Assembly: GCA_022870745.1 (NCBI GenBank)
Contig: CP085323.1
Coordinates: 3,720,001-3,784,000, forward strand
Source of the DNA: Silvibacterium acidisoli
Lineage (GTDB): Bacteria > Acidobacteriota > Terriglobia > Terriglobales > Acidobacteriaceae
DNA length: 64,000 nt
Reading direction: 5' to 3'
Shown: positions 1 through 64,000 of the stretch, one piece after another
Numbering within the stretch: position 1 is the stretch's first letter
Layout: each line of letters starts with the position of its first letter
Notes under the pieces: model-generated
Databases searched by the model: none
The model's input: only the letters and a program-made list of their open reading frames with translations
What the model was told of the DNA's origin: nothing
Program-made: the position numbers and the translations under genes

Positions 1-1
1 C

Positions 2-244
2 TGGGATCTTGCCAAGAGCCTCTACGTGCGTGTGCTGCCTCACATGGATCTCGAATCTGCGTACGGGCCTTTTTCGGTGTCCGTCAGCCTGATGATCTGG
101 GCATTTCTGACCGGGTTGATCCTGCTCGCCGGTGCGCATCTCTCCGCCACTCGCTACACGTTGCGCCTGGCTTATCTCGCGGACCTTGAGGAGCAGCGCA
201 AAAAGCAGGAAGAGGAGGCAGGGAAGTCAATGGAAAAGCAGTAA
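2..244 (+). CDS. YihY/BrkB family inner-membrane protein, C-terminal fragment
   Basis: The reading frame is open at the left edge of the window, so only the last 80 or so codons are present. The visible part has a hydrophobic stretch followed by a GAHLSA motif and a charged, Glu/Lys-rich cytoplasmic tail. This matches the last transmembrane helix of the YihY/virulence factor BrkB family (formerly mis-called ribonuclease BN), in which a Leu/Trp-rich helix ends in a GAEL-type motif. These are multi-pass inner-membrane proteins of unclear function. The next gene starts about 70 bp downstream on the same strand. The family call rests on a short fragment. Confidence 0.6.
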   Translation, partial: WDLAKSLYVRVLPHMDLESAYGPFSVSVSLMIWAFLTGLILLAGAHLSATRYTLRLAYLADLEEQRKKQEEEAGKSMEKQ

Positions 245-312
245 TCATCTGTGTTTCAACCTCATCCTCTGCTATGCCGTCACCGTCCAACGCTGTAGAC
301 TCAACAGCATAG

Positions 313-2481
313 ATGGCTACTCTGCGCAATTTTGAAACCCGCGTTTTTCGAAAGCTTCGGCGCGAACCTCCGCAGAGCAAGCTTCATCGCCTTGCGTTCT
401 GGTTTTTCATCATCTATCTCGTGCAGGACGTCCTGCGCTTCATCCCCGGGGCTGCGGGCCAATTCTTTGCGGCTACCGGACTCTTCACTCTTCTCATCCT
501 GCTCGGCCTCTGCATTCCTCTCGCCTGGCGCTGGATTTTCAAAAGCGCTCTCTGGAAGGTTCGCAACCGTCTGGTCGTCACCTATTTGTTAATGGGGCTG
601 GCGCCGGTCATTCTCTTCGTCACGCTGGCGCTGATTGCGCTTTATGTGTTCTGCGGCCAGTTTGCCATCTTCGCTGCCACTGCGCAGATTCAGTCAGAGC
701 TGGCCCATATTTCTTCGGAGAACCGTACCTTCGCCACGCACCTGGCCCATGCGGAGGTGTCTCCCGCCGACAAGTTGGGAATCGCGCTGCCTGAGGCAGT
801 GGAAGCAGACCACGTTCATCCCGGCTTGAAGGTGCAGGCGCTGCGCGACGGGAAACCTCTCACGCTCTCACCCTCGATACTCAATTCGGATAACCCGGAA
901 CCGCTGCCCGCCTGGCTCAACCGGCCCTTCAGCGGAGTCGTCGTAGAACAGGGACATTTTTATCTGTGCGCCGTCGATCTCCATTCAGGCGAAGGCCACA
1001 CGGTCGTGAGCGTTTCCACCGTGCCCCTCACGCGGTCGATCGTTGACCTGGTCGCGCACGGCCTGGGGCGAGTCACCATCATCGATCCCGTGCAGGACAG
1101 CGGCAAACCGCATCCCAAGGTACCCATCCGGAGCGAAGACGATGGCCATGACGTGGACATCGATGGGCACGACATCGACGTAGCCGCAACGCAAAGGCAC
1201 TCTATACAGGGTGGTCATCTCGTTCCGGGCGAGCATTTCTACGACGTCCCGGTCACGTTCTATTCGCCGTTTACGGCGCTCGAATGGAGCAACGGAAGCC
1301 AGCACACGACCTTCATGTACGTCAGCTCGCGGCCGTCACTGCTCTACCAGCGCCTGTTCAGCTCGTCGCTTTCAACCGGCATGATTACCTCGCTCAAGTC
1401 CGGGGCTATCATCCGCGACATCCTGATCGGCATCGCGATCTTCTTCGGGATCCTCGAGCTTTTTGCCTTCGTCATGGCGGTGCGCCTCAATCGCACCATT
1501 ACCGAATCGATCCGCGGTCTTTACCAGGCCACGCTCGCCATCGACAGGGGAGATTTCGCTCATCGCATCGAGGTCACCCGTCGCGACCAGCTCGCGGCGC
1601 TCGGCACCTCCTTTAACAACATGGCCTCGTCGCTCGAACGCCTGCTTGAAGAGCAGCGTGAGAAGGAGCGCCTGCAGAACGAGCTGGCCATTGCCCAGGA
1701 AGTGCAGGCAAATCTCTTCCCGCGCGCCAGCATCTCGCTGCCCAATCTCGAACTGCACGGCGTCTGTTACCCGGCCCGCAGCGTCAGTGGCGACTATTAC
1801 GACTTCCTGCTCTTCGGGCCTACCGGCCTCGGCATCGCGCTGGGCGATATCAGCGGAAAGGGAATCTCGGCGGCGCTGCTCATGGCCACGCTGCACTCCG
1901 CTGTCCGCGCTTATCGCTTCGCCGGAGAAGAGCTGGTGCACGCAGCCGCTCCGGGCATCGCGACTATCTCAAGCACGCATGTGGCCGACGATCCCGAAGA
2001 GTGCGGCGAGCTGTTCGAGGAACCGGCTCACATCCTCGGCTTGCTCAATCGCCACATCTACCGCAGCACCCAGCCGGAGAAGTACGCAACGCTCTTCCTT
2101 GCGCACTACGATGGAGCCAAGCGTAAGCTCATCTACTCGAACGGCGGCCAGTTACCGCCGCTGTTGCTGCGTTCCGACGACTCCGTTACCCGTCTCGATT
2201 GCGGAGGCACAGTCGTAGGCCTCATCGATAACATGAGCTACCAGCAGGGAATAGAGGAGCTGCATAAGGGCGATATCCTCATCGCCTACAGCGATGGTGT
2301 AACCGAGCCCGAGAATGAGTTCGGGGAGTTCGGCGAAGAGCGCATGCTCGAAGTAGTACGCCGCAACCGTCACCTGCCCCTGGACGCCATCTCCGAACAG
2401 GTGATGCAGGCCCTGCGCACCTGGATCGGCGGCCAGGAACAGCCAGACGACATCACGCTCGTGTTGGCCCGGCAACTATAA
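313..2481 (+). CDS. Membrane-anchored PP2C (SpoIIE-type) serine phosphatase with HAMP domain
   Basis: 722 aa. The N-terminus has about three membrane helices (roughly 27-45, 51-76, 87-113). A large extracytoplasmic region (about 114-365), a further helix (about 370-392), a HAMP linker and coiled coil (about 390-450) and a C-terminal PP2C/SpoIIE catalytic domain (about 455-722) follow. Metal-binding acidic motifs are visible: SGDYYDF near 490, GDISGKG near 510, YSDGVTE near 657 and PDDITL near 711. Family knowledge: RsbU/SpoIIE phosphatases dephosphorylate anti-anti-sigma (STAS) proteins in partner-switching, here presumably in response to an envelope signal. No STAS or anti-sigma gene is adjacent, so the target is unknown. 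The ATG at 313 gives an N-terminus that runs directly into the first helix. Confidence 0.88.
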   Translation: MATLRNFETRVFRKLRREPPQSKLHRLAFWFFIIYLVQDVLRFIPGAAGQFFAATGLFTLLILLGLCIPLAWRWIFKSALWKVRNRLVVTYLLMGLAPVILFVTLALIALYVFCGQFAIFAATAQIQSELAHISSENRTFATHLAHAEVSPADKLGIALPEAVEADHVHPGLKVQALRDGKPLTLSPSILNSDNPEPLPAWLNRPFSGVVVEQGHFYLCAVDLHSGEGHTVVSVSTVPLTRSIVDLVAHGLGRVTIIDPVQDSGKPHPKVPIRSEDDGHDVDIDGHDIDVAATQRHSIQGGHLVPGEHFYDVPVTFYSPFTALEWSNGSQHTTFMYVSSRPSLLYQRLFSSSLSTGMITSLKSGAIIRDILIGIAIFFGILELFAFVMAVRLNRTITESIRGLYQATLAIDRGDFAHRIEVTRRDQLAALGTSFNNMASSLERLLEEQREKERLQNELAIAQEVQANLFPRASISLPNLELHGVCYPARSVSGDYYDFLLFGPTGLGIALGDISGKGISAALLMATLHSAVRAYRFAGEELVHAAAPGIATISSTHVADDPEECGELFEEPAHILGLLNRHIYRSTQPEKYATLFLAHYDGAKRKLIYSNGGQLPPLLLRSDDSVTRLDCGGTVVGLIDNMSYQQGIEELHKGDILIAYSDGVTEPENEFGEFGEERMLEVVRRNRHLPLDAISEQVMQALRTWIGGQEQPDDITLVLARQL

Positions 2482-2587
2482 CTGCCTTTCGAAACGTGAA
2501 AGATAATATCTTCCTTGTAATTTCCCTTGCCCTGTAAGCTACTTCGGGATATCTATACTGATTATTCACGCGGAGCATAAGAGAAGC

Positions 2588-4048
2588 TTGCCGGGATATT
2601 ACGATCTTTGGACTGTTGCGCTGTCATTCGCCATTGCCTCCCTGTCGGGCTTTGCGGCGTTCGAGTCCGTTCGTCATGCACGGCACAGCAGACACAGGCT
2701 TGCGTGGGCCACCATCAGCGGCGTGGCTCTCGGGTTCGGCATCTGGTCGATGCACTTTGTCGGCATGCTGGCGTGGGTTCCGCCGTTTCCACTCTTCTAT
2801 TCGGTTGGAAGGACCACGGTGTCGATGGCTGCGGCCGTCCTTGCCTCTCTCCTGGCAATGCATCTGGCTGTCGCTCCGGCGTTGCCTTCGCGATTTCGCC
2901 TGGTGCTGGGCACCGTATTTGTCGCCATGGGAATTTGTGCCATGCACTACATCGGGATGTCCGCGGTGCACTTCAGCATGCCCGAGATGTGGTCTGTTCC
3001 CTGGATCGTAATATCGTGCGTCATCGCGCTGGTGGCATCCTTCGCGGCATTGCTGCTTCTGAACCGCAGCGATCGCGAAGGCTTCAACGTTGGCCAGCAG
3101 GTTTTTGGAGCGCTTGCCATTGGTCTTGCGATCAGTGGTCTGCATTACAGCGGAATGCACGCACTGATGCTGCGGCCTGGCAGCGTTGCGCTGCGATACC
3201 CCGGTGACGCAGGCGGCGCGGCACTGGCGCGACTGGGCGTCGGCAATGCTCTCATCTTTACCTTCTGCCTGCTTGTGATCTCGTACCATGATCGGCTGCG
3301 CCTGATGCGGGCCGCGCACGATGCCCGCATCCGTGCGCAGGATGCATCCCGTATGGCGGAGCAATTGAGCGCCGCGGGTCGTATCGCCGCATCGATTGCT
3401 CACGAAGTGAACAATCCGCTGGAGGCTGTGACCAACCTGCTCTATCTCGCCGTGCATAGCGAGATCAGCCCTGCGGCGCTCTCCTACTTACGGCAGGCGC
3501 AAAGCGAGCTCCAGCGCGTCTCTGAAATCACCACGCACACGCTCAAGTTCTATCGCCAACAGCATGCGCCCGCCTCGGCATCCCTGCCTGAGCTTGTGGA
3601 TTCGGTCCTCGTGCTATTCGGGGGTAAGCTCGAAACGCAGCGTATCTCGGTGGAGAGGGAATGGCCATTCGAGATCCCCGAGGTCCAATGCCGTGACGGT
3701 GAAATCCGCCAAGTAATTGCCAACCTTGTTGGAAACGCAATCGACGCCATGCCGCACGGAGGGATTCTGTCTGTCTCAATGCAAGTCGTCGGAGGCTCCA
3801 TCGAACTGGCAGTCAAGGACACTGGCGAGGGGATCTCAGATGAAGTCAGAGAAAAGCTCTTCCAGCCATTCTTCACCACAAAAGGCATCGGAGGAACCGG
3901 TCTGGGCCTCTCGATCAGCGCGGAAATTCTTGAAAGGCACGGCGGAACCCTCATCTTCGAGAGCAAGACCGAACCTCCCAACCGGGGCACCACGTTCAGG
4001 ATGGTTCTTCCAGGGCAAAGGTGGGAGAGTAGACCGCATTCGAGCTGA
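2588..4048 (+). CDS. MHYT-domain sensor histidine kinase
   Basis: 486 aa. The first ~240 residues form a seven-helix MHYT sensor, recognisable from three repeats of the Met-His-x-x-Gly-Met type (MHFVGM, MHYIGM, LHYSGM); the family is proposed to bind copper for gas or redox sensing. A HisKA domain follows with the H-box IAHEVNNPLE (His near 271). The HATPase domain has an N-box NLVGNAIDAM near 378, G1 box DTGEGIS near 410 and G2 box GGTGLGLSI near 434, so it looks catalytically intact. The start is TTG preceded by GGAG about 12 nt upstream; no ATG fits the MHYT N-terminus. No response regulator is adjacent. It converges on lpxD with only 26 bp between stops. Confidence 0.87.
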   Translation: MPGYYDLWTVALSFAIASLSGFAAFESVRHARHSRHRLAWATISGVALGFGIWSMHFVGMLAWVPPFPLFYSVGRTTVSMAAAVLASLLAMHLAVAPALPSRFRLVLGTVFVAMGICAMHYIGMSAVHFSMPEMWSVPWIVISCVIALVASFAALLLLNRSDREGFNVGQQVFGALAIGLAISGLHYSGMHALMLRPGSVALRYPGDAGGAALARLGVGNALIFTFCLLVISYHDRLRLMRAAHDARIRAQDASRMAEQLSAAGRIAASIAHEVNNPLEAVTNLLYLAVHSEISPAALSYLRQAQSELQRVSEITTHTLKFYRQQHAPASASLPELVDSVLVLFGGKLETQRISVEREWPFEIPEVQCRDGEIRQVIANLVGNAIDAMPHGGILSVSMQVVGGSIELAVKDTGEGISDEVREKLFQPFFTTKGIGGTGLGLSISAEILERHGGTLIFESKTEPPNRGTTFRMVLPGQRWESRPHSS

Positions 4049-4074
4049 GAGATCATCAGTGCGGAAGCAGGCTT

Positions 4075-5070
4075 CTAGTCTTTGCGAGCCAGCTTCGCCA
4101 AAGTCGCCAGCTCTTTCAGATACTGCTTCAAAGGCCGTGCCGGTCTTCCCCAGAAGACCACGCCTGCGCCTTTGACCTTCTTGTGTGTGAGCACTCCTGA
4201 ACCGGAGCCAAGAATCACTTTCTCACCCACCTCGGCATGATCGCCGATGCCCACCTGTCCGCCGACAATCGCCTGTGCGCGAATCGTGCTCGAACCGGAA
4301 ATGCCTGTCTGCGCTGCAATCACCACGTCACGTTCCACCGTCACATTGTGGCCGATGTGAACGAGGTTATCGATCTTCACGCCACGCGCTATGCGCGTCT
4401 CTTCCAGCGCTCCGCGATCGATGGTCGTATTCGCGCCGATCTCCACGCCGTCTTCGATGACGAGGCGGCCTTGCTGCGGAAACTGCAGGTACTCGCCTGT
4501 CTCTTCATCGCGCACGTAGCCGAATCCATCGCCGCCAAGCACTGCCCCGGCATGAACGATTACATTGTCGCCAAGCTCCACGCCGGGATACAACACCACG
4601 CGCGGATAGATCCTGCAGTTCTGGCCGATGATGACGCCTTCGCCAATGACCGCGCCCGCTCCGATAAAGCTGCCGTCCCCCAGCTTCGCGCCCTTGCCGA
4701 CCACCGCATATGCTTCGACAGTAAGCCTGCGGCCCAGCAGCGCGCTGCCATCGACGATCGCTGTCTCATGAACGCCCGCTGCTTCTACCTGCGGACGCAG
4801 CAGCTTTGCCGCCCGTGCAAAGGCGAGCTTCGGCTGCTTCGCAATCAGCACGACCGTGCTCGTTTCCGGCAGATCGACCGACAGCTTGTAGGAGACAATC
4901 ACCGCGACTGCGGCCGACTTCAGCGCATGCGCCAGCACGATCGGGTCTTCGGCAAAGACGACGCTTTCAGCGTCCGCATCGCGCACCGAGGAGACACGCG
5001 AGACCATCTTTTCCTTCGCATCGCCCTTCAGCTGCGTATCGAGCAGTTCTGCCAGTTGCACCAGTCGCAT
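4075..5070 (-). CDS. lpxD: UDP-3-O-(3-hydroxyacyl)glucosamine N-acyltransferase
   Basis: About 331 aa. It transfers a 3-hydroxyacyl chain from acyl-ACP to the amine of UDP-3-O-acyl-glucosamine, the third step of lipid A synthesis, in the cytoplasm. The N-terminal LpxD domain (about 1-95) is followed by a left-handed beta-helix of hexapeptide repeats and a C-terminal helix. The motif HIGHNV carries the probable catalytic His near residue 240, aligning with E. coli His239. I chose the ATG at 5070 because it has GGGAG 8 nt upstream and gives an N-terminus that lines up with E. coli LpxD. The frame extends to a GTG at 5112 without a ribosome-binding site. It lies directly downstream of an LpxL-like gene on the same strand. 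Confidence 0.93.
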   Translation of the reverse strand: MRLVQLAELLDTQLKGDAKEKMVSRVSSVRDADAESVVFAEDPIVLAHALKSAAVAVIVSYKLSVDLPETSTVVLIAKQPKLAFARAAKLLRPQVEAAGVHETAIVDGSALLGRRLTVEAYAVVGKGAKLGDGSFIGAGAVIGEGVIIGQNCRIYPRVVLYPGVELGDNVIVHAGAVLGGDGFGYVRDEETGEYLQFPQQGRLVIEDGVEIGANTTIDRGALEETRIARGVKIDNLVHIGHNVTVERDVVIAAQTGISGSSTIRAQAIVGGQVGIGDHAEVGEKVILGSGSGVLTHKKVKGAGVVFWGRPARPLKQYLKELATLAKLARKD

Positions 5071-5124
5071 TTGTTGCGCTCCCGTCTTTCGCTTGCGCGC
5101 AGCTGCCGCCACGCGAACCAGTCT

Positions 5125-6036
5125 TTAAGCCCGTTTGTTGTAGAGAGAGGGCTCGCCTTCCGGCCTCGTCTTCCAGCGGCGATGCACCCAAAGCCACTGC
5201 TCAGGATACTGCCGCACATAGCTTTCGATGGCGGCTGTGAAGCGTGCGGTGTTCTCGATCATGTCCTGTTCGTCATCGCCGCTTTCGACTAAGGCAATCG
5301 ACTCACCGAACCGCAGAACATATTTCTGCTCCGATTCCTCCCAGATCATGAAGCCCGGCAGCACGCTCGCACCAGTACGCAACGCTACACGCGCCATCCC
5401 CGCAGCGGTACAGGCCATGTGACCGAAGAAGGGAACAAATACCCCCTGCGGCGGTGTCATGTTTGTGTCCATGAGAATGCCGACCGTCTCGCCGGAACGC
5501 ATCGCGCCGATCAGTCCTCGTGCAAAATCGTCCTTGTGCAATACGCGATTGCCATGCAGGCAACGGATCGTGTTCACCAGGCGATCCACCTTCGCATTGT
5601 CGAGCCGGCGTATCACCATGCTCATGGGATGCCCCATCAGCGAGTGGTAGAAGCTCGAGAGCTCCCACGCACCCAGGTGTCCGGTCACAATCAGTACGCC
5701 CTTGCCGCGATCCTTGGCCGCCAGGTAGTTCTCAAGCCCCTCGTAACGAATAAAATCTCGTGTATTTTCGCGGGTGTAAGAGGGCATCTGGCAAAACTCG
5801 GCCAGCAGCCAGCCCAGGTTGCGATAAAGAGCGCGTAGAATGCTGTCGCGCTCTGCGGCCGTTTTTTCCGGATAGGCAAGTTCAAGATTTCTGAGCCCTA
5901 CCGAGCGCAGGCGTCCCAGCGCTGCATAGGCAATGGCTCCAATGGTGGCGCCCACGGCACGTGCTGCGCCTCTCGGCAGCGCGCCCATCAGCTTCACCAG
6001 CGTCCAGACGAAGGCGTACTCCAGGTTTTCACGCAT
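5125..6036 (-). CDS. LpxL/HtrB-family lysophospholipid (lipid A late) acyltransferase
   Basis: 303 aa. Members attach the secondary acyl chains of lipid A at the inner membrane. The N-terminal hydrophobic segment (about 10-40) would anchor the protein. The catalytic HX4E motif, HLGAWE, is at residues 120-125. Other conserved blocks are MDTN with a nearby VPFFG segment, and a C-terminal PEQWLWVHRRWK. The gene is the first of a two-gene unit, with lpxD about 50 bp downstream, which supports a lipid A role. The ATG at 6036 begins right before the first hydrophobic segment. Which acyl chain it adds cannot be told from sequence. The region up to zwf (6037-6213) is a divergent promoter region. Confidence 0.88.
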   Translation of the reverse strand: MRENLEYAFVWTLVKLMGALPRGAARAVGATIGAIAYAALGRLRSVGLRNLELAYPEKTAAERDSILRALYRNLGWLLAEFCQMPSYTRENTRDFIRYEGLENYLAAKDRGKGVLIVTGHLGAWELSSFYHSLMGHPMSMVIRRLDNAKVDRLVNTIRCLHGNRVLHKDDFARGLIGAMRSGETVGILMDTNMTPPQGVFVPFFGHMACTAAGMARVALRTGASVLPGFMIWEESEQKYVLRFGESIALVESGDDEQDMIENTARFTAAIESYVRQYPEQWLWVHRRWKTRPEGEPSLYNKRA

Positions 6037-6213
6037 GGCAAAGCGGGTCTTTCATCGTTCTTATTTAGTCTAATGGACGGGAGATAACGCGCCGAAGATG
6101 CGGCCGGCGTGAGAAGTGAAGTGTGCGCAGAGGATTGCCGATCTTTCTCTTGGATCGTTCGCATCCCACCGATAGTCGAATAGAAGCTACAATTTTTATA
6201 GAAAGGTAGTGGA

Positions 6214-7581
6214 ATGGATCAACCGCAGTCAGACGCATTAGTCTTTTTCGGAGCCACCGGAGATCTCGCATACAAGCAGATCTTCCCATCACTGCAGCGT
6301 CTCGCACGGCGCGGCCTGCTGAAGGGACCGGTTATCGGTGTTGCCAAAGCAGGATGGAACCTCGATCAGCTCAAAGCGCGCGCGAAGGACAGCGTTGAAA
6401 AACACGGAGGCCTCGATCCCGTAGGCTTTCCTATCCTGCTCGATTTGCTTCGTTACGTCGATGGCGATTACAGCGATGACGACACCTTCGCCCGTGTCAA
6501 GAAAGAGCTAGGCGGTGCCAAGCATCCGCTGCATTATCTCGCTATTCCTCCCAGCCTGTTTCTTGAAGTCGTCGAAAAGCTGAGACAATCCGGTGGTGCG
6601 GAAGGTGCTCGCGTTATCGTTGAAAAGCCCTTCGGCCACGATCTCGAATCATCTCGCAAGCTCAACCTCGATATTCACCGGGTGTTTGGCGAGAACTCAG
6701 TCTTCCGCATCGATCATTACCTCGGTAAGAACACCGTTCAGAACATCATCTTCTTCCGCTTCGCCAACTCTTTCCTTGAGCCGGTATGGAATCGCCGCTT
6801 CATCGAAAGCGTTCAGATCACCATGGCCGAGAGCTTCGGCATCCAGGGCCGCGGAGGTTTCTACGATGGCGTCGGTGCGCTGCGCGACGTGGCCCAGAAT
6901 CACCTGATGCAGCTCATCAGCAATATCGCAATGGAACCGCCGCCGTGTCCTGACGTCGAGTCCATCCGCGATGAGCGCGTCAAGGTGCTCAAGAGCGTAC
7001 AGAGCATTCAGCCGGATGACATCGTGCTTGGCCAGTTCAAGGGCTACCACGACGAGCCGGGCGTAAAGCCAGGCTCAAAGGTGGAAACCTTCGCGGCCAT
7101 GCGCCTCTACATCAACTCGTGGCGCTGGCGCGACGTTCCTTTCTTCATCCGCACCGGCAAGCTGTTGCCCATCACCAAGACGGAGATCACGGCAAAGTTC
7201 CGCCAGGTGCCTCCGGTCTTCTCCGAGACCGTGCCCCCGGCAAACTATGTCCGCTTCCGTGTGAGCCCCGAGCCGGTCATCGCTATCGGTTCCTCGGTAA
7301 AGGAAGCCGGAGATCGTTTGCGTGGCTGCATGACCGAACTGGTCGCGACCCAGGAGTGCGGCACCGACAACTTCCTGCCCTACGAGGAGCTTATCGGCGA
7401 CGCTATGCGCGGTAACCAGGCCTGGTTCGCCCGTGAGGACTACGTCGAAGAATCATGGCGTATCCTCGAGCCGATTCTTGAGGCCGATATCACCCCGCAG
7501 GAGTACGTGCCCGGAACATGGGGACCCGATTCCGCTGCGGAAATGACCAAGGATTTCGGCGGCTGGATCGACCCGAAATAA
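6214..7581 (+). CDS. zwf: Glucose-6-phosphate 1-dehydrogenase
   Basis: 455 aa. It oxidises glucose 6-phosphate to 6-phosphogluconolactone with NAD(P)+, feeding the oxidative pentose phosphate pathway. The N-terminal Rossmann motif GATGDLA (about residues 13-19) and the family signature RIDHYLGK (about 165-172) with its catalytic His and Lys are both present. The C-terminal dimer domain is full length. Length is close to the usual 460-500 aa. An AAAGGTAGTGG element just upstream of the ATG can serve as ribosome-binding site. A strong hairpin terminator follows. No gnd or pgl gene is next to it here, so it is probably transcribed alone. Confidence 0.95.
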
Positions 7582-7622
7582 GACCGGTTCGAAGAAATTC
7601 CGCAACATCTTACCTGCAGTGA

Positions 7623-7651
7623 AAAGCCCAGCCGCGAGGCTGGGCTTTTTT
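7623..7651 (+). terminator. Rho-independent terminator after zwf
   Basis: AAAGCCCAGCC and GGCTGGGCTTT pair over a GCGA loop and run into a stretch of T. It lies between the converging zwf and SYLF genes and the reverse strand also has A/T flanks, so it may work in both directions. Confidence 0.85.
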
Positions 7652-7668
7652 GCATCGTGGAGCGAATG

Positions 7669-8361
7669 TTAATCCTGCGAAGCGTGGAAGTACTTCGCAA
7701 TCGTACGCACGAACGGCTTCGCGCCATCCGGGGGCAGAACGTTGCCCTTCAGGATCTCCTGAAAGTCATGCGGCGCGCCGTAGTACTCATTGGTGTCATC
7801 CATGTTCTGGCTGACCGAGGTGCCGTCAAGATCGATGCCGGCGAAAAGTCCACGGCTGCGAGAGTAGGTCAGCAGCTCAGACTTCAGGGTCAGGTTGGTC
7901 GACGCCTGCGAGTTGCGGCCGACCGGGCCGGCGGCAGCAGCAGCATCGCCACCGATCTTGAACTTGCTCTTCAGAAGGTCCTGCATGCCGCGGTCATTGA
8001 CGGCGACCATTACCAGATCCGTACCCTGTCCACCGATCTGGAAGCCGAAGGAACCGCCTGCCATGCGGATAAATGCCGGAGCGCTCCAGCCATGACCGGT
8101 GCGGCAGGTCACAACACCCTGGCCGTACTGGCCGCCAACCAGGAAAGCCGCCTTCTTCAGGCTGGGAACCACGGCCACGCAGGTTGCCTGCTTCATGATG
8201 TTGTCGGGAACGCCCTTATCCGGAGTCTGCATAATCTCGTTGATAATGACACGGGCCTTTTCGAGGCGATCGTTCAAGTCAGCTTTGCTCGACGCGGCAA
8301 ATGCCGGAGATGCCAGTCCAGCGGCGCAGAGGAAGGTTGCGAGAATCTTGGTTGTTTTCAT
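7669..8361 (-). CDS. Secreted SYLF-domain (YSC84-like) lipid-binding protein
   Basis: About 230 aa. A clear Sec signal peptide (MKTTKILATF.., hydrophobic core, then SPAFA) is followed by a full SYLF/YSC84 domain. Conserved features include CVAVVPSLKKAAF, the GGQYGQGVVTCR segment, GGSFGFQIGGQ and a C-terminal block with SRGLFAGIDLDG. Family knowledge: SYLF domains bind phosphoinositides and lipids in eukaryotes; bacterial members are exported with unknown function and are frequent in Acidobacteria. The start at 8361 has AGGAG about 8 nt upstream and gives the signal peptide directly. An in-frame extension to 8388 adds nine residues without support. It converges with zwf across the shared terminator. 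Confidence 0.85.
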   Translation of the reverse strand: MKTTKILATFLCAAGLASPAFAASSKADLNDRLEKARVIINEIMQTPDKGVPDNIMKQATCVAVVPSLKKAAFLVGGQYGQGVVTCRTGHGWSAPAFIRMAGGSFGFQIGGQGTDLVMVAVNDRGMQDLLKSKFKIGGDAAAAAGPVGRNSQASTNLTLKSELLTYSRSRGLFAGIDLDGTSVSQNMDDTNEYYGAPHDFQEILKGNVLPPDGAKPFVRTIAKYFHASQD

Positions 8362-8683
8362 TCGTTCTTTCTCCTGTCTTACAGACAAAACCTGTGGCGG
8401 TTTGGTAAGCCGGTCGTCTCCAATTCGCTGGAGAAGCTGGACTTACTACGGCCAAGTAGGTAGATGCAGGATTTGGGATGGGGGTTGAAGATAAGTGCTT
8501 GAAAAGAAGTATCGTGGAAACCAAAAAAAGTGGGGCTGCGGTTCAGTTTCCTGCGCCGCCAGCCCCGTTCCCCAGATCTGCGTTGTTGCTAGTAACGTTG
8601 TACTGCAATCCAAAGTAACAAGCAAGATGCTAGTTGGCCAGTGATCAAAAGTAACCGGTTTGTTTGATACGAATGCAAAAAAA
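8362..8683. other. Intergenic region upstream of the SYLF gene
   Basis: About 320 bp without a convincing gene. It should hold the SYLF promoter on the minus strand and the 3' end of the LuxR-type gene. The motif AGTAAC occurs three times within about 75 bp near 8590-8655. I see no strong terminator hairpin. A short frame in this stretch overlaps the end of the regulator gene and lacks a ribosome-binding site. Confidence 0.5.
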
Positions 8684-9346
8684 TCACTCTTCGTCACTTA
8701 TTACCAAAGTGCGCGTCGCTACCTGGATCGACAGGGCGATCCGGTTCTCCACTCCCACTTTGCGCATGAGGCGGGCGACGTAGGCTTTTACGGTGCGTTC
8801 TTCAATGCCGAGGGTATCGGCAATCTCTTTATTGGACCGTGCCGCTATAAGCAGCCGCATTACTTCGCGCTCACGGCCTGTGAACTTGAAATGATGGCGC
8901 AGAACGGGCTTTTCAGAGGAGTGCAGCATGCGATCGACGAAGGCGGAAAGCACGCGACGGGGAGCCCAGATGGACCCGGCCTCGACGACCTCGATACACT
9001 GCATTACCTGTTCCGGAGAAGCGGTTACCTGTAGGTAACCTTTGGCGCCCGCAGCGATGGCGCTGATGATGGTTTCCTCGTCGCTTTCGATTCCCATGAC
9101 CACCAGCCGCAGCTTGGAATGGGCGGCGCGAAGGCGCGCAAGGGTTTCGAAAGTTTCGACGGGGTTACCGAGACTGACCATCACCATATCGAAGACGCCG
9201 TCAGCCAGCGCCTTCGCTTCAGGGATACGCTCCACGGCAATGCGGGGTTCATCGGCAAAAACCGATTCGAAACCCGCAACGCGCAGCGGTTCGAAATCCA
9301 GTAAACCGATGTGCAGACGTGGCGGCCTGTCATCCGAGTGGGTCAT
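8684..9346 (-). CDS. LuxR/NarL-type regulator with a degenerate receiver domain
   Basis: 220 aa. Residues about 8-125 have the fold pattern of a CheY-like receiver. The C-terminal ~65 residues are a LuxR helix-turn-helix (FTGREREVMRLLIAARSNKE, then ERTVKAYVARLMRKVGV). Aligned by eye to NarL, only one of the two N-terminal acidic residues remains (LLDF). The phosphoacceptor position reads VSLGNP, with Ser where Asp is expected, and the Lys after the conserved Gly-Tyr is missing (AKGYLQ). The protein is therefore probably a phosphorylation-independent regulator. No kinase gene is adjacent. There is no Shine-Dalgarno before the ATG, so translation may be leaderless. DNA targets are unknown. Confidence 0.85.
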   Translation of the reverse strand: MTHSDDRPPRLHIGLLDFEPLRVAGFESVFADEPRIAVERIPEAKALADGVFDMVMVSLGNPVETFETLARLRAAHSKLRLVVMGIESDEETIISAIAAGAKGYLQVTASPEQVMQCIEVVEAGSIWAPRRVLSAFVDRMLHSSEKPVLRHHFKFTGREREVMRLLIAARSNKEIADTLGIEERTVKAYVARLMRKVGVENRIALSIQVATRTLVISDEE

Positions 9347-9434
9347 ACAAATAGGGGAAACTTCAAAAATAAACGTGCGCGGGTTGCCGTCTCACGCGGC
9401 CATCCGCTTCAAGTCTGGCACTATGATGCGTTTT

Positions 9435-9989
9435 TTACAGTTTAGGCAGTACGATGCCCTGCTGTTTCTGGTACTTGCCCTGGCGATCAGCATAGCTGAT
9501 TTCGCAGACTTCGTCCGACTGGAAGAACAGGATCTGGCAGAGTCCTTCGTTCGCATATACCCGGGCCGGCAGAGGGGTGGTATTCGAGATCTCGAGAGTC
9601 ACAAAGCCTTCCCATTCCGGTTCGAACGGCGTCACGTTGACGATGATGCCGCAGCGGGCATACGTGGACTTGCCCACGCAGATCGTCAGTACGTCCCGGG
9701 GAATCTTGAAGTATTCGATAGAACGGGCCAGCGCAAAAGAGTTCGGCGGGACGATGACCGAATCTGCTTCAACCGAGACAAAAGATCGTTCGTCAAAGTG
9801 CTTGGGGTCGATAATCGCGCTGTTTACATTGGTGAAAATCTTGAACTCGTTCGACACCCGCAGGTCGTAGCCGTACGAGGACAACCCGTAGGAAATCACG
9901 CCCTCGCGTACCTGCTTTTCGCTGAAAGGGGTGATCATTCCGTGGTTAACTGCCTGCTCACGAATCCAACGATCGCTTTTAATTGCCAA
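9435..9989 (-). CDS. dcd: dCTP deaminase
   Basis: 184 aa. It deaminates dCTP to dUTP, the usual bacterial route to dUMP and thymidylate. Conserved family blocks are visible: the N-terminal [21 protein letters not shown], the substrate segment [19 protein letters not shown], and the catalytic Glu in GFVTLEISN, followed by the C-terminal lid QKQQGI. The start codon is TTG, with AAGGAG at good spacing; no better start fits. The gene stands alone, with the regulator gene downstream on the same strand and an HU-like gene divergent upstream. Whether the enzyme also has dUTPase activity cannot be judged here. Confidence 0.95.
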
Positions 9990-10156
9990 GAAAACTCCTT
10001 AACCGGGGTCAAAAAAACCAGCCAGCTTTGCTTAAGTTACTCCAAAACTTGCATCTTACGAGACGATCCGAGCGTTGACAATGCCGGAAAACCTTCTTAG
10101 CATCACACCATAACCGGGGATGTTGAAAACTTCGTTTGTGTTCAGGAGTGAAGCCA

Positions 10157-10432
10157 TTGATTAAACAGGACATCATCCATCACGTGATCGAGCGAACCGG
10201 TCTGCCCCGCGTCAAGGCCGAGGCAGCGGTCGACACCGTCTTCTCAAGCCTAAAGAAAGCCCTGGCGAATGGCGATCGCATCGAACTGCGTGGTTTCGGC
10301 GTGTTCAACGTCCGTCCCCGCAAGACCGGTATCGGTCGCAATCCCCGCACTGGAGCTGAGGTAAACATCACCCCAGGCAAGGCCGTCCGTTTCAAGCCGG
10401 GCAAGGAACTGCATCTGCTCGACGGCGAATAA
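10157..10432 (+). CDS. HU/IHF-family DNA-bending protein
   Basis: About 91 aa, the usual length for HU/IHF. The fold pattern is complete: N-terminal helices from IKQDIIHHVIERTGL, then GDRIELRGFGVFNVRPRK. The DNA-intercalating arm carries the invariant Arg-Asn-Pro of RNPRTG, and the gene ends with a KAVRFKPGKEL strand. I place the start at TTG 10157 because AGGAG sits 8 nt upstream; in-frame GTG 10148 and TTG 10136 lack spacing. It is a nucleoid protein that bends DNA. HU and IHF cannot be separated by eye. It is monocistronic, with a strong hairpin about 20 bp after the stop. Confidence 0.92.
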   Translation: MIKQDIIHHVIERTGLPRVKAEAAVDTVFSSLKKALANGDRIELRGFGVFNVRPRKTGIGRNPRTGAEVNITPGKAVRFKPGKELHLLDGE

Positions 10433-10453
10433 AGGACCGCTAAACCATCTCCG

Positions 10454-10485
10454 CAGGCACGGCCGCCGGCCGTGCCTGTGTTATT
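10454..10485 (+). terminator. Terminator hairpin after the HU-like gene
   Basis: Perfect hairpin with arms CAGGCACGGC and GCCGTGCCTG, followed by TGTTATTTT. It probably ends the HU-like transcript. It also lies just downstream of the small minus-strand ORF that ends at 10491, so it could serve both. Confidence 0.75.
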
Positions 10486-10490
10486 TTGGC

Positions 10491-10640
10491 CTATCCCCAG
10501 GCCCCACTAGAAAATCGATTGCCTTTCTTTTCATCCCCAGCTGCGTTTACCGGATCTTCTTTATAAAAGAAGTTGACAAAGGCGGCTGCCACACCTATAC
10601 ATGCTGCACCGCCGCGAGCGGTGCTTTTTCGTTTGCCCAT
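10491..10640 (-). CDS. Possible small basic protein, 49 aa
   Basis: An ATG at 10640 is preceded by a good AGGAG about 6 nt upstream and opens a 49-codon frame ending in TAG. The product starts with a basic MGKRKSTARG, has a short hydrophobic Ala/Val/Phe-rich stretch (about 12-26) and ends with a polar, Gly/Trp tail. It does not resemble a family I know. It lies between the HU-like gene and the GH18 gene, on the opposite strand, and its stop is close to the HU terminator. The start context is better than chance, but the length makes this tentative. Confidence 0.4.
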   Translation of the reverse strand: MGKRKSTARGGAACIGVAAAFVNFFYKEDPVNAAGDEKKGNRFSSGAWG

Positions 10641-10712
10641 GAGAACTCCTGCTGAGGAACCGGCGAAAAAGGGCAGTCCTGTCGTCCCAATACCCCCTTT
10701 GGAGGTCCACCT

Positions 10713-11744
10713 TTGCTCGCACTCTGTAAAGCCTCGTCTTTTGCCGGTCTCGCAGTCGCCGCACTTCTCAGCATTACCGGCACCGCTCTTGCCCAGGGAT
10801 GGAACCCGCAGCCCCCAAAACCTGCCCCCAAACTGGTCGGTTACCTGCCCGACTACGACGGCAGCTACGCAGACTTCGCCAAGACCCTCGATTTTTCGAA
10901 GATGACCCACCTGTATCTTGCCTTCGTGAACCCGCCCTTTTGTGATGGCACCTGCACCGCCAGCAGCGACATGACCTTCTCGCTCGGCCAGACCGACGCC
11001 GACATCAAGACGCTTGTCGATGCCGCGCACAAGGCGGGGACGAAGGTTGTGGCATCGATTGGCGGCGGCGGAGGAGACCAGCAGATCCTGCAGTTCTACA
11101 ACGCAGGCCTTTCGAAGCAACTCGTTCATTCGCTCGACAAATGGATGCGTCAACACAACGTCGACGGAGTCGACCTCGACATTGAAGACCCCAGCAACAT
11201 GGGCCAGCCGTACGAAGAATTCACCAAGACCCTGGTCGAGACCTTCCATCCGGAAGGAAAGATCGTGACGGCGGCGGTTGCCGAATATCTGCAGGACGCC
11301 ATGCCGGACAAGGCGCTGCACATGTTCGACTTCATCAACATCATGAACTACTCGAACTACGACGATGCCGTAACTGCACTCACCTACTACTCCGATACCA
11401 AGAAGGTTCCCAAGGACAAGATGACCCTCGGCGTACCCTTCTTTGCTCAGAGCGGAGATGGCAACATCGAGGAAACCTATAGCACGGTACTCGCGGCATA
11501 TCCCGATGCGTGGGATCGCGACATGGTCTCCGGCGGAAGCCTCGATGACGGCACCACGCTCTACTACGTCGGACAGGCGAGCATGGCCCGGCAGACGGAA
11601 CTGGGCAAGAAGTACGGTGGCATCATGATCTGGGAGCTTTCGCAGGACGTGACCGGTCCGCACTCGCTGTACAAAGTGATCGAAGAAAACTTTCCAAAGA
11701 AGAGGCCGGAACCGTGTCTGCCCGGATTTCCGTTCGGACGATAG
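10713..11744 (+). CDS. Secreted glycoside hydrolase family 18 (chitinase-like)
   Basis: 343 aa. The signal peptide is residues 1-27, ending in TALAQ. The GH18 barrel shows the catalytic signature DGVDLDIE (about 151-158) with the acid/base Glu last, the SIGGGGG strand motif before it, and a conserved Tyr in NIMNYSNY. Family knowledge: GH18 enzymes cleave chitin or other beta-1,4-GlcNAc glycans by substrate-assisted catalysis. The start is TTG with GGAGG 8 nt upstream. No chitin-binding module is visible. It is flanked by terminators on both sides and so is probably monocistronic. Substrate (chitin or peptidoglycan-type glycan) is open. Confidence 0.9.
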   Translation: MLALCKASSFAGLAVAALLSITGTALAQGWNPQPPKPAPKLVGYLPDYDGSYADFAKTLDFSKMTHLYLAFVNPPFCDGTCTASSDMTFSLGQTDADIKTLVDAAHKAGTKVVASIGGGGGDQQILQFYNAGLSKQLVHSLDKWMRQHNVDGVDLDIEDPSNMGQPYEEFTKTLVETFHPEGKIVTAAVAEYLQDAMPDKALHMFDFINIMNYSNYDDAVTALTYYSDTKKVPKDKMTLGVPFFAQSGDGNIEETYSTVLAAYPDAWDRDMVSGGSLDDGTTLYYVGQASMARQTELGKKYGGIMIWELSQDVTGPHSLYKVIEENFPKKRPEPCLPGFPFGR

Positions 11745-11759
11745 TATCGGTGTAGAGAG

Positions 11760-11790
11760 AAAAGGCCTGGGCATAGCCCAGGCCTTTTCG
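11760..11790 (+). terminator. Bidirectional terminator between GH18 and YXWGXW genes
   Basis: AAAAGGCCTGGGC pairs with GCCCAGGCCTTTT over an ATA loop. A and T tracts on the two sides make it suitable for both converging genes. Confidence 0.88.
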
Positions 11791-11807
11791 GTTGAGGAAG
11801 TGGAGCC

Positions 11808-12977
11808 CTACTGGGGCCGCTTCTCCTGTTCGGGTCGTGGCTCCTCTTTCGGTTGCGGGTGAGGAGCCGGCCTTGCCGTTGGATGAGGCTGAACCGCTGG
11901 CCTTGGAGCAGGTCTGGGTGCGGGCCTGGCTGCGGGTTCCGTGGGACGCGCTGCCGGACGTGGCTCGGTAGCTGGACGCTGCTGAGGTGCAGGCCTGCCG
12001 GCAGGTTGCGCCGGGCGCGCTGCCGGTTCATTCGGACGCACGGCAGGTGAAGGCCTGGTCTGCGTTGCCGGCCTGTTGTTGGTAGGAGCCGGTCGCTCCG
12101 CCGGGGTAGCAGGCCGCGCCGCCTGGGCAGGACGTTGCGGTTGCGTTGCGCCAGGACGCCCAGCTGGCGCTGCGTGGGCCGGCGCTGCTGGTTTTGGCAG
12201 CGAACCCGGCGTCACACGCTCGAACGGCGCCGCTTTTGCCCCGCGTGCAGGTACTGCGCGAGCAAAGTCTGCGGTGGATGTGGCCGGTCTCGCCAGTGCA
12301 ACGTGCGCAGGCGCGCCGTGGTTGATCGAAGCGTAGTTTGCACGATCCTGGCGGGCGAAGTTCACATGCTGCACCTGGGCTGCCGTGGGTTGCACATGAC
12401 GTTGGTTTGCATAGCTCTGCTGCTGCGGCGTAGGCCGGGCAGCAATTCCACGCGGACCACCGTTGAAGCTGGTGCGATTGATCACGGTGGTGTTGTTGAT
12501 GTACGTGTTGTTGATGTAGGTGTTGTGGATGATGGTCGTATTCACACGCGTCACCGCCGTGTTGTAGGCGAAGACGCCGCCCCGCCACTCGCCGCCGCCG
12601 AAGCCGACACCGGTGTAGCCAAAGCCGTAGTTCACTCCGCCATAAAAGCCAACCTGCGGCCCCCAGTAGCCTGGGTGCCACGCGTAGAGACCGCCGTCAC
12701 CCCAGCCCCAGTAGCCAGGTGTCCAGAGCAGTCCCGGTTGCGGCGCGAGAACCCAGGTTCCGGGCACCCAGAAGTAGCCGCCGTCGCCGTCATAGGCCCA
12801 GTAGCCAGGGGTCCAGATGTAATTCGGTGCGGGGCAGATCGGCTGCTCGTACACCGGTAGTGGTGGTGGTTCGATATTGATCGAGATTCCGATCGAGAAC
12901 TGTGCGTAGGAAGCGCCAGGAAGCGCTCCTAAAAGTACTACGAGAATAATGCTTCGTAACCTTCGCAGAAGATTCAT
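11808..12977 (-). CDS. Exported YXWGXW-repeat protein with Pro/Ala-rich tail
   Basis: About 389 aa. It has a signal peptide (MNLLRRLRSI.. to GASYA) and then several Tyr-x-Trp/Gly-x-Trp repeats between residues ~50 and 120 (IWTPGYWAYDGDGG, FWVPGTWVL, LWTPGYWGWG, AWHPGYWG). A Gly/Tyr-rich stretch and an Asn/Thr/Ile-rich zone of short repeats around NTYINN follow. The last ~150 residues are low complexity, rich in Pro, Ala, Arg and Gln. Such repeats are typical of acidobacterial cell-surface or biofilm-like structural proteins of unknown role. The start at 12977 has GGAGGTG 6 nt upstream; the frame extends to 13019 without support. It has no enzymatic motif. Confidence 0.8.
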   Translation of the reverse strand: MNLLRRLRSIILVVLLGALPGASYAQFSIGISINIEPPPLPVYEQPICPAPNYIWTPGYWAYDGDGGYFWVPGTWVLAPQPGLLWTPGYWGWGDGGLYAWHPGYWGPQVGFYGGVNYGFGYTGVGFGGGEWRGGVFAYNTAVTRVNTTIIHNTYINNTYINNTTVINRTSFNGGPRGIAARPTPQQQSYANQRHVQPTAAQVQHVNFARQDRANYASINHGAPAHVALARPATSTADFARAVPARGAKAAPFERVTPGSLPKPAAPAHAAPAGRPGATQPQRPAQAARPATPAERPAPTNNRPATQTRPSPAVRPNEPAARPAQPAGRPAPQQRPATEPRPAARPTEPAARPAPRPAPRPAVQPHPTARPAPHPQPKEEPRPEQEKRPQ

Positions 12978-13386
12978 TTCGTTCACCTCCGCCGAAGATC
13001 CGTCGTGCCCCTGCGTCATGCTCTCTCGCGTGGGATTCGAGGAACAACCGGCAATCTATTTGTTCTCCATGTGCCCTGGCCAAACGAACACGCTGTGAAC
13101 AATAAACAGAGACACCAACAGTGGAATAAGTTGCTGACATTAGCACTATCTTTCGGTCAGCGTCCCCGTCTGGACGAAAGAATGCGCTCACCCGTCCGCA
13201 CGGGTCAATCGCTCTTTACCTGGACGAATGGGGAACCGATCGGTCGGGAGCTGGGGGCCCCGCAGGCGAAAAATTATTGTGAATATGTGTTTATCGGACT
13301 CTCTCCAGACGACGTCATCGAAGCTGGAGAAGCTCACCGCTACACCTCGCGCCCCGAATGCAGGACGCGAGGTATAGGAGCAACGG
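12978..13386. other. Intergenic region with YXWGXW-gene promoter; weak hairpin at 13344-13373
   Basis: About 410 bp with no supported gene. It must hold the promoter of the YXWGXW gene and the 3' end of the GxGYxYP gene. An 8-bp stem (ACCTCGCG at 13344 with CGCGAGGT at 13366) lies 14 bp after the GxGYxYP stop and may be a weak terminator. Open frames crossing this stretch lack ribosome-binding sites and recognisable products. Confidence 0.5.
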
Positions 13387-15402
13387 CTATGACTTTGCGT
13401 TGGCCATCCGTACAAGGTTGAAGAACACATCCGGACGGACGAGCTCAAAGTCCGAGCCCATCTGGTTCGCCAGCGAAACGGCATCGGCAGGCATCATGTT
13501 CCACGACTCCAATCCCGCCGCGATGAAGAGCGGCGAGGTGCCGTTCCACGCTGCCGCTATCGCTGCAAGCTCCGTAACGCCACTCGCAAGATCGTTCACC
13601 CCGAGCAGCGTCGAGACCGGCACGCCGGCAATTATCGATGTCTGGCTGGTGGTTTCGAAGTTGTACACGATCCCCTGCAGCCCTGGAGCGTTCTGTTTAT
13701 AGAGCTGCACGAGTTCCGCCGACAGCGCCACGTCAGTGCTGCCGTTGCGATTGTAGACAAAGAGAGAGTGCATGCCAGTCTGCTGCATGTATGCGCCACT
13801 GCGCTTCATGAAGCCCGGCAGCGTGGACGAGGGCCATACGTCAGGATAGGTATATCCCGCACCCGATGGGCCAGCGACAAGAAGATCGTTCTCTGTTTGT
13901 GTTTGTTGAAAATAACTGAGCATCGCTGGAGCAATATCCATTAGCAGCACGCTCACGCTCCAGCCGAGCGGCACCTGCCCGCGAGCCGGATCGTCCCACA
14001 TCTGCCGCATGCGGTGCTGATCGTATTGAATGTTGTCGCCCTCCACCATCGTGAACGAGATGTAGATCTTGTTCTTGAGCTGTGGCGTTTTCGCAGGCGG
14101 TTGATACGGGCGGATCGGCGCTCGAATGCCGCTGAAAGCCGAGCCGTTGTAAAACACATCCGCGGCAACCACCGGTGACGAGTGCTGGCCGCACAGCGTG
14201 ACACCCGGCATCTCGTCGCCATTTGGAAACCATCCGAGATATGGCGCGTCCGGATCGAAGGTTGCGAGGATTTTGGCAAACAGCGCAGCTTCCTCCGCCA
14301 CGTCCGGATCGAGCCAGAAAACCGGAGCGCTCGTCGCCACGATGTAGTCGCGAAAGAGCGGATTCACCACCTGGATACTTGGTTGTGTAGCCGTTGCAGT
14401 TACAAAATATTCATTCCACATGGTGGCCGTCAGCGTAAGCTGCCTGGTGCCTGCAGGTGGAGTGAATTTGTAGATGAAGTAGTTCGTCCCGTCGGCGAAA
14501 CGCCAGCCTCCGGAAGCAACCTGGGAACTGTCCGCGTCAAATAAGAACGGTGCTTCTCCCGGGCTTCCGGGCTGGAACGACGCTATCGTCGCGCCATCTG
14601 CTGTCAAAGTGACCTGAGAAACCGAAGGCCCCCATCCATCGCTGGTGTAGGCATCCTGGAACTTCACGTAAACCGCGGCATCGCTCGCGAAGGCAGAAAG
14701 ATCCATCGGGTAAGCCTGCTTATTCGATCCATCGGTGATCGGCGCGGAGACCTTCAGCAACGTGGTCCACTGCACGTTGGCGACAGCCTGCGTGTTCGAA
14801 GGTCCGATGGCCGCCATCAGCCTCTTCGTCGTCCTCGGCCATACGTTTGCCAGGGCGTAGTTGTAGACCGAGAATTTGTCTGTAAAGCGTCCGGTAAGAT
14901 CCTCGATCACGCGCAGCTGCAGGCTCTTCGCGAGATCCGCTGTTGCGATCACCGCACCATGCATGCCTGCCAGCGTCGTAGCCAGGTTGATCGTGTCCGG
15001 CACGTTGGGGTCATACACGATGGCGCCATTGATCTCTGAACGGTAGCGGTCCACCAGCGACCATGGATCGGATGCGGTGGTCGATGGCACGTCGACGCTC
15101 TTCAGCCACTCAGCGTTGGTTGGATCTGTGCCCCAGTAAAGATACAGTCGCGGACGAGTACGATTCACGATGCCCTGGAGCGAGACCAGCACGCCTTGAT
15201 GATCGGCATCGAGTGCCGTGATATCGGCGGAGTCGAGATGATAGGCCTCAGGAAAGACAGGCAAGGCACGATTGCTCGGCCAGTAGAAGGTCGCCTGATT
15301 GGAACGGCCTCCGGCAGCCTGGGCGAATGTCGAGATATTGAGCGAGTGCGCCCCGGCGGCGACACCGCTGAGGGCGAGGAATTTTCTGCGAGACAGGGAC
15401 AT
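13387..15402 (-). CDS. Tat-exported GxGYxYP-domain putative glycoside hydrolase
   Basis: 671 aa. The N-terminus has a twin-arginine signal (SRRKFLALSG and a hydrophobic Ala/Gly core). The diagnostic motif GAGYTYPDVWP, which names the GxGYxYP family, is in the C-terminal half. The N-terminal half carries beta-rich segments, and the centre has WLDPDVAEEAA and a LGWFPNGDEMPGV block. Family knowledge: these are predicted carbohydrate-active enzymes, often in gut and soil polysaccharide loci; activity is not established for most. The ATG has AAGGATG at good spacing. The gene appears to be alone, but it lies near a beta-helix protein and an MFS transporter. Confidence 0.82.
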   Translation of the reverse strand: MSLSRRKFLALSGVAAGAHSLNISTFAQAAGGRSNQATFYWPSNRALPVFPEAYHLDSADITALDADHQGVLVSLQGIVNRTRPRLYLYWGTDPTNAEWLKSVDVPSTTASDPWSLVDRYRSEINGAIVYDPNVPDTINLATTLAGMHGAVIATADLAKSLQLRVIEDLTGRFTDKFSVYNYALANVWPRTTKRLMAAIGPSNTQAVANVQWTTLLKVSAPITDGSNKQAYPMDLSAFASDAAVYVKFQDAYTSDGWGPSVSQVTLTADGATIASFQPGSPGEAPFLFDADSSQVASGGWRFADGTNYFIYKFTPPAGTRQLTLTATMWNEYFVTATATQPSIQVVNPLFRDYIVATSAPVFWLDPDVAEEAALFAKILATFDPDAPYLGWFPNGDEMPGVTLCGQHSSPVVAADVFYNGSAFSGIRAPIRPYQPPAKTPQLKNKIYISFTMVEGDNIQYDQHRMRQMWDDPARGQVPLGWSVSVLLMDIAPAMLSYFQQTQTENDLLVAGPSGAGYTYPDVWPSSTLPGFMKRSGAYMQQTGMHSLFVYNRNGSTDVALSAELVQLYKQNAPGLQGIVYNFETTSQTSIIAGVPVSTLLGVNDLASGVTELAAIAAAWNGTSPLFIAAGLESWNMMPADAVSLANQMGSDFELVRPDVFFNLVRMANAKS

Positions 15403-15582
15403 GGCTCATCCTTTGCAAAGAGGGGAGTGGGTTCTCCGAAACATGATGCTTCGAAGAAATAACATCTGCAAAAGCGGTGGCGTGGTACCGTTTCCACCAG
15501 CCAGCCAAAGAACCTATTTGTTGCGACAGTAAGGTGTCAAGCGAGCAGGAGTTACTCACTCTTACTAAGTATTGCGGAAGAG

Positions 15583-16011
15583 TTATTGCAGGATTGTTTT
15601 CTTTGCCTTCAGGCGGCTCGGCTTCTTTTTGCCTTCGAGATTGAAGGCGACAGCGGCGCGGATCAGGTCGGTCAGTGCCGTTTCGTCGATGCCATCGTCT
15701 TCGCGAATGTCTATGGCTCGGCGCACGTTTCCTTCGAGGCTGGAGTTGAACAAGTGGTACGGGTCCTCGAGCGAAGCCCCTTTGGCAAATGTCATCTTTA
15801 CGACGCTCTTATAGGTTTCACCGGTGCAAATGATACCGCCGCACGACCACACCGGAGTTCCTCGCCACTTCCACTCTTCAATAATCCCGGGCGCAGCCTT
15901 CAGCACGATCTCGCGTACCTTCGCGAGTGTCTTCCCGCGCCAGTCCGCCAGCTCACTGATCTTGGCGTCGATCAGGGCGGAGGCGGATTCCATCGGTACG
16001 GATGTTTTCAT
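15583..16011 (-). CDS. DUF1801 family protein
   Basis: About 142 aa. It matches the DUF1801 (YdhG-like) family: an N-terminal helix with DAKISELADWRGKTLAKVRE, then IIEEWKWRGTPVWSCGGIIC, and a following TYKSVVKMTFAKGASL block. Function is unknown; the fold is related to small start-type or iron-chaperone-like domains. The C-terminus is very Lys-rich. The start at 16011 (MKTSVPM) gives a typical N-terminus; an extension to 16032 adds seven residues. It is divergent from the MFS gene, sharing about 130 bp of upstream sequence. Confidence 0.75.
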   Translation of the reverse strand: MKTSVPMESASALIDAKISELADWRGKTLAKVREIVLKAAPGIIEEWKWRGTPVWSCGGIICTGETYKSVVKMTFAKGASLEDPYHLFNSSLEGNVRRAIDIREDDGIDETALTDLIRAAVAFNLEGKKKPSRLKAKKTILQ

Positions 16012-16143
16012 CAATAGCTCCAGATCCCGCAACCAATCTAGCTGGGTATCACGGAAGCTGCAACTCCGGATTTGCGCTTAAGCGAGCACAGGCGGAGCTC
16101 TTTTGAGCCGCATGCGTTTCCTCTGCATCTAAAAAAGACATCG

Positions 16144-17478
16144 ATGGCGACAGAACCCCAGGTTTCAAAATCGCGCGACTTCTCGCACGCGTGGCGCGCC
16201 TTGCGTCATCGGAACTTCCAGCTCTACTTTGGCGGACAGGGCATCTCGCTCATCGGCACCTGGATGACGCGCATTGCAACCGCGTGGCTAGTCTATCGCC
16301 TGACCCACTCGGCACTTCTGCTCGGCACGGTCAGCTTCTTCGGCCAGCTTCCCACATTCTTGATGGCGCCTTTCGCTGGCGTGCTCATCGACCGCATGAA
16401 CCGGCACCGCGTGCTGATATGGACGCAGGTGCTATCCATGGTGCAGTCGCTTGCAATGGCCGCGCTGACGCTTGCGCACGCCATCACCATTCACGAGGTC
16501 TTCGCGCTGAGCGTCCTTCAGGGTGCTATCAACGCCTTCGACATGCCGGCTAGGCAATCGTTTATCTCGCAGATGGTGGAAGACCGTGCGGACCTCTCGA
16601 ATGCCATCGCCATCAATTCGTCGATGGTCAACTTCGCCCGGCTTATCGGACCGTCGATCGCCGGCGTGGTGATCGCGGCCACGAATGAAGGCTGGTGTTT
16701 CCTCATCGATGGCATTAGCTATATCGCGGTCGTCGTGTCGCTGCTGTTGATGCGCGTAAAGCCTGCTGCGCCGCGTACTGGCGTGCAACCGAAGATGGTG
16801 GCGCAGCTTCGTGAAGGCTGGTCGTATGTTTCCACCTTCGTGCCGATCCGCAGCATCCTTCTGCTCTTCGCACTGGTCAGCCTTATGGGGATGCCTTACG
16901 TCGTGCTTATGCCTGTGTTTGCCGCGCAGGTACTGCATGGCGGCCCGCATACTCTGGGCTTCCTCATGGGCGGTGCAGGAGTGGGAGCGCTCGTTTCGGG
17001 CCTGTCGCTGGTCTTGCGTAAATCCGTTCGCGGCTTGCTCAAGATGATTCCGATCGCAGCCGTAACCTTCGGTACAGGACTGATCCTCTTCGGCCTTTCG
17101 CATCAGTTTGTGCTATCGGTACTGTTGATGATGATTGTCGGCTTCGGCATGATGCAGGGTCTGACCATCAGCAACACCATCATCCAGACACTCGTTCCCG
17201 AAGACAAGCGAGGCCGTGTGATGAGCTATTACACGGCGGCCTTTGTCGGCATGGCGCCATGGGGAAGCCTGCTGGCCGGTTCGCTCGCTCATTGGATCGG
17301 TGCGCCGCACACGGTGATCCTTACCGGATCGGCCTGTGTGCTCGGCGGTGCATGGTTCACCACGCGGCTTAAAGCGATTCGCCATGACATGCGGCCCATC
17401 TATATTGAACTGGGCATTCTTCCCGACAAGAGCAAGCACCCGCCCACGGAGATGGTCCAGGAGCAGGCGGGCAGCTAA
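16144..17478 (+). CDS. MFS transporter (EntS/MFS_3-like)
   Basis: About 444 aa with twelve predicted membrane helices. It starts with the typical MFS_3 N-terminus (AWRALRHRNFQLYFGGQGIS, then GTWMTRIATAWLVYRLT). The loop-2/3 motif GVLIDRMNRHRVL is the family's conserved G-x-x-x-D-R-x-x-R element. Members export siderophores, drugs or other small molecules. I place the start at ATG 16144, since the frame upstream to 16072 codes for an atypical 24-residue extension; neither start has a strong ribosome-binding site. The substrate is unknown. A converging beta-helix gene follows, with a hairpin between. Confidence 0.85.
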   Translation: MATEPQVSKSRDFSHAWRALRHRNFQLYFGGQGISLIGTWMTRIATAWLVYRLTHSALLLGTVSFFGQLPTFLMAPFAGVLIDRMNRHRVLIWTQVLSMVQSLAMAALTLAHAITIHEVFALSVLQGAINAFDMPARQSFISQMVEDRADLSNAIAINSSMVNFARLIGPSIAGVVIAATNEGWCFLIDGISYIAVVVSLLLMRVKPAAPRTGVQPKMVAQLREGWSYVSTFVPIRSILLLFALVSLMGMPYVVLMPVFAAQVLHGGPHTLGFLMGGAGVGALVSGLSLVLRKSVRGLLKMIPIAAVTFGTGLILFGLSHQFVLSVLLMMIVGFGMMQGLTISNTIIQTLVPEDKRGRVMSYYTAAFVGMAPWGSLLAGSLAHWIGAPHTVILTGSACVLGGAWFTTRLKAIRHDMRPIYIELGILPDKSKHPPTEMVQEQAGS

Positions 17479-17513
17479 GGCATGTGGGTAGCCTGCGCCC
17501 GCTCTTCCAGGAA

Positions 17514-17544
17514 TTGTCATCCCTCACTGCGTTTGGGATGACAA
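17514..17544. terminator. Hairpin between MFS and beta-helix genes
   Basis: TTGTCATCCC and GGGATGACAA pair with a 10-nt loop between the converging stops. The TTGTCAT end also resembles the dispersed TTGTCAT-type repeat seen at 37059 and 54628, so this may be a shortened copy used as a terminator. Confidence 0.65.
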
Positions 17545-17556
17545 AATCAGCAACAC

Positions 17557-19284
17557 TTACTTCGCCGGATAATCCGTGACCTTCGGCGTCACACGCGGAT
17601 TCATCTTCGTGGCTCCGCCGGTGTTGTTGATCACGTTGCTGATCTCGCCGTGATTGCCAAGCGCCACAGTGATCATGTGATGAAACTTCACCTCCGGCTT
17701 CTGCGGAACTTCAATCGCATGCCCCAGCTTTACGTTCGGATGTGTGAAGACGCTATAGATACCCAGTCCCCACGCCTCGTGGCTAGTCACCTTGTCATCG
17801 ACCTTGTAAGAAGCCCACCCATCCGCATTGCCGCCGCTGGTAAACATGTACTGCGCAGGCGGATCGTAGGGAATCTCCGACTGATAGAAATATGTGCGCC
17901 CGTGATTGCCGTTCCAAAGCACCTGGAAGCCCTGGTGATGCTCAACGAAGAGACCATAAATCGTTACGTAGTCTGCGTTCACGACCAAACCATTGTCGCT
18001 GACGTTGCTGATCCAGCCCACGCCCTTGCCATGATCCGCACGCCAGATCCAGGTGTGATCGACGATGGTGTCGCGGCTGTTGATCTCGAGATTTTCGGTT
18101 ACGCGGCCAATCCCCGCGCCACCTACGCGAAAGAACACATCGTGCAGAGAGATGGGATTCTTCGTATGAACAGCCTTACTCTTCTGCGGGCCAATCTGTA
18201 ACAGATACGGTGACTTGGTAGGACCGCCATCGAAGAGAATGCCTGCAACGATGATGCCGTCCACGTCCGCGGTCGTCATCGCAGCCTTGCCCTTCATCGG
18301 CTTGAGGGTCGCGAATCCAAGACCCATCACTACTGCGTCAGGCCGCTTCACTTCAATCGGTTCGTCGAGTTCGTAAATGCCCGGAGTCAGCAGCAGGTCT
18401 TTGCCCTTGGCCAGCGCAGCATTGATCGTTGCAGCCGAATCGTGTCCTGCCTTCGCGATGTAGAAATGGCTCAGAGGAATGGAGTGGCCTGGAGTTGCGC
18501 CGTTATGCCATGAAATCCCCGCGCTTTCGTGCTGCATCGAAGGCACGCGCACGCTCCATGCCCCGGCCCTGTCCATTTCAAGGAACGGTTTCTCACGAAC
18601 GACCGGAGTCTTGTCGATCTTTGTATAGGGAGGCTGCGGCCACTCGCCCTGCGGTTGCTGCGGAACACCGACGAAGACCATATTCCAGTTCGAGCCGGTC
18701 CAGCTGTGCCACTCGCTGTTGCGCGAGATCCACTGCTGTTGCGTGCCGGAATCGACATTGCCGTCGGTCAGTGAGTCGGACATCCATCCGCCGCTCGCCC
18801 AGCCATGATTCTGATGCAGCACCAGGTTGCCCTTCACATGCATGCGGCGAAAGGGAACTGCCTGCGACACCGCCCACTGCATCGTTCCGCTCGAAGGCGA
18901 GACCGCAATGCCCTCGATCGCACGCCAGAAGGTTGTGGTGGCGTTGTTATTCGGCTCGCTCGCATCCGCATGCACATTGCCTGAGATATGCACCGCATCC
19001 GGAGTCGCACCCGCGCCAATCACCTCGGTGTAGAAACCAACTGGAACGTCGAGCTTGTAGTCGCCCGGCAGAAACACAAATGCATTCCGCTGCGGACCGA
19101 ACTCGTTATGCTGCTGCACGGCATAAGCGGCATTGATCTTCGCCTGCATCGCTGCCTGCGGCATCTTCGGGTCGAAGATCGCTACGTTCGGGCCGAAGTC
19201 CGGGGTCGCAGCCGCAAACACGGACAGAGGTGCGGCAGCAAGCAAAGCAGAGAGACAAATCGTTTGTCTCAGGCGGTTTCTCAT
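17557..19284 (-). CDS. Secreted right-handed beta-helix protein, putative polysaccharide-active
   Basis: 575 aa. A signal peptide (ICLSALLAAAPLSVFA) is followed by a pectate-lyase-like beta-helix architecture. Visible blocks are FVFLPGDYKLDVPVGFYTEV near the N-terminus, LLLTPGIYELDEPIEVKRP in the middle, and IIVAGILFDGG plus TIVDHTWIWRADHG in the C-terminal coils. Such paired beta-helix starts occur in GH55-like and pectate-lyase-superfamily proteins. I cannot assign a substrate or catalytic residues. The start is ATG 19284, with GGAG 6 nt before; a GTG one codon upstream is possible. It is close to the GxGYxYP gene, another exported carbohydrate-related protein. Confidence 0.72.
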   Translation of the reverse strand: MRNRLRQTICLSALLAAAPLSVFAAATPDFGPNVAIFDPKMPQAAMQAKINAAYAVQQHNEFGPQRNAFVFLPGDYKLDVPVGFYTEVIGAGATPDAVHISGNVHADASEPNNNATTTFWRAIEGIAVSPSSGTMQWAVSQAVPFRRMHVKGNLVLHQNHGWASGGWMSDSLTDGNVDSGTQQQWISRNSEWHSWTGSNWNMVFVGVPQQPQGEWPQPPYTKIDKTPVVREKPFLEMDRAGAWSVRVPSMQHESAGISWHNGATPGHSIPLSHFYIAKAGHDSAATINAALAKGKDLLLTPGIYELDEPIEVKRPDAVVMGLGFATLKPMKGKAAMTTADVDGIIVAGILFDGGPTKSPYLLQIGPQKSKAVHTKNPISLHDVFFRVGGAGIGRVTENLEINSRDTIVDHTWIWRADHGKGVGWISNVSDNGLVVNADYVTIYGLFVEHHQGFQVLWNGNHGRTYFYQSEIPYDPPAQYMFTSGGNADGWASYKVDDKVTSHEAWGLGIYSVFTHPNVKLGHAIEVPQKPEVKFHHMITVALGNHGEISNVINNTGGATKMNPRVTPKVTDYPAK

Positions 19285-19339
19285 CACGGGCTCCAGGTCT
19301 TTCTAAAGAAATCTCTCTATGTCTATCCTGTTCGTGCCG

Positions 19340-19407
19340 CACCCGGCAAGTGCCGGGTGAATCCGAAACGCACAAATGCCCGGGATACCCGGGCATTTGT
19401 GCGTTTC
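19340..19407. terminator. Two tandem perfect hairpins, possible 3'-end element
   Basis: The first hairpin pairs CACCCGGCA with TGCCGGGTG over two bases (19340-19359). The second has two perfect 20-base arms (19365-19384 and 19388-19407) around an ATA loop. Both lie downstream of the stop of the MepK-like gene and upstream of the beta-helix gene start. Neither is followed by a T run on either strand, so they may act as 3'-end stabilisers or protein sites and not as simple terminators. Confidence 0.6.
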
Positions 19408-19424
19408 ATGTGTGCTGCGATGAA

Positions 19425-20399
19425 TTAAGTGGCGCGTTTATTCCATGTGCGGCTGTGTCGGCGCATTCCACGCCGATGAATAGCCCTGGGAGCATAGGCC
19501 CATTGGCGAACCGGTCCCACATCGATGTGGACGAACTGGCTAGCCGGGTAGTAGCCGACGCCGCCGGCATGAAGCGACAACGCCGCGTCGCGCAGGTTGC
19601 TCGCCGAGACGCCGGGCACGCGAATGTCCAGCGCTTTCGCCACGATGTGCTGCGAATGCAGCGCCGCATTGGTGCCACCCTCCGCGCGCAGCATGTCATT
19701 CGTTTCCTGGCTGCGGAAACCGGAGAGGATGTTGACGGCATCTCCCGAGTGATTCACTTCGGCGAGGATGGTGTGCAGTACATCGAACGTACGGGGATCG
19801 TAGCTTGCCACCGTACCGTTGTGGCTGTCGCGCAGGAAGGCGTTTAGCGAATCCAGGGCCTGCGGAATATAGACGTCGCCGATGCGATACACCACATCGA
19901 TGCTCTGATCGTCGTTCGACCGTGTGAGCCGCAGTTCGTAACGTGTTCCGTCGGTGGGAACATATTCCTGGCTCAAGGGAGGTATTCCCGCTTCGGGAAG
20001 AGGAATGGCTAGGAATCGGTGAGCCAGAGTCCGGAAGCGGCCATGCTTATGAACCTTCAGAACACGCGCGCCCGCATCATTCGCGATGAAAAGAGCGGTC
20101 AGAGCCGTGGCTCCCAGGAATACGCCTTTCAGCAGGCGGGTATTGACTCGCCGAAAAAGGGGAGCGAGCGGAGCCGATTCGGTAATTCTCTGCCAGGAAA
20201 AATTCAAAACGCGATATCCAATTGGGGATTTGGCAACCGTTATCTTTCCAATGTATTCAAAGCGGCGCGCAAATCGCAAGAGGTAATCGTCATTTAAGTA
20301 TGCGAATCGACATGCGCCAGAAATCGGTGCGTGTCTGATACCAAGGCGACTGCTCCACAGCTCACTGGACAACAACGCACACCCCACTACAGCGATCAT
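19425..20399 (-). CDS. DUF882/MepK-like M15 peptidase, membrane-anchored
   Basis: Up to 324 aa. The C-terminal ~180 residues match the YcbK/MepK (DUF882) group of M15 zinc peptidases that cut peptidoglycan cross-links. Likely zinc ligands are the His of SQHIVAKALDIRVPG with its Asp, and the His of FVHIDVGPVR. The ILSGFRSQETNDMLR block is also typical. A single hydrophobic helix (LLKGVFLGATALTALFIA) lies near residue 95 and probably acts as signal or anchor, so the true start is likely downstream of 20399, for instance at a TTG before the NFSWQR segment. I could not find a clear ribosome-binding site. The arginine-rich C-terminus is unusual. Confidence 0.8.
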   Translation of the reverse strand: MIAVVGCALLSSELWSSRLGIRHAPISGACRFAYLNDDYLLRFARRFEYIGKITVAKSPIGYRVLNFSWQRITESAPLAPLFRRVNTRLLKGVFLGATALTALFIANDAGARVLKVHKHGRFRTLAHRFLAIPLPEAGIPPLSQEYVPTDGTRYELRLTRSNDDQSIDVVYRIGDVYIPQALDSLNAFLRDSHNGTVASYDPRTFDVLHTILAEVNHSGDAVNILSGFRSQETNDMLRAEGGTNAALHSQHIVAKALDIRVPGVSASNLRDAALSLHAGGVGYYPASQFVHIDVGPVRQWAYAPRAIHRRGMRRHSRTWNKRAT

Positions 20400-20477
20400 C
20401 CGTAAGAGCCAGAGTGTGTCTTACTACTCGCGCTTTGTGATTCCCCCGGGAGGGAAGTTTATGGGGGTAGCGGCCAA

Positions 20478-20505
20478 TTGAACTGAGATGCTTTTCCCGT
20501 ACTCT
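20478..20505 (+). promoter_or_regulatory. Candidate sigma-70-like promoter for the ATP-grasp cassette
   Basis: TTGAAC and TACTCT are separated by 16 bp. The predicted transcription start would fall only a few bases before the first ATG at 20516, which would fit a nearly leaderless message or a translation start further in (20531 or 20546). This is weak evidence. Confidence 0.3.
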
Positions 20506-20515
20506 AGTCACGGAG

Positions 20516-21823
20516 ATGTTCTGCGAAGCGATGGGCGTAGAGACAATGCAATCTCAAACGGACTCGCTGGATGCGTTTCCATGTGGCCTAACTTTAGGTG
20601 CGCCGCTACCTCCAACCGTCCTGCGGGCGGTGGAACGAGAGTTGAACCTTCGTCACGCAAAATGGGATACACGCGTGGGAAATGTTTCTGTTCTCTCGCC
20701 AGAACCGGTGCTGATGCATAACCGGGAATGGCGGTGGCTATGCAGACAGGCGGAAAGTGCTAGTCGTGAGCTGCTTGCCTTGGAACAGGAAATTGTTGGC
20801 CGCAACGACCTCCAGGAGTTGCTTGGCATTCCAGTAAATCTAAGGCGATTGTTGCAGGGGAAATCGCAGGAAGCTCGCCCCGTCGTCCGAGCATTCCGCT
20901 TCGATTTCCACCCTACGGCCAAAGGCTGGATGCTCTCGGAAGTTAACAGTGACGTACCGGGAGGGTATGGGGAAGCCTCAACTTTAACAAGCCTGTATGG
21001 CCAACATTCAAGTGGACTAGTCGCGCCGCCGGATCCTCTCGTAATTTGGGCAGATGCTGTCGAATCGGTAGCGATGGGCAAAGTAGTTGCGCTGCTGTAT
21101 GCGCCCGGATTCATGGAGGACGAGCAGGTCGTACGCTCGCAGGCGAAGGAACTAGGGCGCCGCGGCTTTCAGACCTACCTCATTCAAAGTCCCTTCGCTT
21201 TGAAGTGGAACCGCGGACGCGCAGTGCTACGTAAATCGCCTGCGACAGCCATTGATATCCTTGTCCGGTTTTACCAAGTGGAGTGGCTTACCCAGTTGCC
21301 GGTGTGGACCGGGTGGAAGGGGATGTTTCATGGCGGAAATGACACACTGGTCTTGAATCCCGTTGTTTCTGCCATCTCCGAAAGCAAACGTCTCCCGCTT
21401 TGCTGGCCTTATGTGTCAGAACGAGCATCGGCATTTCGAGATCTTCTGCCGGAAACCTGCGAGCCGGCCAATATTGTGGGGATGACACGAGAGGACTGGG
21501 TTCTGAAGGCTGCGTACTCCAACACGGGAGACGATGTTCACCTCGGTGCTTCCAAGACGGCTTACGAGTGGTCAAATCTGCTCGGCAACGCGGTGCGTCA
21601 GCCTCGTCGCTGGGTCGCCCAACGTCGATTCGATACGTCAGAACTTTGTTCAAAGGGCGGGTTGGTGAAACCGTGCGTAGGGGTTTATGTCATTAATGGC
21701 TGCGCAGCGGGTGCTTACGTCAGGCTGTCGCGGAGACAGGTCACGGATGGATATGCGCTGGAGGCCCCGTTGTTTTTGTCGGATTTTGAGGAGGACGGTT
21801 GGATCGCGAACAGGCTTGGATGA
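20516..21823 (+). CDS. Glutathionylspermidine-synthase-like ATP-grasp ligase
   Basis: 435 aa. The N-terminal part (about 45-160) contains the family's substrate/ATP region with FRFDFHP near 128 and LSEVNSDVPGG near 142, the Asp and Glu-x-Asn residues typical of the GSP_synth (YgiC/YjfC) ATP-grasp fold. A later block, DWVLKAAYSNTGDDVHLG, is the phosphate-binding Lys region. Family knowledge: these enzymes join a carboxylate to an amine through an acyl phosphate. No amidase domain is present, unlike E. coli Gss. The next gene overlaps its end by 25 bp. Base composition is visibly AT-richer than neighbours. Several ATG starts (20516, 20531, 20546) are possible. Substrates are unknown. Confidence 0.75.
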   Translation: MFCEAMGVETMQSQTDSLDAFPCGLTLGAPLPPTVLRAVERELNLRHAKWDTRVGNVSVLSPEPVLMHNREWRWLCRQAESASRELLALEQEIVGRNDLQELLGIPVNLRRLLQGKSQEARPVVRAFRFDFHPTAKGWMLSEVNSDVPGGYGEASTLTSLYGQHSSGLVAPPDPLVIWADAVESVAMGKVVALLYAPGFMEDEQVVRSQAKELGRRGFQTYLIQSPFALKWNRGRAVLRKSPATAIDILVRFYQVEWLTQLPVWTGWKGMFHGGNDTLVLNPVVSAISESKRLPLCWPYVSERASAFRDLLPETCEPANIVGMTREDWVLKAAYSNTGDDVHLGASKTAYEWSNLLGNAVRQPRRWVAQRRFDTSELCSKGGLVKPCVGVYVINGCAAGAYVRLSRRQVTDGYALEAPLFLSDFEEDGWIANRLG

Positions 21824-22563
21824 TCTGGGCACCGGAAGAGTCACAGTGGGGTAGGTGGACAAAGCCAGCTTTATTCTCTTTCCTGCCGGAAACTTTGTCG
21901 TCACAAAGCGAACTACCTATCCCAGACTGGTCGGCATTGAGCCAAGGTGATACTGCTGTCCTGGTTGAACTCCCGGGGCCGCAAGCTGTTATCGCAGGAC
22001 TACAGTTCGCAAGGTTCGGCTACAGGCCGATTGCGCTGTTCAATGCAAGTCCCTTCGCACCAGAGATCAAAGTTGCGGGGGACGGTGGCTTTTCAAATCC
22101 GATCGTCGATGTTGCGCGCATAGTGTGGACTATCGAGGGCTATTCGGCCAGTTTGGAGGAAATGCATTTACCGGCTTCTGCACCACCAGCATTTCTTATC
22201 GATGCGAATCGAAGTAGAGGGCCTTTGTTTCCAGGCGCCGGCATGTTCGATAATCGCTCCGTTGTTTGGGAAACGGATCTGCCGGAGGCCGAGGATTTGC
22301 AGCGGGCTGGTATTCGCCGCGTGGTGCTGGTTCAGACGAATAGGGTCTTTCGATACGATCTGGTCGGGATTCTACTTTCCTGGCAGACAAAAGGTATAGA
22401 GATTACAACTCAGGCGTTCGCGCAGCCGTGGAGTCCGCGAAAGGTCGTGGTCAAAAGCCCAGGCAAAGTTGCTGTCCTGATACGGACGTTCGTGAAATGG
22501 ATCGTCTTCAAGACGAATAGTTTTGGCGCGTTCGGAAATATTGCTCATCCATCCGGAGGATGA
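21799..22563 (+). CDS. Unrecognised partner of the ATP-grasp ligase
   Basis: 254 aa, no family recognised. The start is TTG preceded by GAGGAGG, inside the end of the ligase gene, so translation is coupled. The N-terminal half has strand-helix alternation (DTAVLVELPGPQAVIAGLQF, then GYRPIALFNASPF) that could be a Rossmann-like fold. The segment AGIRRVVLVQTNRVFRYDLVG continues this pattern. The C-terminus is basic and hydrophobic (VKWIVFKTNSFGAFG). No signal peptide or catalytic motif is evident. From position alone it is likely to act with the ligase as second subunit, substrate carrier or downstream enzyme. Confidence 0.7.
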   Translation: MDREQAWMIWAPEESQWGRWTKPALFSFLPETLSSQSELPIPDWSALSQGDTAVLVELPGPQAVIAGLQFARFGYRPIALFNASPFAPEIKVAGDGGFSNPIVDVARIVWTIEGYSASLEEMHLPASAPPAFLIDANRSRGPLFPGAGMFDNRSVVWETDLPEAEDLQRAGIRRVVLVQTNRVFRYDLVGILLSWQTKGIEITTQAFAQPWSPRKVVVKSPGKVAVLIRTFVKWIVFKTNSFGAFGNIAHPSGG

Positions 22564-22572
22564 ACAGCAAAA

Positions 22573-22614
22573 GTGGAAGGCACTATTCGGCTGTCGTTGA
22601 ATTAGTCCTTCCAC
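22573..22614 (+). terminator. Stem-loop after the ATP-grasp cassette
   Basis: GTGGAAGG pairs with CCTTCCAC, extended inward by ACTA/TAGT. It sits 10 bp after the stop. The sequence just after it (CCACCCAAGC ... GGGGC, to about 22634) looks like a decayed copy of the dispersed GGGTGCCCCA-type palindrome. Confidence 0.5.
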
Positions 22615-22642
22615 CCAAGCTCGCTTGAAGGGGCTGCAACGA

Positions 22643-23341
22643 CTAGCGCTCATCCCGATCCGGGGTGAGATGAACGCTTCCTGCACCTACGTTGATCTTG
22701 AGATCGCCGTCGCCGCTTCCGGTCATGTTTTTGGAGATGATGCCGAATGCGCCGTTTCCCTTTGGGCGGTCGTCGCTCAGGTGTCCCACTCCGATGCTGG
22801 TGTCGAGCGTGGCGTAGTCGTGGTCGCCGTCAAGCTCGGCGTAGATAGATCCAGCGCCCAGGTTCAGCTCGCGATTCCCGCGCAGGGCGTGCGCTTTGCA
22901 GCGTAGGGTACCGGCGCCCAGGTTGATTTCGTTCTCCGCCGATGGCTCTGCCCTTGGCAGGTAGAGCGTGACGGTGGCGTGGGCGTCTTTCGGAAACTGC
23001 AGCGTGATTACAGCCTCGCCCTTGTCGACGTTGAGCGTCTGGACGTACGAGCCGAGCGGCTTCTCTGCGCCGGGCGAGTTCACTTCGATATGCAGCCTGT
23101 CGCCCGCCGACGGAGCCAGGCGTAGCTCGCCCTCGCATACGCTCACCCGCAGAGAGTGAAGGCCGGACAACGTACGTTGCACCTCAAACCGCGTTGACGA
23201 GGAGATGTCGCCCGGTTGCGCATGATAGGTCCAGGGAGCATTGTTGTCGGTGCAATGGTGCGAATCCTCGGCGCGGGCGTGTGCGCCGGCGAGGACGAAG
23301 CTGACTATGGCGAGTACCATTTTCAAGTGCGGTTTCCGCAT
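22643..23341 (-). CDS. Secreted DUF4097-like beta-repeat protein
   Basis: 232 aa. A signal peptide (KMVLAIVSFVLAGAHARA) is followed by a region resembling DUF4097-type putative adhesins: VQRTLSGLHSLRVSVCEGEL, then VTLYLPRAEP, and repeating short strands ending in LGAGT, LGAGS, VGVGHL and VGAGSVHL. Such proteins form beta-solenoids of unknown function. Two Cys in the first third could form a disulphide outside the cytoplasm. The ATG has AGGAA about 8 nt upstream. It converges with the ATP-grasp cassette and is divergent from rpsO. Confidence 0.72.
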   Translation of the reverse strand: MRKPHLKMVLAIVSFVLAGAHARAEDSHHCTDNNAPWTYHAQPGDISSSTRFEVQRTLSGLHSLRVSVCEGELRLAPSAGDRLHIEVNSPGAEKPLGSYVQTLNVDKGEAVITLQFPKDAHATVTLYLPRAEPSAENEINLGAGTLRCKAHALRGNRELNLGAGSIYAELDGDHDYATLDTSIGVGHLSDDRPKGNGAFGIISKNMTGSGDGDLKINVGAGSVHLTPDRDER

Positions 23342-23607
23342 ACGTTCTATTCCTGCGTGTAAGAATCGGCGCGCATCCAGCCGCCTTGCTGACGGAATAC
23401 GCGGGATGATTCCCGGTAGTTCCAGAAATCGAGTGCAGGGTGGTCGCTTCGCAGCGGCTCAAAAGAAAAGGCTTAGCGTCATTACGTGCGTTCTCAACAG
23501 GTGCAAGGTGAGGCCGTTTCCGTTGCTGGCAAAATCCGCCCATGTTATTCTTGGTGCAGACATTTAGGAAGTGTAGAGAACAAGGAAACAGGAGTAACGC
23601 ACACACC

Positions 23608-23874
23608 GTGCTGGCACCCGAAAAGAAAACCGATATCATCACGCGTTTCCGCACCCATGACTCCGATACAGGGAGCCCTGAGGTTCAGATCGCGATCCTC
23701 AGCGAGCGCATTGGCGAGCTGACCGAGCACTTCAAGACCCACGCAAAGGATCATGGATCCCGCCGCGGCCTTCTGATGCTTGTTAGCAAGCGCCGTCGCC
23801 TGCTCGACTACCTGAAAACCAACGACTCCGACCGCTATCGCGAAGTCATCGGCAAGCTCGGCATACGCAAGTAG
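23608..23874 (+). CDS. rpsO: 30S ribosomal protein S15
   Basis: 88 aa, standard for S15. The product starts [21 protein letters not shown] and has the 16S rRNA-binding helices, including [12 protein letters not shown] and [12 protein letters not shown]. It binds the central domain of 16S rRNA. The start is GTG 23608, which gives the usual length; AGGAG lies about 14 nt upstream, a long spacing. The frame is open further upstream but without homology. The order rpsO-pnp is conserved in many bacteria and is seen here with a 369-bp gap. Confidence 0.95.
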
Positions 23875-24243
23875 CCTCGGCGAGTCCCTTGTCCCCTAAG
23901 CAGACGCGAAGGACATTGAACCAGGATTGGAAGACGCGGGTTGGGCGAATGTCCCTCCCGTCTTTCTCATGTGTGAAGCTCGACCCACCCGGGTCGCTCC
24001 ACGCATTCGCTTTTGCATTTCCCGGGGTCTCCGCGCGGTGAGGCGACAAATCGCCCGCCGCATCGGCGCAGACCGGCTTCAGCCGGCTTTCCGCCCCCTG
24101 TCCGTCCCACCTGCGAATTGCTCTGCACGCTGCACCCGGGCCTCTGCCGCCCCGGGCGTCGAAATCAGCTATGCGCTGCCCATGGCCGCGCGCAGCGTTG
24201 CTGCCGCAGCATTCGCAACCTCCCATCCAGAAATGAGGATTCT
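23875..24243 (+). promoter_or_regulatory. Structured leader between rpsO and pnp
   Basis: About 370 bp with no gene. Three hairpins are visible. The first has AAGACG(C)GGG at 23931 pairing with CCCGTCTT at 23957, followed by T-rich sequence (possible rpsO terminator). The second has CGACCC at 23981 with GGGTCG at 23991, and the third CCGGCT at 24073 with AGCCGG at 24081. In E. coli the pnp leader is cut by RNase III and degraded by PNPase itself; the hairpins here would fit autoregulation but do not prove it. Confidence 0.45.
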
Positions 24244-26679
24244 ATGAAGCAGGACATTACCGTAGAGCTTGCCGGTGGCAAGCAGCTGCATTTTGAAACT
24301 GGCCGGATGGCCAAGCAGGCCTCGGGCGCTGCGCTCGTCACCCAGGGTGAGTCCGTTGTACTCGCCACCGCCGTTGCCTCGCCCGATCCAAAGGAAGGCA
24401 TCGATTTCTTCCCCCTCACCGTCGATTATCGCGAGTATGCCTACGCCGGCGGACGTATCCCCGGTGGCTTCATCAAACGTGAAGGCCGCCCCAGTGAGAA
24501 GGAAATCCTCACCAGCCGCCAGATCGACCGCCCCATCCGTCCGCTCTTCCCTGAGGCCTTCCGCAATGAGACCCAGGTAATCGCGCTGGTCTTTTCGGCC
24601 GATAAGGAAAACGACCCCGACATCGTCGGCATCAACGCTGCGAGCTGCGCGCTGGCACTCTCTGACATTCCCTTCAACGGTCCGGTTGGCGCCGTGCGCG
24701 TGGGTCAGGTGAACGGCGAGTTCATCATCAATCCCACCTACACCGAGCGCCGTGACAGCACCATCAACATCACCGTTGTCGCCACCAAGGACGGCATCGT
24801 GATGATCGAGAGCGGTGCGCAGGAAGTCGAAGAGAGCGTCATCGTCGACGCCATCGAGTTCGGCCACACCGAGATCAAGAAGATCGTTGCTGCGATCGAA
24901 GATCTCGTCAGCCGCTCCGGCAAGACCAAGCGCGTTGTAAACGCTCCCGAGATCGACTCATCCTATTACGAAGCGCTGAAGACCAAGGCCGGCGATCGTC
25001 TGAAGGATGCCCTCGACACGCACAAGCACGAGAAGACCGCCAGCTACGCGCTGGTGAAGCAGATCAAGGACGAGCTGGCTGCCGAGATCCCGGCCGATGA
25101 AGACCAGGCCACTGCGAAGAAGAAGCTCTCGAAGTATTACGAACTGCTCCGCGAAAACATCTTCCGCGAGCAGGTCACCAAGGAGCGCATCCGTCCCGAC
25201 CGCCGCGCCTTCGACCAGATCCGCGCCATCAGCATCGAAACCGGCGTACTGCCCCGCACCCACGGCTCGGCGCTCTTCACGCGCGGCGAGACCCAGGCGC
25301 TCGTCACCGCCACCCTCGGCACTGGCGACGATTCGCAGCGCATCGAGACCTTCGAAGGCGAGCAGAAGAAGCGCTTCATGCTGCACTACAACTTCCCGCC
25401 GTTCTCGGTGGGCGAAGTGGGCCGCATGACCGGCACCGGACGCCGCGAAGTCGGCCACGGCGCACTTGCCGAGCGCGCCATCGCTGCCGTTCTTCCCGCC
25501 GAAGCCGATTCGCCGTACGCTCTGCGCGTCGTCTCCGACATTCTTGAGTCGAATGGTTCGTCGTCGATGGCCTCGGTCTGCGGCGCCAGCCTCGCGCTCA
25601 TGGATGCAGGCATTCCGCTCAAGGCCGCCGTTGCCGGCGTTGCCATGGGCCTCGTGAAGGAAGGCGACGACTACGCCATCCTGACCGACATCGCCGGAGC
25701 CGAAGATCACTACGGCGACATGGACTTCAAGGTAGCCGGAACCCGCAAGGGAATCACCGCGCTGCAGATGGACATCAAGATCCCCGGCATCACCGGCCAG
25801 ATCATGCGTGAAGCCATGGAGCAGGCGCGCCGCGGCCGCCTCTTCCTGCTTGACACCATGGACGAAGCGCTGAGCGGACCCCGTGAGATCAAGTCGAAGT
25901 ACGCACCGCAGATCCGCACCCTGCAGATCCCGACGGACAAGATCCGCGAGCTCATCGGACCCGGCGGCAAGACCATCCGCGGCATCATCGAAGCCACCCA
26001 GGTCAAGATCGATGTCGACGATACCGGCCGCGTAAACGTCGCTTCGAGCGACGCCGACGGACTTGCCAAGGCACTGGCCATGATCAACGATCTGACCGCT
26101 GTGCCGGAAGTCGGCAAGACCTACCTCGGTAAGGTGGTTCGCATCGCCGAGTTCGGCGCCTTCGTCGAAATCTTCCCCGGCACCGACGGCCTGCTCCACG
26201 TGAGCGAGATCGCCGAGCACCGCGTGAAGGACGTGAAGGACGAACTGCGCGAAGGCGATCAGGTCCTGGTCAAGGTTCTGGGCGTCGAGGGCAACCGCAT
26301 CAAGCTCTCCCGCAAGGCCCTGCTCAAGGAACAGCGCCAGAAGCTTGGTCTGCCTGAAGGCGGAGCAGCGGCGGGCGATATCTCCGCCAACGGCGAAGAG
26401 GGTGAAGGCGAACAGCCCCAGCCCCGTCGCGAACGCGCCGAGCGTCAGCCCTCATCGAACGCCAGCACCATCACCATCGAAGGCGGAGACGACTTCGACG
26501 ATGAAGACGGCGAAGAAGGCGACGAGCCCAACTTCAACCGCGCCGAAGGCGCACCCGCAGGCACCGGCGAACGCCGTCCCGGCGGTTCCGGTGGACCCGG
26601 CGGACAGCGCCGCCGTCGTCGCGGCCGCGGACGCGGCCCAGGTCAGGGCGGCGGTGGAAACCGCGGCGGCCAGGCCTAA
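24244..26679 (+). CDS. pnp: Polyribonucleotide nucleotidyltransferase (PNPase)
   Basis: 811 aa. It degrades RNA 3' to 5' with phosphate. Two RNase PH-like domains flank a helical region: the first starts at ITVELAGGKQLHFETG, the second carries the catalytic segment SDILESNGSSSMASVCG and the metal-binding DIAGAEDHYGDMDFK. A KH domain (IRELIGPGGKTIRGI) and an S1 domain (GKVVRIAEFGAFVEIFPG) follow. Beyond about residue 700 a ~110-residue tail, first acidic then Arg/Gly-rich, extends past the usual end. The ATG at 24244 has GAGG upstream and starts exactly at the family N-terminus. A terminator follows. Confidence 0.96.
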   Translation: MKQDITVELAGGKQLHFETGRMAKQASGAALVTQGESVVLATAVASPDPKEGIDFFPLTVDYREYAYAGGRIPGGFIKREGRPSEKEILTSRQIDRPIRPLFPEAFRNETQVIALVFSADKENDPDIVGINAASCALALSDIPFNGPVGAVRVGQVNGEFIINPTYTERRDSTINITVVATKDGIVMIESGAQEVEESVIVDAIEFGHTEIKKIVAAIEDLVSRSGKTKRVVNAPEIDSSYYEALKTKAGDRLKDALDTHKHEKTASYALVKQIKDELAAEIPADEDQATAKKKLSKYYELLRENIFREQVTKERIRPDRRAFDQIRAISIETGVLPRTHGSALFTRGETQALVTATLGTGDDSQRIETFEGEQKKRFMLHYNFPPFSVGEVGRMTGTGRREVGHGALAERAIAAVLPAEADSPYALRVVSDILESNGSSSMASVCGASLALMDAGIPLKAAVAGVAMGLVKEGDDYAILTDIAGAEDHYGDMDFKVAGTRKGITALQMDIKIPGITGQIMREAMEQARRGRLFLLDTMDEALSGPREIKSKYAPQIRTLQIPTDKIRELIGPGGKTIRGIIEATQVKIDVDDTGRVNVASSDADGLAKALAMINDLTAVPEVGKTYLGKVVRIAEFGAFVEIFPGTDGLLHVSEIAEHRVKDVKDELREGDQVLVKVLGVEGNRIKLSRKALLKEQRQKLGLPEGGAAAGDISANGEEGEGEQPQPRRERAERQPSSNASTITIEGGDDFDDEDGEEGDEPNFNRAEGAPAGTGERRPGGSGGPGGQRRRRRGRGRGPGQGGGGNRGGQA

Positions 26680-26696
26680 GCTGGATCGCTAAGTAA

Positions 26697-26728
26697 AAGA
26701 AGGCCGCACCGAAAGGTGCGGCCTTCTT
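26697..26728 (+). terminator. Rho-independent terminator after pnp
   Basis: AAGAAGGCCGCACC pairs with GGTGCGGCCTTCTT over a GAAA tetraloop, followed by GTCTTT. Confidence 0.88.
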
Positions 26729-26748
26729 GTCTTTACCCGCGACGATAT

Positions 26749-26926
26749 CGGGTGCCCCATCCAAGCTCCGCTTGGGTGGGAAAGAGTTACTTCCGGCCAA
26801 AGCGCCGACTTGTAAAAGGGCCGGGTGCCCCATCCATGACCGTCTTTTGGTCATGGGTGGGATAGGACGTTTGAGCAGGCGCAGAACCCACCCATGACGA
26901 TGATGCCGTCATGGATGGGGCACCCT
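26749..26926. repeat. Three copies of a GGGTGCCCCA-type palindromic repeat
   Basis: Copy 1 (26749-26781) has a CAAGC..GCTTG stem, copy 2 (26821-26863) a CATGAC..GTCATG stem, and copy 3 (26885-26926) is inverted with the same CATGAC stem. Each has a GGGTGCCCCAT arm facing a GGTGGG arm. They fill the gap between the converging pnp and permease genes. Related elements occur at 33961, 49071, 54689, 54729, 61327 and 62628-62775. Frames read through them are not genes. Confidence 0.85.
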
Positions 26927-26951
26927 CTGCTGAGGAGAGATCCAACCCGCC

Positions 26952-29639
26952 CTACTCCGTACGAAGCGATTCAACAGGATTCACATTCGCCGCGCGCATG
27001 GAGGGTACGAGACTGGCTACCACCGTGGCCGCTGCCAGCAGCAGGGAAGCTCCGGCAAGCGTGGCCGGATCGCGTGGCTTCAATCCGAAGAGGAGCGCAC
27101 TCGCCGCACTGGCTACAGCGAGAGACAATCCCGCGCCCAGCACCAATCCAACAGCCAGGAGCGCCGCGGCTTTCCTCAGGATCATGCCTGTAATGCTCGA
27201 GCGTTGCGCGCCCAGCGCCATGCGAATGCCGATCTCACTGGAGCGCTCGGCGACTGTGTAAGACATCACTCCGTACAGGCCGGTCACGGCAAGAACCACG
27301 GCGAGCACGCCGAAGAATCCGGAGAGCGTAGCCAGCAGCCGCTCGGCCTGCAGCGATTGCTGGATCTGATCCTGCAATCCATTGAAGTCGAAGCTGATCT
27401 CTGAGCTCACGCCGTTCAAGGTGAGACGCAGCGCCTGCTCCATGCCCTCCATCGGCAACCGGGACCGGATCAGCAACTGCATGGAAGTATCGGGCGGGCC
27501 GTCCTGCGCGAGCGCGAGATAGGCAATTGGTTCGAACGCACCGCGAACGCTATGGTACTTCGTGTCTTTGACCAGACCGACGATCTGGAAATCCTGTTCC
27601 GGGGTTGATGGAGTAGCCTGGCGCCAGAAGCGCGCTCCAGTAGGATTTGCACCCAGCCCCAGCTTCCTGGCGAAGCTTTCGTTGATCACAGCCACGCGGG
27701 GAGACTGGGTGTTGTCATGGTCGTTGAAGTCGCGCCCGGCAAGGATCGAGACTCGCAGCGTTCGAAAGTAGTCAGGGCTGACGGCGCTGAAGTTGGAGTT
27801 GATCCGCTGGGTGGAGTTGCGCCCATCGACCCATACCTCGTTGTTCCAGCCGCTGCCGCCCAGCGGTACAACGTTCGTGTCGGATGCGCTTTCCACGCCG
27901 GGAATGGCGCGAACGCGATCGAGCAGCTGGCGCTGAAATATAGCGCGCCCTTCAACAGGAGTGTGCAGGCGGTTGAGATCCAGCCTGGCAATCAGCACAT
28001 TTTTAGCTTCGAAGCCCGGATTCTCCAGCAACAGGTTGCGCAGGCTCTGCGTGAAGAGCAATGCGCTGAAGAGCAGCACCAGCGAGAGCGCCATCTGCGA
28101 TACCACCAGTGCGCCACGAAAGCCCAGCCGCCCACGGCTCGACGTCATGCTGTGGCTGCCCGCCTTCATTGCCGCGCCCGGAGAGGTACGCGAGGCCCGC
28201 ATCGCCGCTCCCAGCCCGAAGAGCAGGCAGGTGAGGAACGAAACGCCTAGCAGAAAGGCAAAGAGACGCCAGTCCAGTCTGAAGTCGAGAGAGATATCGA
28301 GGTACGCCAGCAGAGCCCGGCTCAACGCCCGGGCCAGCGCCGCGCCGGCCAGAGCTCCTGCAAGCGAGAGCAGCAGGCTCTCCCCGAGTACCAGCCGAAT
28401 CAGCCGCCAGCGCCCCGCACCGATAGCCAGCCGCACCGCCATGTCACGCTCCCGCGCCGTCGTCCGGGCAAGCATCAGGCTGGCGAGATTCGCGCATGTA
28501 ATCAGCAGCACAAGGCCCGCGATGCCGAGCAGAAAACGCAACGGATCGGAATACGTCTGGCGCAGCATGGAGACGCCCGCCGCCGAAGGCTCAGCAGTGA
28601 GCTGCATCTTCAAATAATTCTTCACGCTCTCAGCGGGATAACCAGGCCGCAGCGTAGAAGCAAAGATCGCAGGCGAAGCGGATTTCAGATGCGCTGCGAT
28701 CTGCTGGACAGATGATGCGGGAGCAACCCTGCCGATCACCGAGATCCACCAGTCGGTGCTCGAATTGAGAACGTTTCTCGTCTCCAGGTAAGGCTGCGAG
28801 CAGACGGGCACGGCTACATCGAAGTTGTCACCAACCGCTACGCCGAAAAACTTCTGCGGCGTGATGCCGATCACTTCCACGGATTTGTCATTCAGTTTCA
28901 GCTTCTGGCCCAGCGCCGGGCGGCCGCCGAACTCCCGCTGCCAGAAGCCGTAACTGATGACTGCGCCCGGAAATCCGCAGCCGGGGCGATCGTCCTGCGG
29001 CGTGAAGAGCCGGCCGGCAACAGGCATTACCCCGAGGACGTTGAAGAAATCGCCGCTTACGTAGAGTCCATTCACAAAACGGGCGTCGCCGCCAGAATCG
29101 CGAGAGAAATCAGCTTCCCTCCACGCGGCGATTCCGGAAAAGCCCTCGTGATCTTCGCGCAGCTGCTCCCAGATCAGGTTCGTGACCGCGGGATATCCGC
29201 TCGACATATTTCCTCGTGCGGTGCTCAGGTCCACAACACGCACCTGCGCCAGCTCCTGCGGCTTCTTCACCGGCAACGACTGCAGTAACACCGCATCGAG
29301 AAGCTCGAAGATCGCCGTATTCGCGCCGATGCCCAGCGCAAGTGTTGCGACGACGACGAAGGCAAAGCCCGGGTTCCTGACAAAGATACGCATCGCGCTT
29401 CGCACCTCGTGCCACAGGCTCGCAAGCCCAAGTGCAACATCTTCCGCCGAGACACGCTCGCGCATCACCGTGGGATTACCGAAGCGCCTGCGCGCATCGC
29501 GCTCCGCCTCTTCGCGGCTCATGCCCTGGGCCATGTTGTCATCGACACACATGGCCATGTGTTCAAGCAGCTCCGAGTCAATCTCACGCTCTGTTTGCGA
29601 GCGCCTTCCCAGCGACAGAATTCTCCGCAAGAGTGCCAT
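26952..29639 (-). CDS. ADOP-type ABC transporter permease (MacB/FtsX-like, no ATPase)
   Basis: 895 aa. The N-terminal ~75 residues are the soluble cap of acidobacterial duplicated orphan permeases (EIDSELLEHMAM.., REEAERDARRRFGN). Two FtsX/MacB-type permease units follow, each with a first helix, a periplasmic MacB-PCD domain and three more helices; the GIGANTAIFELLDAVLL block after the first helix is characteristic. The C-terminal unit has VVLAVTGLYGVMSYTVAERS and SEIGIRMALGAQ. No ABC ATPase gene is adjacent, as is typical of this group. A PadR regulator precedes it by 8 bp. GAGGTGA lies before the ATG. Substrate unknown. Confidence 0.9.
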   Translation of the reverse strand: MALLRRILSLGRRSQTEREIDSELLEHMAMCVDDNMAQGMSREEAERDARRRFGNPTVMRERVSAEDVALGLASLWHEVRSAMRIFVRNPGFAFVVVATLALGIGANTAIFELLDAVLLQSLPVKKPQELAQVRVVDLSTARGNMSSGYPAVTNLIWEQLREDHEGFSGIAAWREADFSRDSGGDARFVNGLYVSGDFFNVLGVMPVAGRLFTPQDDRPGCGFPGAVISYGFWQREFGGRPALGQKLKLNDKSVEVIGITPQKFFGVAVGDNFDVAVPVCSQPYLETRNVLNSSTDWWISVIGRVAPASSVQQIAAHLKSASPAIFASTLRPGYPAESVKNYLKMQLTAEPSAAGVSMLRQTYSDPLRFLLGIAGLVLLITCANLASLMLARTTARERDMAVRLAIGAGRWRLIRLVLGESLLLSLAGALAGAALARALSRALLAYLDISLDFRLDWRLFAFLLGVSFLTCLLFGLGAAMRASRTSPGAAMKAGSHSMTSSRGRLGFRGALVVSQMALSLVLLFSALLFTQSLRNLLLENPGFEAKNVLIARLDLNRLHTPVEGRAIFQRQLLDRVRAIPGVESASDTNVVPLGGSGWNNEVWVDGRNSTQRINSNFSAVSPDYFRTLRVSILAGRDFNDHDNTQSPRVAVINESFARKLGLGANPTGARFWRQATPSTPEQDFQIVGLVKDTKYHSVRGAFEPIAYLALAQDGPPDTSMQLLIRSRLPMEGMEQALRLTLNGVSSEISFDFNGLQDQIQQSLQAERLLATLSGFFGVLAVVLAVTGLYGVMSYTVAERSSEIGIRMALGAQRSSITGMILRKAAALLAVGLVLGAGLSLAVASAASALLFGLKPRDPATLAGASLLLAAATVVASLVPSMRAANVNPVESLRTE

Positions 29640-29647
29640 CGTTCACC

Positions 29648-29974
29648 TCAAGCAAAACGCAGAATTGCATCCACACCTTTAACTACCTGGGCCCAGTTCT
29701 TTTCACGGCTGGCGAGCTGCTCCCGGCCGGCGCGCGTCAACGCATACCACTTGGCCTTGCGCCCGTAGTCGGTAATGGCCCAGTTGGCGCGTACCCAACC
29801 GCTCTGTTCCATGCGGTGCAGCGCCGGATAGAGAGAGCCCTCCTCCACGTTGAGAAGCTCGTCGCTGACGCGCCGGATATGCATCAGGATGCCGTACCCG
29901 TGCATGGAATCCAGTTGAGAGAGAGTCTTGAGGATCAGAAGATCGAGCGCGCCCTGCAGATCGTTTTTCGCCAT
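29648..29974 (-). CDS. PadR-family transcriptional regulator
   Basis: 108 aa, a stand-alone PadR N-terminal winged helix: GALDLLILKTLSQLDSMHGYG, then EEGSLYPALHRMEQSGWV and GRKAKWYALTRAGREQL. It has a short C-terminal helix for dimerisation. It is the first gene of an operon with the ADOP permease (8-bp gap), an arrangement common in Acidobacteria, so it most likely represses this operon in response to a small ligand. No clear Shine-Dalgarno precedes the ATG. The upstream 270 bp hold the promoter and the divergent FecR-domain gene. Confidence 0.92.
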   Translation of the reverse strand: MAKNDLQGALDLLILKTLSQLDSMHGYGILMHIRRVSDELLNVEEGSLYPALHRMEQSGWVRANWAITDYGRKAKWYALTRAGREQLASREKNWAQVVKGVDAILRFA

Positions 29975-30248
29975 AAGTCAATTCTGCCCTAGACAGCGAG
30001 GGTAAGAAGGAGCGTAGCTTCGGCCTGCCCTAGATGTCAAGGGAAGATGCGTTGGCGCATGAGGGGAAGGATGTTTCTCCCTATCGTGCATTGGAGCCAG
30101 CTTCGGCATCGGGCGAATGCCCAGGGCGTGCTTTCAATGTCATCCGATTGTCATTCCTGCCGCTGCATGCCGCTTTTCGCCGGGACAGCGTCTCCGCGCA
30201 TGGTGTCCTTTTGGACCCTGATGCATCTAAAAGTGTGAGGTTCAAATC

Positions 30249-31187
30249 ATGCCAAGGCTACAAGTTCACCTGTTGGTCGCCCTGGCGACGCTGTCTGTGT
30301 CAGCTTTCGGGCAAAGCACAAATCAGGCCCGCCCAGGGACTCTCAATTACGTAGAAGGTACCGCCGCGATTGGCAGGCACGTTCTCTCTTCCCGCTCTGT
30401 TGGTTCGGCCGAGTTGCAGCCGGGCCAGACACTGACAACCCAGAATGGAAAAGCAGAGATTCTGCTGACTCCGGGTGTTTTCCTTCGCGTGGGGGACAAC
30501 AGTTCGGTCAAAATGATCGCCCCGGATCTTACCCATACAGAAGTGGATCTGCTGCACGGTCAGGCCCTGATTGAAGTTGACCAGATCTATCGGCAAAACG
30601 ATCTGCTCGTCGACCAGAACGGAGGGCAGACTGAGCTTCTGAAGGTTGGGCTTTACGGATTCAATGCAGATACGAACAGTGTTCGCGTGTTCGATGGAAA
30701 GGCTGCGTTCTATCCGGGAGATACCTATCAGCCAAATCAGAAGCCGGTTCTCGTGAAGGGCAGCCGTGAGCTGGCCGTGAATGGCGAGCTCGCGAAGCCG
30801 CAGGACTTCGACAAGAATAAGGTTCACGACGATCTCTATAACTGGAGCAGCCTTCGTTCGCAATATCTGGGACAGGCCAACCTCGATCTCGCGATGTCGT
30901 ATGCGGGGTCGCCGGGCTTCTATCCGGGATGGTTCTGGAATGCCGGGCTGTACGGTTACACATGGCTGCCAGGTGATGGTCTCTTCTGGAGTCCATTCGG
31001 ATTCGGTTTCTACTCCCCGTATTACATCTACGGCGGCGGTTATATCTATGGCCGTGGACACTACGGTGGCGGTTACGGCGGGCACTACGGCGGCTACGGC
31101 CACGCTCCAATAATCAGGCCGGGCGGTGGCGGCATGGGCGGCGGATTTGCCCACGGCGGCGGCGGTGGTGGCGGCGTACACCGCTAA
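30249..31187 (+). CDS. Secreted FecR-domain protein with Tyr/Gly-rich tail
   Basis: 312 aa. The signal peptide is residues ~1-21 (LVALATLSVSAFGQ). A FecR domain (about 30-150) is recognisable from VEGTAAIG, LTTQNGKAEILLTPGVFLRVG and the VDLLHGQALIEV strand. The last ~90 residues are Tyr/Trp/Gly-rich, first with WNAGLYGYTWLPGDGLFW, like YXWGXW repeats, then poly-Gly. There is no sigma factor or TonB receptor next to it, so it is probably not a FecR-type anti-sigma regulator but a surface protein using the same fold. GAGG lies 9 nt before the ATG. A terminator follows. Confidence 0.82.
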   Translation: MPRLQVHLLVALATLSVSAFGQSTNQARPGTLNYVEGTAAIGRHVLSSRSVGSAELQPGQTLTTQNGKAEILLTPGVFLRVGDNSSVKMIAPDLTHTEVDLLHGQALIEVDQIYRQNDLLVDQNGGQTELLKVGLYGFNADTNSVRVFDGKAAFYPGDTYQPNQKPVLVKGSRELAVNGELAKPQDFDKNKVHDDLYNWSSLRSQYLGQANLDLAMSYAGSPGFYPGWFWNAGLYGYTWLPGDGLFWSPFGFGFYSPYYIYGGGYIYGRGHYGGGYGGHYGGYGHAPIIRPGGGGMGGGFAHGGGGGGGVHR

Positions 31188-31199
31188 ACGAACCCCGGG

Positions 31200-31238
31200 A
31201 AGCCCACCCAGACAGTTTTCGTCATGGGTGGGCTTTTT
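31200..31238 (+). terminator. Terminator after FecR-domain gene
   Basis: AAGCCCACCCA pairs with TGGGTGGGCTT, followed by TTT. Its core (CCCACCCA..CATGGGTGGG) resembles the dispersed palindromes, which suggests one such element was taken over as a terminator. Confidence 0.8.
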
Positions 31239-31724
31239 CGCGCTGCAACTATCTGCAGGTCCGGTCTCTATAGAGCCGCATGGAGCTGCGCTCTCACTCT
31301 GAGACACTGAACCAGAGGCGGAAAGCCTCGACTGCTTCGATAATCGCGAACACTACAAGCATAATCTTCAGCACGAGTGAGTTCCGGCTGATCCAATCTC
31401 TGATGTTTGTCACGCTGCTCCCTTCGGCGATAGTTTCGTTCTGCCAACGAGACAACAGCATCCTGGCTTCCATCTTTCCGGCTTCAGGATTAGAGAAATT
31501 TCAGATCGAACAGCGTTGCCGGCTCCGCATTTAGAAACAGCCACGCCACACGAGCAGCACTATCTTGCGGGAATCGTGCCGAATACGTGCGCGGCGAATC
31601 CATATTGCTCCCAAATTCACAGTGATCCAACACATTCCTGCACCAAAGCTGCATCCCCGAGACTCTAAAGGTCAAAACGATCTCAAGCTGACTGGTTCAG
31701 ATTTTTACGGAGTCTTTTATAGGA
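31239..31724. other. Intergenic stretch with one small minus-strand ORF
   Basis: About 485 bp. Apart from the small ORF at 31294-31473 and the ribosome-binding region of the next gene (ACGGAGT at about 31707), I see nothing I can name. Base composition is closer to 50% GC than the neighbours. A plus-strand frame of 84 codons over the same stretch has no family resemblance and a poor start context. Confidence 0.5.
31294..31473 (-). CDS. Possible small single-helix membrane protein, 59 aa
   Basis: From ATG 31473 a 59-codon frame ends in TGA. The product has a polar, charged N-terminus and a C-terminal hydrophobic helix (SLVLKIMLVVFAIIEAVEAF) followed by RLWFSVSE. That is the layout of a small single-pass protein. 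A shorter version could start at a GTG for TNIRDW, which has AAGGGAG four bases before it. Downstream on the minus strand lies the FecR-gene terminator, which could end this transcript too. I do not recognise a family. Confidence 0.35.
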   Translation of the reverse strand: MEARMLLSRWQNETIAEGSSVTNIRDWISRNSLVLKIMLVVFAIIEAVEAFRLWFSVSE

Positions 31725-32759
31725 ATGCGTTTTTCATCAGTTATTCATGCGCTGATCCTGGGAATGCTGTGCGCCTGCGCTTCTACGACGTACGCGCAGC
31801 AGCCGGCCGTTTCTGCAGAGTTGGCCTTGTCGCCGGCACCCCAGCCAGCGACGATTGTCGGCACGGTAACCGATGTGACTGGCCAGGTGGTGCCTAATGC
31901 GTCCGTCACTGTCGACAATGCCAAGGGAGACGAGCACCACGCGCTGACAGCCGATGATAACGGCTTCTTTTCCGGAAGCGGCCTGCATCCGGGTGTGGTC
32001 TATCACATCACCGTCACTGCCCCAGGCTTCGCTGCATGGAGCTCGAAGGATATTACGCTGACGCCCGGTCAGTATCTCGAAGTAACGGGTATCAAGCTGA
32101 ATATCGCCGTAGCTGTCACATCAGTACAGGCGACCCTTGATACCGAAGAGATCGCAGCGCAGCAGGTTCGCATCGAAGAGCAGCAGAAGGTTCTGGGCTT
32201 TGTCCCTAACTTCTACACGACTTACGAAAAGAACCCCGCGCCGCTCACGGCAAAGCTCAAGTTCCAGATCGCCATGCATACGGAGTTCAATCCCATCACC
32301 TTCCTCGGCGCAGGCTTCATCTCCGCAGTCGATCAGGCCGGCAGTGGTTCACCGCACTATCAGCAGGGATGGGCTGGCTACGGGCAGCGCTACGGCGCCA
32401 ACTACGCGAACGGCTTCACCGACATTCTCTTCGGCGGCGCAGTGCTGCCCTCGCTGCTGCACCAGGACCCACGTTATTACTACCAGGGAGAAGGCTCGAC
32501 CAAATCGCGTCTGGAGCATGCACTTACCAGCGCCTTCATCTGCCATGGAGACAACGGCAAACTACAGCCGAATTATTCCAGCATCGGCGGCTTTCTGATC
32601 TCCGGCGCGCTGGCTGAGACTTACTATCCGGATCGCGACCGAGGCGCAGGCCTTATCGGATCCACGTTTGGCATCAACCTCGCAGCGAATATGGCGAACG
32701 GCGTCATTCAGGAATTCATCCTGCGCAAACTTACTCCTTCAGCGAAGCATCGGCCGTAA
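31725..32759 (+). CDS. Secreted carboxypeptidase-regulatory-like domain protein
   Basis: 344 aa. A signal peptide ending in TTYAQQ is followed by a carboxypeptidase-like regulatory (CarboxypepD_reg) beta-sandwich at about 43-125: IVGTVTDVTGQVVPNASVTV, then DDNGFFSGSGLHPGVVYHITV. The remaining ~190 residues form a region common in acidobacterial exported proteins (LGFVPNFYTTYEKNP, then HQDPRYYYQGEGS) with Gly/Ala-rich hydrophobic stretches, possibly membrane-embedded strands. In TonB-dependent receptors of this phylum the same N-terminal domain precedes a barrel; here no plug or full barrel is present. Function unknown. A hairpin follows the stop. Confidence 0.75.
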   Translation: MRFSSVIHALILGMLCACASTTYAQQPAVSAELALSPAPQPATIVGTVTDVTGQVVPNASVTVDNAKGDEHHALTADDNGFFSGSGLHPGVVYHITVTAPGFAAWSSKDITLTPGQYLEVTGIKLNIAVAVTSVQATLDTEEIAAQQVRIEEQQKVLGFVPNFYTTYEKNPAPLTAKLKFQIAMHTEFNPITFLGAGFISAVDQAGSGSPHYQQGWAGYGQRYGANYANGFTDILFGGAVLPSLLHQDPRYYYQGEGSTKSRLEHALTSAFICHGDNGKLQPNYSSIGGFLISGALAETYYPDRDRGAGLIGSTFGINLAANMANGVIQEFILRKLTPSAKHRP

Positions 32760-32765
32760 TTCAGA

Positions 32766-32805
32766 CTGCGCTCCATCCATGACACGCATCACGGATGGAG
32801 CGCAG
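32766..32805 (+). terminator. Hairpin after the carboxypeptidase-regulatory-domain gene
   Basis: CTGCGCTCCATCC pairs with GGATGGAGCGCAG; the inner part has CATGA..TCACG. It starts 7 bp after the stop and lacks a T run. The CATCC..GGATG core again recalls the dispersed palindromes. Confidence 0.6.
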
Positions 32806-32939
32806 CTAATAACATCGATAACATTCTTCGTTGACAGCGTAACTTGCCCGAAGCATAATCATCCCGCCTTACCCCCAAGGCCCGGCCCCGGGCTCGATTA
32901 CACAAAATCCCACATTTGAGCAACGAAAGGACTGCACCC

Positions 32940-33932
32940 ATGGCTTCCTTCCGTATCGTTTGTCTGCGCCTCGTTTTGTTCGCCGGCGCCGCGTTACTGC
33001 CACTGGTCTCGCTACCACAATGGGCCGTTGCGGCAACGAACCCGCCACAGCCATCCGCTGGCCCGCGCCGGCCTGCAAGCGTGCCAGATAACTACGTCAT
33101 CACGCCGTTTGGCTATTTCCATCCATCATGCGTCCAGGCTCTTGCCAAAGGTGAGCAGCTCCTTGCCGACGGCCGGATTCAATACGCGGACGGAACCTCC
33201 TCCAGCCATGCCGCCGTCTGCGGATACGTCCGTTTCTCCCGCAGCGGTCAAATCATTTCCTCGCCGGGCGAACAAGGGCAGCGCACCGCCCAAAGCCCCG
33301 AGGTCAACGGCTGGGTCGAGAATGCCGAGGTTTTGACGAACTCTCCAACCGTCGCATATGGAGCGATCCTGGCCGCCTGGACAGTTCCTCCTCCACCGGA
33401 ACGCAATGACGAACAGGTACTTTACTTCTTTCCAGGTCTAGAGGACAGCAACGATGTTCAGAGCATCCTGCAACCTGTCCTTGGCTGGTTCTACGGCCAG
33501 TGGACGATCAACAGCTGGAACTGCTGTCTCAATGGAGTCGCGACGAACAGCGGCCTGGTGAACGTTTCTCCCGGAGATCATATCTATGGCTCGGTCACCA
33601 GCACCTGCCCGGCGGGCACGGTCACCTGCGCCACCTGGAACGTCCTGACCGTCGACCTCGACACCGGGCAGAGCACGACCCTCGCAAATACGCCCAGCAA
33701 TGGGCAAAGCTTCAACTGGGCGTTTGGCGGCGTGCTCGAGGCCTACTACATCGATTCCTGCAAGGACTACCCGCGCGACCACAGCCTGCGCTTCGATTAC
33801 GTCAACCTGTTCGATGAGAATCTCAAGGTCATTCCTCACCCCGACTGGAGCGGCTATCTCGACACCCAGGACACGCCGCAGTGTCATTACGGCGTGAGAT
33901 CCACCGGGCATACCGTGACCGTCGATTATTAG
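32940..33932 (+). CDS. Exported protein of unknown function
   Basis: About 330 aa with a signal peptide (LVLFAGAALLPLVSLPQWAVAA). No family is recognised. The mature part is rich in Trp, Pro and Cys: YVITPFGYFHPSCVQ near the start, AAWTVPPPPERNDEQVLYFFPG in the middle, and YIDSCKDYPRDHSLRFDYVN near the end. Eight or so Cys could pair outside the cytoplasm. The repeated Trp/Gly strands suggest a beta-sandwich such as a lectin-like fold, but this is only inference. I chose ATG 32940 since AAGGA lies 9 nt upstream; the frame opens eight codons earlier. Confidence 0.65.
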   Translation: MASFRIVCLRLVLFAGAALLPLVSLPQWAVAATNPPQPSAGPRRPASVPDNYVITPFGYFHPSCVQALAKGEQLLADGRIQYADGTSSSHAAVCGYVRFSRSGQIISSPGEQGQRTAQSPEVNGWVENAEVLTNSPTVAYGAILAAWTVPPPPERNDEQVLYFFPGLEDSNDVQSILQPVLGWFYGQWTINSWNCCLNGVATNSGLVNVSPGDHIYGSVTSTCPAGTVTCATWNVLTVDLDTGQSTTLANTPSNGQSFNWAFGGVLEAYYIDSCKDYPRDHSLRFDYVNLFDENLKVIPHPDWSGYLDTQDTPQCHYGVRSTGHTVTVDY

Positions 33933-33960
33933 CGAGGCGTCACCGCCTGAGCTGCGCCGT

Positions 33961-33991
33961 CCGTGACCGTCCTCGGGTCATGGATGGTGAC
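33961..33991. repeat. Partial copy of the CATGAC-stem palindrome
   Basis: TCCGTGACC and GGTCATGGA pair around a CGTCCTC loop, matching the stem of the copy at 26821 but without the GGGTGCCCCA arm. It lies between two converging genes. Confidence 0.65.
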
Positions 33992-34016
33992 TTAAGGAAG
34001 AGGAAGCAGCAGGGAA

Positions 34017-34787
34017 CTAAATTCCTTCGCCCATGCTGACGTACGGGCTTCCTCCGGAGAGTTCGCTGCGGTATTGCTGGCGCTCTTCGTCCTCGGTGGA
34101 AAAGGCGCGCACGCTATCCAGCTCACGCGTCGTCAACTCCAGCTGCCCGTCGAGGCAATCCACACGGGTGCGAAGCCGTTGTACTTCATCGGCCAGAGCC
34201 TTGATCACGCCCGACAGCGGATCCTTGATCTGCGCCGGATCCGTAATCAGCACCCGCTTGCCGTCCTGGTAGATAACGTGTGCCGGCACGCCCACCACGG
34301 TCGAGTCCGGAGGCACGTCCTGCAGCACCACCGACCCTGCGCCCACGCGGGAGTTTTCGCCGACCGTGATATTGCCCAGGATGTTCGCGTTATTGCCGAC
34401 GAAGACCCGATCGCGCAACGTCGGGTGCCGCTTGCCGGTTTCATTGCCGGTGCCCCCGAGTGTTACACCCTGGTAGAGCGTGACGTCGTCGCCTACGATG
34501 GCGGTCTCGCCAATCACCACACCCATTCCGTGGTCGATCAGCAGGCGACGCCCGAGCTTTGCTCCGGGATGTATCTCGACGCCGGTATGGAAGCGCGCGA
34601 TCTGCGAGAGAACGCGTGCGGCGAGCCTCCACTCCGCAAGCCAGAGGCGATGGCTGATGCGGTGGCACCAGACTGCCCACAGCCCCGGATAGCAAAGCAG
34701 TACCATGGCTCGCGACCTTGCTGCTGGGTCGCGAGCCAGTACCGACGCGATATCCTCGCGCACGGAGGCAAGAAAGATCCTCGGCAC
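34017..34787 (-). CDS. cysE: Serine O-acetyltransferase
   Basis: 256 aa. It acetylates L-serine with acetyl-CoA, giving O-acetylserine for cysteine synthesis. The short N-terminal form ([17 protein letters not shown]) fits the EpsC type. The left-handed beta-helix shows [20 protein letters not shown] with the catalytic His-Asp region, then GVTLGGTG and [13 protein letters not shown]. An extra ~70-residue tail with a helical segment ([17 protein letters not shown]) may form a coiled coil. The start is GTG 34787; the gene follows cysK by 9 bp on the same strand, so the two are co-transcribed and may form the cysteine synthase complex. The usual C-terminal Ile that docks into CysK is present (..MGEGI). 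Confidence 0.93.
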
Positions 34788-34796
34788 GCTGCGGCC

Positions 34797-35771
<975 letters not shown>

Positions 35772-35897
35772 CGTTTCCTTTTCCGTTCCCTTTTTCTGGA
35801 GAAGCTTCTCATATTCACTATAAGCCGATTCAAATCACCGCGAGCGCGGCCCGGATATTCCTCGCAAGAGGGTAGAATCGCGGGGAAGACACAGACC

Positions 35898-37031
35898 ATG
35901 CCACCCACGACCCCTCCAGGCCCTCCAGCTAAAAATCACTACGTCATCCTCGATGGACTCCGCGGCGTCGCATCGCTGATGGTGATCATCTTCCACACCT
36001 TCGAACCGAACAACGGCGGCAACCGCTTCCTGCAGATCATGAATCACGGCTATCTCGCCGTCGATTTCTTCTTCCTGCTTTCAGGCTTTGTCATCTCCTA
36101 TGCCTATGACGATCGCTGGGGACGCATGTCCCAGTGGGAGTTCTACAAGCGCCGCCTGGTGCGCCTGCAGCCGATGGTCATTATAGGAAGCCTCATCGGC
36201 GCCGCGCTCTTTTATTTCGCGAAGGGAAATGCCTTTCCACTCATTGCGCACACGCCCGTATCGAAGATGCTGCTCGTCATGCTCATCGGTTGCACGCTCA
36301 TTCCCATCACGCCGTCGATGGATATCCGCGGCTGGGCCGAGATGCATCCGCTCGATGGCCCGGCATGGTCGCTCTTCTTCGAGTACGTGGCCAACATCTT
36401 CTACGCCATGGGCGTACGCAAGCTGTCGAATCGCGCTCTCGGCTTCGTCGTATTTGTGGCAGCCATCTTCCTCGCGCAGTACACCATCTTCGGGCCGCAG
36501 GGAGATGTGATCGGAGGCTGGTCGGTCGATCCCACGCAGCTCCACATCGGCTTCGCCCGCCTGCTCTTCCCATTCTTCGCCGGCATCCTTCTCCAGCGGC
36601 TGGGCAAGTGCATTCACATCAGGAACGCCTTCGCATGGTGCAGCCTGCTGCTCATCATTTCGCTCTCGCTGCCCCGCTTCGGAGGAGCACAGCATCTCTG
36701 GATGAACGGCCTCTACGAAGCCGCCTGCATCATCATTCTGTTTCCGATCATCGTCGCCATCGGTGCAGGGGAGCGCCGTGTCGAGGGCCTGTCTATCCGC
36801 GTCGCAAAGTTCTTCGGCGATCTCTCCTACCCGCTTTACATCACGCACTATCCGCTGATCTACATCTACACGGAGTGGGTAATCGACACGCACCCCACCC
36901 CCATCCGTTCCGCAGAAGTCGGAGCGCTGACGATCGTCACCGCCCTCATCCTCGCCTACGCCTGCCTCAAGCTGTATGACGAGCCGGTACGCAGATGGCT
37001 GAGCAGGAAAGTTCTCGCGCGGCCAGCCTGA
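35898..37031 (+). CDS. Acyltransferase 3 family integral membrane protein
   Basis: 377 aa with about ten membrane helices. The N-terminal motif ILDGLRGVASLMVIIFH holds the Arg and the conserved His of acyltransferase-3 (OafA-like) proteins. FFFLLSGFVISYAY and FYKRRLVRLQP follow in the usual order. Members transfer acetyl or other acyl groups to sugars of O-antigen, exopolysaccharide or peptidoglycan. I chose ATG 35898; the frame stays open far upstream across cysK/cysE on the opposite strand, which is a coding-strand artefact. The substrate is unknown, though lipid A and wall genes are nearby. Confidence 0.9.
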   Translation: MPPTTPPGPPAKNHYVILDGLRGVASLMVIIFHTFEPNNGGNRFLQIMNHGYLAVDFFFLLSGFVISYAYDDRWGRMSQWEFYKRRLVRLQPMVIIGSLIGAALFYFAKGNAFPLIAHTPVSKMLLVMLIGCTLIPITPSMDIRGWAEMHPLDGPAWSLFFEYVANIFYAMGVRKLSNRALGFVVFVAAIFLAQYTIFGPQGDVIGGWSVDPTQLHIGFARLLFPFFAGILLQRLGKCIHIRNAFAWCSLLLIISLSLPRFGGAQHLWMNGLYEAACIIILFPIIVAIGAGERRVEGLSIRVAKFFGDLSYPLYITHYPLIYIYTEWVIDTHPTPIRSAEVGALTIVTALILAYACLKLYDEPVRRWLSRKVLARPA

Positions 37032-37058
37032 TTCGCAGAGCCCTGCCAGCCACTGCAC

Positions 37059-37089
37059 TTTGTCATCACGAACGAAGTGAGGAATCTGC
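37059..37089. repeat. TTGTCAT-type dispersed repeat, with adjacent hairpin
   Basis: TTTGTCATCACGAACGAAGT and the following GAGGAATCTGC match, in inverse orientation, the element at 54628. Similar TTGTCATTC..GAATCTG elements are widespread in bacterial intergenic DNA. A second hairpin (GCCGGTGCA with TGCACCGGC) follows near 37111-37129. Confidence 0.7.
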
Positions 37090-37225
37090 ATCTTCGCTCC
37101 CTGAAAGAAGCCGGTGCATTGCACCGGCAGCGAAGGGAAGAGCGGAGCAGGATTCTGGGCGTCGTGCCGGAGACAAGCGCTTCGACCGCGAAGATAAAAG
37201 TCCTGATCTCCCGTAATCTCAACTT

Positions 37226-38128
37226 ATGCGCTGGCGAATACCCACGGCCTATCTTTCCGTCGGACTCCTCTGGGGAAGTTCCTGGCTGCTGGCCTCGTCG
37301 TTCCAGAGCCCGTGGGTCGGGGCTCTGATCTTTTGCCTCGCCGCAGTGCCGCCCGCCATCGTCTTCGCGGTCAAGCGCCAAAGAACCAGGATCGTTCCCT
37401 CGGCCATCCTCGGCGCCGCAATGATCGGTTTCCCCTGGATATTGAATCTGCTCGCTGCCAACTATGTTTCGTCGTCCATCGTTGCCGTAATCGGGGCCAT
37501 GCTTCCGCTCCTCACGCTGCTGGCCTCGGGAGAAGACGCATCCAGGATTCCGATCCTCGTAGCAGGAGTCGGCGGAGTTGCCCTGATGCTCTCGCAGGGG
37601 CTCTCAATTTCTTCTTCAGGAATCGCCGGCATCCTGTTGATTCTGCTTTCTTTGTTCTGGAATACATTCGCCCTGATCTACGCCCGCCGCCGTCTCTCGA
37701 CCCGGGAGATTCCCGCATCTCTCGCTGTACAGTTTTTGACTGCGGCAGCCATTGCGGGCTCATACGGCCTTCTGGCTCCGCATGACCCGCACACTTCGTT
37801 TTCCGCCCTCGCGCTCCCCATGATTGTCGCTACGGCTTTACTTGTTCAGTCGCTGGGCATGGCGATCTACTACTGGCTGTTGCTGCGTGTGGAAAGCTGG
37901 CAGGCCGCTTCGGTCCAGTGGGTTGCGATCCTGGTCTCGGTCGTGGAGTCTGCGATCGCCTTCCACGGACGGCCCTCCAGCGAGATGTACGCCGGGGCAG
38001 CGCTTACCCTGGCAGCAATCCTGTGGCTTTTTCGCAGCCGCAATGGCTCCGGCTCATTAACTCTTGAGATAACAAGTGCTACTTTTCCCGAGCGCGGCGC
38101 ATCTCACCCGCATTACGATCAAAAGTAA
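37226..38128 (+). CDS. EamA-family (drug/metabolite) transporter
   Basis: 300 aa with ten predicted helices in two EamA halves. LLWGSSWLLASSF near the N-terminus and the second half beginning near LLILLSLFWNTFALIYARR are typical. Such proteins export or import amino acids, nucleosides or other small metabolites; the substrate cannot be told. The C-terminal ~30 residues are polar and extend past the last helix. The ATG at 37226 gives the first helix directly. A small conserved-looking gene follows 22 bp later, so the two may be co-transcribed. Confidence 0.85.
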   Translation: MRWRIPTAYLSVGLLWGSSWLLASSFQSPWVGALIFCLAAVPPAIVFAVKRQRTRIVPSAILGAAMIGFPWILNLLAANYVSSSIVAVIGAMLPLLTLLASGEDASRIPILVAGVGGVALMLSQGLSISSSGIAGILLILLSLFWNTFALIYARRRLSTREIPASLAVQFLTAAAIAGSYGLLAPHDPHTSFSALALPMIVATALLVQSLGMAIYYWLLLRVESWQAASVQWVAILVSVVESAIAFHGRPSSEMYAGAALTLAAILWLFRSRNGSGSLTLEITSATFPERGASHPHYDQK

Positions 38129-38149
38129 CTCAGTGAGGACCACACGGGC

Positions 38150-38560
38150 ATGAGCGCGTCCATGTACATCGTCGTTGAAGGCGAGGATCCGGGGTACGAC
38201 ATCTTCGTAAACGGTCATGCGCTGGCTCGCAACGAGGATGCCCTCGAAAAACTTGCGGCCCGCATCGGCGTCAAACCATTGCTCGAGTTCTTTTCCGCAG
38301 ACCAGAATTCGATGGCGCTGCTGCTTGAGGAAGGGGCCGGCGATCCGGAGTGGGCAAAGACTTTGCCGCCTCCGCAGTGGTTCTCGCCCGAAGACGGGCT
38401 CGTCTCCATCTGCGCCCTGGCCGCCTATCTGAAAAGTGAACCCACGACGCTCGGTTCCGAGACCGGCGAGGTGATCGAAGAGCTCGCCGAATACGAACGA
38501 GTGCTCGAGAAGACCGCGACCAAAAATCTACGCTGGCAACTCGCCGTGAGCTGGCGCTAG
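38150..38560 (+). CDS. Small acidic protein of unknown function
   Basis: 136 aa, acidic, no signal peptide and no membrane helix. No family recognised. The first half has a beta start (MYIVVEGEDPGYDIFVNGHA) followed by a helix (NEDALEKLAARIGVKPLLEFF). The second half is helical with AAYLKSEPTT and EVIEELAEYERVLEKTA. It looks like a small globular cytoplasmic protein. GAGGA lies about 10 nt before the ATG. It follows the EamA gene by 22 bp. Coding character (codon use, start site) is good, so I take it as a real gene. Confidence 0.7.
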   Translation: MSASMYIVVEGEDPGYDIFVNGHALARNEDALEKLAARIGVKPLLEFFSADQNSMALLLEEGAGDPEWAKTLPPPQWFSPEDGLVSICALAAYLKSEPTTLGSETGEVIEELAEYERVLEKTATKNLRWQLAVSWR

Positions 38561-38672
38561 GAAGCCGTTCTCACGGGTCCGTTTTGGGACAACGTGTCAA
38601 AACGGAATCAGCCGGTGCCTTTCACTAAGGAACTCTCGTTGTGCCCGCCCTTTCTCGCTCTAGCCTGATGGG

Positions 38673-40463
38673 GTGGTTCTCCCTGCATCATCGACAAGTC
38701 CGGCGCGGCTCGAAGAAGCGCTGCGGCATCACCGCGCAGGACGGCTCCTCGAAGCTGCGGAGGCATACCGCCAGCTCTTGCGGGCGGACCCGGTCGACGC
38801 CGATGCGCTGCTGCTGCTCGGGATCGTCGCACGCCAGTCAAAGCACCCTAAGCAGGCAATCGCGCTGACACAGGCCGCCGTGCGATTGAAGCCACAGGCT
38901 GCGCACTATCACCTGAATCTCGGCCATGCCTTCGGTTCGTCCGGAGACGTTCCCAATACCATTCGCAGCTACCGTAATGCCATCGCTCTTTCCCCCTCGG
39001 GATCGCCGGCGCGAGTCTGCCTTGCCGGATTTCTCTTTGAACAAGGAGACTTCGCCGCCGCCGAGGCCGAATACAGGCAGGCCTTACAACAGCGGCCCGG
39101 CTGTGCCTGGACGGCAGCCAACCTGGGAAGCACACTGCTCAAGCAGCGCCGGACCATCGATGCAATGCTCGTCTTCCTGCATGCTCTTCGGCTCGACCCG
39201 CGCTGCTACACCGCAAGGCATGGATTGGGTTGTGCGCTGGCAAAGACAGATCGCCTGGCAGCGGCTGAAGCCTGCTTTCACCAGGCCATCGCACTCAGGC
39301 CGCGCAGGGCCGAGCCGTGGAACAGCCTGGGCAATGTGCTCTACCAGCAGCGAAAGAGTGAAGAGGCAGCGCACGCTTATTGCCGGGCGCTGGCGCTCGA
39401 GCCCGGCTACGCCCGCGCGTCGGTCAATCTCGGCAACTCTCTGCTGGCCATGGGCAGGCTGGCCGACGCGCGGGCCTGTTACGAATCGGGGCTGAAGCTC
39501 GATCCCGCATCGCCCGGCGCACGCTACAACCTCGCGCTTGCGCAATTGCGCGAAGGAGAGTTTCACGAAGGCTGGGGAAACTATGAGTCGCGGTGGGACT
39601 TCGACGAACTCCGTATGCGGCGCCGCGATTTCTCTCAGCCCATGTGGCAGGGCGACCCGCTTGCCGGGCGCACCATCCTGTTACACGCGGAACAGGGCAT
39701 CGGCGACACGATTCAATTCGCCCGCTTCGTTCCAGCCGTCGCGGCCATGGGCGGCAAGGTCATCCTGGAGACGCAACCTCCGCTGGTGAAGCTGCTGGCC
39801 GGGCTGGAGGGAGTCAGCGCGATTTTTTCTCGCGGCCAAACTCTGCCGCCATTCGACCTGCATTGCCCCTTGATGAGCCTGCCCTATCTGCTGGCAACCG
39901 GCATTGCGACCATTCCAGCCGCAAGCGGTTACCTCGCGCCCGCAGCGTGCGAGATCGAAGAAGCGCAGCGGCGTTATGGAGGGAAAGGGCTGCGCGTCGG
40001 TCTCGCATGGGCGGGAAATCCGAAATATAAATCGGACTTTCAGCGTTCCGTTTCGCTCGATGTGTTGCTTCCTCTGGGAGAAGTCGAAGGTCTGTCGCTG
40101 TTCTCGCTGCAAAAGGGCACGGCAACGCAGCAGATCGCTCCGCTTGCGGACCGCTGGTCTTTGCTGGACGCCTCGGCAACCCATAAGAGCATGGCCGAGA
40201 CAGCTGCGCTCATTGCCACACTCGATGCTGTGGTAAGCATCGATACCTCTATCGCTCATCTGGCAGGGGCAATGAACAAGCCCACATTTCTGCTGCTTGC
40301 GCACCTCGCCGACTGGCGATGGATGGAGGAGCGGCTCGATACGCCGTGGTACGGCTCGGTCAGGCTTTTTCGGCAGGCAACGCCGGGAGAATGGCAGGGT
40401 GTCGTTCAGCAGATAGCAGATGCCCTGCGATCGATGCGTAACGCAGCAGCCGCAGGGCCTTAG
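38673..40463 (+). CDS. TPR protein with C-terminal glycosyltransferase-9-like domain
   Basis: 596 aa. About eight tetratricopeptide repeats cover residues 10-290; typical units are GRLLEAAEAYRQLLRADPVD and PWNSLGNVLYQQRKSEEAAH. A linker with FHEGWGNYESRWDF leads to a GT-B-like domain (about 330-596). It has GRTILLHAEQGIGDTIQFAR, then VGLAWAGNPKYKSD and DAVVSIDTSIAHLAGAM, the nucleotide-sugar-binding pattern of glycosyltransferase family 9 and related proteins. This TPR-GT fusion is frequent in bacteria and may modify proteins or glycans. The start is GTG, with a poor ribosome-binding site, so its exact start is uncertain. Confidence 0.83.
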   Translation: MVLPASSTSPARLEEALRHHRAGRLLEAAEAYRQLLRADPVDADALLLLGIVARQSKHPKQAIALTQAAVRLKPQAAHYHLNLGHAFGSSGDVPNTIRSYRNAIALSPSGSPARVCLAGFLFEQGDFAAAEAEYRQALQQRPGCAWTAANLGSTLLKQRRTIDAMLVFLHALRLDPRCYTARHGLGCALAKTDRLAAAEACFHQAIALRPRRAEPWNSLGNVLYQQRKSEEAAHAYCRALALEPGYARASVNLGNSLLAMGRLADARACYESGLKLDPASPGARYNLALAQLREGEFHEGWGNYESRWDFDELRMRRRDFSQPMWQGDPLAGRTILLHAEQGIGDTIQFARFVPAVAAMGGKVILETQPPLVKLLAGLEGVSAIFSRGQTLPPFDLHCPLMSLPYLLATGIATIPAASGYLAPAACEIEEAQRRYGGKGLRVGLAWAGNPKYKSDFQRSVSLDVLLPLGEVEGLSLFSLQKGTATQQIAPLADRWSLLDASATHKSMAETAALIATLDAVVSIDTSIAHLAGAMNKPTFLLLAHLADWRWMEERLDTPWYGSVRLFRQATPGEWQGVVQQIADALRSMRNAAAAGP

Positions 40464-40515
40464 TAAGTGAACGATCAGGACAGTGTTTCTCCTGCTTTCG
40501 TGCCGAGCCGGTTCT

Positions 40516-40989
40516 TTATTCCCAGGCGCCGAGTTCCTTTTTCAGAAAGACCAGTTCGCCCAGGTGATAGCTGGTGTGCGTGCAGGCCAGCAGTACCTCT
40601 CGCAACAGGGTCTGGCCATCTCCCCAGGGAATCCTGGAAAAGAGGTTCGATCTCGGATCCTTGACCAGCTTTTCGAAGGCGTGAAAGTCCTCTTTCAGAC
40701 CCTTCACGCACTCCTCCCATGCTTCTTTCGAGGCAGGAGCCTCTTCCTTCGGCCAGTAGCTATCCGGCCACTTGGGTGCTTTGTATTTCGAGTCGGTTGA
40801 GAAGACCAGCAGGTCGTTGACCGTGAAGCGCATGTGCTCGGTAAGCTGCCAGGCAGTATGAGGCGCGCCTTTCGGCTTTTTGCCCAGCAGTTCGAAAGGG
40901 AAATTGTCGACGACGTCAGCGAGCTTGATGTGGGCGGTGCCGCCACCCAACAGCTCCAGCAGTTGTTCCCGTAATGTATGTTCGCTCAT
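40516..40989 (-). CDS. DinB-family protein
   Basis: 157 aa, a four-helix DinB/YfiT-like bundle. Putative metal-binding His residues appear in PHTAWQLTEHMRFT (about 44-52) and in the C-terminal CTHTSYHLGELVFL (His near 138-142). Members are possible thiol-dependent S-transferases or bind metal with unknown function. The start ATG 40989 is preceded by GAGG. It lies 53 bp downstream of murA on the same strand, so it may be read from the murA transcript. Confidence 0.82.
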   Translation of the reverse strand: MSEHTLREQLLELLGGGTAHIKLADVVDNFPFELLGKKPKGAPHTAWQLTEHMRFTVNDLLVFSTDSKYKAPKWPDSYWPKEEAPASKEAWEECVKGLKEDFHAFEKLVKDPRSNLFSRIPWGDGQTLLREVLLACTHTSYHLGELVFLKKELGAWE

Positions 40990-41042
40990 AACCGCTCCTC
41001 AGGCTTAGGATGCGATGAAAGCCGGCCCGCGCCATTAAGAAC

Positions 41043-42344
41043 TTATACCTCGACGGTCGCTTCCTTTTCGGCGAAGACGTTGCCCATGCGGCGAACCTGC
41101 GCACCTACGCCGCGCAGCTTTTCTTCGATGTGCTCGTAGCCGCGATCCATGTGGTACACGCGGTCGAGGATCGATTCGCCATCGGCAACCAGAGCGGCCA
41201 GCACCAGCGAAGCCGAAGCGCGAAGGTCTGAGCACATGACTGCGGCGGCTGACAATTGAGACTTGCCGCGTACCGTCGCCGTGCGTCCGTCGACCTTGAT
41301 GTTTGCGCCCATGCGTGCCAGCTCCTGCACGTGCATGAAGCGATTCTCAAAGATGTTTTCGACTACCACCGAGGTGCCTTCGCACTGCGTTGCCAGCGCC
41401 ATGTACTGCGCCTGCATATCAGTGGGGAAGCCGGGGTATTCTTCGGTGGTGATGTCGGCTGCCTTCAGGTTGCCTTCGCTGCGCACACGGATCGATTCCT
41501 TACCGATGATGTCGACGCGCGCGCCGCACTCTTCGACCTTGCTGATGACCGCGCCGAGGTGCGCCGGGTTGCAACCGGCCACGCAGAGATCGCCGCCTGT
41601 AATGGCGCCGGCAACCAGGAAAGTTCCTGCCTCGATACGGTCAGGGTTGATGCGGTGACGCGCACCGTGCAGCTTATGGACGCCCTGTACCCGAATCGTC
41701 GAGGTGCCTGCGCCTTCGATCTTCGCGCCCATGGCGGTCAGCAGAGCCGCGAGATCGGTCACTTCCGGCTCGCGTGCGCAGTTCTCGAGGACTGTCTCGC
41801 CCTCGGCGAGCACCGCGGCCATCAGCAGGTCCTCCGTGCCGGTCACGGTGATCTTGTCGAAGTTGATGTGCGCGCCCTTCAGGCGTTCCGCGCGCGCTTC
41901 GATATATCCATGCTCGTAGCTGATAGTTGCACCCATCGTTTCAAGACCCTTGATGTGCAGGTCGATGGGGCGGCCGCCAATGGCACAGCCGCCGGGCATG
42001 GCGACGCGGGCCATACCGGTGCGGGCGATGAGCGGACCGAGCACCAGCGACGAAGCACGCATGGTCTTTACGATCTCGTATTTGGCCACGGGATCGGAAA
42101 GCAGGCGGCAGCTGATGGTGGTGCGATGCTGCGCCCGTCCATAGCCGAGTTCGACCTCGGCGCCCATCGAGACCAGCAGCCTGCGCTCAGTTTCGATATC
42201 GCGCACCTGAGGAATGTTTTCGAGGATCACCTCGTCCTCGGTAAGGATGGCCGCAGCCATGCAAGGAAGTGCCGAGTTCTTTGCGCCGCTTACGCGAATG
42301 GTGCCGAGCAGCGGATTGCCGCCGCGAATAACGAATTTATCCAT
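41043..42344 (-). CDS. murA: UDP-N-acetylglucosamine 1-carboxyvinyltransferase
   Basis: 433 aa. It adds enolpyruvate to UDP-GlcNAc, the first committed step of peptidoglycan synthesis, in the cytoplasm. The active-site Cys is at 120 in MPGGCAIGGRP, so the enzyme is of the Cys type targeted by fosfomycin. The N-terminal substrate region FVIRGGNPLLGTIRVSGAKN and the TEEYPGFPTDMQAQ block are intact. Length matches the family. Upstream, 87 bp away, is the toxin gene; downstream is the DinB-like gene. Confidence 0.96.
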   Translation of the reverse strand: MDKFVIRGGNPLLGTIRVSGAKNSALPCMAAAILTEDEVILENIPQVRDIETERRLLVSMGAEVELGYGRAQHRTTISCRLLSDPVAKYEIVKTMRASSLVLGPLIARTGMARVAMPGGCAIGGRPIDLHIKGLETMGATISYEHGYIEARAERLKGAHINFDKITVTGTEDLLMAAVLAEGETVLENCAREPEVTDLAALLTAMGAKIEGAGTSTIRVQGVHKLHGARHRINPDRIEAGTFLVAGAITGGDLCVAGCNPAHLGAVISKVEECGARVDIIGKESIRVRSEGNLKAADITTEEYPGFPTDMQAQYMALATQCEGTSVVVENIFENRFMHVQELARMGANIKVDGRTATVRGKSQLSAAAVMCSDLRASASLVLAALVADGESILDRVYHMDRGYEHIEEKLRGVGAQVRRMGNVFAEKEATVEV

Positions 42345-42431
42345 GAAAACGTCCCGTCAGCCGATTGCGGTCTGAAGATTTAGTGTAACCGCCTCGCCGG
42401 TGGAGAAGCCGCCAGCCCCGTCATCGGGAAG

Positions 42432-42848
42432 CTACGTCGATACCGGCGAGCTGTTCGCCGCCAGCCACTGCGCCAGGCCGTCTTCGGAAAGCCTGCCCGC
42501 AGCCAGGTCGTAGAAGGCGAAGTACGCTTCTTCCTGGGTAGCCGTTACCTGGTAGCCATTCCGCTCGATGAAGACAAAAGCAGCCATCAGGCCGGCAGCA
42601 GCCATAAGGCCGGCACGCTTGTTGCCATCGACGAAAGGATGATTCTGGACAATCCCCGATCCGTAGGCAGCTGCAAGCGTCGCGAGTGAGGGCACAGTCT
42701 CCGCGTAATTCGCTATGTTTCGAGCCCGAGCGAGCGCGGACTCCAATAACCCCTCATCTCTCAGGCCATATGCTCCCCCGAAGATCGCAAGCTGCATACC
42801 GTGAATGGCAAGAATCTCTTCTTTCGTGAGCCAGTAGAGCATTGTCAT
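42432..42848 (-). CDS. Doc-type (Fic fold) toxin
   Basis: 138 aa. The Fic/Doc catalytic motif HPFVDGNKR is at residues 70-78 with His70 and the Asn/Lys/Arg intact. The N-terminus (YWLTKEEILAIHGMQLAIFGG) and GLRDEGLLESALAR are typical of Doc ('death on curing'). Family knowledge: P1 Doc phosphorylates EF-Tu and stops translation. Its ATG overlaps the stop of the antitoxin gene by 4 bp (ATGA), so the two are translationally coupled. An intact motif suggests a functional toxin. Confidence 0.9.
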   Translation of the reverse strand: MTMLYWLTKEEILAIHGMQLAIFGGAYGLRDEGLLESALARARNIANYAETVPSLATLAAAYGSGIVQNHPFVDGNKRAGLMAAAGLMAAFVFIERNGYQVTATQEEAYFAFYDLAAGRLSEDGLAQWLAANSSPVST

Positions 42849-43072
42849 TCAGCCAGCTTCTTGAGCGTGTCGCGGTAACGGCGCATCACGTCCTGCGCAA
42901 CCTTCACAGTGGCGTCAAACTGATCGTTGTAAGGCGTCAACTTGAAGCCCTCAGGCGTTTCGGTCAGGTAGAGCGAATCGCCCTTCTGGACGTTGAGCTT
43001 GCTCAGAACTTCCCTGGGAAGCACGATCCCGGCGGAGCTGCCGATGGTGGTGACTTTTACGGTGGTGGGCAT
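42845..43072 (-). CDS. AbrB/MazE-type antitoxin
   Basis: 75 aa. The first ~48 residues form a swapped-hairpin AbrB DNA-binding domain (KVTTIGSSAGIVLPREVLSK, then GDSLYLTETPEG). The C-terminal ~27 residues (VAQDVMRRYRDTLKKLAE) are helical and charged, suited to hold the toxin. It is paired with the Doc-type toxin by a 4-bp overlap. Such antitoxins usually bind their own promoter; a long inverted repeat lies 6-54 bp upstream of the start and is the obvious target. Confidence 0.88.
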   Translation of the reverse strand: MPTTVKVTTIGSSAGIVLPREVLSKLNVQKGDSLYLTETPEGFKLTPYNDQFDATVKVAQDVMRRYRDTLKKLAE

Positions 43073-43077
43073 GGAAA

Positions 43078-43126
43078 GACCTCGTTATAACAGTCATTAT
43101 ATTTTAATGATTGTTATAACGAGGTC
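43078..43126 (-). promoter_or_regulatory. Operator/promoter palindrome of the toxin-antitoxin pair
   Basis: Two 22-base arms (43078-43099 and 43105-43126) match except at one position, around a 5-base centre. The minus strand has a perfect TATAAT at 43096-43101, right at the centre, and the ribosome-binding GAGGT of the antitoxin (43079-43083) is inside the near arm. Binding of antitoxin here would block both transcription start and translation. Confidence 0.8.
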
Positions 43127-43151
43127 GGTGAGGCTATGAATTAGGAAAACG

Positions 43152-44132
43152 CTAAATATCTACAGCGGTGTCTTCAATTGCAAGGCGGACATTCCCGCCC
43201 GAACGGGTCAGCCGGCGAACTGCTTCCGGCTTGTCGACGCTGGCTTTGAGCATGACCAGTGCGACCGGTACGCTGCGGCCTGCGGATTTGATTACCTCGA
43301 CGGCCTTCTCGCGGCTGATGTTGCAGGCCCGGATGAGGATACCGATGCCGCGCTCCACCAGTTTCGAGTTCTGCATGTGCACGTTGACCATCAGGTTTTC
43401 GTACACGTAGCCGAGCCGCGTCATCGCGCCTGTGGTGATCATGTTCGTGATCATCTTCTGAGCGGTGGCTGCCTTCATGCGTGTCGAGCCGGATACCACT
43501 TCGGGTCCCACATCCGCGACGATGGCAATATCGGCGGCCTCAGCCAGCGGCGCCCCCAGGTTGCAGGTGATGCATGCTGTTTTGGCTCCGCGGGCGCGCG
43601 CATAAGCGACTGCTGCCACAACATAAGGCGTTCGTCCGCTGGCCGACAGACCGATAACCATGTCCTTGCGCGTCGGTCGCCGGCGGGCGATGTCGCGTTG
43701 TCCCAGTTCCTCGGAGTCCTCATTCACCTCGACCGGAGAAGCCAGAGCCTTGGGGCCTCCTGCCATGATGTACTGCACGGTCTGGGATGAGGTAGAGAAG
43801 TAGGGCGGGCATTCGCATGCATCGAGAGATGCAATGCGGCCGCTCGATCCTGCGCCGATATAGATCAGGCGTCCGCCCTCGCGCAGACTTCGCGCGACCG
43901 AATCGATCACCTGGGCAATTTCGGGTAACGCTTTTTTGACCGCCGCGGCAACCTTTGCGTCTTCCTGGTTGATGATGCGGGCAATTTCTAAAGCGGATTT
44001 TGTATCGAGTCCCTGGCTTGCGTCGTTGGGGCTTTCCGTAATGAGATTGTGCAGATTTGAAATCGGATCGCTGGTCTTGTGGTGATTGCTGCCTGCCTTC
44101 GTCTCCGTCTGCGGTTGCGTCATAGTGGCCAT
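43152..44132 (-). CDS. murQ: N-acetylmuramic acid 6-phosphate etherase
   Basis: About 326 aa. It removes the lactyl ether from MurNAc 6-phosphate, giving GlcNAc 6-phosphate, in peptidoglycan recycling. The SIS domain shows GGRLIYIGAGSSGRIASLDA, the catalytic Glu in ECPPYF, and VVSGSTRMKAATAQKM. I chose ATG 44132, with GGAAG 11 nt upstream, over the in-frame ATG at 44168, which has none. A beta-lactamase-like hydrolase gene lies about 110 bp upstream on the same strand, and the toxin-antitoxin unit lies 25 bp beyond the palindrome downstream. Confidence 0.94.
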   Translation of the reverse strand: MATMTQPQTETKAGSNHHKTSDPISNLHNLITESPNDASQGLDTKSALEIARIINQEDAKVAAAVKKALPEIAQVIDSVARSLREGGRLIYIGAGSSGRIASLDACECPPYFSTSSQTVQYIMAGGPKALASPVEVNEDSEELGQRDIARRRPTRKDMVIGLSASGRTPYVVAAVAYARARGAKTACITCNLGAPLAEAADIAIVADVGPEVVSGSTRMKAATAQKMITNMITTGAMTRLGYVYENLMVNVHMQNSKLVERGIGILIRACNISREKAVEVIKSAGRSVPVALVMLKASVDKPEAVRRLTRSGGNVRLAIEDTAVDI

Positions 44133-44241
44133 AATTTTCGATGACTTCCCGAACGTGTGCTGCCCCATTCTAACGCCAGTAAAAGCGCTCTGGCATGAGA
44201 ATTCTTAACTTAATTCCACTTATTTAGATGCTTATTTTCGG

Positions 44242-45369
44242 TTAAAAAAGGGCTTTCATTACCGCGTTATAAAAAGCAGGACGAACCTCTTTAATTGCCT
44301 GATTTACGCGATCCGGCCAGGTGCGGTTCGTCAACAGCACGGCTGCGATATTTTTTTCGCGATCGATCCACAAGGACGTGCCTGCATACCCCAGGTGTCC
44401 TATCGAGTGATCACTGAAATACTGTCCGGAAGAGGATTCCGGCCGGCTCGGTGTGTCCCATCCCAGGGCACGCGTGGTGCCGGAAGGATTTTTCTCTCGT
44501 TGTGCGAAGAGCTGAATAGTTTCGGGCGAGAAGATCTGCCTGCCGCTTTCCGCCTTGCCACCGTTGAGAATGCATTGCGCAAAGCGCAGCAGGTCGAGGG
44601 CGTCGGCAAAGACTCCCGCGTGTCCACTCGCTCCGCCGAGCGCCCAGCAGTTTTCATCCTGCACTTCGCCCTGCAGAATGCGATGCCGCCACTTCATATC
44701 GTGCTCCGTAGGAGCGATGTGCGTGCGCCAGTTATTGGGAGGGCAGTAGCGCGCGGTTCTCAATCCGAGCGGTTCGGCAATCTTCATGCGGAAGAGGCGT
44801 GCGATGAAATCCCCAGCCAGAACTTCAAGAGCCTTGCCGAGCAGAATGAAGCCTATATCGGAATACTCGGCGCGAGTGCCTGGGGCCGCTTCAAGAGGCA
44901 ATTGAAGTACCGCGCGGATCATGCCTTCCGGTGTCGGATGGTGCTCGAAGAGCCGCGCGTATCCGGGCAGCCCTGAAGAGTGCGCAAGCAGCATGCGCAG
45001 AGTCACATGGTGCTTGCCCGAGCCCGGAGCCATGCCGATCACGAAGCCGGGCAGAATATCGCCGAGCCGCGCGTCAAGATGGAGCACGTGGTGGTCGTGG
45101 AGAATCATCGCCATCGACGTGGTTGCGAGCACCTTGGTGACGCTGGCCAGGTCGAAGACCGTGCCCGGCAGCACCACAGGCGAGTCTTCGTCGTACGTAA
45201 ACCGGCCCACGCTGTCGAGCGCCACGATTTCGTTGCCTGCGAGCACTCCGTACGAGGCACCTGGAAAGGCGGAGTTCCTCACCGCTTCTTCCAGCACGGC
45301 ACGGGCAGCGGCGAAGCGGGTGACGCCGTCGACGGCCGACCGGGGAACGGAAGCAGGTACGAAGGTCAT
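44242..45369 (-). CDS. Beta-lactamase-family serine hydrolase, possibly muropeptide-related
   Basis: 375 aa. It shows the class C/DD-peptidase-like motifs: the SxxK tetrad SVTK (near 77-80), a YSD Tyr motif near 170 and HLGYAGT near 324 in place of KTG. No signal peptide is visible, so it may be cytoplasmic. In Bacillus subtilis a beta-lactamase-fold amidase is encoded with murQ in the cell-wall recycling cluster; by analogy this protein may cleave muropeptides. It follows a VOC-family gene by 22 bp and precedes murQ. No strong ribosome-binding site before the ATG. Confidence 0.82.
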   Translation of the reverse strand: MTFVPASVPRSAVDGVTRFAAARAVLEEAVRNSAFPGASYGVLAGNEIVALDSVGRFTYDEDSPVVLPGTVFDLASVTKVLATTSMAMILHDHHVLHLDARLGDILPGFVIGMAPGSGKHHVTLRMLLAHSSGLPGYARLFEHHPTPEGMIRAVLQLPLEAAPGTRAEYSDIGFILLGKALEVLAGDFIARLFRMKIAEPLGLRTARYCPPNNWRTHIAPTEHDMKWRHRILQGEVQDENCWALGGASGHAGVFADALDLLRFAQCILNGGKAESGRQIFSPETIQLFAQREKNPSGTTRALGWDTPSRPESSSGQYFSDHSIGHLGYAGTSLWIDREKNIAAVLLTNRTWPDRVNQAIKEVRPAFYNAVMKALF

Positions 45370-45391
45370 CGTAGTTTGCTCATGCTAACAC

Positions 45392-45766
45392 TTACGGGTG
45401 TTGCGAGAGCGAGAGCACGTTACCATCGGGATCCTTGAACCAGGCTACCTTTGCTCCTCCTGGCGCCTCCCAGATGCTGCTCGCGTCCTGCGTGAGGAAG
45501 GCGTAGCGCTCAAAGGCGACACCCTTGTCTGCCAGTCTCTTCACTTCATCTTCGATATCGCTTACCTCCCAGCCGAGAACGGTGTAGGGGGCAGGCGTGA
45601 AGCTTTCCATTTTGGCGATGCGGATCATGTTGCCCTCGGACCGAAAGACAATCGCAAACTGGTCGTCGCTTACAAAATGCAGGCCGAGCACCTGCTCGTA
45701 GAAGGCTCTTGCGCGGGCTCCGTCGGCGGTGGGAACGAAGCCAATCAGATTTCGTGGGGTAGCCAT
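45392..45766 (-). CDS. VOC (glyoxalase/bleomycin-resistance) family protein
   Basis: 124 aa, one vicinal-oxygen-chelate module pair: NLIGFVPTADGARARAFYEQ at the start and a C-terminal KVAWFKDPDGNVLSL. The usual terminal metal-binding Glu is replaced by the segment LSLSQ; Glu42-like residues may not form a full metal site. Function unknown. The ATG has GGAGG 5 nt upstream. It precedes the serine hydrolase by 22 bp on the same strand, and is divergent from lepB with 85 bp between. Confidence 0.85.
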   Translation of the reverse strand: MATPRNLIGFVPTADGARARAFYEQVLGLHFVSDDQFAIVFRSEGNMIRIAKMESFTPAPYTVLGWEVSDIEDEVKRLADKGVAFERYAFLTQDASSIWEAPGGAKVAWFKDPDGNVLSLSQHP

Positions 45767-45851
45767 GGTGCCTCCGAAGTGGTATGTTGCCGTGCATGCG
45801 GCGCGGCCTGAAGTAGCGCGCGTCGTTTAGAATATATACACAGCACCAGAC

Positions 45852-46433
45852 ATGAACGACGCAACCGAAGAACGGTTTTCCTCGCCCGCTCCCGCGCCCG
45901 ATCCACAGCCTACCAGCGCAGGCAAAGGATTCGTGCGCCTCTGGCTGCGCGATGTTCTGGTTTCGATCGCCGCGTCGTTCATCATTATCACCTTCCTCTA
46001 TCAGCCGGTGCGCGTGGAAGGCACCTCGATGCAGCCTCAGCTGCGCGACCAGGATCGCCTCTTCATCAACAAGTTCGTGTATCGCTTCGAAGGTATCTCG
46101 CGCGGCGACGTAGTGGTGTTTCATTATCCCCGCGATATTGAGAAAAGCTACATCAAGCGCGTCATCGCGCTGCCCGGCGACTCGCTGCGTATCGCGGATG
46201 GCACTGTTTACGTGAATGGCAAAAAGGTTGACGAGCCTTATGTACCAGGCCGTTATCGCGATGTACGCTCGATGCCCGAGATCATCATCCCCAAAGGTTC
46301 ATTCTTCGTGATGGGCGACCATCGCTCCATCTCAAGCGACAGCCGCGACTTCGGACCGGTGGATAAGAACCTGATCTACGGCAAGGCCGCTTTTGTGTAC
46401 TGGCCCGCCGATGATTTGGGTGTGATTCACTAG
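45852..46433 (+). CDS. lepB: Signal peptidase I
   Basis: 193 aa. It removes signal peptides from exported preproteins at the outer face of the inner membrane. A Pro-rich cytoplasmic start is followed by one helix (about 33-50). The catalytic Ser is S59 in EGTSMQPQL and the general base Lys is K102 in SYIKRVIALPGD. The box GDHRSISSDSRDFGPV is also complete. It is a short, single-helix type. No clear Shine-Dalgarno. With GH9, GH18 and many other exported proteins around, demand for this enzyme is evident, but there is no operon link. Confidence 0.95.
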   Translation: MNDATEERFSSPAPAPDPQPTSAGKGFVRLWLRDVLVSIAASFIIITFLYQPVRVEGTSMQPQLRDQDRLFINKFVYRFEGISRGDVVVFHYPRDIEKSYIKRVIALPGDSLRIADGTVYVNGKKVDEPYVPGRYRDVRSMPEIIIPKGSFFVMGDHRSISSDSRDFGPVDKNLIYGKAAFVYWPADDLGVIH

Positions 46434-46480
46434 CGTGAATTGATCTCGATGGCGCGGTCACCAAAGTTTGAGAGCGAACG

Positions 46481-46633
46481 ATGAAGAAAAACACATTCAA
46501 AGGCTCTTTGAAAAAGCTATCCAAACGTTCTCAAACTCGAGCAATAGTGATTAACCTTGATGCGTTAACGCAGAAGCTACAGTATGTTCAAACGAGCGGA
46601 AAACTAAATCGCGACGAACTCAATTGTCGTTAG
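46481..46633 (+). CDS. Possible small basic protein, 50 aa
   Basis: ATG 46481 opens a 50-codon frame ending in TAG, preceded by GAGAG at about 6 nt. The product is Lys/Arg-rich at the start (MKKNTFKGSLKKLSKRSQTR) and then amphipathic. It is AT-rich, like the neighbouring exonuclease gene and unlike lepB and aroA. An imperfect inverted repeat links its start (AGTTTGAGAGCGAACG at 46465) with CGTTCTCAAACT at 46527. No family known; may be part of an acquired segment or not a gene. Confidence 0.3.
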   Translation: MKKNTFKGSLKKLSKRSQTRAIVINLDALTQKLQYVQTSGKLNRDELNCR

Positions 46634-46645
46634 AGTTTGGTCTTA

Positions 46646-47500
46646 TTAGGCACCAGCCACCATGTACTTGAAATCACTTTCACCAACGATTCGAATCTTT
46701 TGCCCTTTCGCCATTAGCTGTTCAGCTTTCAGGTGCTTCGTGCTCTTAGCTCGCCCATTCAACTTTCTGAGGTCTTGGTCGCCGACGACCAAAAGTGTCG
46801 TATGTTTCGTTATCCCGTCGTTGACATTGCAACCAGCAGTTGCGGCCATCTCGGCCGCTTGGCTGCGCGTCACGGATAGAGCCCCAGTAAAGACGACTAC
46901 CTCTCCGTAAAGATCACCATCCGGATTGCCCGCCTGTTTATGTCCGTTTTGCCCGTTGGCACTAATACCTTGCTTAACGCGGATGAGCCACTCTTCCAGT
47001 TGCAGGCCTGTGTCCGAGATGGCAAGTAGAAGTATTTCTCCGGCGCACCGAGCATCTTCAAGGGCATCGTGTGCTTTATATTCGATCCCAAAATGACTGG
47101 CCACGTTTGAAAGCCCGTATCCTGATCGAGAAAACTGAGGCCATGCTCTGCGGGTAACCCGAGCAGAGTCAAGCCATACACAGTCGCAGAACCCTATGCC
47201 GGCACGTTCGCATGCACGTGTGACGGCTGTCTTATCGAACGGCGTGTGACACACGACAATACGGTTTGTCAGATGGACAGATATCGCAGGAAGGATTTGC
47301 CCCCAGGTGGGAGAAGTAGCTACTTGGTCTTCATTGATGCCGTGGATTGAAACGTACACTTCATCGAAGTAGTCTTCTGGGTTTACTAGCGAACACCAAG
47401 TGTTGACAAGCAAACCATCTTGAAAAGATGCAATTCCGACTTGGCAAATACTCGACAAATCGGCGTTTGCTGTTTCAACATCAAGTACGACGAAGTTCAT
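46646..47500 (-). CDS. DEDDh exonuclease with C-terminal BRCT domain
   Basis: 284 aa. The first ~180 residues are a DnaQ-like 3'-5' exonuclease: VVLDVETA with Asp7 and Glu9, a HTPFDKTAV box, and the His-Asp pair of AHDALEDARCAGE. A polar linker leads to a BRCT domain (about 198-284) with GEVVVFTGALSVTRSQA and TTLLVVGDQDLRKLNGRAKS. The combination is seen in proteins with a presumed role in DNA repair. The gene is clearly AT-richer than lepB and aroA on its two sides, which suggests recent acquisition. No partner gene is adjacent. Confidence 0.85.
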   Translation of the reverse strand: MNFVVLDVETANADLSSICQVGIASFQDGLLVNTWCSLVNPEDYFDEVYVSIHGINEDQVATSPTWGQILPAISVHLTNRIVVCHTPFDKTAVTRACERAGIGFCDCVWLDSARVTRRAWPQFSRSGYGLSNVASHFGIEYKAHDALEDARCAGEILLLAISDTGLQLEEWLIRVKQGISANGQNGHKQAGNPDGDLYGEVVVFTGALSVTRSQAAEMAATAGCNVNDGITKHTTLLVVGDQDLRKLNGRAKSTKHLKAEQLMAKGQKIRIVGESDFKYMVAGA

Positions 47501-47631
47501 TTCGGAATTTCCTCAGTGATCGATTGGGACGCAGCCTCAAAGCGCTCTAGCGAGCTGCCAGTGTGACATTGAACCTTTGGAATTGTCGACCAAACGGACA
47601 TCTGCAATACGTTAGGGGCCACAACGTGCAG

Positions 47632-47660
47632 AAGCCCGACGTCATACATCGGGCTTTGCT
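47632..47660 (-). terminator. Hairpin after aroA
   Basis: AAGCCCGA pairs with TCGGGCTT. It lies just past the aroA stop. On the plus strand a TTTGCTTT tail follows, so it could also stop transcripts from that side. Confidence 0.6.
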
Positions 47661-47674
47661 TTAAACATGGTGAA

Positions 47675-48979
47675 CTAGCGTTCAGCGATCTGATCCAGCA
47701 GATCGAAGAATTCGGGGAACGAAATCGCAGCAGACTCGGCTCCGCGAATGACCGTTTGCCCTGTGGCTCCCAGCGCCGCCACTGAAAAAGCCATGGCGAT
47801 GCGGTGATCTCCGCCCGAGTCGATCTCGGCGGCGTGCAGCTTCTGTCCTCCGGGAACGTCGAGCCCGTCTTCGAACTCGGTGACCTCGGCGCCCATGGCG
47901 CGCAGGTTCTGGGCGACGAGGGCGATGCGATCCGATTCCTTGACGCGCAGTTCTTTCGCGTCGCGAATGCGGATGCCGTTCTTCGTATAGGGTCCGATGG
48001 CGGCCAGCACCGGCAGCTCATCGATGAGCTGTGCTGCGAGCGCACCGGAAACCGTGGTTCCGGTCATTCCTTCAGCCGGGCCGTTCACCTGTACCGTGCC
48101 AACCAGCTCGCCGTGCTTCTCCTCGAGGTTCAACACGCCAATGTGCGCGCCGAGTGCGGTGAGCACATCGAGCAGCGTGGCGCGTGTGGGGTTCATGCCC
48201 AGCGAGTCGAAGACCAGATTCGAGCCGGGGAAGAGCGCTGCGGCGCAGAGGAAGAAGGCTGCCGAGGAGATGTCTCCCGGAACCGCCGCGTCAATCGCAG
48301 ACAGCTTCTGGCCGCCCTCGATCGAGACCGACTCCATGGTGCGCTCGACTTCGGCTCCGAAGGCGCGCAGGGCCAGCTCGCTGTGATCGCGCGTGCGCAC
48401 GGCTTCGCGCACAGTGGTGGTGCCTTCAGCGTTCAGCCCGGCAAAGAGCACGGCGCTCTTGACCTGGGCACTTGGAATCGGCGTGGTGTAGTCGAGGCTC
48501 TTGAGCTGCGCTCCGCGAATGGTCATGGGAGCGTGGCCGTCGGTCAACTCAATGTGCGCGCCCATCTGCATAAGCGGCTTGCGCACGCGCTCCATGGGGC
48601 GGCGGCTGAGCGACTCGTCGCCGATCAGCGTAAAGGTTCCGGGCATGGGCGCAAGCAGGCCCGCGAGCATGCGCATGGTCGAGCCGGAGTTGCCGCAGTC
48701 GAGATTGCCTTCGGGCTGGCGCAGCTCGCCGGTTCCGGTGACCTCGATGGTGCCGTCTTCAAGATGCTTGACGGTCGCGCCCAGCGCGGCGGAGCAGGCA
48801 AGGCTCGACGCGCAGTCGGCGCCGGTCGAAAAGTTGGTGAGGCGCGTGGTGCCTTTCGCCAGCGCGCTCAACAGCGCATAGCGGTGCGAGATGCTTTTAT
48901 CGCCGGGCAGCTTAACGCTGCCAAGAATATTGCGCGCAGGCGAGATGATGCGTTCGGTCTGGACTGCAGAAGAGCTCAA
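47675..48979 (-). CDS. aroA: 3-phosphoshikimate 1-carboxyvinyltransferase (EPSP synthase)
   Basis: 434 aa. It adds enolpyruvate from PEP to shikimate 3-phosphate, step six of the shikimate pathway. The substrate motifs KLPGDKSISHRYALLSALA near the start, LDCGNSGSTMRMLAG near 95, the RPMERV loop near 127, and the C-terminal RVKESDRIALVAQNLRAMG and DHRIAMAFSVAAL are intact. The start is TTG with GGAG 6 nt upstream. The gene is a close structural relative of murA, also in this window. I make no claim about inhibitor tolerance. Confidence 0.95.
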   Translation of the reverse strand: MSSSAVQTERIISPARNILGSVKLPGDKSISHRYALLSALAKGTTRLTNFSTGADCASSLACSAALGATVKHLEDGTIEVTGTGELRQPEGNLDCGNSGSTMRMLAGLLAPMPGTFTLIGDESLSRRPMERVRKPLMQMGAHIELTDGHAPMTIRGAQLKSLDYTTPIPSAQVKSAVLFAGLNAEGTTTVREAVRTRDHSELALRAFGAEVERTMESVSIEGGQKLSAIDAAVPGDISSAAFFLCAAALFPGSNLVFDSLGMNPTRATLLDVLTALGAHIGVLNLEEKHGELVGTVQVNGPAEGMTGTTVSGALAAQLIDELPVLAAIGPYTKNGIRIRDAKELRVKESDRIALVAQNLRAMGAEVTEFEDGLDVPGGQKLHAAEIDSGGDHRIAMAFSVAALGATGQTVIRGAESAAISFPEFFDLLDQIAER

Positions 48980-49070
48980 GGCTGACTCCGATTATTGACT
49001 TGCTATCTATGGTAGCAGCGTGAGGAAGATGGAGCGCAGAGCTCAGTTTCGACCGCGGAGGCGGTGCGGC

Positions 49071-49106
49071 TGCCCCACATCTCAGAACCGAGATATGGGG
49101 CACCCG
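49071..49106. repeat. GGGTGCCCCA-type palindrome, ATCTC/GAGAT stem
   Basis: TGCCCCACATCTC faces GAGATATGGGGCACCC around AGAACC. It lies between the lectin gene stop and the aroA start, about 28 bp after the lectin stop. Confidence 0.75.
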
Positions 49107-49133
49107 GCCTGCCGGCAGTACTAAACAGACAAT

Positions 49134-49421
49134 TCAGCCTTCCATCGCGAGCCATGATATGTCCAGAGAATCGATCCAGCTGCGCCGCGCGGAGAGCTGG
49201 ATATCGAAGCCGGCCTCTGTGATGTTTATCGGCTCGAATCGGAAGCGGAATGCCTCGCCGCCTCCTGAAAAGCCGGTGAGTGAGAGCAGTATGCTGGGCG
49301 GCTGCGGAAACGGCTTTGAAAAAGTTATATGGAAGACGGCAGGAGAATCGGGCTCGCGCCGGAACGAGCCTTCGGATTTGAAATCTTTCGAGTCGACGTG
49401 CAGCGTGCCTGAACAGGTCAT
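49134..49421 (-). CDS. H-type lectin domain protein
   Basis: 95 aa, a single domain. The pattern matches the H-type lectin family (Helix pomatia agglutinin, discoidin C-terminal domain): FSKPFPQPPSILLSLTGF, then EPINITEAGFDIQL and a terminal SWIDSLDISWLA-like end. These bind GalNAc/galactose-type sugars as trimers. No signal peptide is present. I chose ATG 49421, with GGAG 7 nt upstream; a TTG two codons earlier is in frame. It follows a membrane protein gene by 42 bp and may share its transcript. Confidence 0.72.
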   Translation of the reverse strand: MTCSGTLHVDSKDFKSEGSFRREPDSPAVFHITFSKPFPQPPSILLSLTGFSGGGEAFRFRFEPINITEAGFDIQLSARRSWIDSLDISWLAMEG

Positions 49422-49463
49422 GAACAACTCCGGTTTGTAAATGAGTTGTTACCGCTTTGCCCG

Positions 49464-50573
49464 CTAGTAGCGCGCGTAGCGGTTTGAAGTGATGGCATCG
49501 GAGGCCAGCGGCTGGTCGCCGACAAGCTGTCGTGCTTCGGCAGCGAATGTGGACTGGCCGCGGCTCTTCATGCTCTTCCATAACTTCAACAGTCGCTTGT
49601 CGTATCCGAATAGTGCCTGCGGTGCGACGTTGCGCAGCATCGCCATCGTCTCGTTGGATTTTTCGTCGCCGAGCTGTGCGAGGATCCTCTTGCCGAAACT
49701 GTCGTAGGTATTCAACTGGTAGGTCTTACCGATGGTGATGAAGTAGTAGAGCTTGCGCTTGATGACGGTGCGATGGACCCACTGCAGGCTGTCGAGGCGC
49801 GAGATTGAACCGCCCATCGCCGTGGTCACGATATACCAGTGCGGCGTGATGTGCGCGGCTGCGGTGCGGTGCCGCGCGGTGAAATGAGCGCCGGCACACT
49901 CGGAGTCGACTTGCGGGATCAGCATGGCCAGCTCGCCATGGCGGGCAAGCTGCTTTGCAAAGGGATGCTTGGCGAAGTCCCCTGTACGTTGCATGTAAAG
50001 CACGAGCAGCCATGCTCCGAATACGGCCAGACCTCCGGTGATAACTACCGAGAACCAGCCGAACTCCTTGTACTCGTAGGCATCGAGCACAAAGGGCAGG
50101 TAAGGCGCGTCGCCCAGGGCTTCTGCGTGGGCGACCATGTCTTTCTGGTAATCGGTGAGGGGCTTCACGTGACCGGTGACTTCAAAGCTTGGATATGTCT
50201 TCTGCCCGTCGCCGAGAAACAGATCGTATTGAGGGTCGAGGCGAACGAGCAGATTTTTACCGCCAATCGTCGTCACGGCGAAACGCGCGGAGACATATCC
50301 TTCAGGATGCTCCTTGTCCTTGGTGATCTCATCGAGACCGGCGGCGATCGTCTCGCCGCCGCCGACTTTCAGGAATGAGTTCCTGAAGTCGCCTGCGCCT
50401 TTGGCGGCAGCTAGTTCGGCTGCGGTTACCGCGTGGCCGCCAAGAAAGAAGCCGGTGAAGTACGGCAGATTGCAGGCATAGAAGATAGCAACACCCAGCA
50501 GGATGACTCCTGCCACAATCACCGTACGTTTATTGCCACGGCGAATCACATCTCCACAAAATCCATCCCACAT
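49464..50573 (-). CDS. Membrane protein of unknown function
   Basis: 369 aa. Two membrane helices are visible: one at about 18-38 (VIVAGVILLGVAIFYACNLP) and one at about 175-195 (WFSVVITGGLAVFGAWLLVLY). The region between them, about 135 residues, would face the periplasm. The C-terminal ~170 residues are probably cytoplasmic and contain PHWYIVTTAMGGSISRLDSL and TYDSFGKRILAQLG. No family recognised. The ATG at 50573 has AAGGAGAA about 12 nt upstream; the frame extends to 50717 without support. The lectin gene follows by 42 bp. Confidence 0.7.
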   Translation of the reverse strand: MWDGFCGDVIRRGNKRTVIVAGVILLGVAIFYACNLPYFTGFFLGGHAVTAAELAAAKGAGDFRNSFLKVGGGETIAAGLDEITKDKEHPEGYVSARFAVTTIGGKNLLVRLDPQYDLFLGDGQKTYPSFEVTGHVKPLTDYQKDMVAHAEALGDAPYLPFVLDAYEYKEFGWFSVVITGGLAVFGAWLLVLYMQRTGDFAKHPFAKQLARHGELAMLIPQVDSECAGAHFTARHRTAAAHITPHWYIVTTAMGGSISRLDSLQWVHRTVIKRKLYYFITIGKTYQLNTYDSFGKRILAQLGDEKSNETMAMLRNVAPQALFGYDKRLLKLWKSMKSRGQSTFAAEARQLVGDQPLASDAITSNRYARY

Positions 50574-50729
50574 CGCTGGCAAAATTCTCCTTGAAACCCG
50601 CACCAGTTTAGTTTGTGTGTATTTCAGAAAAGAAAAAGATTGCGGGTCGGAGTGCCTTTCGTTGAAATAACTGGCCTGTACGTGGTTCCATGCCGCGGAG
50701 GGCAGACATGGAGCCATACCCAGGGGTTC

Positions 50730-52805
50730 TCACCAGACGCGGCAGCGAGGACTGTGAACCATCGGTTGACCAGCCTTGCAGCTGAAGGCCTGTTGAAACT
50801 CCGGCATATTGCCTACGACATTGTTCACGCGAAGCTCCGGAATGGAGTGGGGGTTGGTCAGAACCTGGTTGCGAGCTGCCTCCGGACGCGACTGGGTGCA
50901 CCAAGTGTTGGCAAAGGCGAGGAAGAAACGCTGAAGGTTGGTCAATCCATTGGCGTCCTTATCGTCGAGCGTTTTGCCCTGGTTCTTCAGATCCATTGCA
51001 AGTGCCGAGAGAGCGAGATAGAGTCCGCCGTTGTCGGCGGTATCTTCGCCCTGCGTGAGCTTGCCATTCTGCTTCACGTCAGGCACGCCGGGTACAGGGC
51101 CGGTGTATTCGGAGGAGATGCAGGAGCCGCGCTCGTCGTATTCCTTGGCGTCTTCCGGTGTCCACCAGTCCTTGAGATTGCCATTGAGGTCGAACTTGCG
51201 GCCCTGATCGTCAAAGTCGTGGGTAAGCTCGTGGCCCACCACCGCGCCTTCAGAGCCATAGTTGATCACGTCGTCCTTGGTCGTATCGAAAAAGATTGGC
51301 TGCAGGATGCCGGCAGGGAAGTTGATTGTATTGGTCTGCGGATCCTCGTAGGCATCAACAGTTGGAGGCGTCATCAACCATTGTTTGCGGTCGACAGGAT
51401 GCCCAACGAAGGCCAGCTGGCGATTCAATTCGAAAGCGGTGGCGCGCTCGATGTTGAGTGGGTAATTATCTCGTTCAATGGTGAGCGCGGAGTAGTCGAT
51501 CCACTTGTCCGGATAACCGATCTTATCGACGACGGCCGCGAGCTTGAGCAGCGCCTGCTGCTTGGTGGCAGGCTGCATCCAGCTGACCGTGTTGATGTCG
51601 CGGCCCATCGCGGCCTCGATATCCTTGACCATCTTCTGGGCGCGGGCTTTGCTGTCCGGAGGAAAGACCTGTGCGACGTAGACCTGTCCGAGTGCTTCGC
51701 CAAGGTTGGAGTCCACCGCGCTGGTGCAACGGTCGGCGTTTGAAAGCTGCTGCTTCTGGCCGGTGAGCGCCGAGGTAAAGGCGAAGTCCGCGTCACGCCA
51801 TGATTTGCCGAGCGCAGGCGTTGCGGCGTGCAGGAGCTGCCACCGCAGATAAACCTTCCAGGTGGCGATGCCTTCCGAGTCGAGCATTTTATTGAGCGCG
51901 GTAAAGAAGGCCGGAGAGCTGACTTCGTAAAGCGGCACCGGTGGCGCGTTCATTGCAGCAAAGTAAGTATCCCAGTCGAAATTGGGGACGAGAGCCTTGA
52001 CCTGCTCGAGCGTGAATCGGTTGTTGACCTTGTTGGGGTCGCGGCGGCTGATGTTGTCCATCTGCGCGGTGGCCAAAGCGGTTTCCAGTTCGAGAATCTT
52101 TGCAGCATCCTGGGTGGATTGAGCAGCGGGCACTTCGGAAAGCTGAAGCGACGTGGCGATGAGAGCCGTGTACTTGTCGCGCAGTACCTTCATATCCGGC
52201 GTGCCGGAAAGATAGTAATCGCGGCCGGGCATGCCAAGGCCGCCCTGATCCAGGCCTGCGACTACGCGCGTCACATCGTTGGCATCCGGCGTTGGGCCGT
52301 AGCCGAAGAGGGCAACATCGGTCTGGTTATCGTTCGCGGTCCAGACGCGGCCAAACGATTTATGGATCGCCGCGAGTGCAAGCGCAAGCGAGCGCTTGTC
52401 GTGAATCGCATCGATCTGCGCCAGCAGAGGCTTGATGGCGTCGAGCTGGCTTGAAGGCTGGTTCATGCACGAGGCGTAGAGGTCGCCGATCTTCTGCTGG
52501 TTCGGTGTACGCGAGGCACTGGGAGATTCGTTCGTCTCAAGAATTCCGCCGAGAACCTGATGGTTCCAGCCATAAAGATTTCCCGCGACGCCCCAGCGGG
52601 TGCGATCAGGCGGAATTGGATTGGCTGCGTTGTACTTGTTACAGGCATACTGCCAGAAGTTGCTGCAGGGATCGACGGACTTGTCGACATTGGTCACGTC
52701 GATGTGCTGAAGCTCGTAGTGCTTTCCGGAGGCCGCGGATTGGGCGATCGCTCCTGCGATGGGCAGTACAAGTACGAAGGCGGTAATAGCGGCCATGCAT
52801 TTCAT
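50730..52805 (-). CDS. M13-family (neprilysin/PepO-like) zinc metallopeptidase
   Basis: About 691 aa. A signal peptide (MKCMAAITAFVLVLPIAGAIA) precedes a two-domain M13 peptidase. The N-terminal SVDPCSNFWQYACNKY is diagnostic. Zinc motif HELTH lies in VVGHELTHDFDDQG, the third ligand in GEDTADNGGLYLA, and the substrate motif reads EDPQTNTINFPAGILQP. The last Cys and Trp (..CRVW) complete the fold. These enzymes cut oligopeptides outside the cytoplasm. I chose ATG 52805, which opens the signal peptide; the frame extends to 52886. A poor ribosome-binding site. It stands alone. Confidence 0.93.
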   Translation of the reverse strand: MKCMAAITAFVLVLPIAGAIAQSAASGKHYELQHIDVTNVDKSVDPCSNFWQYACNKYNAANPIPPDRTRWGVAGNLYGWNHQVLGGILETNESPSASRTPNQQKIGDLYASCMNQPSSQLDAIKPLLAQIDAIHDKRSLALALAAIHKSFGRVWTANDNQTDVALFGYGPTPDANDVTRVVAGLDQGGLGMPGRDYYLSGTPDMKVLRDKYTALIATSLQLSEVPAAQSTQDAAKILELETALATAQMDNISRRDPNKVNNRFTLEQVKALVPNFDWDTYFAAMNAPPVPLYEVSSPAFFTALNKMLDSEGIATWKVYLRWQLLHAATPALGKSWRDADFAFTSALTGQKQQLSNADRCTSAVDSNLGEALGQVYVAQVFPPDSKARAQKMVKDIEAAMGRDINTVSWMQPATKQQALLKLAAVVDKIGYPDKWIDYSALTIERDNYPLNIERATAFELNRQLAFVGHPVDRKQWLMTPPTVDAYEDPQTNTINFPAGILQPIFFDTTKDDVINYGSEGAVVGHELTHDFDDQGRKFDLNGNLKDWWTPEDAKEYDERGSCISSEYTGPVPGVPDVKQNGKLTQGEDTADNGGLYLALSALAMDLKNQGKTLDDKDANGLTNLQRFFLAFANTWCTQSRPEAARNQVLTNPHSIPELRVNNVVGNMPEFQQAFSCKAGQPMVHSPRCRVW

Positions 52806-52960
52806 GCTGGCTAGCTTACCGCAACATGATACGAAACGCGCGATTCTCTTTACATCAATGGATCTGGACTCCGCGGAGTCGTTCACTGGGAATCACGATC
52901 CCACGATTCGGGCGGAAGGGCTAAAATGGCGTCGATGTTTCCGGCCCCAGGAGGTCATTC

Positions 52961-53389
52961 ATGAATGCATCCCGACGCTCACTGCTGCAGGTTCTTCCGC
53001 TGATGGGAGCCTCGATGGCGTTTACCCCAGCCTTCGCTAACGAACAGCCAATTGAGTCGTTCGCCACGCCCTACGACAAGCTTCCTGTGCATGCCAATGG
53101 TGCCCGGCCGATTCTCGACGGTATGACACATGCAGGCGCTCATCTCGAAGTGCACGAAACGATCCTCGGGCCTGGAAAGATGCCTCATCCGCCGCATCAT
53201 CACGAGCATGAAGAGCTGTTTCTGATTTCGAAAGGCACTCTCGAAGTTACGATCGCCGGAAAGTCTACGACGATCGGACCGGGATCCGCAGCTTTCATCC
53301 ACTCTGGCGAAGAGCATGGCATTAAGAACATCGGGCAGGAGGATGCGCAGTATTTTGTCGTCGCGATAGGAACCGAGACGCCGGCGTAG
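52961..53389 (+). CDS. Exported cupin-domain protein
   Basis: 142 aa. It begins with a twin-arginine-like leader (SRRSLLQVLPLMGASMAF). The cupin domain (about 65-135) has the metal site HPPHHHEHEELFLISKG and the second motif with FIHSGEEHGIKN. No catalytic role can be named; single-cupin proteins include dioxygenases, isomerases and binding proteins. An AGGAGG is found about 6 nt before the ATG. It is divergent from the M13 peptidase gene and converges with the SurA-like gene. Confidence 0.87.
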   Translation: MNASRRSLLQVLPLMGASMAFTPAFANEQPIESFATPYDKLPVHANGARPILDGMTHAGAHLEVHETILGPGKMPHPPHHHEHEELFLISKGTLEVTIAGKSTTIGPGSAAFIHSGEEHGIKNIGQEDAQYFVVAIGTETPA

Positions 53390-53464
53390 CTCTGAGGATG
53401 CTATTTGTATCTGTAGTAGTTTCTATTTATGAGAGCCCGCTGCGGGACTGCCGACTCGACAGGG

Positions 53465-54529
53465 CTAGCGCAGCAGGCTTTCGGCGTAGTAATTCCTGAT
53501 ACGCGCCCGGTTGCGCAGCATGTCAAGATACGCTGCCTTCAGCAGGTCGCCGCGCTGTGAGCGTAGCTTCTGGCGGATGTATTGCTGCACGCGTGGATCG
53601 TTGAAGCCGTAGAGTCCCGCCGGCTCAATGGACAGCAGTTTGTAAGTGGCAAACTGATTGCCGTCCGAGCTCTGTAGAACATCGGTGGATTGCCCCGGCA
53701 GCAGCTTCGAGATATGCTCCCGCAGCAGCGGGTCGGCGCTGAGTTCAGATTGCGAGAGCGTGAGATCGGCATCGCCGGAAACTTTTGCTGTTCTTACGTT
53801 GGCCAGTTCGTTAATCAGCGAGCTGAACTCTTCGCCTTCTTCCATGCGAAGGTGTGCCATTTGGATGGTCCGGGCTGCATCTTTCCGGCCATCCGGGCTG
53901 TCGCTGGAAGCACCGGGCAGGACCGTCACGACGATGCAGGCAAGATGGTAGCGCGGCTCGGAGAGATGAAACTCATCCTCGCGGCCAGTGTAATAGGTTG
54001 AGAGATCGGCATCGGTGATGTTGATCTTCGAGTAGACGTCTTTGTTGAGAAGCCGGTCGATGCTGAGGTCGCGATGGACCTGCCGGCGCAAATCTTCCAT
54101 GGTTAGATCCTGCGATTTCAACTGCTGTTCGAAATCTTCCCGCGAGGAGGATGCCCGCATCTCGGTGAGCTTTTCAGATACATCGTCATCGCTGGCTTCG
54201 AGATGCGAAGCCCTGACCCGCTGCTCCAGTATCTCCTCCATAATCACCTGGCTCAGGACGTCGAGCCGGCGCTGTTCGCCGCTTTCGCCGGAAAACGCCT
54301 GCGGATGCAGGCGGTCGTATTCTTCCACGCGCGCTGCGCTGATGAAAGCGCCGTTGACCTCCGCCAGGGAATCCGGCGGGGCAGCGTGATGGCATCCGGT
54401 GAGGCTTGCAGTCATCGCCAGAGCGAGGATAGAGGAAGCAGCTACCGGGATGTTGCGGTTCTTGCGCCCATCCCGCGTGGAACGATGTACTTCGGAGCGA
54501 CTTGCTGCAAGGCTTCTCAACACGTACAT
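53465..54529 (-). CDS. SurA-like peptidyl-prolyl isomerase lipoprotein
   Basis: 354 aa. The N-terminal signal ends in a lipobox (SLTGC), so the protein is likely a lipoprotein. A SurA_N-like helical region follows (VIMEEILEQRVRASHLEASD, then LRRQVHRDLSIDRLL), then a parvulin-like PPIase region from about 205 with YHLACIVVTVLP and the Gly-Asp motif SGDADLTLSQSEL, and a C-terminal helix. It probably assists outer-membrane protein folding. The 40 residues before the lipobox are long, so a later start is possible. An element of the TTGTCAT repeat is upstream. Confidence 0.85.
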   Translation of the reverse strand: MYVLRSLAASRSEVHRSTRDGRKNRNIPVAASSILALAMTASLTGCHHAAPPDSLAEVNGAFISAARVEEYDRLHPQAFSGESGEQRRLDVLSQVIMEEILEQRVRASHLEASDDDVSEKLTEMRASSSREDFEQQLKSQDLTMEDLRRQVHRDLSIDRLLNKDVYSKINITDADLSTYYTGREDEFHLSEPRYHLACIVVTVLPGASSDSPDGRKDAARTIQMAHLRMEEGEEFSSLINELANVRTAKVSGDADLTLSQSELSADPLLREHISKLLPGQSTDVLQSSDGNQFATYKLLSIEPAGLYGFNDPRVQQYIRQKLRSQRGDLLKAAYLDMLRNRARIRNYYAESLLR

Positions 54530-54627
54530 CGCTTTTCAAGTCTAGCTCAGGGGTGTTTGTCTTTCCAGGCCGGTAGTGCAACCGTTGTTTCGTCGTGGTT
54601 GAGTGTCGTGGAGATGGGAAGAGAAGT

Positions 54628-54657
54628 GCAGATTCCTCACTTTGTTCGGAATGACAA
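54628..54657. repeat. TTGTCAT-type dispersed repeat (minus orientation)
   Basis: GCAGATTCCTCACTTTGTTC followed by GGAATGACAA is the inverse of the element at 37059, with a few changes. It lies between two minus-strand genes. Confidence 0.7.
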
Positions 54658-54688
54658 TCTTAGTGTCGGCTGGACGTCCTGATTCCCA

Positions 54689-54764
54689 ATTCAAGCCAAA
54701 ACCGGGCTTGAACGGGTCACCTGTTACGGTTCCCGTCTCATATCTCAGAATGAGACGTACCCGG
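54689..54764. repeat. Two palindromic elements, CAAGCC and GTCTC stems
   Basis: The first (54689-54721) has TTCAAGCC..GGGCTTGAA, the second (54729-54764) GTCTCAT..ATGAGAC flanked by GGTTCCC and TACCCGG. Both match classes seen at 62628-62719. The second ends 2 bp from the stop codon of the GAF-phosphatase gene. Confidence 0.75.
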
Positions 54765-54766
54765 TC

Positions 54767-56596
54767 CTAGTTCGTTACCTTCAATACAACAACCGTCTCG
54801 TCATCGAAGCGTTCTCTGCCGCTCTGGAACCTCGATACTTCCGCGATGATGGCGTCGGCGATCTTCGATGCTGACTTCTGGTTGTTCTTCTTTACTACCG
54901 CCTTGAGTCGTTCGTCTCCGAACATGTCTCCGTCATCGTTCTGCGCGTCGACGATGCCATCGCTGAAGAAGACGAGCGAGTCGCCGGGCTGGGTTGCCAG
55001 GCTGAACTCTTCGTACTTCACGTTCGGGAACATGCCCAGCGGGAAACCTTCGGCCTGCACGGTGCTGACTTCGCCGCCGCGGCAGATAAGTGGCTGCGTT
55101 GCTCCGGCGTTGGCGATCTGCACGGTGCGGTTTTCGTCGTTCCACAGCGCGTACACCATCACCACATACTGCGAGTCGAGGCGGCGCTCCTGCAGTGAGT
55201 CGTTCAGCGATTCGAGCAAAGCCGATGGCGAGAGGTGCTCGCTGGCCGCGGCGCGCATGATGCCGCTGACCAGCGCGGCGTAGAGCGCCGCCGCCGTGGA
55301 TTTGCCGCTGACATCGCCCAGCACCACCGCGCTGCGGTTGGTGTCGTAGACGAGGAAGTCGTACATGTCTCCGCCGATGGTGCGGGCGGGGATGAAGCGT
55401 GCCGAGAACTCTGCGTGTTCGTGTTGCGGCTTCACCGGGGGCAGCAGGCGCAGCTGCACTTCGCGGGCCATGGCCAGGTCGCGTTCGAGGCGCTGCTCCT
55501 GGTGGGTTACGCGTTGATAGAGCTGCGCGTTCTCGATAGCGATGGCGATCTGCGCGCTCAGTGTGTTCATGGCGCGTTCGTGATCTTCGTTGAAGTAGAA
55601 GGTGCGGGTGTGTTCGACGTCGAGCACTCCGATGACCTTTCCTTTGTAGATGAGCGGCGAGGCCAGCTCTGAGCGTGCCTCGGGGTTCACCATCACATAG
55701 CGCGGATCGCGGCGCACGTCGCCGACGGAGATGGTTCTGCGCTCGCTCATGGCGACGCCTACCACGCCGCGATTGAGCGGGATTTGCTCCTCCGGATGGA
55801 AGCGTGAGCCGAAGCGGATGGCAAAGCTGTTGACGAGATAGTCTCCGCTTTCGTTCACGAGCCAGACCGAGAACATCTGAAAGTCGATAATGCGACGCAG
55901 AAGCTGGCCCACGCGTTCGAGCAGGGCATCGAGGTCAAGGATCGAGGTCAGCTCGCGGCTGATCTCGTTGAGCACTTCCAGGGTCTGGGCCTGACGGGCG
56001 ACGCGCGTGTAGAGGCGCGCATTTTCGATGGCCTGTGCGATGCGCGAGGCGGTGAGTTGCAAAAGACGCAGATGCTCGTCGCGGAAGTAGCCGACCTGCT
56101 CGCTCTGTATGTCGATGACGCCGATGAGACGGTTTTTGACGATCAGCGGGACGGCCAGCTCGGAGAGTACCTCCGGATTGGCGTTGATGTAGTTCGCGTA
56201 ATCGTGCACGTCATTGACGAGAATCGCCTCGCGCTGCTGGGCGACCTGGCCGACGATACCCTGGCCCATCTTGATGCGCATGCGTTCGATTTCAGGGGTA
56301 TGCCCGATCTGGAAGCGCATGCGCAGATCGTTGGTGCGGTCATTGATGAGCAGAATCGCGAAGATGCGGTAATCGATGACGGCCCGAACGAGGTCAGCGG
56401 TGCGCTTAAGCAGCGTCTGCAGGTCGAGCGTGGTGTTGAGGGCGTCGGCCAGGCGGATGAGGAACTCGGTCGAAAGCGGTTCCACCTTGATCTGTGCGGG
56501 CGCAGCCGTGGGCGAGCTCGGGCGGTAGTCGCCTTCGTAACCCTCGATGCTCGGCGAGTTCGGGCTCGGTCCGATCGGCTTTTCGTCGCTCACCAC
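54767..56596 (-). CDS. Cytoplasmic GAF-GAF-PP2C (SpoIIE-type) phosphatase
   Basis: 609 aa with no membrane helix. Two GAF domains lie at about 45-195 and 215-365; both end in the same DEHLRLLQLTASRIAQAIEN-like helix. The PP2C/SpoIIE domain (about 390-609) has GGDMYDFLVYD, GDVSGKSTAAALY, FSDGIVDAQNDDG and ERFDDETVVVL, so the metal site is intact. It probably dephosphorylates a STAS protein in a partner-switching pathway in response to a small ligand. The start is GTG, with GGAG close upstream. It is downstream of hpt-deoC on the same strand, but with 140 bp between. Confidence 0.9.
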   Translation of the reverse strand: MVSDEKPIGPSPNSPSIEGYEGDYRPSSPTAAPAQIKVEPLSTEFLIRLADALNTTLDLQTLLKRTADLVRAVIDYRIFAILLINDRTNDLRMRFQIGHTPEIERMRIKMGQGIVGQVAQQREAILVNDVHDYANYINANPEVLSELAVPLIVKNRLIGVIDIQSEQVGYFRDEHLRLLQLTASRIAQAIENARLYTRVARQAQTLEVLNEISRELTSILDLDALLERVGQLLRRIIDFQMFSVWLVNESGDYLVNSFAIRFGSRFHPEEQIPLNRGVVGVAMSERRTISVGDVRRDPRYVMVNPEARSELASPLIYKGKVIGVLDVEHTRTFYFNEDHERAMNTLSAQIAIAIENAQLYQRVTHQEQRLERDLAMAREVQLRLLPPVKPQHEHAEFSARFIPARTIGGDMYDFLVYDTNRSAVVLGDVSGKSTAAALYAALVSGIMRAAASEHLSPSALLESLNDSLQERRLDSQYVVMVYALWNDENRTVQIANAGATQPLICRGGEVSTVQAEGFPLGMFPNVKYEEFSLATQPGDSLVFFSDGIVDAQNDDGDMFGDERLKAVVKKNNQKSASKIADAIIAEVSRFQSGRERFDDETVVVLKVTN

Positions 56597-56738
56597 TGTG
56601 CTCCGCTGGCAGAAATTGCGTTCACCTGTACGGCCGCCGCGGTTACCGGACGCGGCGGGAAAGAAAAGTCCCCAGACGAGCCATCATAGCGCGTTCGACG
56701 GTGCGATTTGGACCTGGGAACCGGTGTTGTCAACTCTG

Positions 56739-57482
56739 TCAGGAGGCGGAAAGCGCGTTGACGATAGCCACGCTCGCGCTTGCGCCGATGCGGCTGGCCC
56801 CGGCTTCGAGCATGGTGCGGGCGTCATCGAGCGTGCGGATGCCTCCCGATGCTTTCACGCCCGCGCGCGCGCCGGCAACGCCGCGCATGAGGGAAATATC
56901 TTCAGCGGTGGCTCCGCTGGCTCCGAAGCCGGTGCTTGTCTTGATGAAATCGGCTCCGGCGGCGCAGCAGATTTCCGACGCGCGTAGCTTTTCTTCGGTG
57001 GAGAGCAGGCAGGTTTCGAGAATCACCTTAACGATGGCTCCCGCCTCGTGCGCGACTTCGACAACACCACGGATGTCGCTTTCGACCTGCGCGAATTCGG
57101 CCGACTTGAGCAAGCCGATGCTCAGCACCATGTCGAGATCATGCGCGCCCAGCCGCACCATCGCCGCGGCTTCCTCGCGCTTCGTGGAGGTGAGATTTGC
57201 GCCGAGAGGGAAGCCGATGACAACCCCGACAGGCACGCCGGTGCCAGCCAGAGCGGCATGTGCGGTGGCTACCCACACGGGGTTGACCATGGCGCAGGCA
57301 AAGCGATACTCGGCTGCCTCGGCGCAGAGCCGCAGAACCTGGTCGCGCGAGGCCTCGGGCTTGAGCAGCGTGTGATCGATGACCGCCGCGAGGGCAGACT
57401 TGCCGGCAAGGGCCTGCCGGGCAAAGGCAGCTGCGTCATAGCTGGAGAGGTTTTCGGTGGCGTCGAGAGTAGCTGTGCTCAT
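56739..57482 (-). CDS. deoC: Deoxyribose-phosphate aldolase
   Basis: 247 aa. It splits 2-deoxyribose 5-phosphate into glyceraldehyde 3-phosphate and acetaldehyde. The Schiff-base Lys is in DFIKTSTGF, the proton-relay Asp in LDMVLSIG, and the second Lys in AGVKASGGIR. The N-terminal IDHTLLKPEAS is diagnostic. AAGGAG precedes the ATG by 8 nt. It follows hpt by 31 bp, so the two form a nucleoside/base salvage unit. Confidence 0.95.
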   Translation of the reverse strand: MSTATLDATENLSSYDAAAFARQALAGKSALAAVIDHTLLKPEASRDQVLRLCAEAAEYRFACAMVNPVWVATAHAALAGTGVPVGVVIGFPLGANLTSTKREEAAAMVRLGAHDLDMVLSIGLLKSAEFAQVESDIRGVVEVAHEAGAIVKVILETCLLSTEEKLRASEICCAAGADFIKTSTGFGASGATAEDISLMRGVAGARAGVKASGGIRTLDDARTMLEAGASRIGASASVAIVNALSAS

Positions 57483-57513
57483 CGGTGAAGCTCCTTCTAT
57501 GCCGGGCTGCGGG

Positions 57514-58068
57514 TCAGTGCAGCTCGGGCGCGTCGGGCGGCATCAGGCGAATATCCGGCAGATTGCGAAAGCGCTCTGCGTAATCCATTCCATAGCCGAC
57601 CACGAAGTGGTTCGGAATACTGAAACCGACATAGTCGGCGTTGATTTGTTCCAGCCGCCGCGACGGCTTGTCGAGCAGAGCGGCGACGCGAAGCGAACGC
57701 GGCTTGTGCCTCTCAAAGAGACTGCGCAAAAACGCAAGCGTGAGCCCGGTATCGAGGATGTCTTCGACCAGGATGATGTTTTTGTCCTCGATCGGCTGGT
57801 CGAGATCCTTGATGAGCTTGACGGCTCCGCTCGATCGCTGTCCTTTTCCGTAGCTCGAGACGGCGACGAAGTCGAAGGTGCAGGTCAGGCTGACGGCGCG
57901 CGCGAGGTCGGAGAGAAAGATGGCCGCGCCCTTGAGCACTCCAACCAATACCACGGACTGACCGTAGTAATCAGCATCGATCTGGCGGCCAAGCTCGGCT
58001 ACGCGCGCTTGAATCTGTTCGCCGCTGTAGAGGACGGGGAAGGTCTTGTGAATGTCTTTCTGGCTCAC
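57514..58068 (-). CDS. hpt: Hypoxanthine phosphoribosyltransferase
   Basis: 184 aa. It makes IMP (or GMP) from the base and PRPP. The PRPP motif IILVEDILDTGLTL, the early LVGVLKGAAIFLSDL loop and the C-terminal FVVGYGMDYAERFRNLP are intact. The start is taken as GTG 58068; AGAGGA abuts it directly, so the exact start is unclear. The frame stays open upstream into lgt on the other strand, which is not coding. It is the first gene of a unit with deoC, and divergent from lgt with a strong hairpin in between. Confidence 0.93.
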   Translation of the reverse strand: MSQKDIHKTFPVLYSGEQIQARVAELGRQIDADYYGQSVVLVGVLKGAAIFLSDLARAVSLTCTFDFVAVSSYGKGQRSSGAVKLIKDLDQPIEDKNIILVEDILDTGLTLAFLRSLFERHKPRSLRVAALLDKPSRRLEQINADYVGFSIPNHFVVGYGMDYAERFRNLPDIRLMPPDAPELH

Positions 58069-58096
58069 TCCTCTAGTGTAGCGAAAAGCAGCTGGG

Positions 58097-58142
58097 AGGC
58101 GGCCGGCTTTGGTGCGGTCAGCTCTTTGACCGCCGGCCGCCT
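58097..58142. promoter_or_regulatory. Long hairpin in the hpt/lgt divergent region
   Basis: AGGCGGCCGGC pairs perfectly with GCCGGCCGCCT. Inside, GCGGTCA and TGACCGC form a second, partly competing stem. It ends 16 bp before the lgt ATG and lies 29 bp upstream of the hpt start. It could affect lgt translation or separate the two promoters. Confidence 0.5.
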
Positions 58143-58158
58143 TTATACTAGTAAGTTC

Positions 58159-58953
58159 ATGTATCCCTATATTCATATTGGCCGCTTCTCGGTCGGCACG
58201 TTCGGTATTCTGCTGTGGTTTGCTGCAGTTTGCGGCTGCTGGGTTCTGCATCGCAATTTTCGCCGTTGGAAAATTGACGCCGATGCTATTGGCATTGTGG
58301 CCATAGCTACGGTCGCCGGAGTGGTCGGCGCGAAGCTCTGGCATGTTGGTGAAGAGCCTCGGGCGCTGATTCACGACTTCTGGGGGCTGGTGCTCGACCG
58401 CGCAGGTTTTGCCTGGTACGGCGGACTGGTTGGGGCCATCCTTGCGCTGATCTGGCAGGGACGTAACTATCGCATCAGCGGGCTGGCCATGCTCGACCTT
58501 TCTGCAGCTGCTGCGGCGATTGGCTATGGAGTGGGGCGCATTGGCTGCCTGGTTTCCGGCGATGGCGACTATGGCATTCCCACCAGCCTTCCCTGGGGCA
58601 TGAGCTTTCCAAACGGCCTGGTACCGACGACGCAGCGCGTGCATCCGACTCCGATTTATGAGTTGATCGGTGCGCTGGTGATTGGGTGGATTCTGTGGCG
58701 GCGCGGTGCTCCCGATCGACCCAAGGCCATTGGCCAGCTTACCGGCGAATATCTCATCTACAGCGGCATCGCCCGCTTCCTCGTGGAGTTCATCCGCATC
58801 AATCCGCGTATTTACTGGGGCATGAGCAATGCGCAGGTGGCGAGCATTGCCTCGGTGATCTGCGGAGCGCTTTTGATTGTGGCAGCAAAGAGCCGTGGAG
58901 CGGTGTTTACGCCTCCGGTTACGCCGGAACCGGCGCCTGCTTCCGCCGAATAA
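58159..58953 (+). CDS. lgt: Prolipoprotein diacylglyceryl transferase
   Basis: 264 aa with about seven membrane helices. It transfers diacylglycerol from phosphatidylglycerol to the lipobox Cys of prolipoproteins, first step of lipoprotein maturation. The Lgt signature is present as GRIGCLVSGDGDYG (about 134-147), with the Arg of the active site; the usual Asn in this motif is replaced by Cys. PTPIYELIGAL and RFLVEFIRIN also match. The start is ATG 58159, close behind a long hairpin. The C-terminal tail after the last helix is Pro-rich. A terminator follows. Confidence 0.92.
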   Translation: MYPYIHIGRFSVGTFGILLWFAAVCGCWVLHRNFRRWKIDADAIGIVAIATVAGVVGAKLWHVGEEPRALIHDFWGLVLDRAGFAWYGGLVGAILALIWQGRNYRISGLAMLDLSAAAAAIGYGVGRIGCLVSGDGDYGIPTSLPWGMSFPNGLVPTTQRVHPTPIYELIGALVIGWILWRRGAPDRPKAIGQLTGEYLIYSGIARFLVEFIRINPRIYWGMSNAQVASIASVICGALLIVAAKSRGAVFTPPVTPEPAPASAE

Positions 58954-58967
58954 CTCCTGACTGAGAC

Positions 58968-59014
58968 AGGCCCGCTCGCAGCAAATTTTTGTTGCGGGGC
59001 GGGCCTTTTCTTTT
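58968..59014 (+). terminator. Terminator after lgt
   Basis: AGGCCCGC..GCAGCAA pairs with TTGTTGC..GGGCGGGCCT, with small mismatches, followed by TTTTCTTTT. Confidence 0.85.
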
Positions 59015-59094
59015 GCGTTGACACCTTCCCGAAGCATCGCTAAGCTTGCCTCTCAAAACGTTTCAAACTTAGAGATTTGCGAGGAAGATGTACC

Positions 59095-61269
59095 ATGGCA
59101 CTCTTCAATCGCTGTATCCGTGTTGTCTCCGGCCTCACCCTTTTTGCACTTCTTTCGTTCACCCAGGCTGCGTTGTCACAAAAAGCTTTTGTACGTGTAA
59201 ACCAGATCGGCTATGAGGCCAATTCGAGCACGCCTTCGCGCGCTTACCTGATGTCGAAGGTGGCCGAGACTGGCGCGACATTTACGGTGATGAACGAAGC
59301 CGGTAAGGCTGCTTACTCCGGCAAGGTCGGTTCGCTGGTGGGGACGTGGTCGCACAGCGACACGGTGGCATACCAGGTGTATGCGCTGGACTTCAGCGTT
59401 CCGGCGAAGCACACTTACACGATTGCGGTGAGCGGCCCGGCAGCGGCGACTTCGCCGAAGTTTGCCGTGGACAAGGCTTCGGTGCTGTATCCGGGGTTGC
59501 TGGTGAATACGCTGTTCTTCTACCAGACGCAGCGCGATGGCGGCGACTACATCCCCAATGCGCTGCGCAGCGCGCCGGGACATTTGAAGGACAAGCAGGC
59601 GACCGTTTACCAGACGCCTCCTGTCGATGACAACGACTGGATCACTTACGAGCCGCCGACTCCTCCGCTGGTTTCGGAGAATCTGCCGCCGATGGATGCC
59701 GAAGGCGGCTGGTGGGACGCGGGCGATTACATGAAGTACGTCGAAACGGTGAGCTATACCGATGCCCTTATGGAAATCGGCGTACGCGATTTCCCGAAGC
59801 AGATGGGCGCGGCTGCTCCGAAGGAACCCGGTGCGCCGCCGGTTGCCTTGTCCTATGCAGGCACCAGTGGCACGGGCTCGCCGAAGTCTTCCGACTTTAC
59901 CGGCGAGGCACGCTTCGGCACGCGCTGGCTGCTGAAGATGTGGGACGGGCAGGCGCAGCGGCTCGCCTACCAGGTGGATAATTCGCAGGACTGGGACTAT
60001 TACGGCGAAGGCGATCCGGGCTCGTCGGCTGGCTACTGCGGCGGTACTTATTCGACGCCTTACTGCCTGATCACCGAGTACGACATCTGGACGCTTCCTC
60101 AGGTGCAGGATAACTACGACCAGGCGGGCGATCCGGGGCCGTGCGATCAGTACACGACGTACTACATCTGCAACCGTCCGGTCTTTTCGAACGCGGGCAC
60201 GAAGATCAGCCCGAACCTTGCGGGGCGTCTCGCTGCTTCGTTCGCTACCTGCTACCAGATTCATGCGGTGGACGATTCGGCGCTTGCGAATCGCTGCCTG
60301 AAGGCTGCGGAGCAGGTGTTTTCACTGGCGGACCTGAGCTATCCCGACCCGGGCGACTACGGCGTCTGCCCGACCTGCCTGCTGACGATCATGCCGTATG
60401 ACGGTTATCCCGAAAGCGTCTGGGACGATGACATGGAGCTGGGTGCGACCGAGCTTTACTTCGCGCTGAAGCAGGCCAAGAGCGATCCGAATGTTTCTTC
60501 AGATCTGCTGGCGACGGCTCCGCTGGCGTATCTCAAGCTGGCCACGCAGTTCGCTTCGAACTACGTGACGAAGATCTACAAGAACGGCGAGTCGGACACG
60601 CTGAACCTTTACGACGTGAGCGGCCTTGCGCACTACGAGCTTTACAAGGCCATCGTGCAGCAGGGCGATCCGGCGAGCCTGGCTATGTCTGCCGCGCAGG
60701 TGAAGGCGCAGCTGCTGAACCAGGTGAATGACGCCGTTACCAATTCGAAGACGGATGCCTTCGGCTTTGGCGTGAACTGGCGCAATGGCGATACGACTTC
60801 GCATGGCGCCGGGCTCTCCGTGATGGCGAGCGAGGCGTATGCGCTGACCGGCTCGCCGAGCTATGACAAGTTCTCGCGCGAGTGGATGGGCAACATCATG
60901 GGCGCGAACTCGTGGGGCGTGTCGTTCATCGTCGGCGATGGAACGACCTTCCCGAACTGCATCCAGCACCAGGTGGCGAACATTGCCGGGTCGCTCGAAG
61001 GAACTTCGGGCGGCACTCCGATCTTGTGGGGCGCGGCGGTGGAAGGACCGACCTCGTCTGCGACTTCGGGGCTGCTCGATGGGATGAATGTTTGTCCGGC
61101 GAATGGCGTGAACGTCTACCGGAAGTTCAACGGCAACAGCGGTGCTTACAACAAGGCGAGCAAGGCTGTCTTTAAGGACGATGTGCAGTCTTACTCGACC
61201 ACCGAGCCGGGTATCGATCTTACGTCTACTTCGTTCCTGATGTGGTCGTGGCGGTTGGCGAATCAGTAG
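59095..61269 (+). CDS. Secreted glycoside hydrolase family 9 (endoglucanase-type)
   Basis: 724 aa. Signal peptide of ~30 residues, then an N-terminal immunoglobulin-like CelD_N domain (about 35-130: FVRVNQIGYE, then YALDFSVPAKHTYTIAV). The catalytic (alpha/alpha)6 barrel begins near 135. WWDAGDYMKY near 204 carries the conserved Asp pair of GH9. A C-terminal Glu in STTEPGIDLTS (near 702) is the likely acid. The usual second GH9 signature with His-His-Arg is replaced here by NCIQHQVANI. Substrate is probably a beta-1,4-glucan; no cellulose-binding module is visible. GAGGAAG precedes the ATG at 59095. Confidence 0.88.
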   Translation: MALFNRCIRVVSGLTLFALLSFTQAALSQKAFVRVNQIGYEANSSTPSRAYLMSKVAETGATFTVMNEAGKAAYSGKVGSLVGTWSHSDTVAYQVYALDFSVPAKHTYTIAVSGPAAATSPKFAVDKASVLYPGLLVNTLFFYQTQRDGGDYIPNALRSAPGHLKDKQATVYQTPPVDDNDWITYEPPTPPLVSENLPPMDAEGGWWDAGDYMKYVETVSYTDALMEIGVRDFPKQMGAAAPKEPGAPPVALSYAGTSGTGSPKSSDFTGEARFGTRWLLKMWDGQAQRLAYQVDNSQDWDYYGEGDPGSSAGYCGGTYSTPYCLITEYDIWTLPQVQDNYDQAGDPGPCDQYTTYYICNRPVFSNAGTKISPNLAGRLAASFATCYQIHAVDDSALANRCLKAAEQVFSLADLSYPDPGDYGVCPTCLLTIMPYDGYPESVWDDDMELGATELYFALKQAKSDPNVSSDLLATAPLAYLKLATQFASNYVTKIYKNGESDTLNLYDVSGLAHYELYKAIVQQGDPASLAMSAAQVKAQLLNQVNDAVTNSKTDAFGFGVNWRNGDTTSHGAGLSVMASEAYALTGSPSYDKFSREWMGNIMGANSWGVSFIVGDGTTFPNCIQHQVANIAGSLEGTSGGTPILWGAAVEGPTSSATSGLLDGMNVCPANGVNVYRKFNGNSGAYNKASKAVFKDDVQSYSTTEPGIDLTSTSFLMWSWRLANQ

Positions 61270-61326
61270 CAGCGATGGATCGGTTAGCGTAGATCCGGTC
61301 AGTTGTTAGCGATGGAGCGGTCAGAG

Positions 61327-61361
61327 TCCCACGTCTCATAATCGAGACGTGGGGCACCCGG
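61327..61361. repeat. GGGTGCCCCA-type palindrome, ACGTCTC/GAGACGT stem
   Basis: TCCCACGTCTC faces GAGACGTGGGGCACCCGG around ATAATC. It lies about 57 bp after the GH9 stop, before the next plus-strand gene. Confidence 0.78.
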
Positions 61362-61426
61362 CATTACGCCTGAGTAATTACAAAGCCGTGACACTTTCTC
61401 TTTTAGGTCATGATCTGATCTGAATC

Positions 61427-62623
61427 ATGCTGCGGAAAAACCTGCTGGATGCGGCGTCTCCCTCAAGGCGCGCTCTGGAGATCTTTGTTGTTGTCCTGGT
61501 CACTTTGGCGACGCGCCTCTGGTCGCTGTCCGGTCCTTACTACGTGGATGCTTCGCGGCATATTCAAGCGATTGAGAGCGGCCGCCTGGTCATTCATACG
61601 CCGGGCTATTTTGCCTTCAATCTCTCCGGATTTCTTCTGTCGCATCTCTTTGGCATCACTGCGGCTCGTGCATTGCAGTGTCTCAACATATCGTTCAGCA
61701 TTCTCGGCACGCTGACCTTTTATCTTCTTGCCGTGAAGCTGAAGATCAAGAGCGCTTTTGCTCTGTCGCTGGTATATGCGCTGTCGCCTATCGTCTGGTT
61801 TGCGGCGGCGATTCACAGCACCTATGCAGCGATGACATTCCTTGTTCCGCTGCTGCTTCTGTGCCTGGAAGGCGAGGTACATTTTCTGTTGGGCTGCCTT
61901 GCGTGGGGCGTGCTGACTGCGTTTCGGCCTTCCGATGGTGTCTTTCTTCTTCCCTGGATCATCTTCAAATCGCGATCTGTTCCGGTGAGGAAGCGTTTGT
62001 TGGGCGCGGTCATCTGCGTTGTTTCCGTGGCTGCATGGTGGACTCCGACCGCGCTTCGCTACAGGTTGGGTTGGCTGGGCCCTCTTCATACCTCTCTCTC
62101 GCAGCTGTTGATCCTTGCGCAGGGATTTCTTGTGGGCGGCAGCCCCGGCCACGCCATGCTGAATGCGGCGCGGTTCGTACTTGCGCTGATCGTTTCGCTG
62201 GGGCTGTTGCTGCCTTTAGCAGTGAAAGGGCTCTTCGGATATCGCCGCTCCAGTCTGACAAAGAGCCTTGCTTACTGCGTTACACCCGGATTGCTTTTTT
62301 TCTCCCTGGTATTTGTGTCGGACGCTGCTTACCTGGCCTTCCTGGTCGCCCCCTTCATGCTGCTTGCCGCTGCGGAACTTGAACTGCGTTCGACGATTGT
62401 GAGGAGATCCGTCGTCTGCATGGCCGGGATAACGTTTTGCCTGTTCATGTTGTTTGCGCGGCAGATCCGGCAACCGTCAACGGCGGACGCGGTGTTGAAC
62501 GCTTACATACTCAGATACACGGTGCCTTCGGTGAAAGCGCACAGCGGCGCACGTCTTGCGGAAGCGTTGGGCAGGTGCGACGACAGGGATGTGAAGGGAA
62601 TCTGCGGTGGGATCCAACGGTGA
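61427..62623 (+). CDS. Multi-pass membrane protein, GT-C glycosyltransferase-like
   Basis: 398 aa with about nine membrane helices. The first extracytoplasmic loop (SLSGPYYVDASRHIQAIESG) is polar with an Asp, as in the catalytic loop of GT-C glycosyltransferases (PMT/ArnT type), which use polyprenyl-phosphate sugars. The pattern of helix-loop-helix (HTPGYFAFNLSGFLLSHLFG, then FWAAAIHS-like WFAAAIHSTYAAM) fits that group too. The final ~50 residues are soluble. I call this by architecture, not a family signature. It may glycosylate lipids or proteins. Confidence 0.6.
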   Translation: MLRKNLLDAASPSRRALEIFVVVLVTLATRLWSLSGPYYVDASRHIQAIESGRLVIHTPGYFAFNLSGFLLSHLFGITAARALQCLNISFSILGTLTFYLLAVKLKIKSAFALSLVYALSPIVWFAAAIHSTYAAMTFLVPLLLLCLEGEVHFLLGCLAWGVLTAFRPSDGVFLLPWIIFKSRSVPVRKRLLGAVICVVSVAAWWTPTALRYRLGWLGPLHTSLSQLLILAQGFLVGGSPGHAMLNAARFVLALIVSLGLLLPLAVKGLFGYRRSSLTKSLAYCVTPGLLFFSLVFVSDAAYLAFLVAPFMLLAAAELELRSTIVRRSVVCMAGITFCLFMLFARQIRQPSTADAVLNAYILRYTVPSVKAHSGARLAEALGRCDDRDVKGICGGIQR

Positions 62624-62627
62624 GAAA

Positions 62628-62775
62628 TTCCACGTCTCAGAATCGAGACGTGGGGCACCCTAAATCGTGCATTTCGCATGCCCCACTCAAGCCAAAAGAG
62701 GGCTTGAATGGGCCACCCTGGATCGCGCTGCTGGCATTTTGCTTCCCACCCAAGCGGAGCTTGGATGGGGCACCC
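62628..62775. repeat. Three tandem palindromes of different stem classes
   Basis: Class 1 (62628-62661): ACGTCTC..GAGACGT. Class 2 (62676-62719): CTCAAGCC..GGCTTGAA. Class 3 (62742-62775): CCAAGC..GCTTGG. All have GGGGCACCC or GGCCACCC on the same side. They fill the gap between converging genes, and the last ends 12 bp before the stop of the SprT-like gene. Confidence 0.85.
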
Positions 62776-62787
62776 ATTTTTGCGTGA

Positions 62788-63528
62788 CTATAGCGTTTTC
62801 AGGTAGGCCAGCGCCTGCGTTAGCTCCGGGAATAGCTTTTCTTCGGCCTGGAATTCGCGTGAGTGTACGCAGCGGCGTCCGTTGCGTGACTTTACCGGAT
62901 GCTTCAGGTGCAGCATCTCGTGGTACATCAGGTATTCGATGGCGTAGCGCGGGGTGTTGCGGCGGTCGAAGACCTTGCTCACCATGATGGTGTTGTGTGC
63001 GGCGTCGTAGTGACCTAACAGGCGGCGGGCGCGGTGCTCGCTCCAGGTGAGCTGCGGACGCCCCATGAGTCCGTGGAAGAAGCGCGTGTTCAGCGCTTCG
63101 AAGACTTCGTTCAGGTCGTAGTGCTCACCCTGCGCCGTCGAGATGCGCTTGCGTCCGCGCATCTGGCGGATGCGTTCGCTCTGCCGCACCATGTGTTCGC
63201 TCGATGTGTAGCGGCGATAGCGGTTGTTATGCGATGCGTCGATCGGCTTGCGATAGAGCTTGGCGATAAGGATGTGGGCGATCGCGCGAATGACCGGCTC
63301 GGGTGCGCCTTCCAGCAGGTCGGAGAGGTTGACCTTGATCTGGCCTTCGCGCAGCCGGATGGTTGTGTTGAGACTGGTGAAGCGATAGAAGCGGACGTGA
63401 AAGGGAGGCATTGGAGCTCGCGGGCGCAGCTCGCGGTACTCCTCTTCAAAGATCCGGTTCAGCTCGGGGTTCACTGTCTTCAGGATAACAGTCCGAGGCG
63501 GTGGCTCGATCGCTGCCTGCAGGTTCAC
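62788..63528 (-). CDS. SprT-like/M48-type metalloprotein
   Basis: 246 aa. The zinc motif HEMLH is in YLMYHEMLHLKHPV (near 205), with a third His likely in CVHSREFQ. The preceding segment TWSEHRARRLLGHYDAAHNT resembles SprT-like domains, which bind DNA or ribosomes in other organisms. The N-terminal half has VRFYRFTSLNTTIRLREGQ and a helix. No signal peptide. The start is GTG 63528 and overlaps the stop of the upstream DUF4136 gene by 4 bp, so the two are translationally coupled. Confidence 0.82.
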   Translation of the reverse strand: MNLQAAIEPPPRTVILKTVNPELNRIFEEEYRELRPRAPMPPFHVRFYRFTSLNTTIRLREGQIKVNLSDLLEGAPEPVIRAIAHILIAKLYRKPIDASHNNRYRRYTSSEHMVRQSERIRQMRGRKRISTAQGEHYDLNEVFEALNTRFFHGLMGRPQLTWSEHRARRLLGHYDAAHNTIMVSKVFDRRNTPRYAIEYLMYHEMLHLKHPVKSRNGRRCVHSREFQAEEKLFPELTQALAYLKTL

Positions 63529-64000
63529 TTAGGTGGAAACCTGCTGAAGATTTTTGTGATGTCCTTGTCGAGCTGATTCGCGTTCTTGCCGGAATTTGCT
63601 TTCTCGTCCCAGTTGATGCCGCGGAAGAGCAGCGCGTGCGAGGAAGAGTCGAAGATGTCGAAGACGAGCGCCCGGCTGGTGGTGACGAAGCCACCGGTGT
63701 TGCCCCATCCCCATGCGTTCCAGTTCCAGTTATTGCCCCAGTGGGTATCGATATTCCAGTAGGTGGATTCGAGCTGCTTCTCGCTTGTGACCTGTCCGAT
63801 GACGAAGATGGTGGTTTTGCCGCCGTTGGGAACGAGTTGCCAGCCCTTGGCCTGCATATTCTGATCGATGGCCGTCTTGATGCGATCGGCCATGGCGGAG
63901 TCCTCGACCTTGACCTGTCCCCAGGAATAGGTCTTATAGCGGGTGTAGTCGGCGCCGTGGTCGTAGTCAGTCTGTACGGATGCGAAGGCAGGTGCGGAGA
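63525..64000 (-). CDS. DUF4136-domain protein, N-terminus cut by window end
   Basis: The visible 158 residues read into the right edge of the window. They carry DYDHGADYTRYKTYSW, the typical start of DUF4136, followed by IKTAIDQNMQAKGWQLVPNG and a C-terminal RALVFDIFDSSSHALLFRG. Known members are exported lipoproteins of unknown function. An N-terminal signal is expected beyond the edge; the first visible residues (SAPAFA) look like the end of one. Its stop overlaps the SprT-like gene start. Confidence 0.85.
   Translation of the reverse strand, partial: SAPAFASVQTDYDHGADYTRYKTYSWGQVKVEDSAMADRIKTAIDQNMQAKGWQLVPNGGKTTIFVIGQVTSEKQLESTYWNIDTHWGNNWNWNAWGWGNTGGFVTTSRALVFDIFDSSSHALLFRGINWDEKANSGKNANQLDKDITKIFSRFPPK

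What the first reader, a model, noticed from the sequence alone, without database searches (positions are those of the whole stretch)
20516..22563. Translationally coupled ATP-grasp ligase and unknown partner in an AT-richer island
Seen: a GSP_synth-type ATP-grasp frame with intact Asp and Glu-x-Asn motifs overlaps by 25 bp a second gene that starts with TTG behind GAGGAGG, followed by a stem-loop. The second protein matches no family I know. Known: GSP_synth enzymes form amide bonds (glutathionylspermidine and relatives). The E. coli enzyme carries its own amidase; this one does not. Inferred: the pair makes a peptide-like or amidated small molecule or modifies a cell component, and was probably acquired.
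Basis: partly seen in the sequence, partly recalled or inferred. Interest (0 to 1): 0.7.

Follow-up and report, generated by a model that had tools for sequence, protein, structure and literature searches.

The report
ATP-grasp ligase with glycine-tailed partner
Two overlapping bacterial genes encode a bond-forming enzyme and a protein of unknown fold that ends in a flexible tail with a final glycine; the same pairing recurs in many bacterial groups, and similar tails sit on unrelated proteins next to relatives of the enzyme, which suggests that the enzyme's job is to attach something to that tail.

Summary
A GSP_synth-type ATP-grasp gene (20516-21823) overlaps by 25 bp a TTG-started gene (21799-22563) whose 254-aa product matches no Pfam or NCBIfam family. 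The pair is a conserved system: in the 80 best of 212 related loci, a homologue of the partner lies beside the ligase in 79 and a YjfL-like (DUF350) membrane protein in 67; the window has the two-gene form and its genome shows no DUF350.

The main new result is the partner's C-terminus: a GGFG-like motif, a variable linker and a final Gly. 71 of 76 complete partners end in Gly, against 43 of 586 background ORFs. Similar tails occur on proteins beside E. coli YgiC and YjfC and, by eye, beside 15 of 16 plasmid-borne relatives, on carriers without detectable similarity to the partner. GSP-type ligases amidate peptide C-terminal glycines (recalled), so I propose that this ligase activates the partner's C-terminal carboxylate and joins it to an amine. 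Reaction and amine are inferred. The partner has a confident predicted fold without a clear PDB match. "Acquired" is plausible from the patchy distribution, not shown. The stem-loop is not a convincing terminator.

The parts
20516..21823 (+). GSP_synth-type (YgiC/YjfC-like) stand-alone ATP-grasp ligase, 435 aa; the start may be the ATG at 20546
   Evidence: PF03738 49.8 bits; predicted fold pLDDT 92.3, best PDB matches YjfC 7uk6 Z 36.8, Gss 2ioa Z 34.6, YgiC 7uk8 Z 34.2; active-site-type residues invariant
21799..22563 (+). Partner, 254 aa, TTG start, no known family; alpha/beta fold plus a C-terminal GAFG-x(7)-G tail
   Evidence: homologue next to the ligase in 79 of 80 loci
22465..22506 (+). 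Codons of the predicted helix (residues 223-236) just before the tail; a membrane-touching role is inference only
   Evidence: secondary structure of the model
22525..22560 (+). Codons of the C-terminal tail GAFGNIAHPSGG; it has no Asp, Glu or Lys, so the alpha-carboxylate is its only carboxylate
   Evidence: sequence; lower pLDDT (76 and 62 in the last two blocks)
21788..21794 (+). GAGGAGG, likely ribosome-binding site of the partner
   Evidence: sequence
22573..22614 (.). Inverted repeat GTGGAAGG/CCTTCCAC with 26 nt between the arms; not a convincing terminator for the pair

Best explanation
The two genes form an enzyme-substrate pair. The ATP-grasp protein phosphorylates the C-terminal carboxylate of the partner's flexible tail (GAFGNIAHPSGG in the window) and passes the acyl group to an amine, giving a partner protein with an amidated C-terminus, much as glutathionylspermidine synthetase activates the Gly carboxylate of glutathione. 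The GGFG-like motif is the likely recognition element and the linker lets the end reach the active site. In most relatives a DUF350 membrane protein joins the pair; the window has the minimal form. Shown here: conserved pairing, family and fold of the ligase, the tail and its near-constant final Gly, and the same kind of tail on unrelated neighbours of related ligases. Inferred: that the tail is the substrate, that the alpha-carboxylate is the reacting group, the identity of the amine (polyamine, aminopropyl compound or other), and a role at the envelope.
For: Partner beside the ligase in 79 of 80 loci, six of the partners cut by a contig end, also in altered gene order (L021 DUF350-partner-ligase, L087 partner-DUF350-ligase). 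71 of 76 complete partners end in Gly against 43 of 586 background ORFs; G[FYW]G-x(2-32)-G at the end in 61 of 76 against 0 of 586, although the motif-to-end distance varies, 7-25 residues in all but one. Similar tails on YgiB and YjfM, the neighbours of E. coli ygiC and yjfC, and, by eye, near 15 of 16 plasmid-borne ligase genes fetched (158 records matched). In those 18 regions the strict pattern fits 10 of 198 ORFs: nine are the ligase's neighbour, one is an antisense ORF. Of the 17 tail-bearing neighbours, ten are DUF1190-type (by annotation or BLAST); the other seven show no full-length similarity to them, and none of the 17 hits the partner profile. By the script's motif choice 15 of 17 neighbour tails, and 11 of 11 long Acidobacteriota tails, have no Asp or Glu, so there the C-terminal carboxylate is the only one in the tail. 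The ligase fold is that of YjfC, YgiC and Gss; the K-12 annotation calls YgiC and YjfC peptide-spermidine ligases.
Against: No biochemical evidence. 5 of 76 partners end in Ser, Ala or His, and 4 of 17 neighbour proteins in Ala or Ser. 53 of 76 partner tails do contain Asp or Glu. 13 of 17 neighbour proteins match a lipobox-like pattern, so they are probably exported, while the ligase needs cytosolic ATP. One ligase (Azospirillum, L102) has no such neighbour. In 6 of 13 other Acidobacteriota genomes with the partner domain the ligase lies elsewhere in the genome; in two genomes where only a C-terminal fragment of the partner was found (G769; G646, 85% complete, fragment at a contig start) no ligase was found. 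The partner's well-folded core with invariant D, N and R residues would also suit an enzyme. The window's genome has no AdoMet_dc match and one partial Spermine_synth match, so spermidine may not be the amine.
Confidence: 0.6

Rival explanations
1. The partner is an enzyme or binding protein of a small-molecule pathway (for example peptide-polyamine conjugates); the ATP-grasp acts on a free peptide and the tail only docks the two proteins together.
For: The partner has a confident alpha/beta core and 15 invariant positions in 69 rows, among them D135, R138, D151, N152, R153, D160 and D187; the family's known substrates are small peptides (recalled for glutathione; the name 'peptide-spermidine ligase').
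Against: A docking role does not by itself explain a near-constant final Gly at varying distance from the motif, nor the same tail on carriers that do not hit the partner profile. No enzyme fold was recognised, which is weak evidence.
Confidence: 0.2
2. The ligase extends the tail by amino acids or a peptide, or joins the tail through its C-terminal Gly to another macromolecule (ubiquitin- or Pup-like conjugation).
For: A C-terminal Gly after a flexible linker is what conjugated modifiers have (general knowledge); the partner could be the modifier.
Against: No target protein is evident beside the pair; DUF350, the only other recurrent neighbour, was not found in 13 of 80 loci. The closest solved folds are amine and glutathione ligases.
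Confidence: 0.12
3. The tail is a ribosomal precursor peptide that is modified and cut off (graspetide-like product).
For: ATP-grasp next to a conserved C-terminal segment.
Against: 15 of 17 neighbour tails and 23 of 76 partner tails, the window's among them, have no Asp or Glu for side-chain crosslinks. The ligase fold is far from the RimK type (RimK Z 8.8 against YjfC Z 36.8). Besides the three families, no ORF cluster recurs in more than 8 of the 80 loci (the others were not annotated).
Confidence: 0.04
4. The tail is a surface or membrane-binding low-complexity segment unrelated to the ligase reaction.
For: Gly/Ser/Tyr/Arg-rich make-up in many members; predicted helix just before it; DUF350 and lipoproteins are membrane-linked.
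Against: The strict tail pattern fits 0 of 586 background ORFs in the same loci, and 9 of 10 pattern hits in other lineages are the ligase's neighbour.
Confidence: 0.04

Closest known systems
E. coli YgiC and YjfC (peptide-spermidine ligases, PF03738) with YgiB/YjfM (DUF1190) and YjfL (DUF350)
   Same: Ligase fold (Z 34.2 and 36.8), active-site-type residues, adjacent protein with a GGFG or GGYG tail ending in GG, DUF350 in most relatives
   Different: 16% identity and a separate, fully supported branch; partner has no DUF1190 match and its profile finds none of the DUF1190-type proteins; no DUF350 in the window's genome
E. coli glutathionylspermidine synthetase/amidase (Gss)
   Same: Synthetase-domain fold (2ioa Z 34.6); its chemistry activates a peptide C-terminal Gly (recalled)
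   Different: No amidase domain here; a linked protein partner instead
PspA-linked operons with YjfL, DUF1190 and a GSP-like ATP-grasp (PMC11237479; section 19 and passages read)
   Same: YjfL and ligase in one operon with a further protein; that paper links such operons to membrane dynamics and polyamine metabolism
   Different: The parts I read do not describe this partner family or a shared tail; DUF1190 is there called a metal-chelating lipoprotein
Ubiquitin/Pup-type modifiers (recalled)
   Same: Flexible C-terminal end whose carboxylate would be activated
   Different: Different activating enzyme class; no target known here

Membership tests
GSP_synth (PF03738) | Pfam score above cut-off | tested here: met
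   49.8 against 29.3 bits
GSP_synth (PF03738) | Conserved Arg, Asp, Glu, Asn, Lys residues shared with YgiC and YjfC | tested here: met
   R118, D120, E132, N134, K321 and R393 (numbered from 20546) invariant in 61 rows; their catalytic roles are recalled
GSP_synth (PF03738) | Glutathionylspermidine synthetase fold | tested here: met
   2ioa Z 34.6, YjfC 7uk6 Z 36.8
Bifunctional Gss | Amidase domain | tested here: not met
   Pfam scan shows GSP_synth and a sub-threshold ATP-grasp overlap only
YgiC/YjfC peptide-spermidine ligases | Amide formation between a peptide and spermidine | not testable with these tools
   No assay; the paper describing it is not held
YgiBC / yjf operon type | DUF1190 neighbour | tested here: not met
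   No Pfam hit for the partner; the partner profile finds none of the 17 neighbour proteins, ten of them DUF1190-type
YgiBC / yjf operon type | DUF350 (YjfL) neighbour | tested here: not met
   None beside the pair or, by PF03994, in the genome; found in 67 of 80 related loci
Trio YjfL-ATP-grasp-partner (this report) | Partner homologue with terminal tail next to the ligase | tested here: met
Any known fold for the partner | Clear structural match in PDB | tested here: inconclusive
   Foldseek best E 0.014, TM 0.27; VIA best Z 5.2, 112 residues, 3.9 A

The most novel reading that the evidence does not exclude
YgiC/YjfC-type ATP-grasp ligases across bacteria, and some archaea if the metagenome bins are right, are dedicated protein C-terminus modifiers: each acts on a genetically linked carrier of unrelated fold that has acquired a GGFG-x(n)-G tail, so the tail is a portable substrate tag. 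The window pair is a minimal, DUF350-free version with a new carrier family, and YgiB and YjfM are the E. coli substrates.
Probability: 0.5. Interest if true: 0.86.

Novelty: new variant of a known kind. Interest (0 to 1): 0.74.

Why it matters
YgiC and YjfC belong to a widespread ligase family annotated as peptide-spermidine ligases; their substrates in the cell appear to be unsettled (my reading; the defining paper was not available). A shared C-terminal tail on their neighbours names candidate substrates, links them to DUF350 membrane proteins and envelope stress operons, and would define a bacterial protein C-terminal amidation system. It can be tested at once in E. coli K-12.

Tried and rejected
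Single-sequence searches gave little: the partner in genome contigs, none; plasmids and phages, none for either protein; viral contigs, none with A1; the ligase in 100 related genomes, only itself. Profiles were needed. These tools say that records of the window's own genome or near ones may be left out.

A solute-binding protein upstream of the ligase in L010 was considered as a third partner and dropped: I saw it in that locus only. Weak Foldseek rows for SUMO E1, ThiF-like and MccB folds (best E 0.014) were not taken as homology. The terminator reading of the stem-loop was rejected. Acquisition by empty-site comparison failed: in the 16 kb of G001 that I fetched, only the M15 peptidase of the seven window genes tried was found. 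Literature: no held paper has both ATP-grasp and GGFG; 6 hold YgiB and YgiC (listing only); DUF1190 is in 2; DUF350 with ATP-grasp in 2; passages of PMC12568646 and PMC4431377 were seen, and PMC8939145 held none of six terms tried. A 2009 amidoligase survey that I recall by title was looked for and not read, so prior description of the tail cannot be excluded.

Rows dropped or limited: 132 of the 212 relatives were not returned. The fold alignments hold 69 (partner) and 58 (ligase) rows, the window included, chosen from the 80 loci. The 16 plasmid regions were chosen by me for diversity from 60 listed of 158 records. The profiles were built from the same loci, so presence there tests adjacency, not independent discovery. 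Background ORFs are mechanical ORFs, some surely not genes. In one search the tails of L092 and L099 were cut at an early motif by the script, and the tail likeness of L097, L099, L103, L104 and L106 rests on my eye, not on the strict pattern.

Full report
1. The observation. The window holds an ATP-grasp gene (20516-21823) and, overlapping its end by 25 bp, a TTG-started gene (21799-22563) behind GAGGAGG. The first product matches PF03738 (49.8 bits, cut-off 29.3), the second no Pfam or NCBIfam family. Relatives begin at the codon equivalent to the TTG, so that start is credible; the ligase may start at the ATG at 20546. The pair is 54.9% GC against a window mean of 58.9% (SD 2.3). The stem-loop after the pair is an 8-bp repeat with 26 nt between the arms and is not listed by the terminator scan; a T run follows it only on the minus strand, on which the convergent gene at 22643-23341 is read.

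2. The ligase. The predicted structure (58-row alignment, pLDDT 92.3) matches E. coli YjfC (7uk6, Z 36.8, 372 residues, 3.5 A), Gss (2ioa, Z 34.6) and YgiC (7uk8, Z 34.2). A profile of the family finds YgiC (E 7.6e-14), YjfC (6e-8) and Gss (3.6e-6) among PDB sequences. Arg, Asp, Glu, Asn and Lys residues of the active-site type are invariant when YgiC and YjfC are added. There is no amidase domain.

3. A conserved system. A scan of genome contigs with the ligase alignment gave 212 relatives, of which the best 80 were returned, labelled Acidobacteriota, Verrucomicrobiota, Myxococcota, Planctomycetota, Bacillota, Spirochaetota, Synergistota, Elusimicrobiota, Bathyarchaeota and others, mostly metagenome bins. 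Clustering of ORFs showed three recurrent families; no other cluster lies in more than 8 loci. With profiles built from them, the partner lies beside the ligase in 79 of 80 loci (not found in L058; six are cut by a contig end) and a third gene is found in 67 of 80. Four of four sampled third-gene proteins match DUF350 (PF03994), three of them above its cut-off. The usual order is DUF350, ligase, partner; L021 and L087 differ, so the link is not mere fixed order. Ligase and partner distances agree (Mantel r 0.88, n 72), as do ligase and DUF350 (0.92, n 59) and partner and DUF350 (0.91, n 59), with 0 of 999 permutations as high in each. The window, its nearest relatives L010 and L011 (joined with it at 100/100 in the ligase tree) and the four Polyangiaceae rows show no DUF350 beside the ligase; the window's genome has no PF03994 match at all.

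4. Starting from the partner instead. A single-sequence search found it in 4 of 397 genomes of the order, the window's own included; in the three others the ligase is adjacent. A profile search found it in 14 of 396 genomes of the phylum. Of the 13 other than the window's, six have the ligase adjacent (in one divergently), six have a ligase-profile match elsewhere in the genome, and one (G769), with only a C-terminal fragment of the partner, has none. A further genome of the class, G646, has a C-terminal fragment at a contig start and no ligase found. Eleven of these are longer proteins; 6 of 11 match a TAT-like pattern, one (L144) starts like a lipoprotein by eye, and 10 of 11 end in Gly, for example SGSFGRGGFGFG.

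5. The tail. In the partner family the fold ends in a helix followed by a GGFG-like motif, a variable linker and a final Gly. Of 82 loci with a partner (window included, L008 left out), 76 have a complete 3' end: 71 of these end in Gly (the rest: 3 Ser, 1 His, 1 Ala), against 43 of 586 background ORFs from the same loci. The pattern G[FYW]G-x(2-32)-G at the very end fits 61 of 76 partners and 0 of 586 background ORFs, a looser one 71 of 76 and 2 of 586. The distance from motif to end varies, 7 to 25 residues in all but one, so what is kept is the end itself.

6. The same tail on unrelated proteins. E. coli K-12 ygiC is preceded by ygiB, whose product ends [27 protein letters not shown], and yjfC by yjfM, ending GGYGRSSSARGHWGG. 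A search of plasmids with YgiC gave 158 records; I fetched 16 regions chosen for diversity. In 15 of 16 a neighbour with a comparable tail is present by eye, the exception being Azospirillum; some of these depart from the strict motif (GGLT in L099, GIG in L103 and L106; final Ala or Ser in L097, L098, L103 and L104). By the strict pattern alone, 10 of 198 ORFs in the 18 regions fit, nine of them the ligase's neighbour and one an antisense ORF. The 17 tail-bearing neighbours fall into a group of ten (DUF1190-type, by annotation or BLAST) and seven others: L097 is similar to YjfM only over a 45-residue stretch at the C-terminal side, L103 and L106 are alike over 59 residues, L098, L099, L104 and L105 show no hit; none hits the partner profile. 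15 of 17 tails have no Asp or Glu after the motif as the script found it, and 13 of 17 end in Gly.

7. Mechanism proposed. GSP-type ATP-grasp enzymes activate the carboxylate of a C-terminal Gly (glutathione in Gss; recalled) and join it to an amine; the K-12 annotation names YgiC and YjfC peptide-spermidine ligases. The linked carriers offer a C-terminal Gly on a flexible tail, often as the only carboxylate of the tail; the window's tail, GAFGNIAHPSGG, is one of these. The simplest account is that the carrier's C-terminus is the substrate. The amine is unknown: the window's genome shows no AdoMet_dc match and one partial Spermine_synth match. PMC11237479 (section 19 and passages read) describes YjfL, DUF1190 and GSP-like ATP-grasp in PspA operons and proposes polyamine-linked membrane dynamics; the parts I read do not mention this partner or a shared tail.

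8. What speaks against it. Nothing biochemical was tested. Some tails end in Ser, Ala or His. 53 of 76 partner tails do contain Asp or Glu. 13 of 17 neighbour proteins match a lipobox-like pattern and would have to be modified before or during export. The partner core (model pLDDT 89.9) has no clear PDB match and keeps invariant polar residues, so it could be an enzyme in its own right. Prior description of the tail outside the held library cannot be excluded (searches).

9. Verdict. A real, widespread gene pair with a protein family new to Pfam and NCBIfam and a portable C-terminal tail, which makes a specific, quickly testable prediction about a known ligase family.

Noticed in passing
window 19425-20399 (-): M15-type peptidase (PF05951, 132.9 bits), below the NCBIfam MepK cut-off (151.5 against 185 bits).
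   Followed up: partly
window 22643-23341 (-): Protein with a signal-peptide-like start (by eye) and no Pfam or NCBIfam hit; found only in the window's own genome among 9 genus genomes.
   Followed up: partly
window 17557-19287 (-): 576-aa protein with a signal-peptide-like start (by eye) and no significant family match.
   Followed up: no
L133, L134, L136-L138, L140: Long anchored versions of the partner with a Tyr/Pro/Arg/Gly-rich region before the tail and no ligase match in the fetched stretch; a ligase match lies elsewhere in each genome.
   Followed up: partly
L071 9128-10387, L084 9150-10121: Oscillospiraceae partners without a DUF350 hit beside them; L071 carries hydrophobic segments and both end in long Gly-rich tails finishing in GG.
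   Followed up: partly
L101 3926-6276: Roseomonas plasmid with two tandem GSP_synth genes followed by DUF350 and DUF1190.
   Followed up: no
window genome (G000): No AdoMet decarboxylase (PF02675) match and one partial spermidine-synthase-type match, so its polyamine route is unclear.
   Followed up: partly
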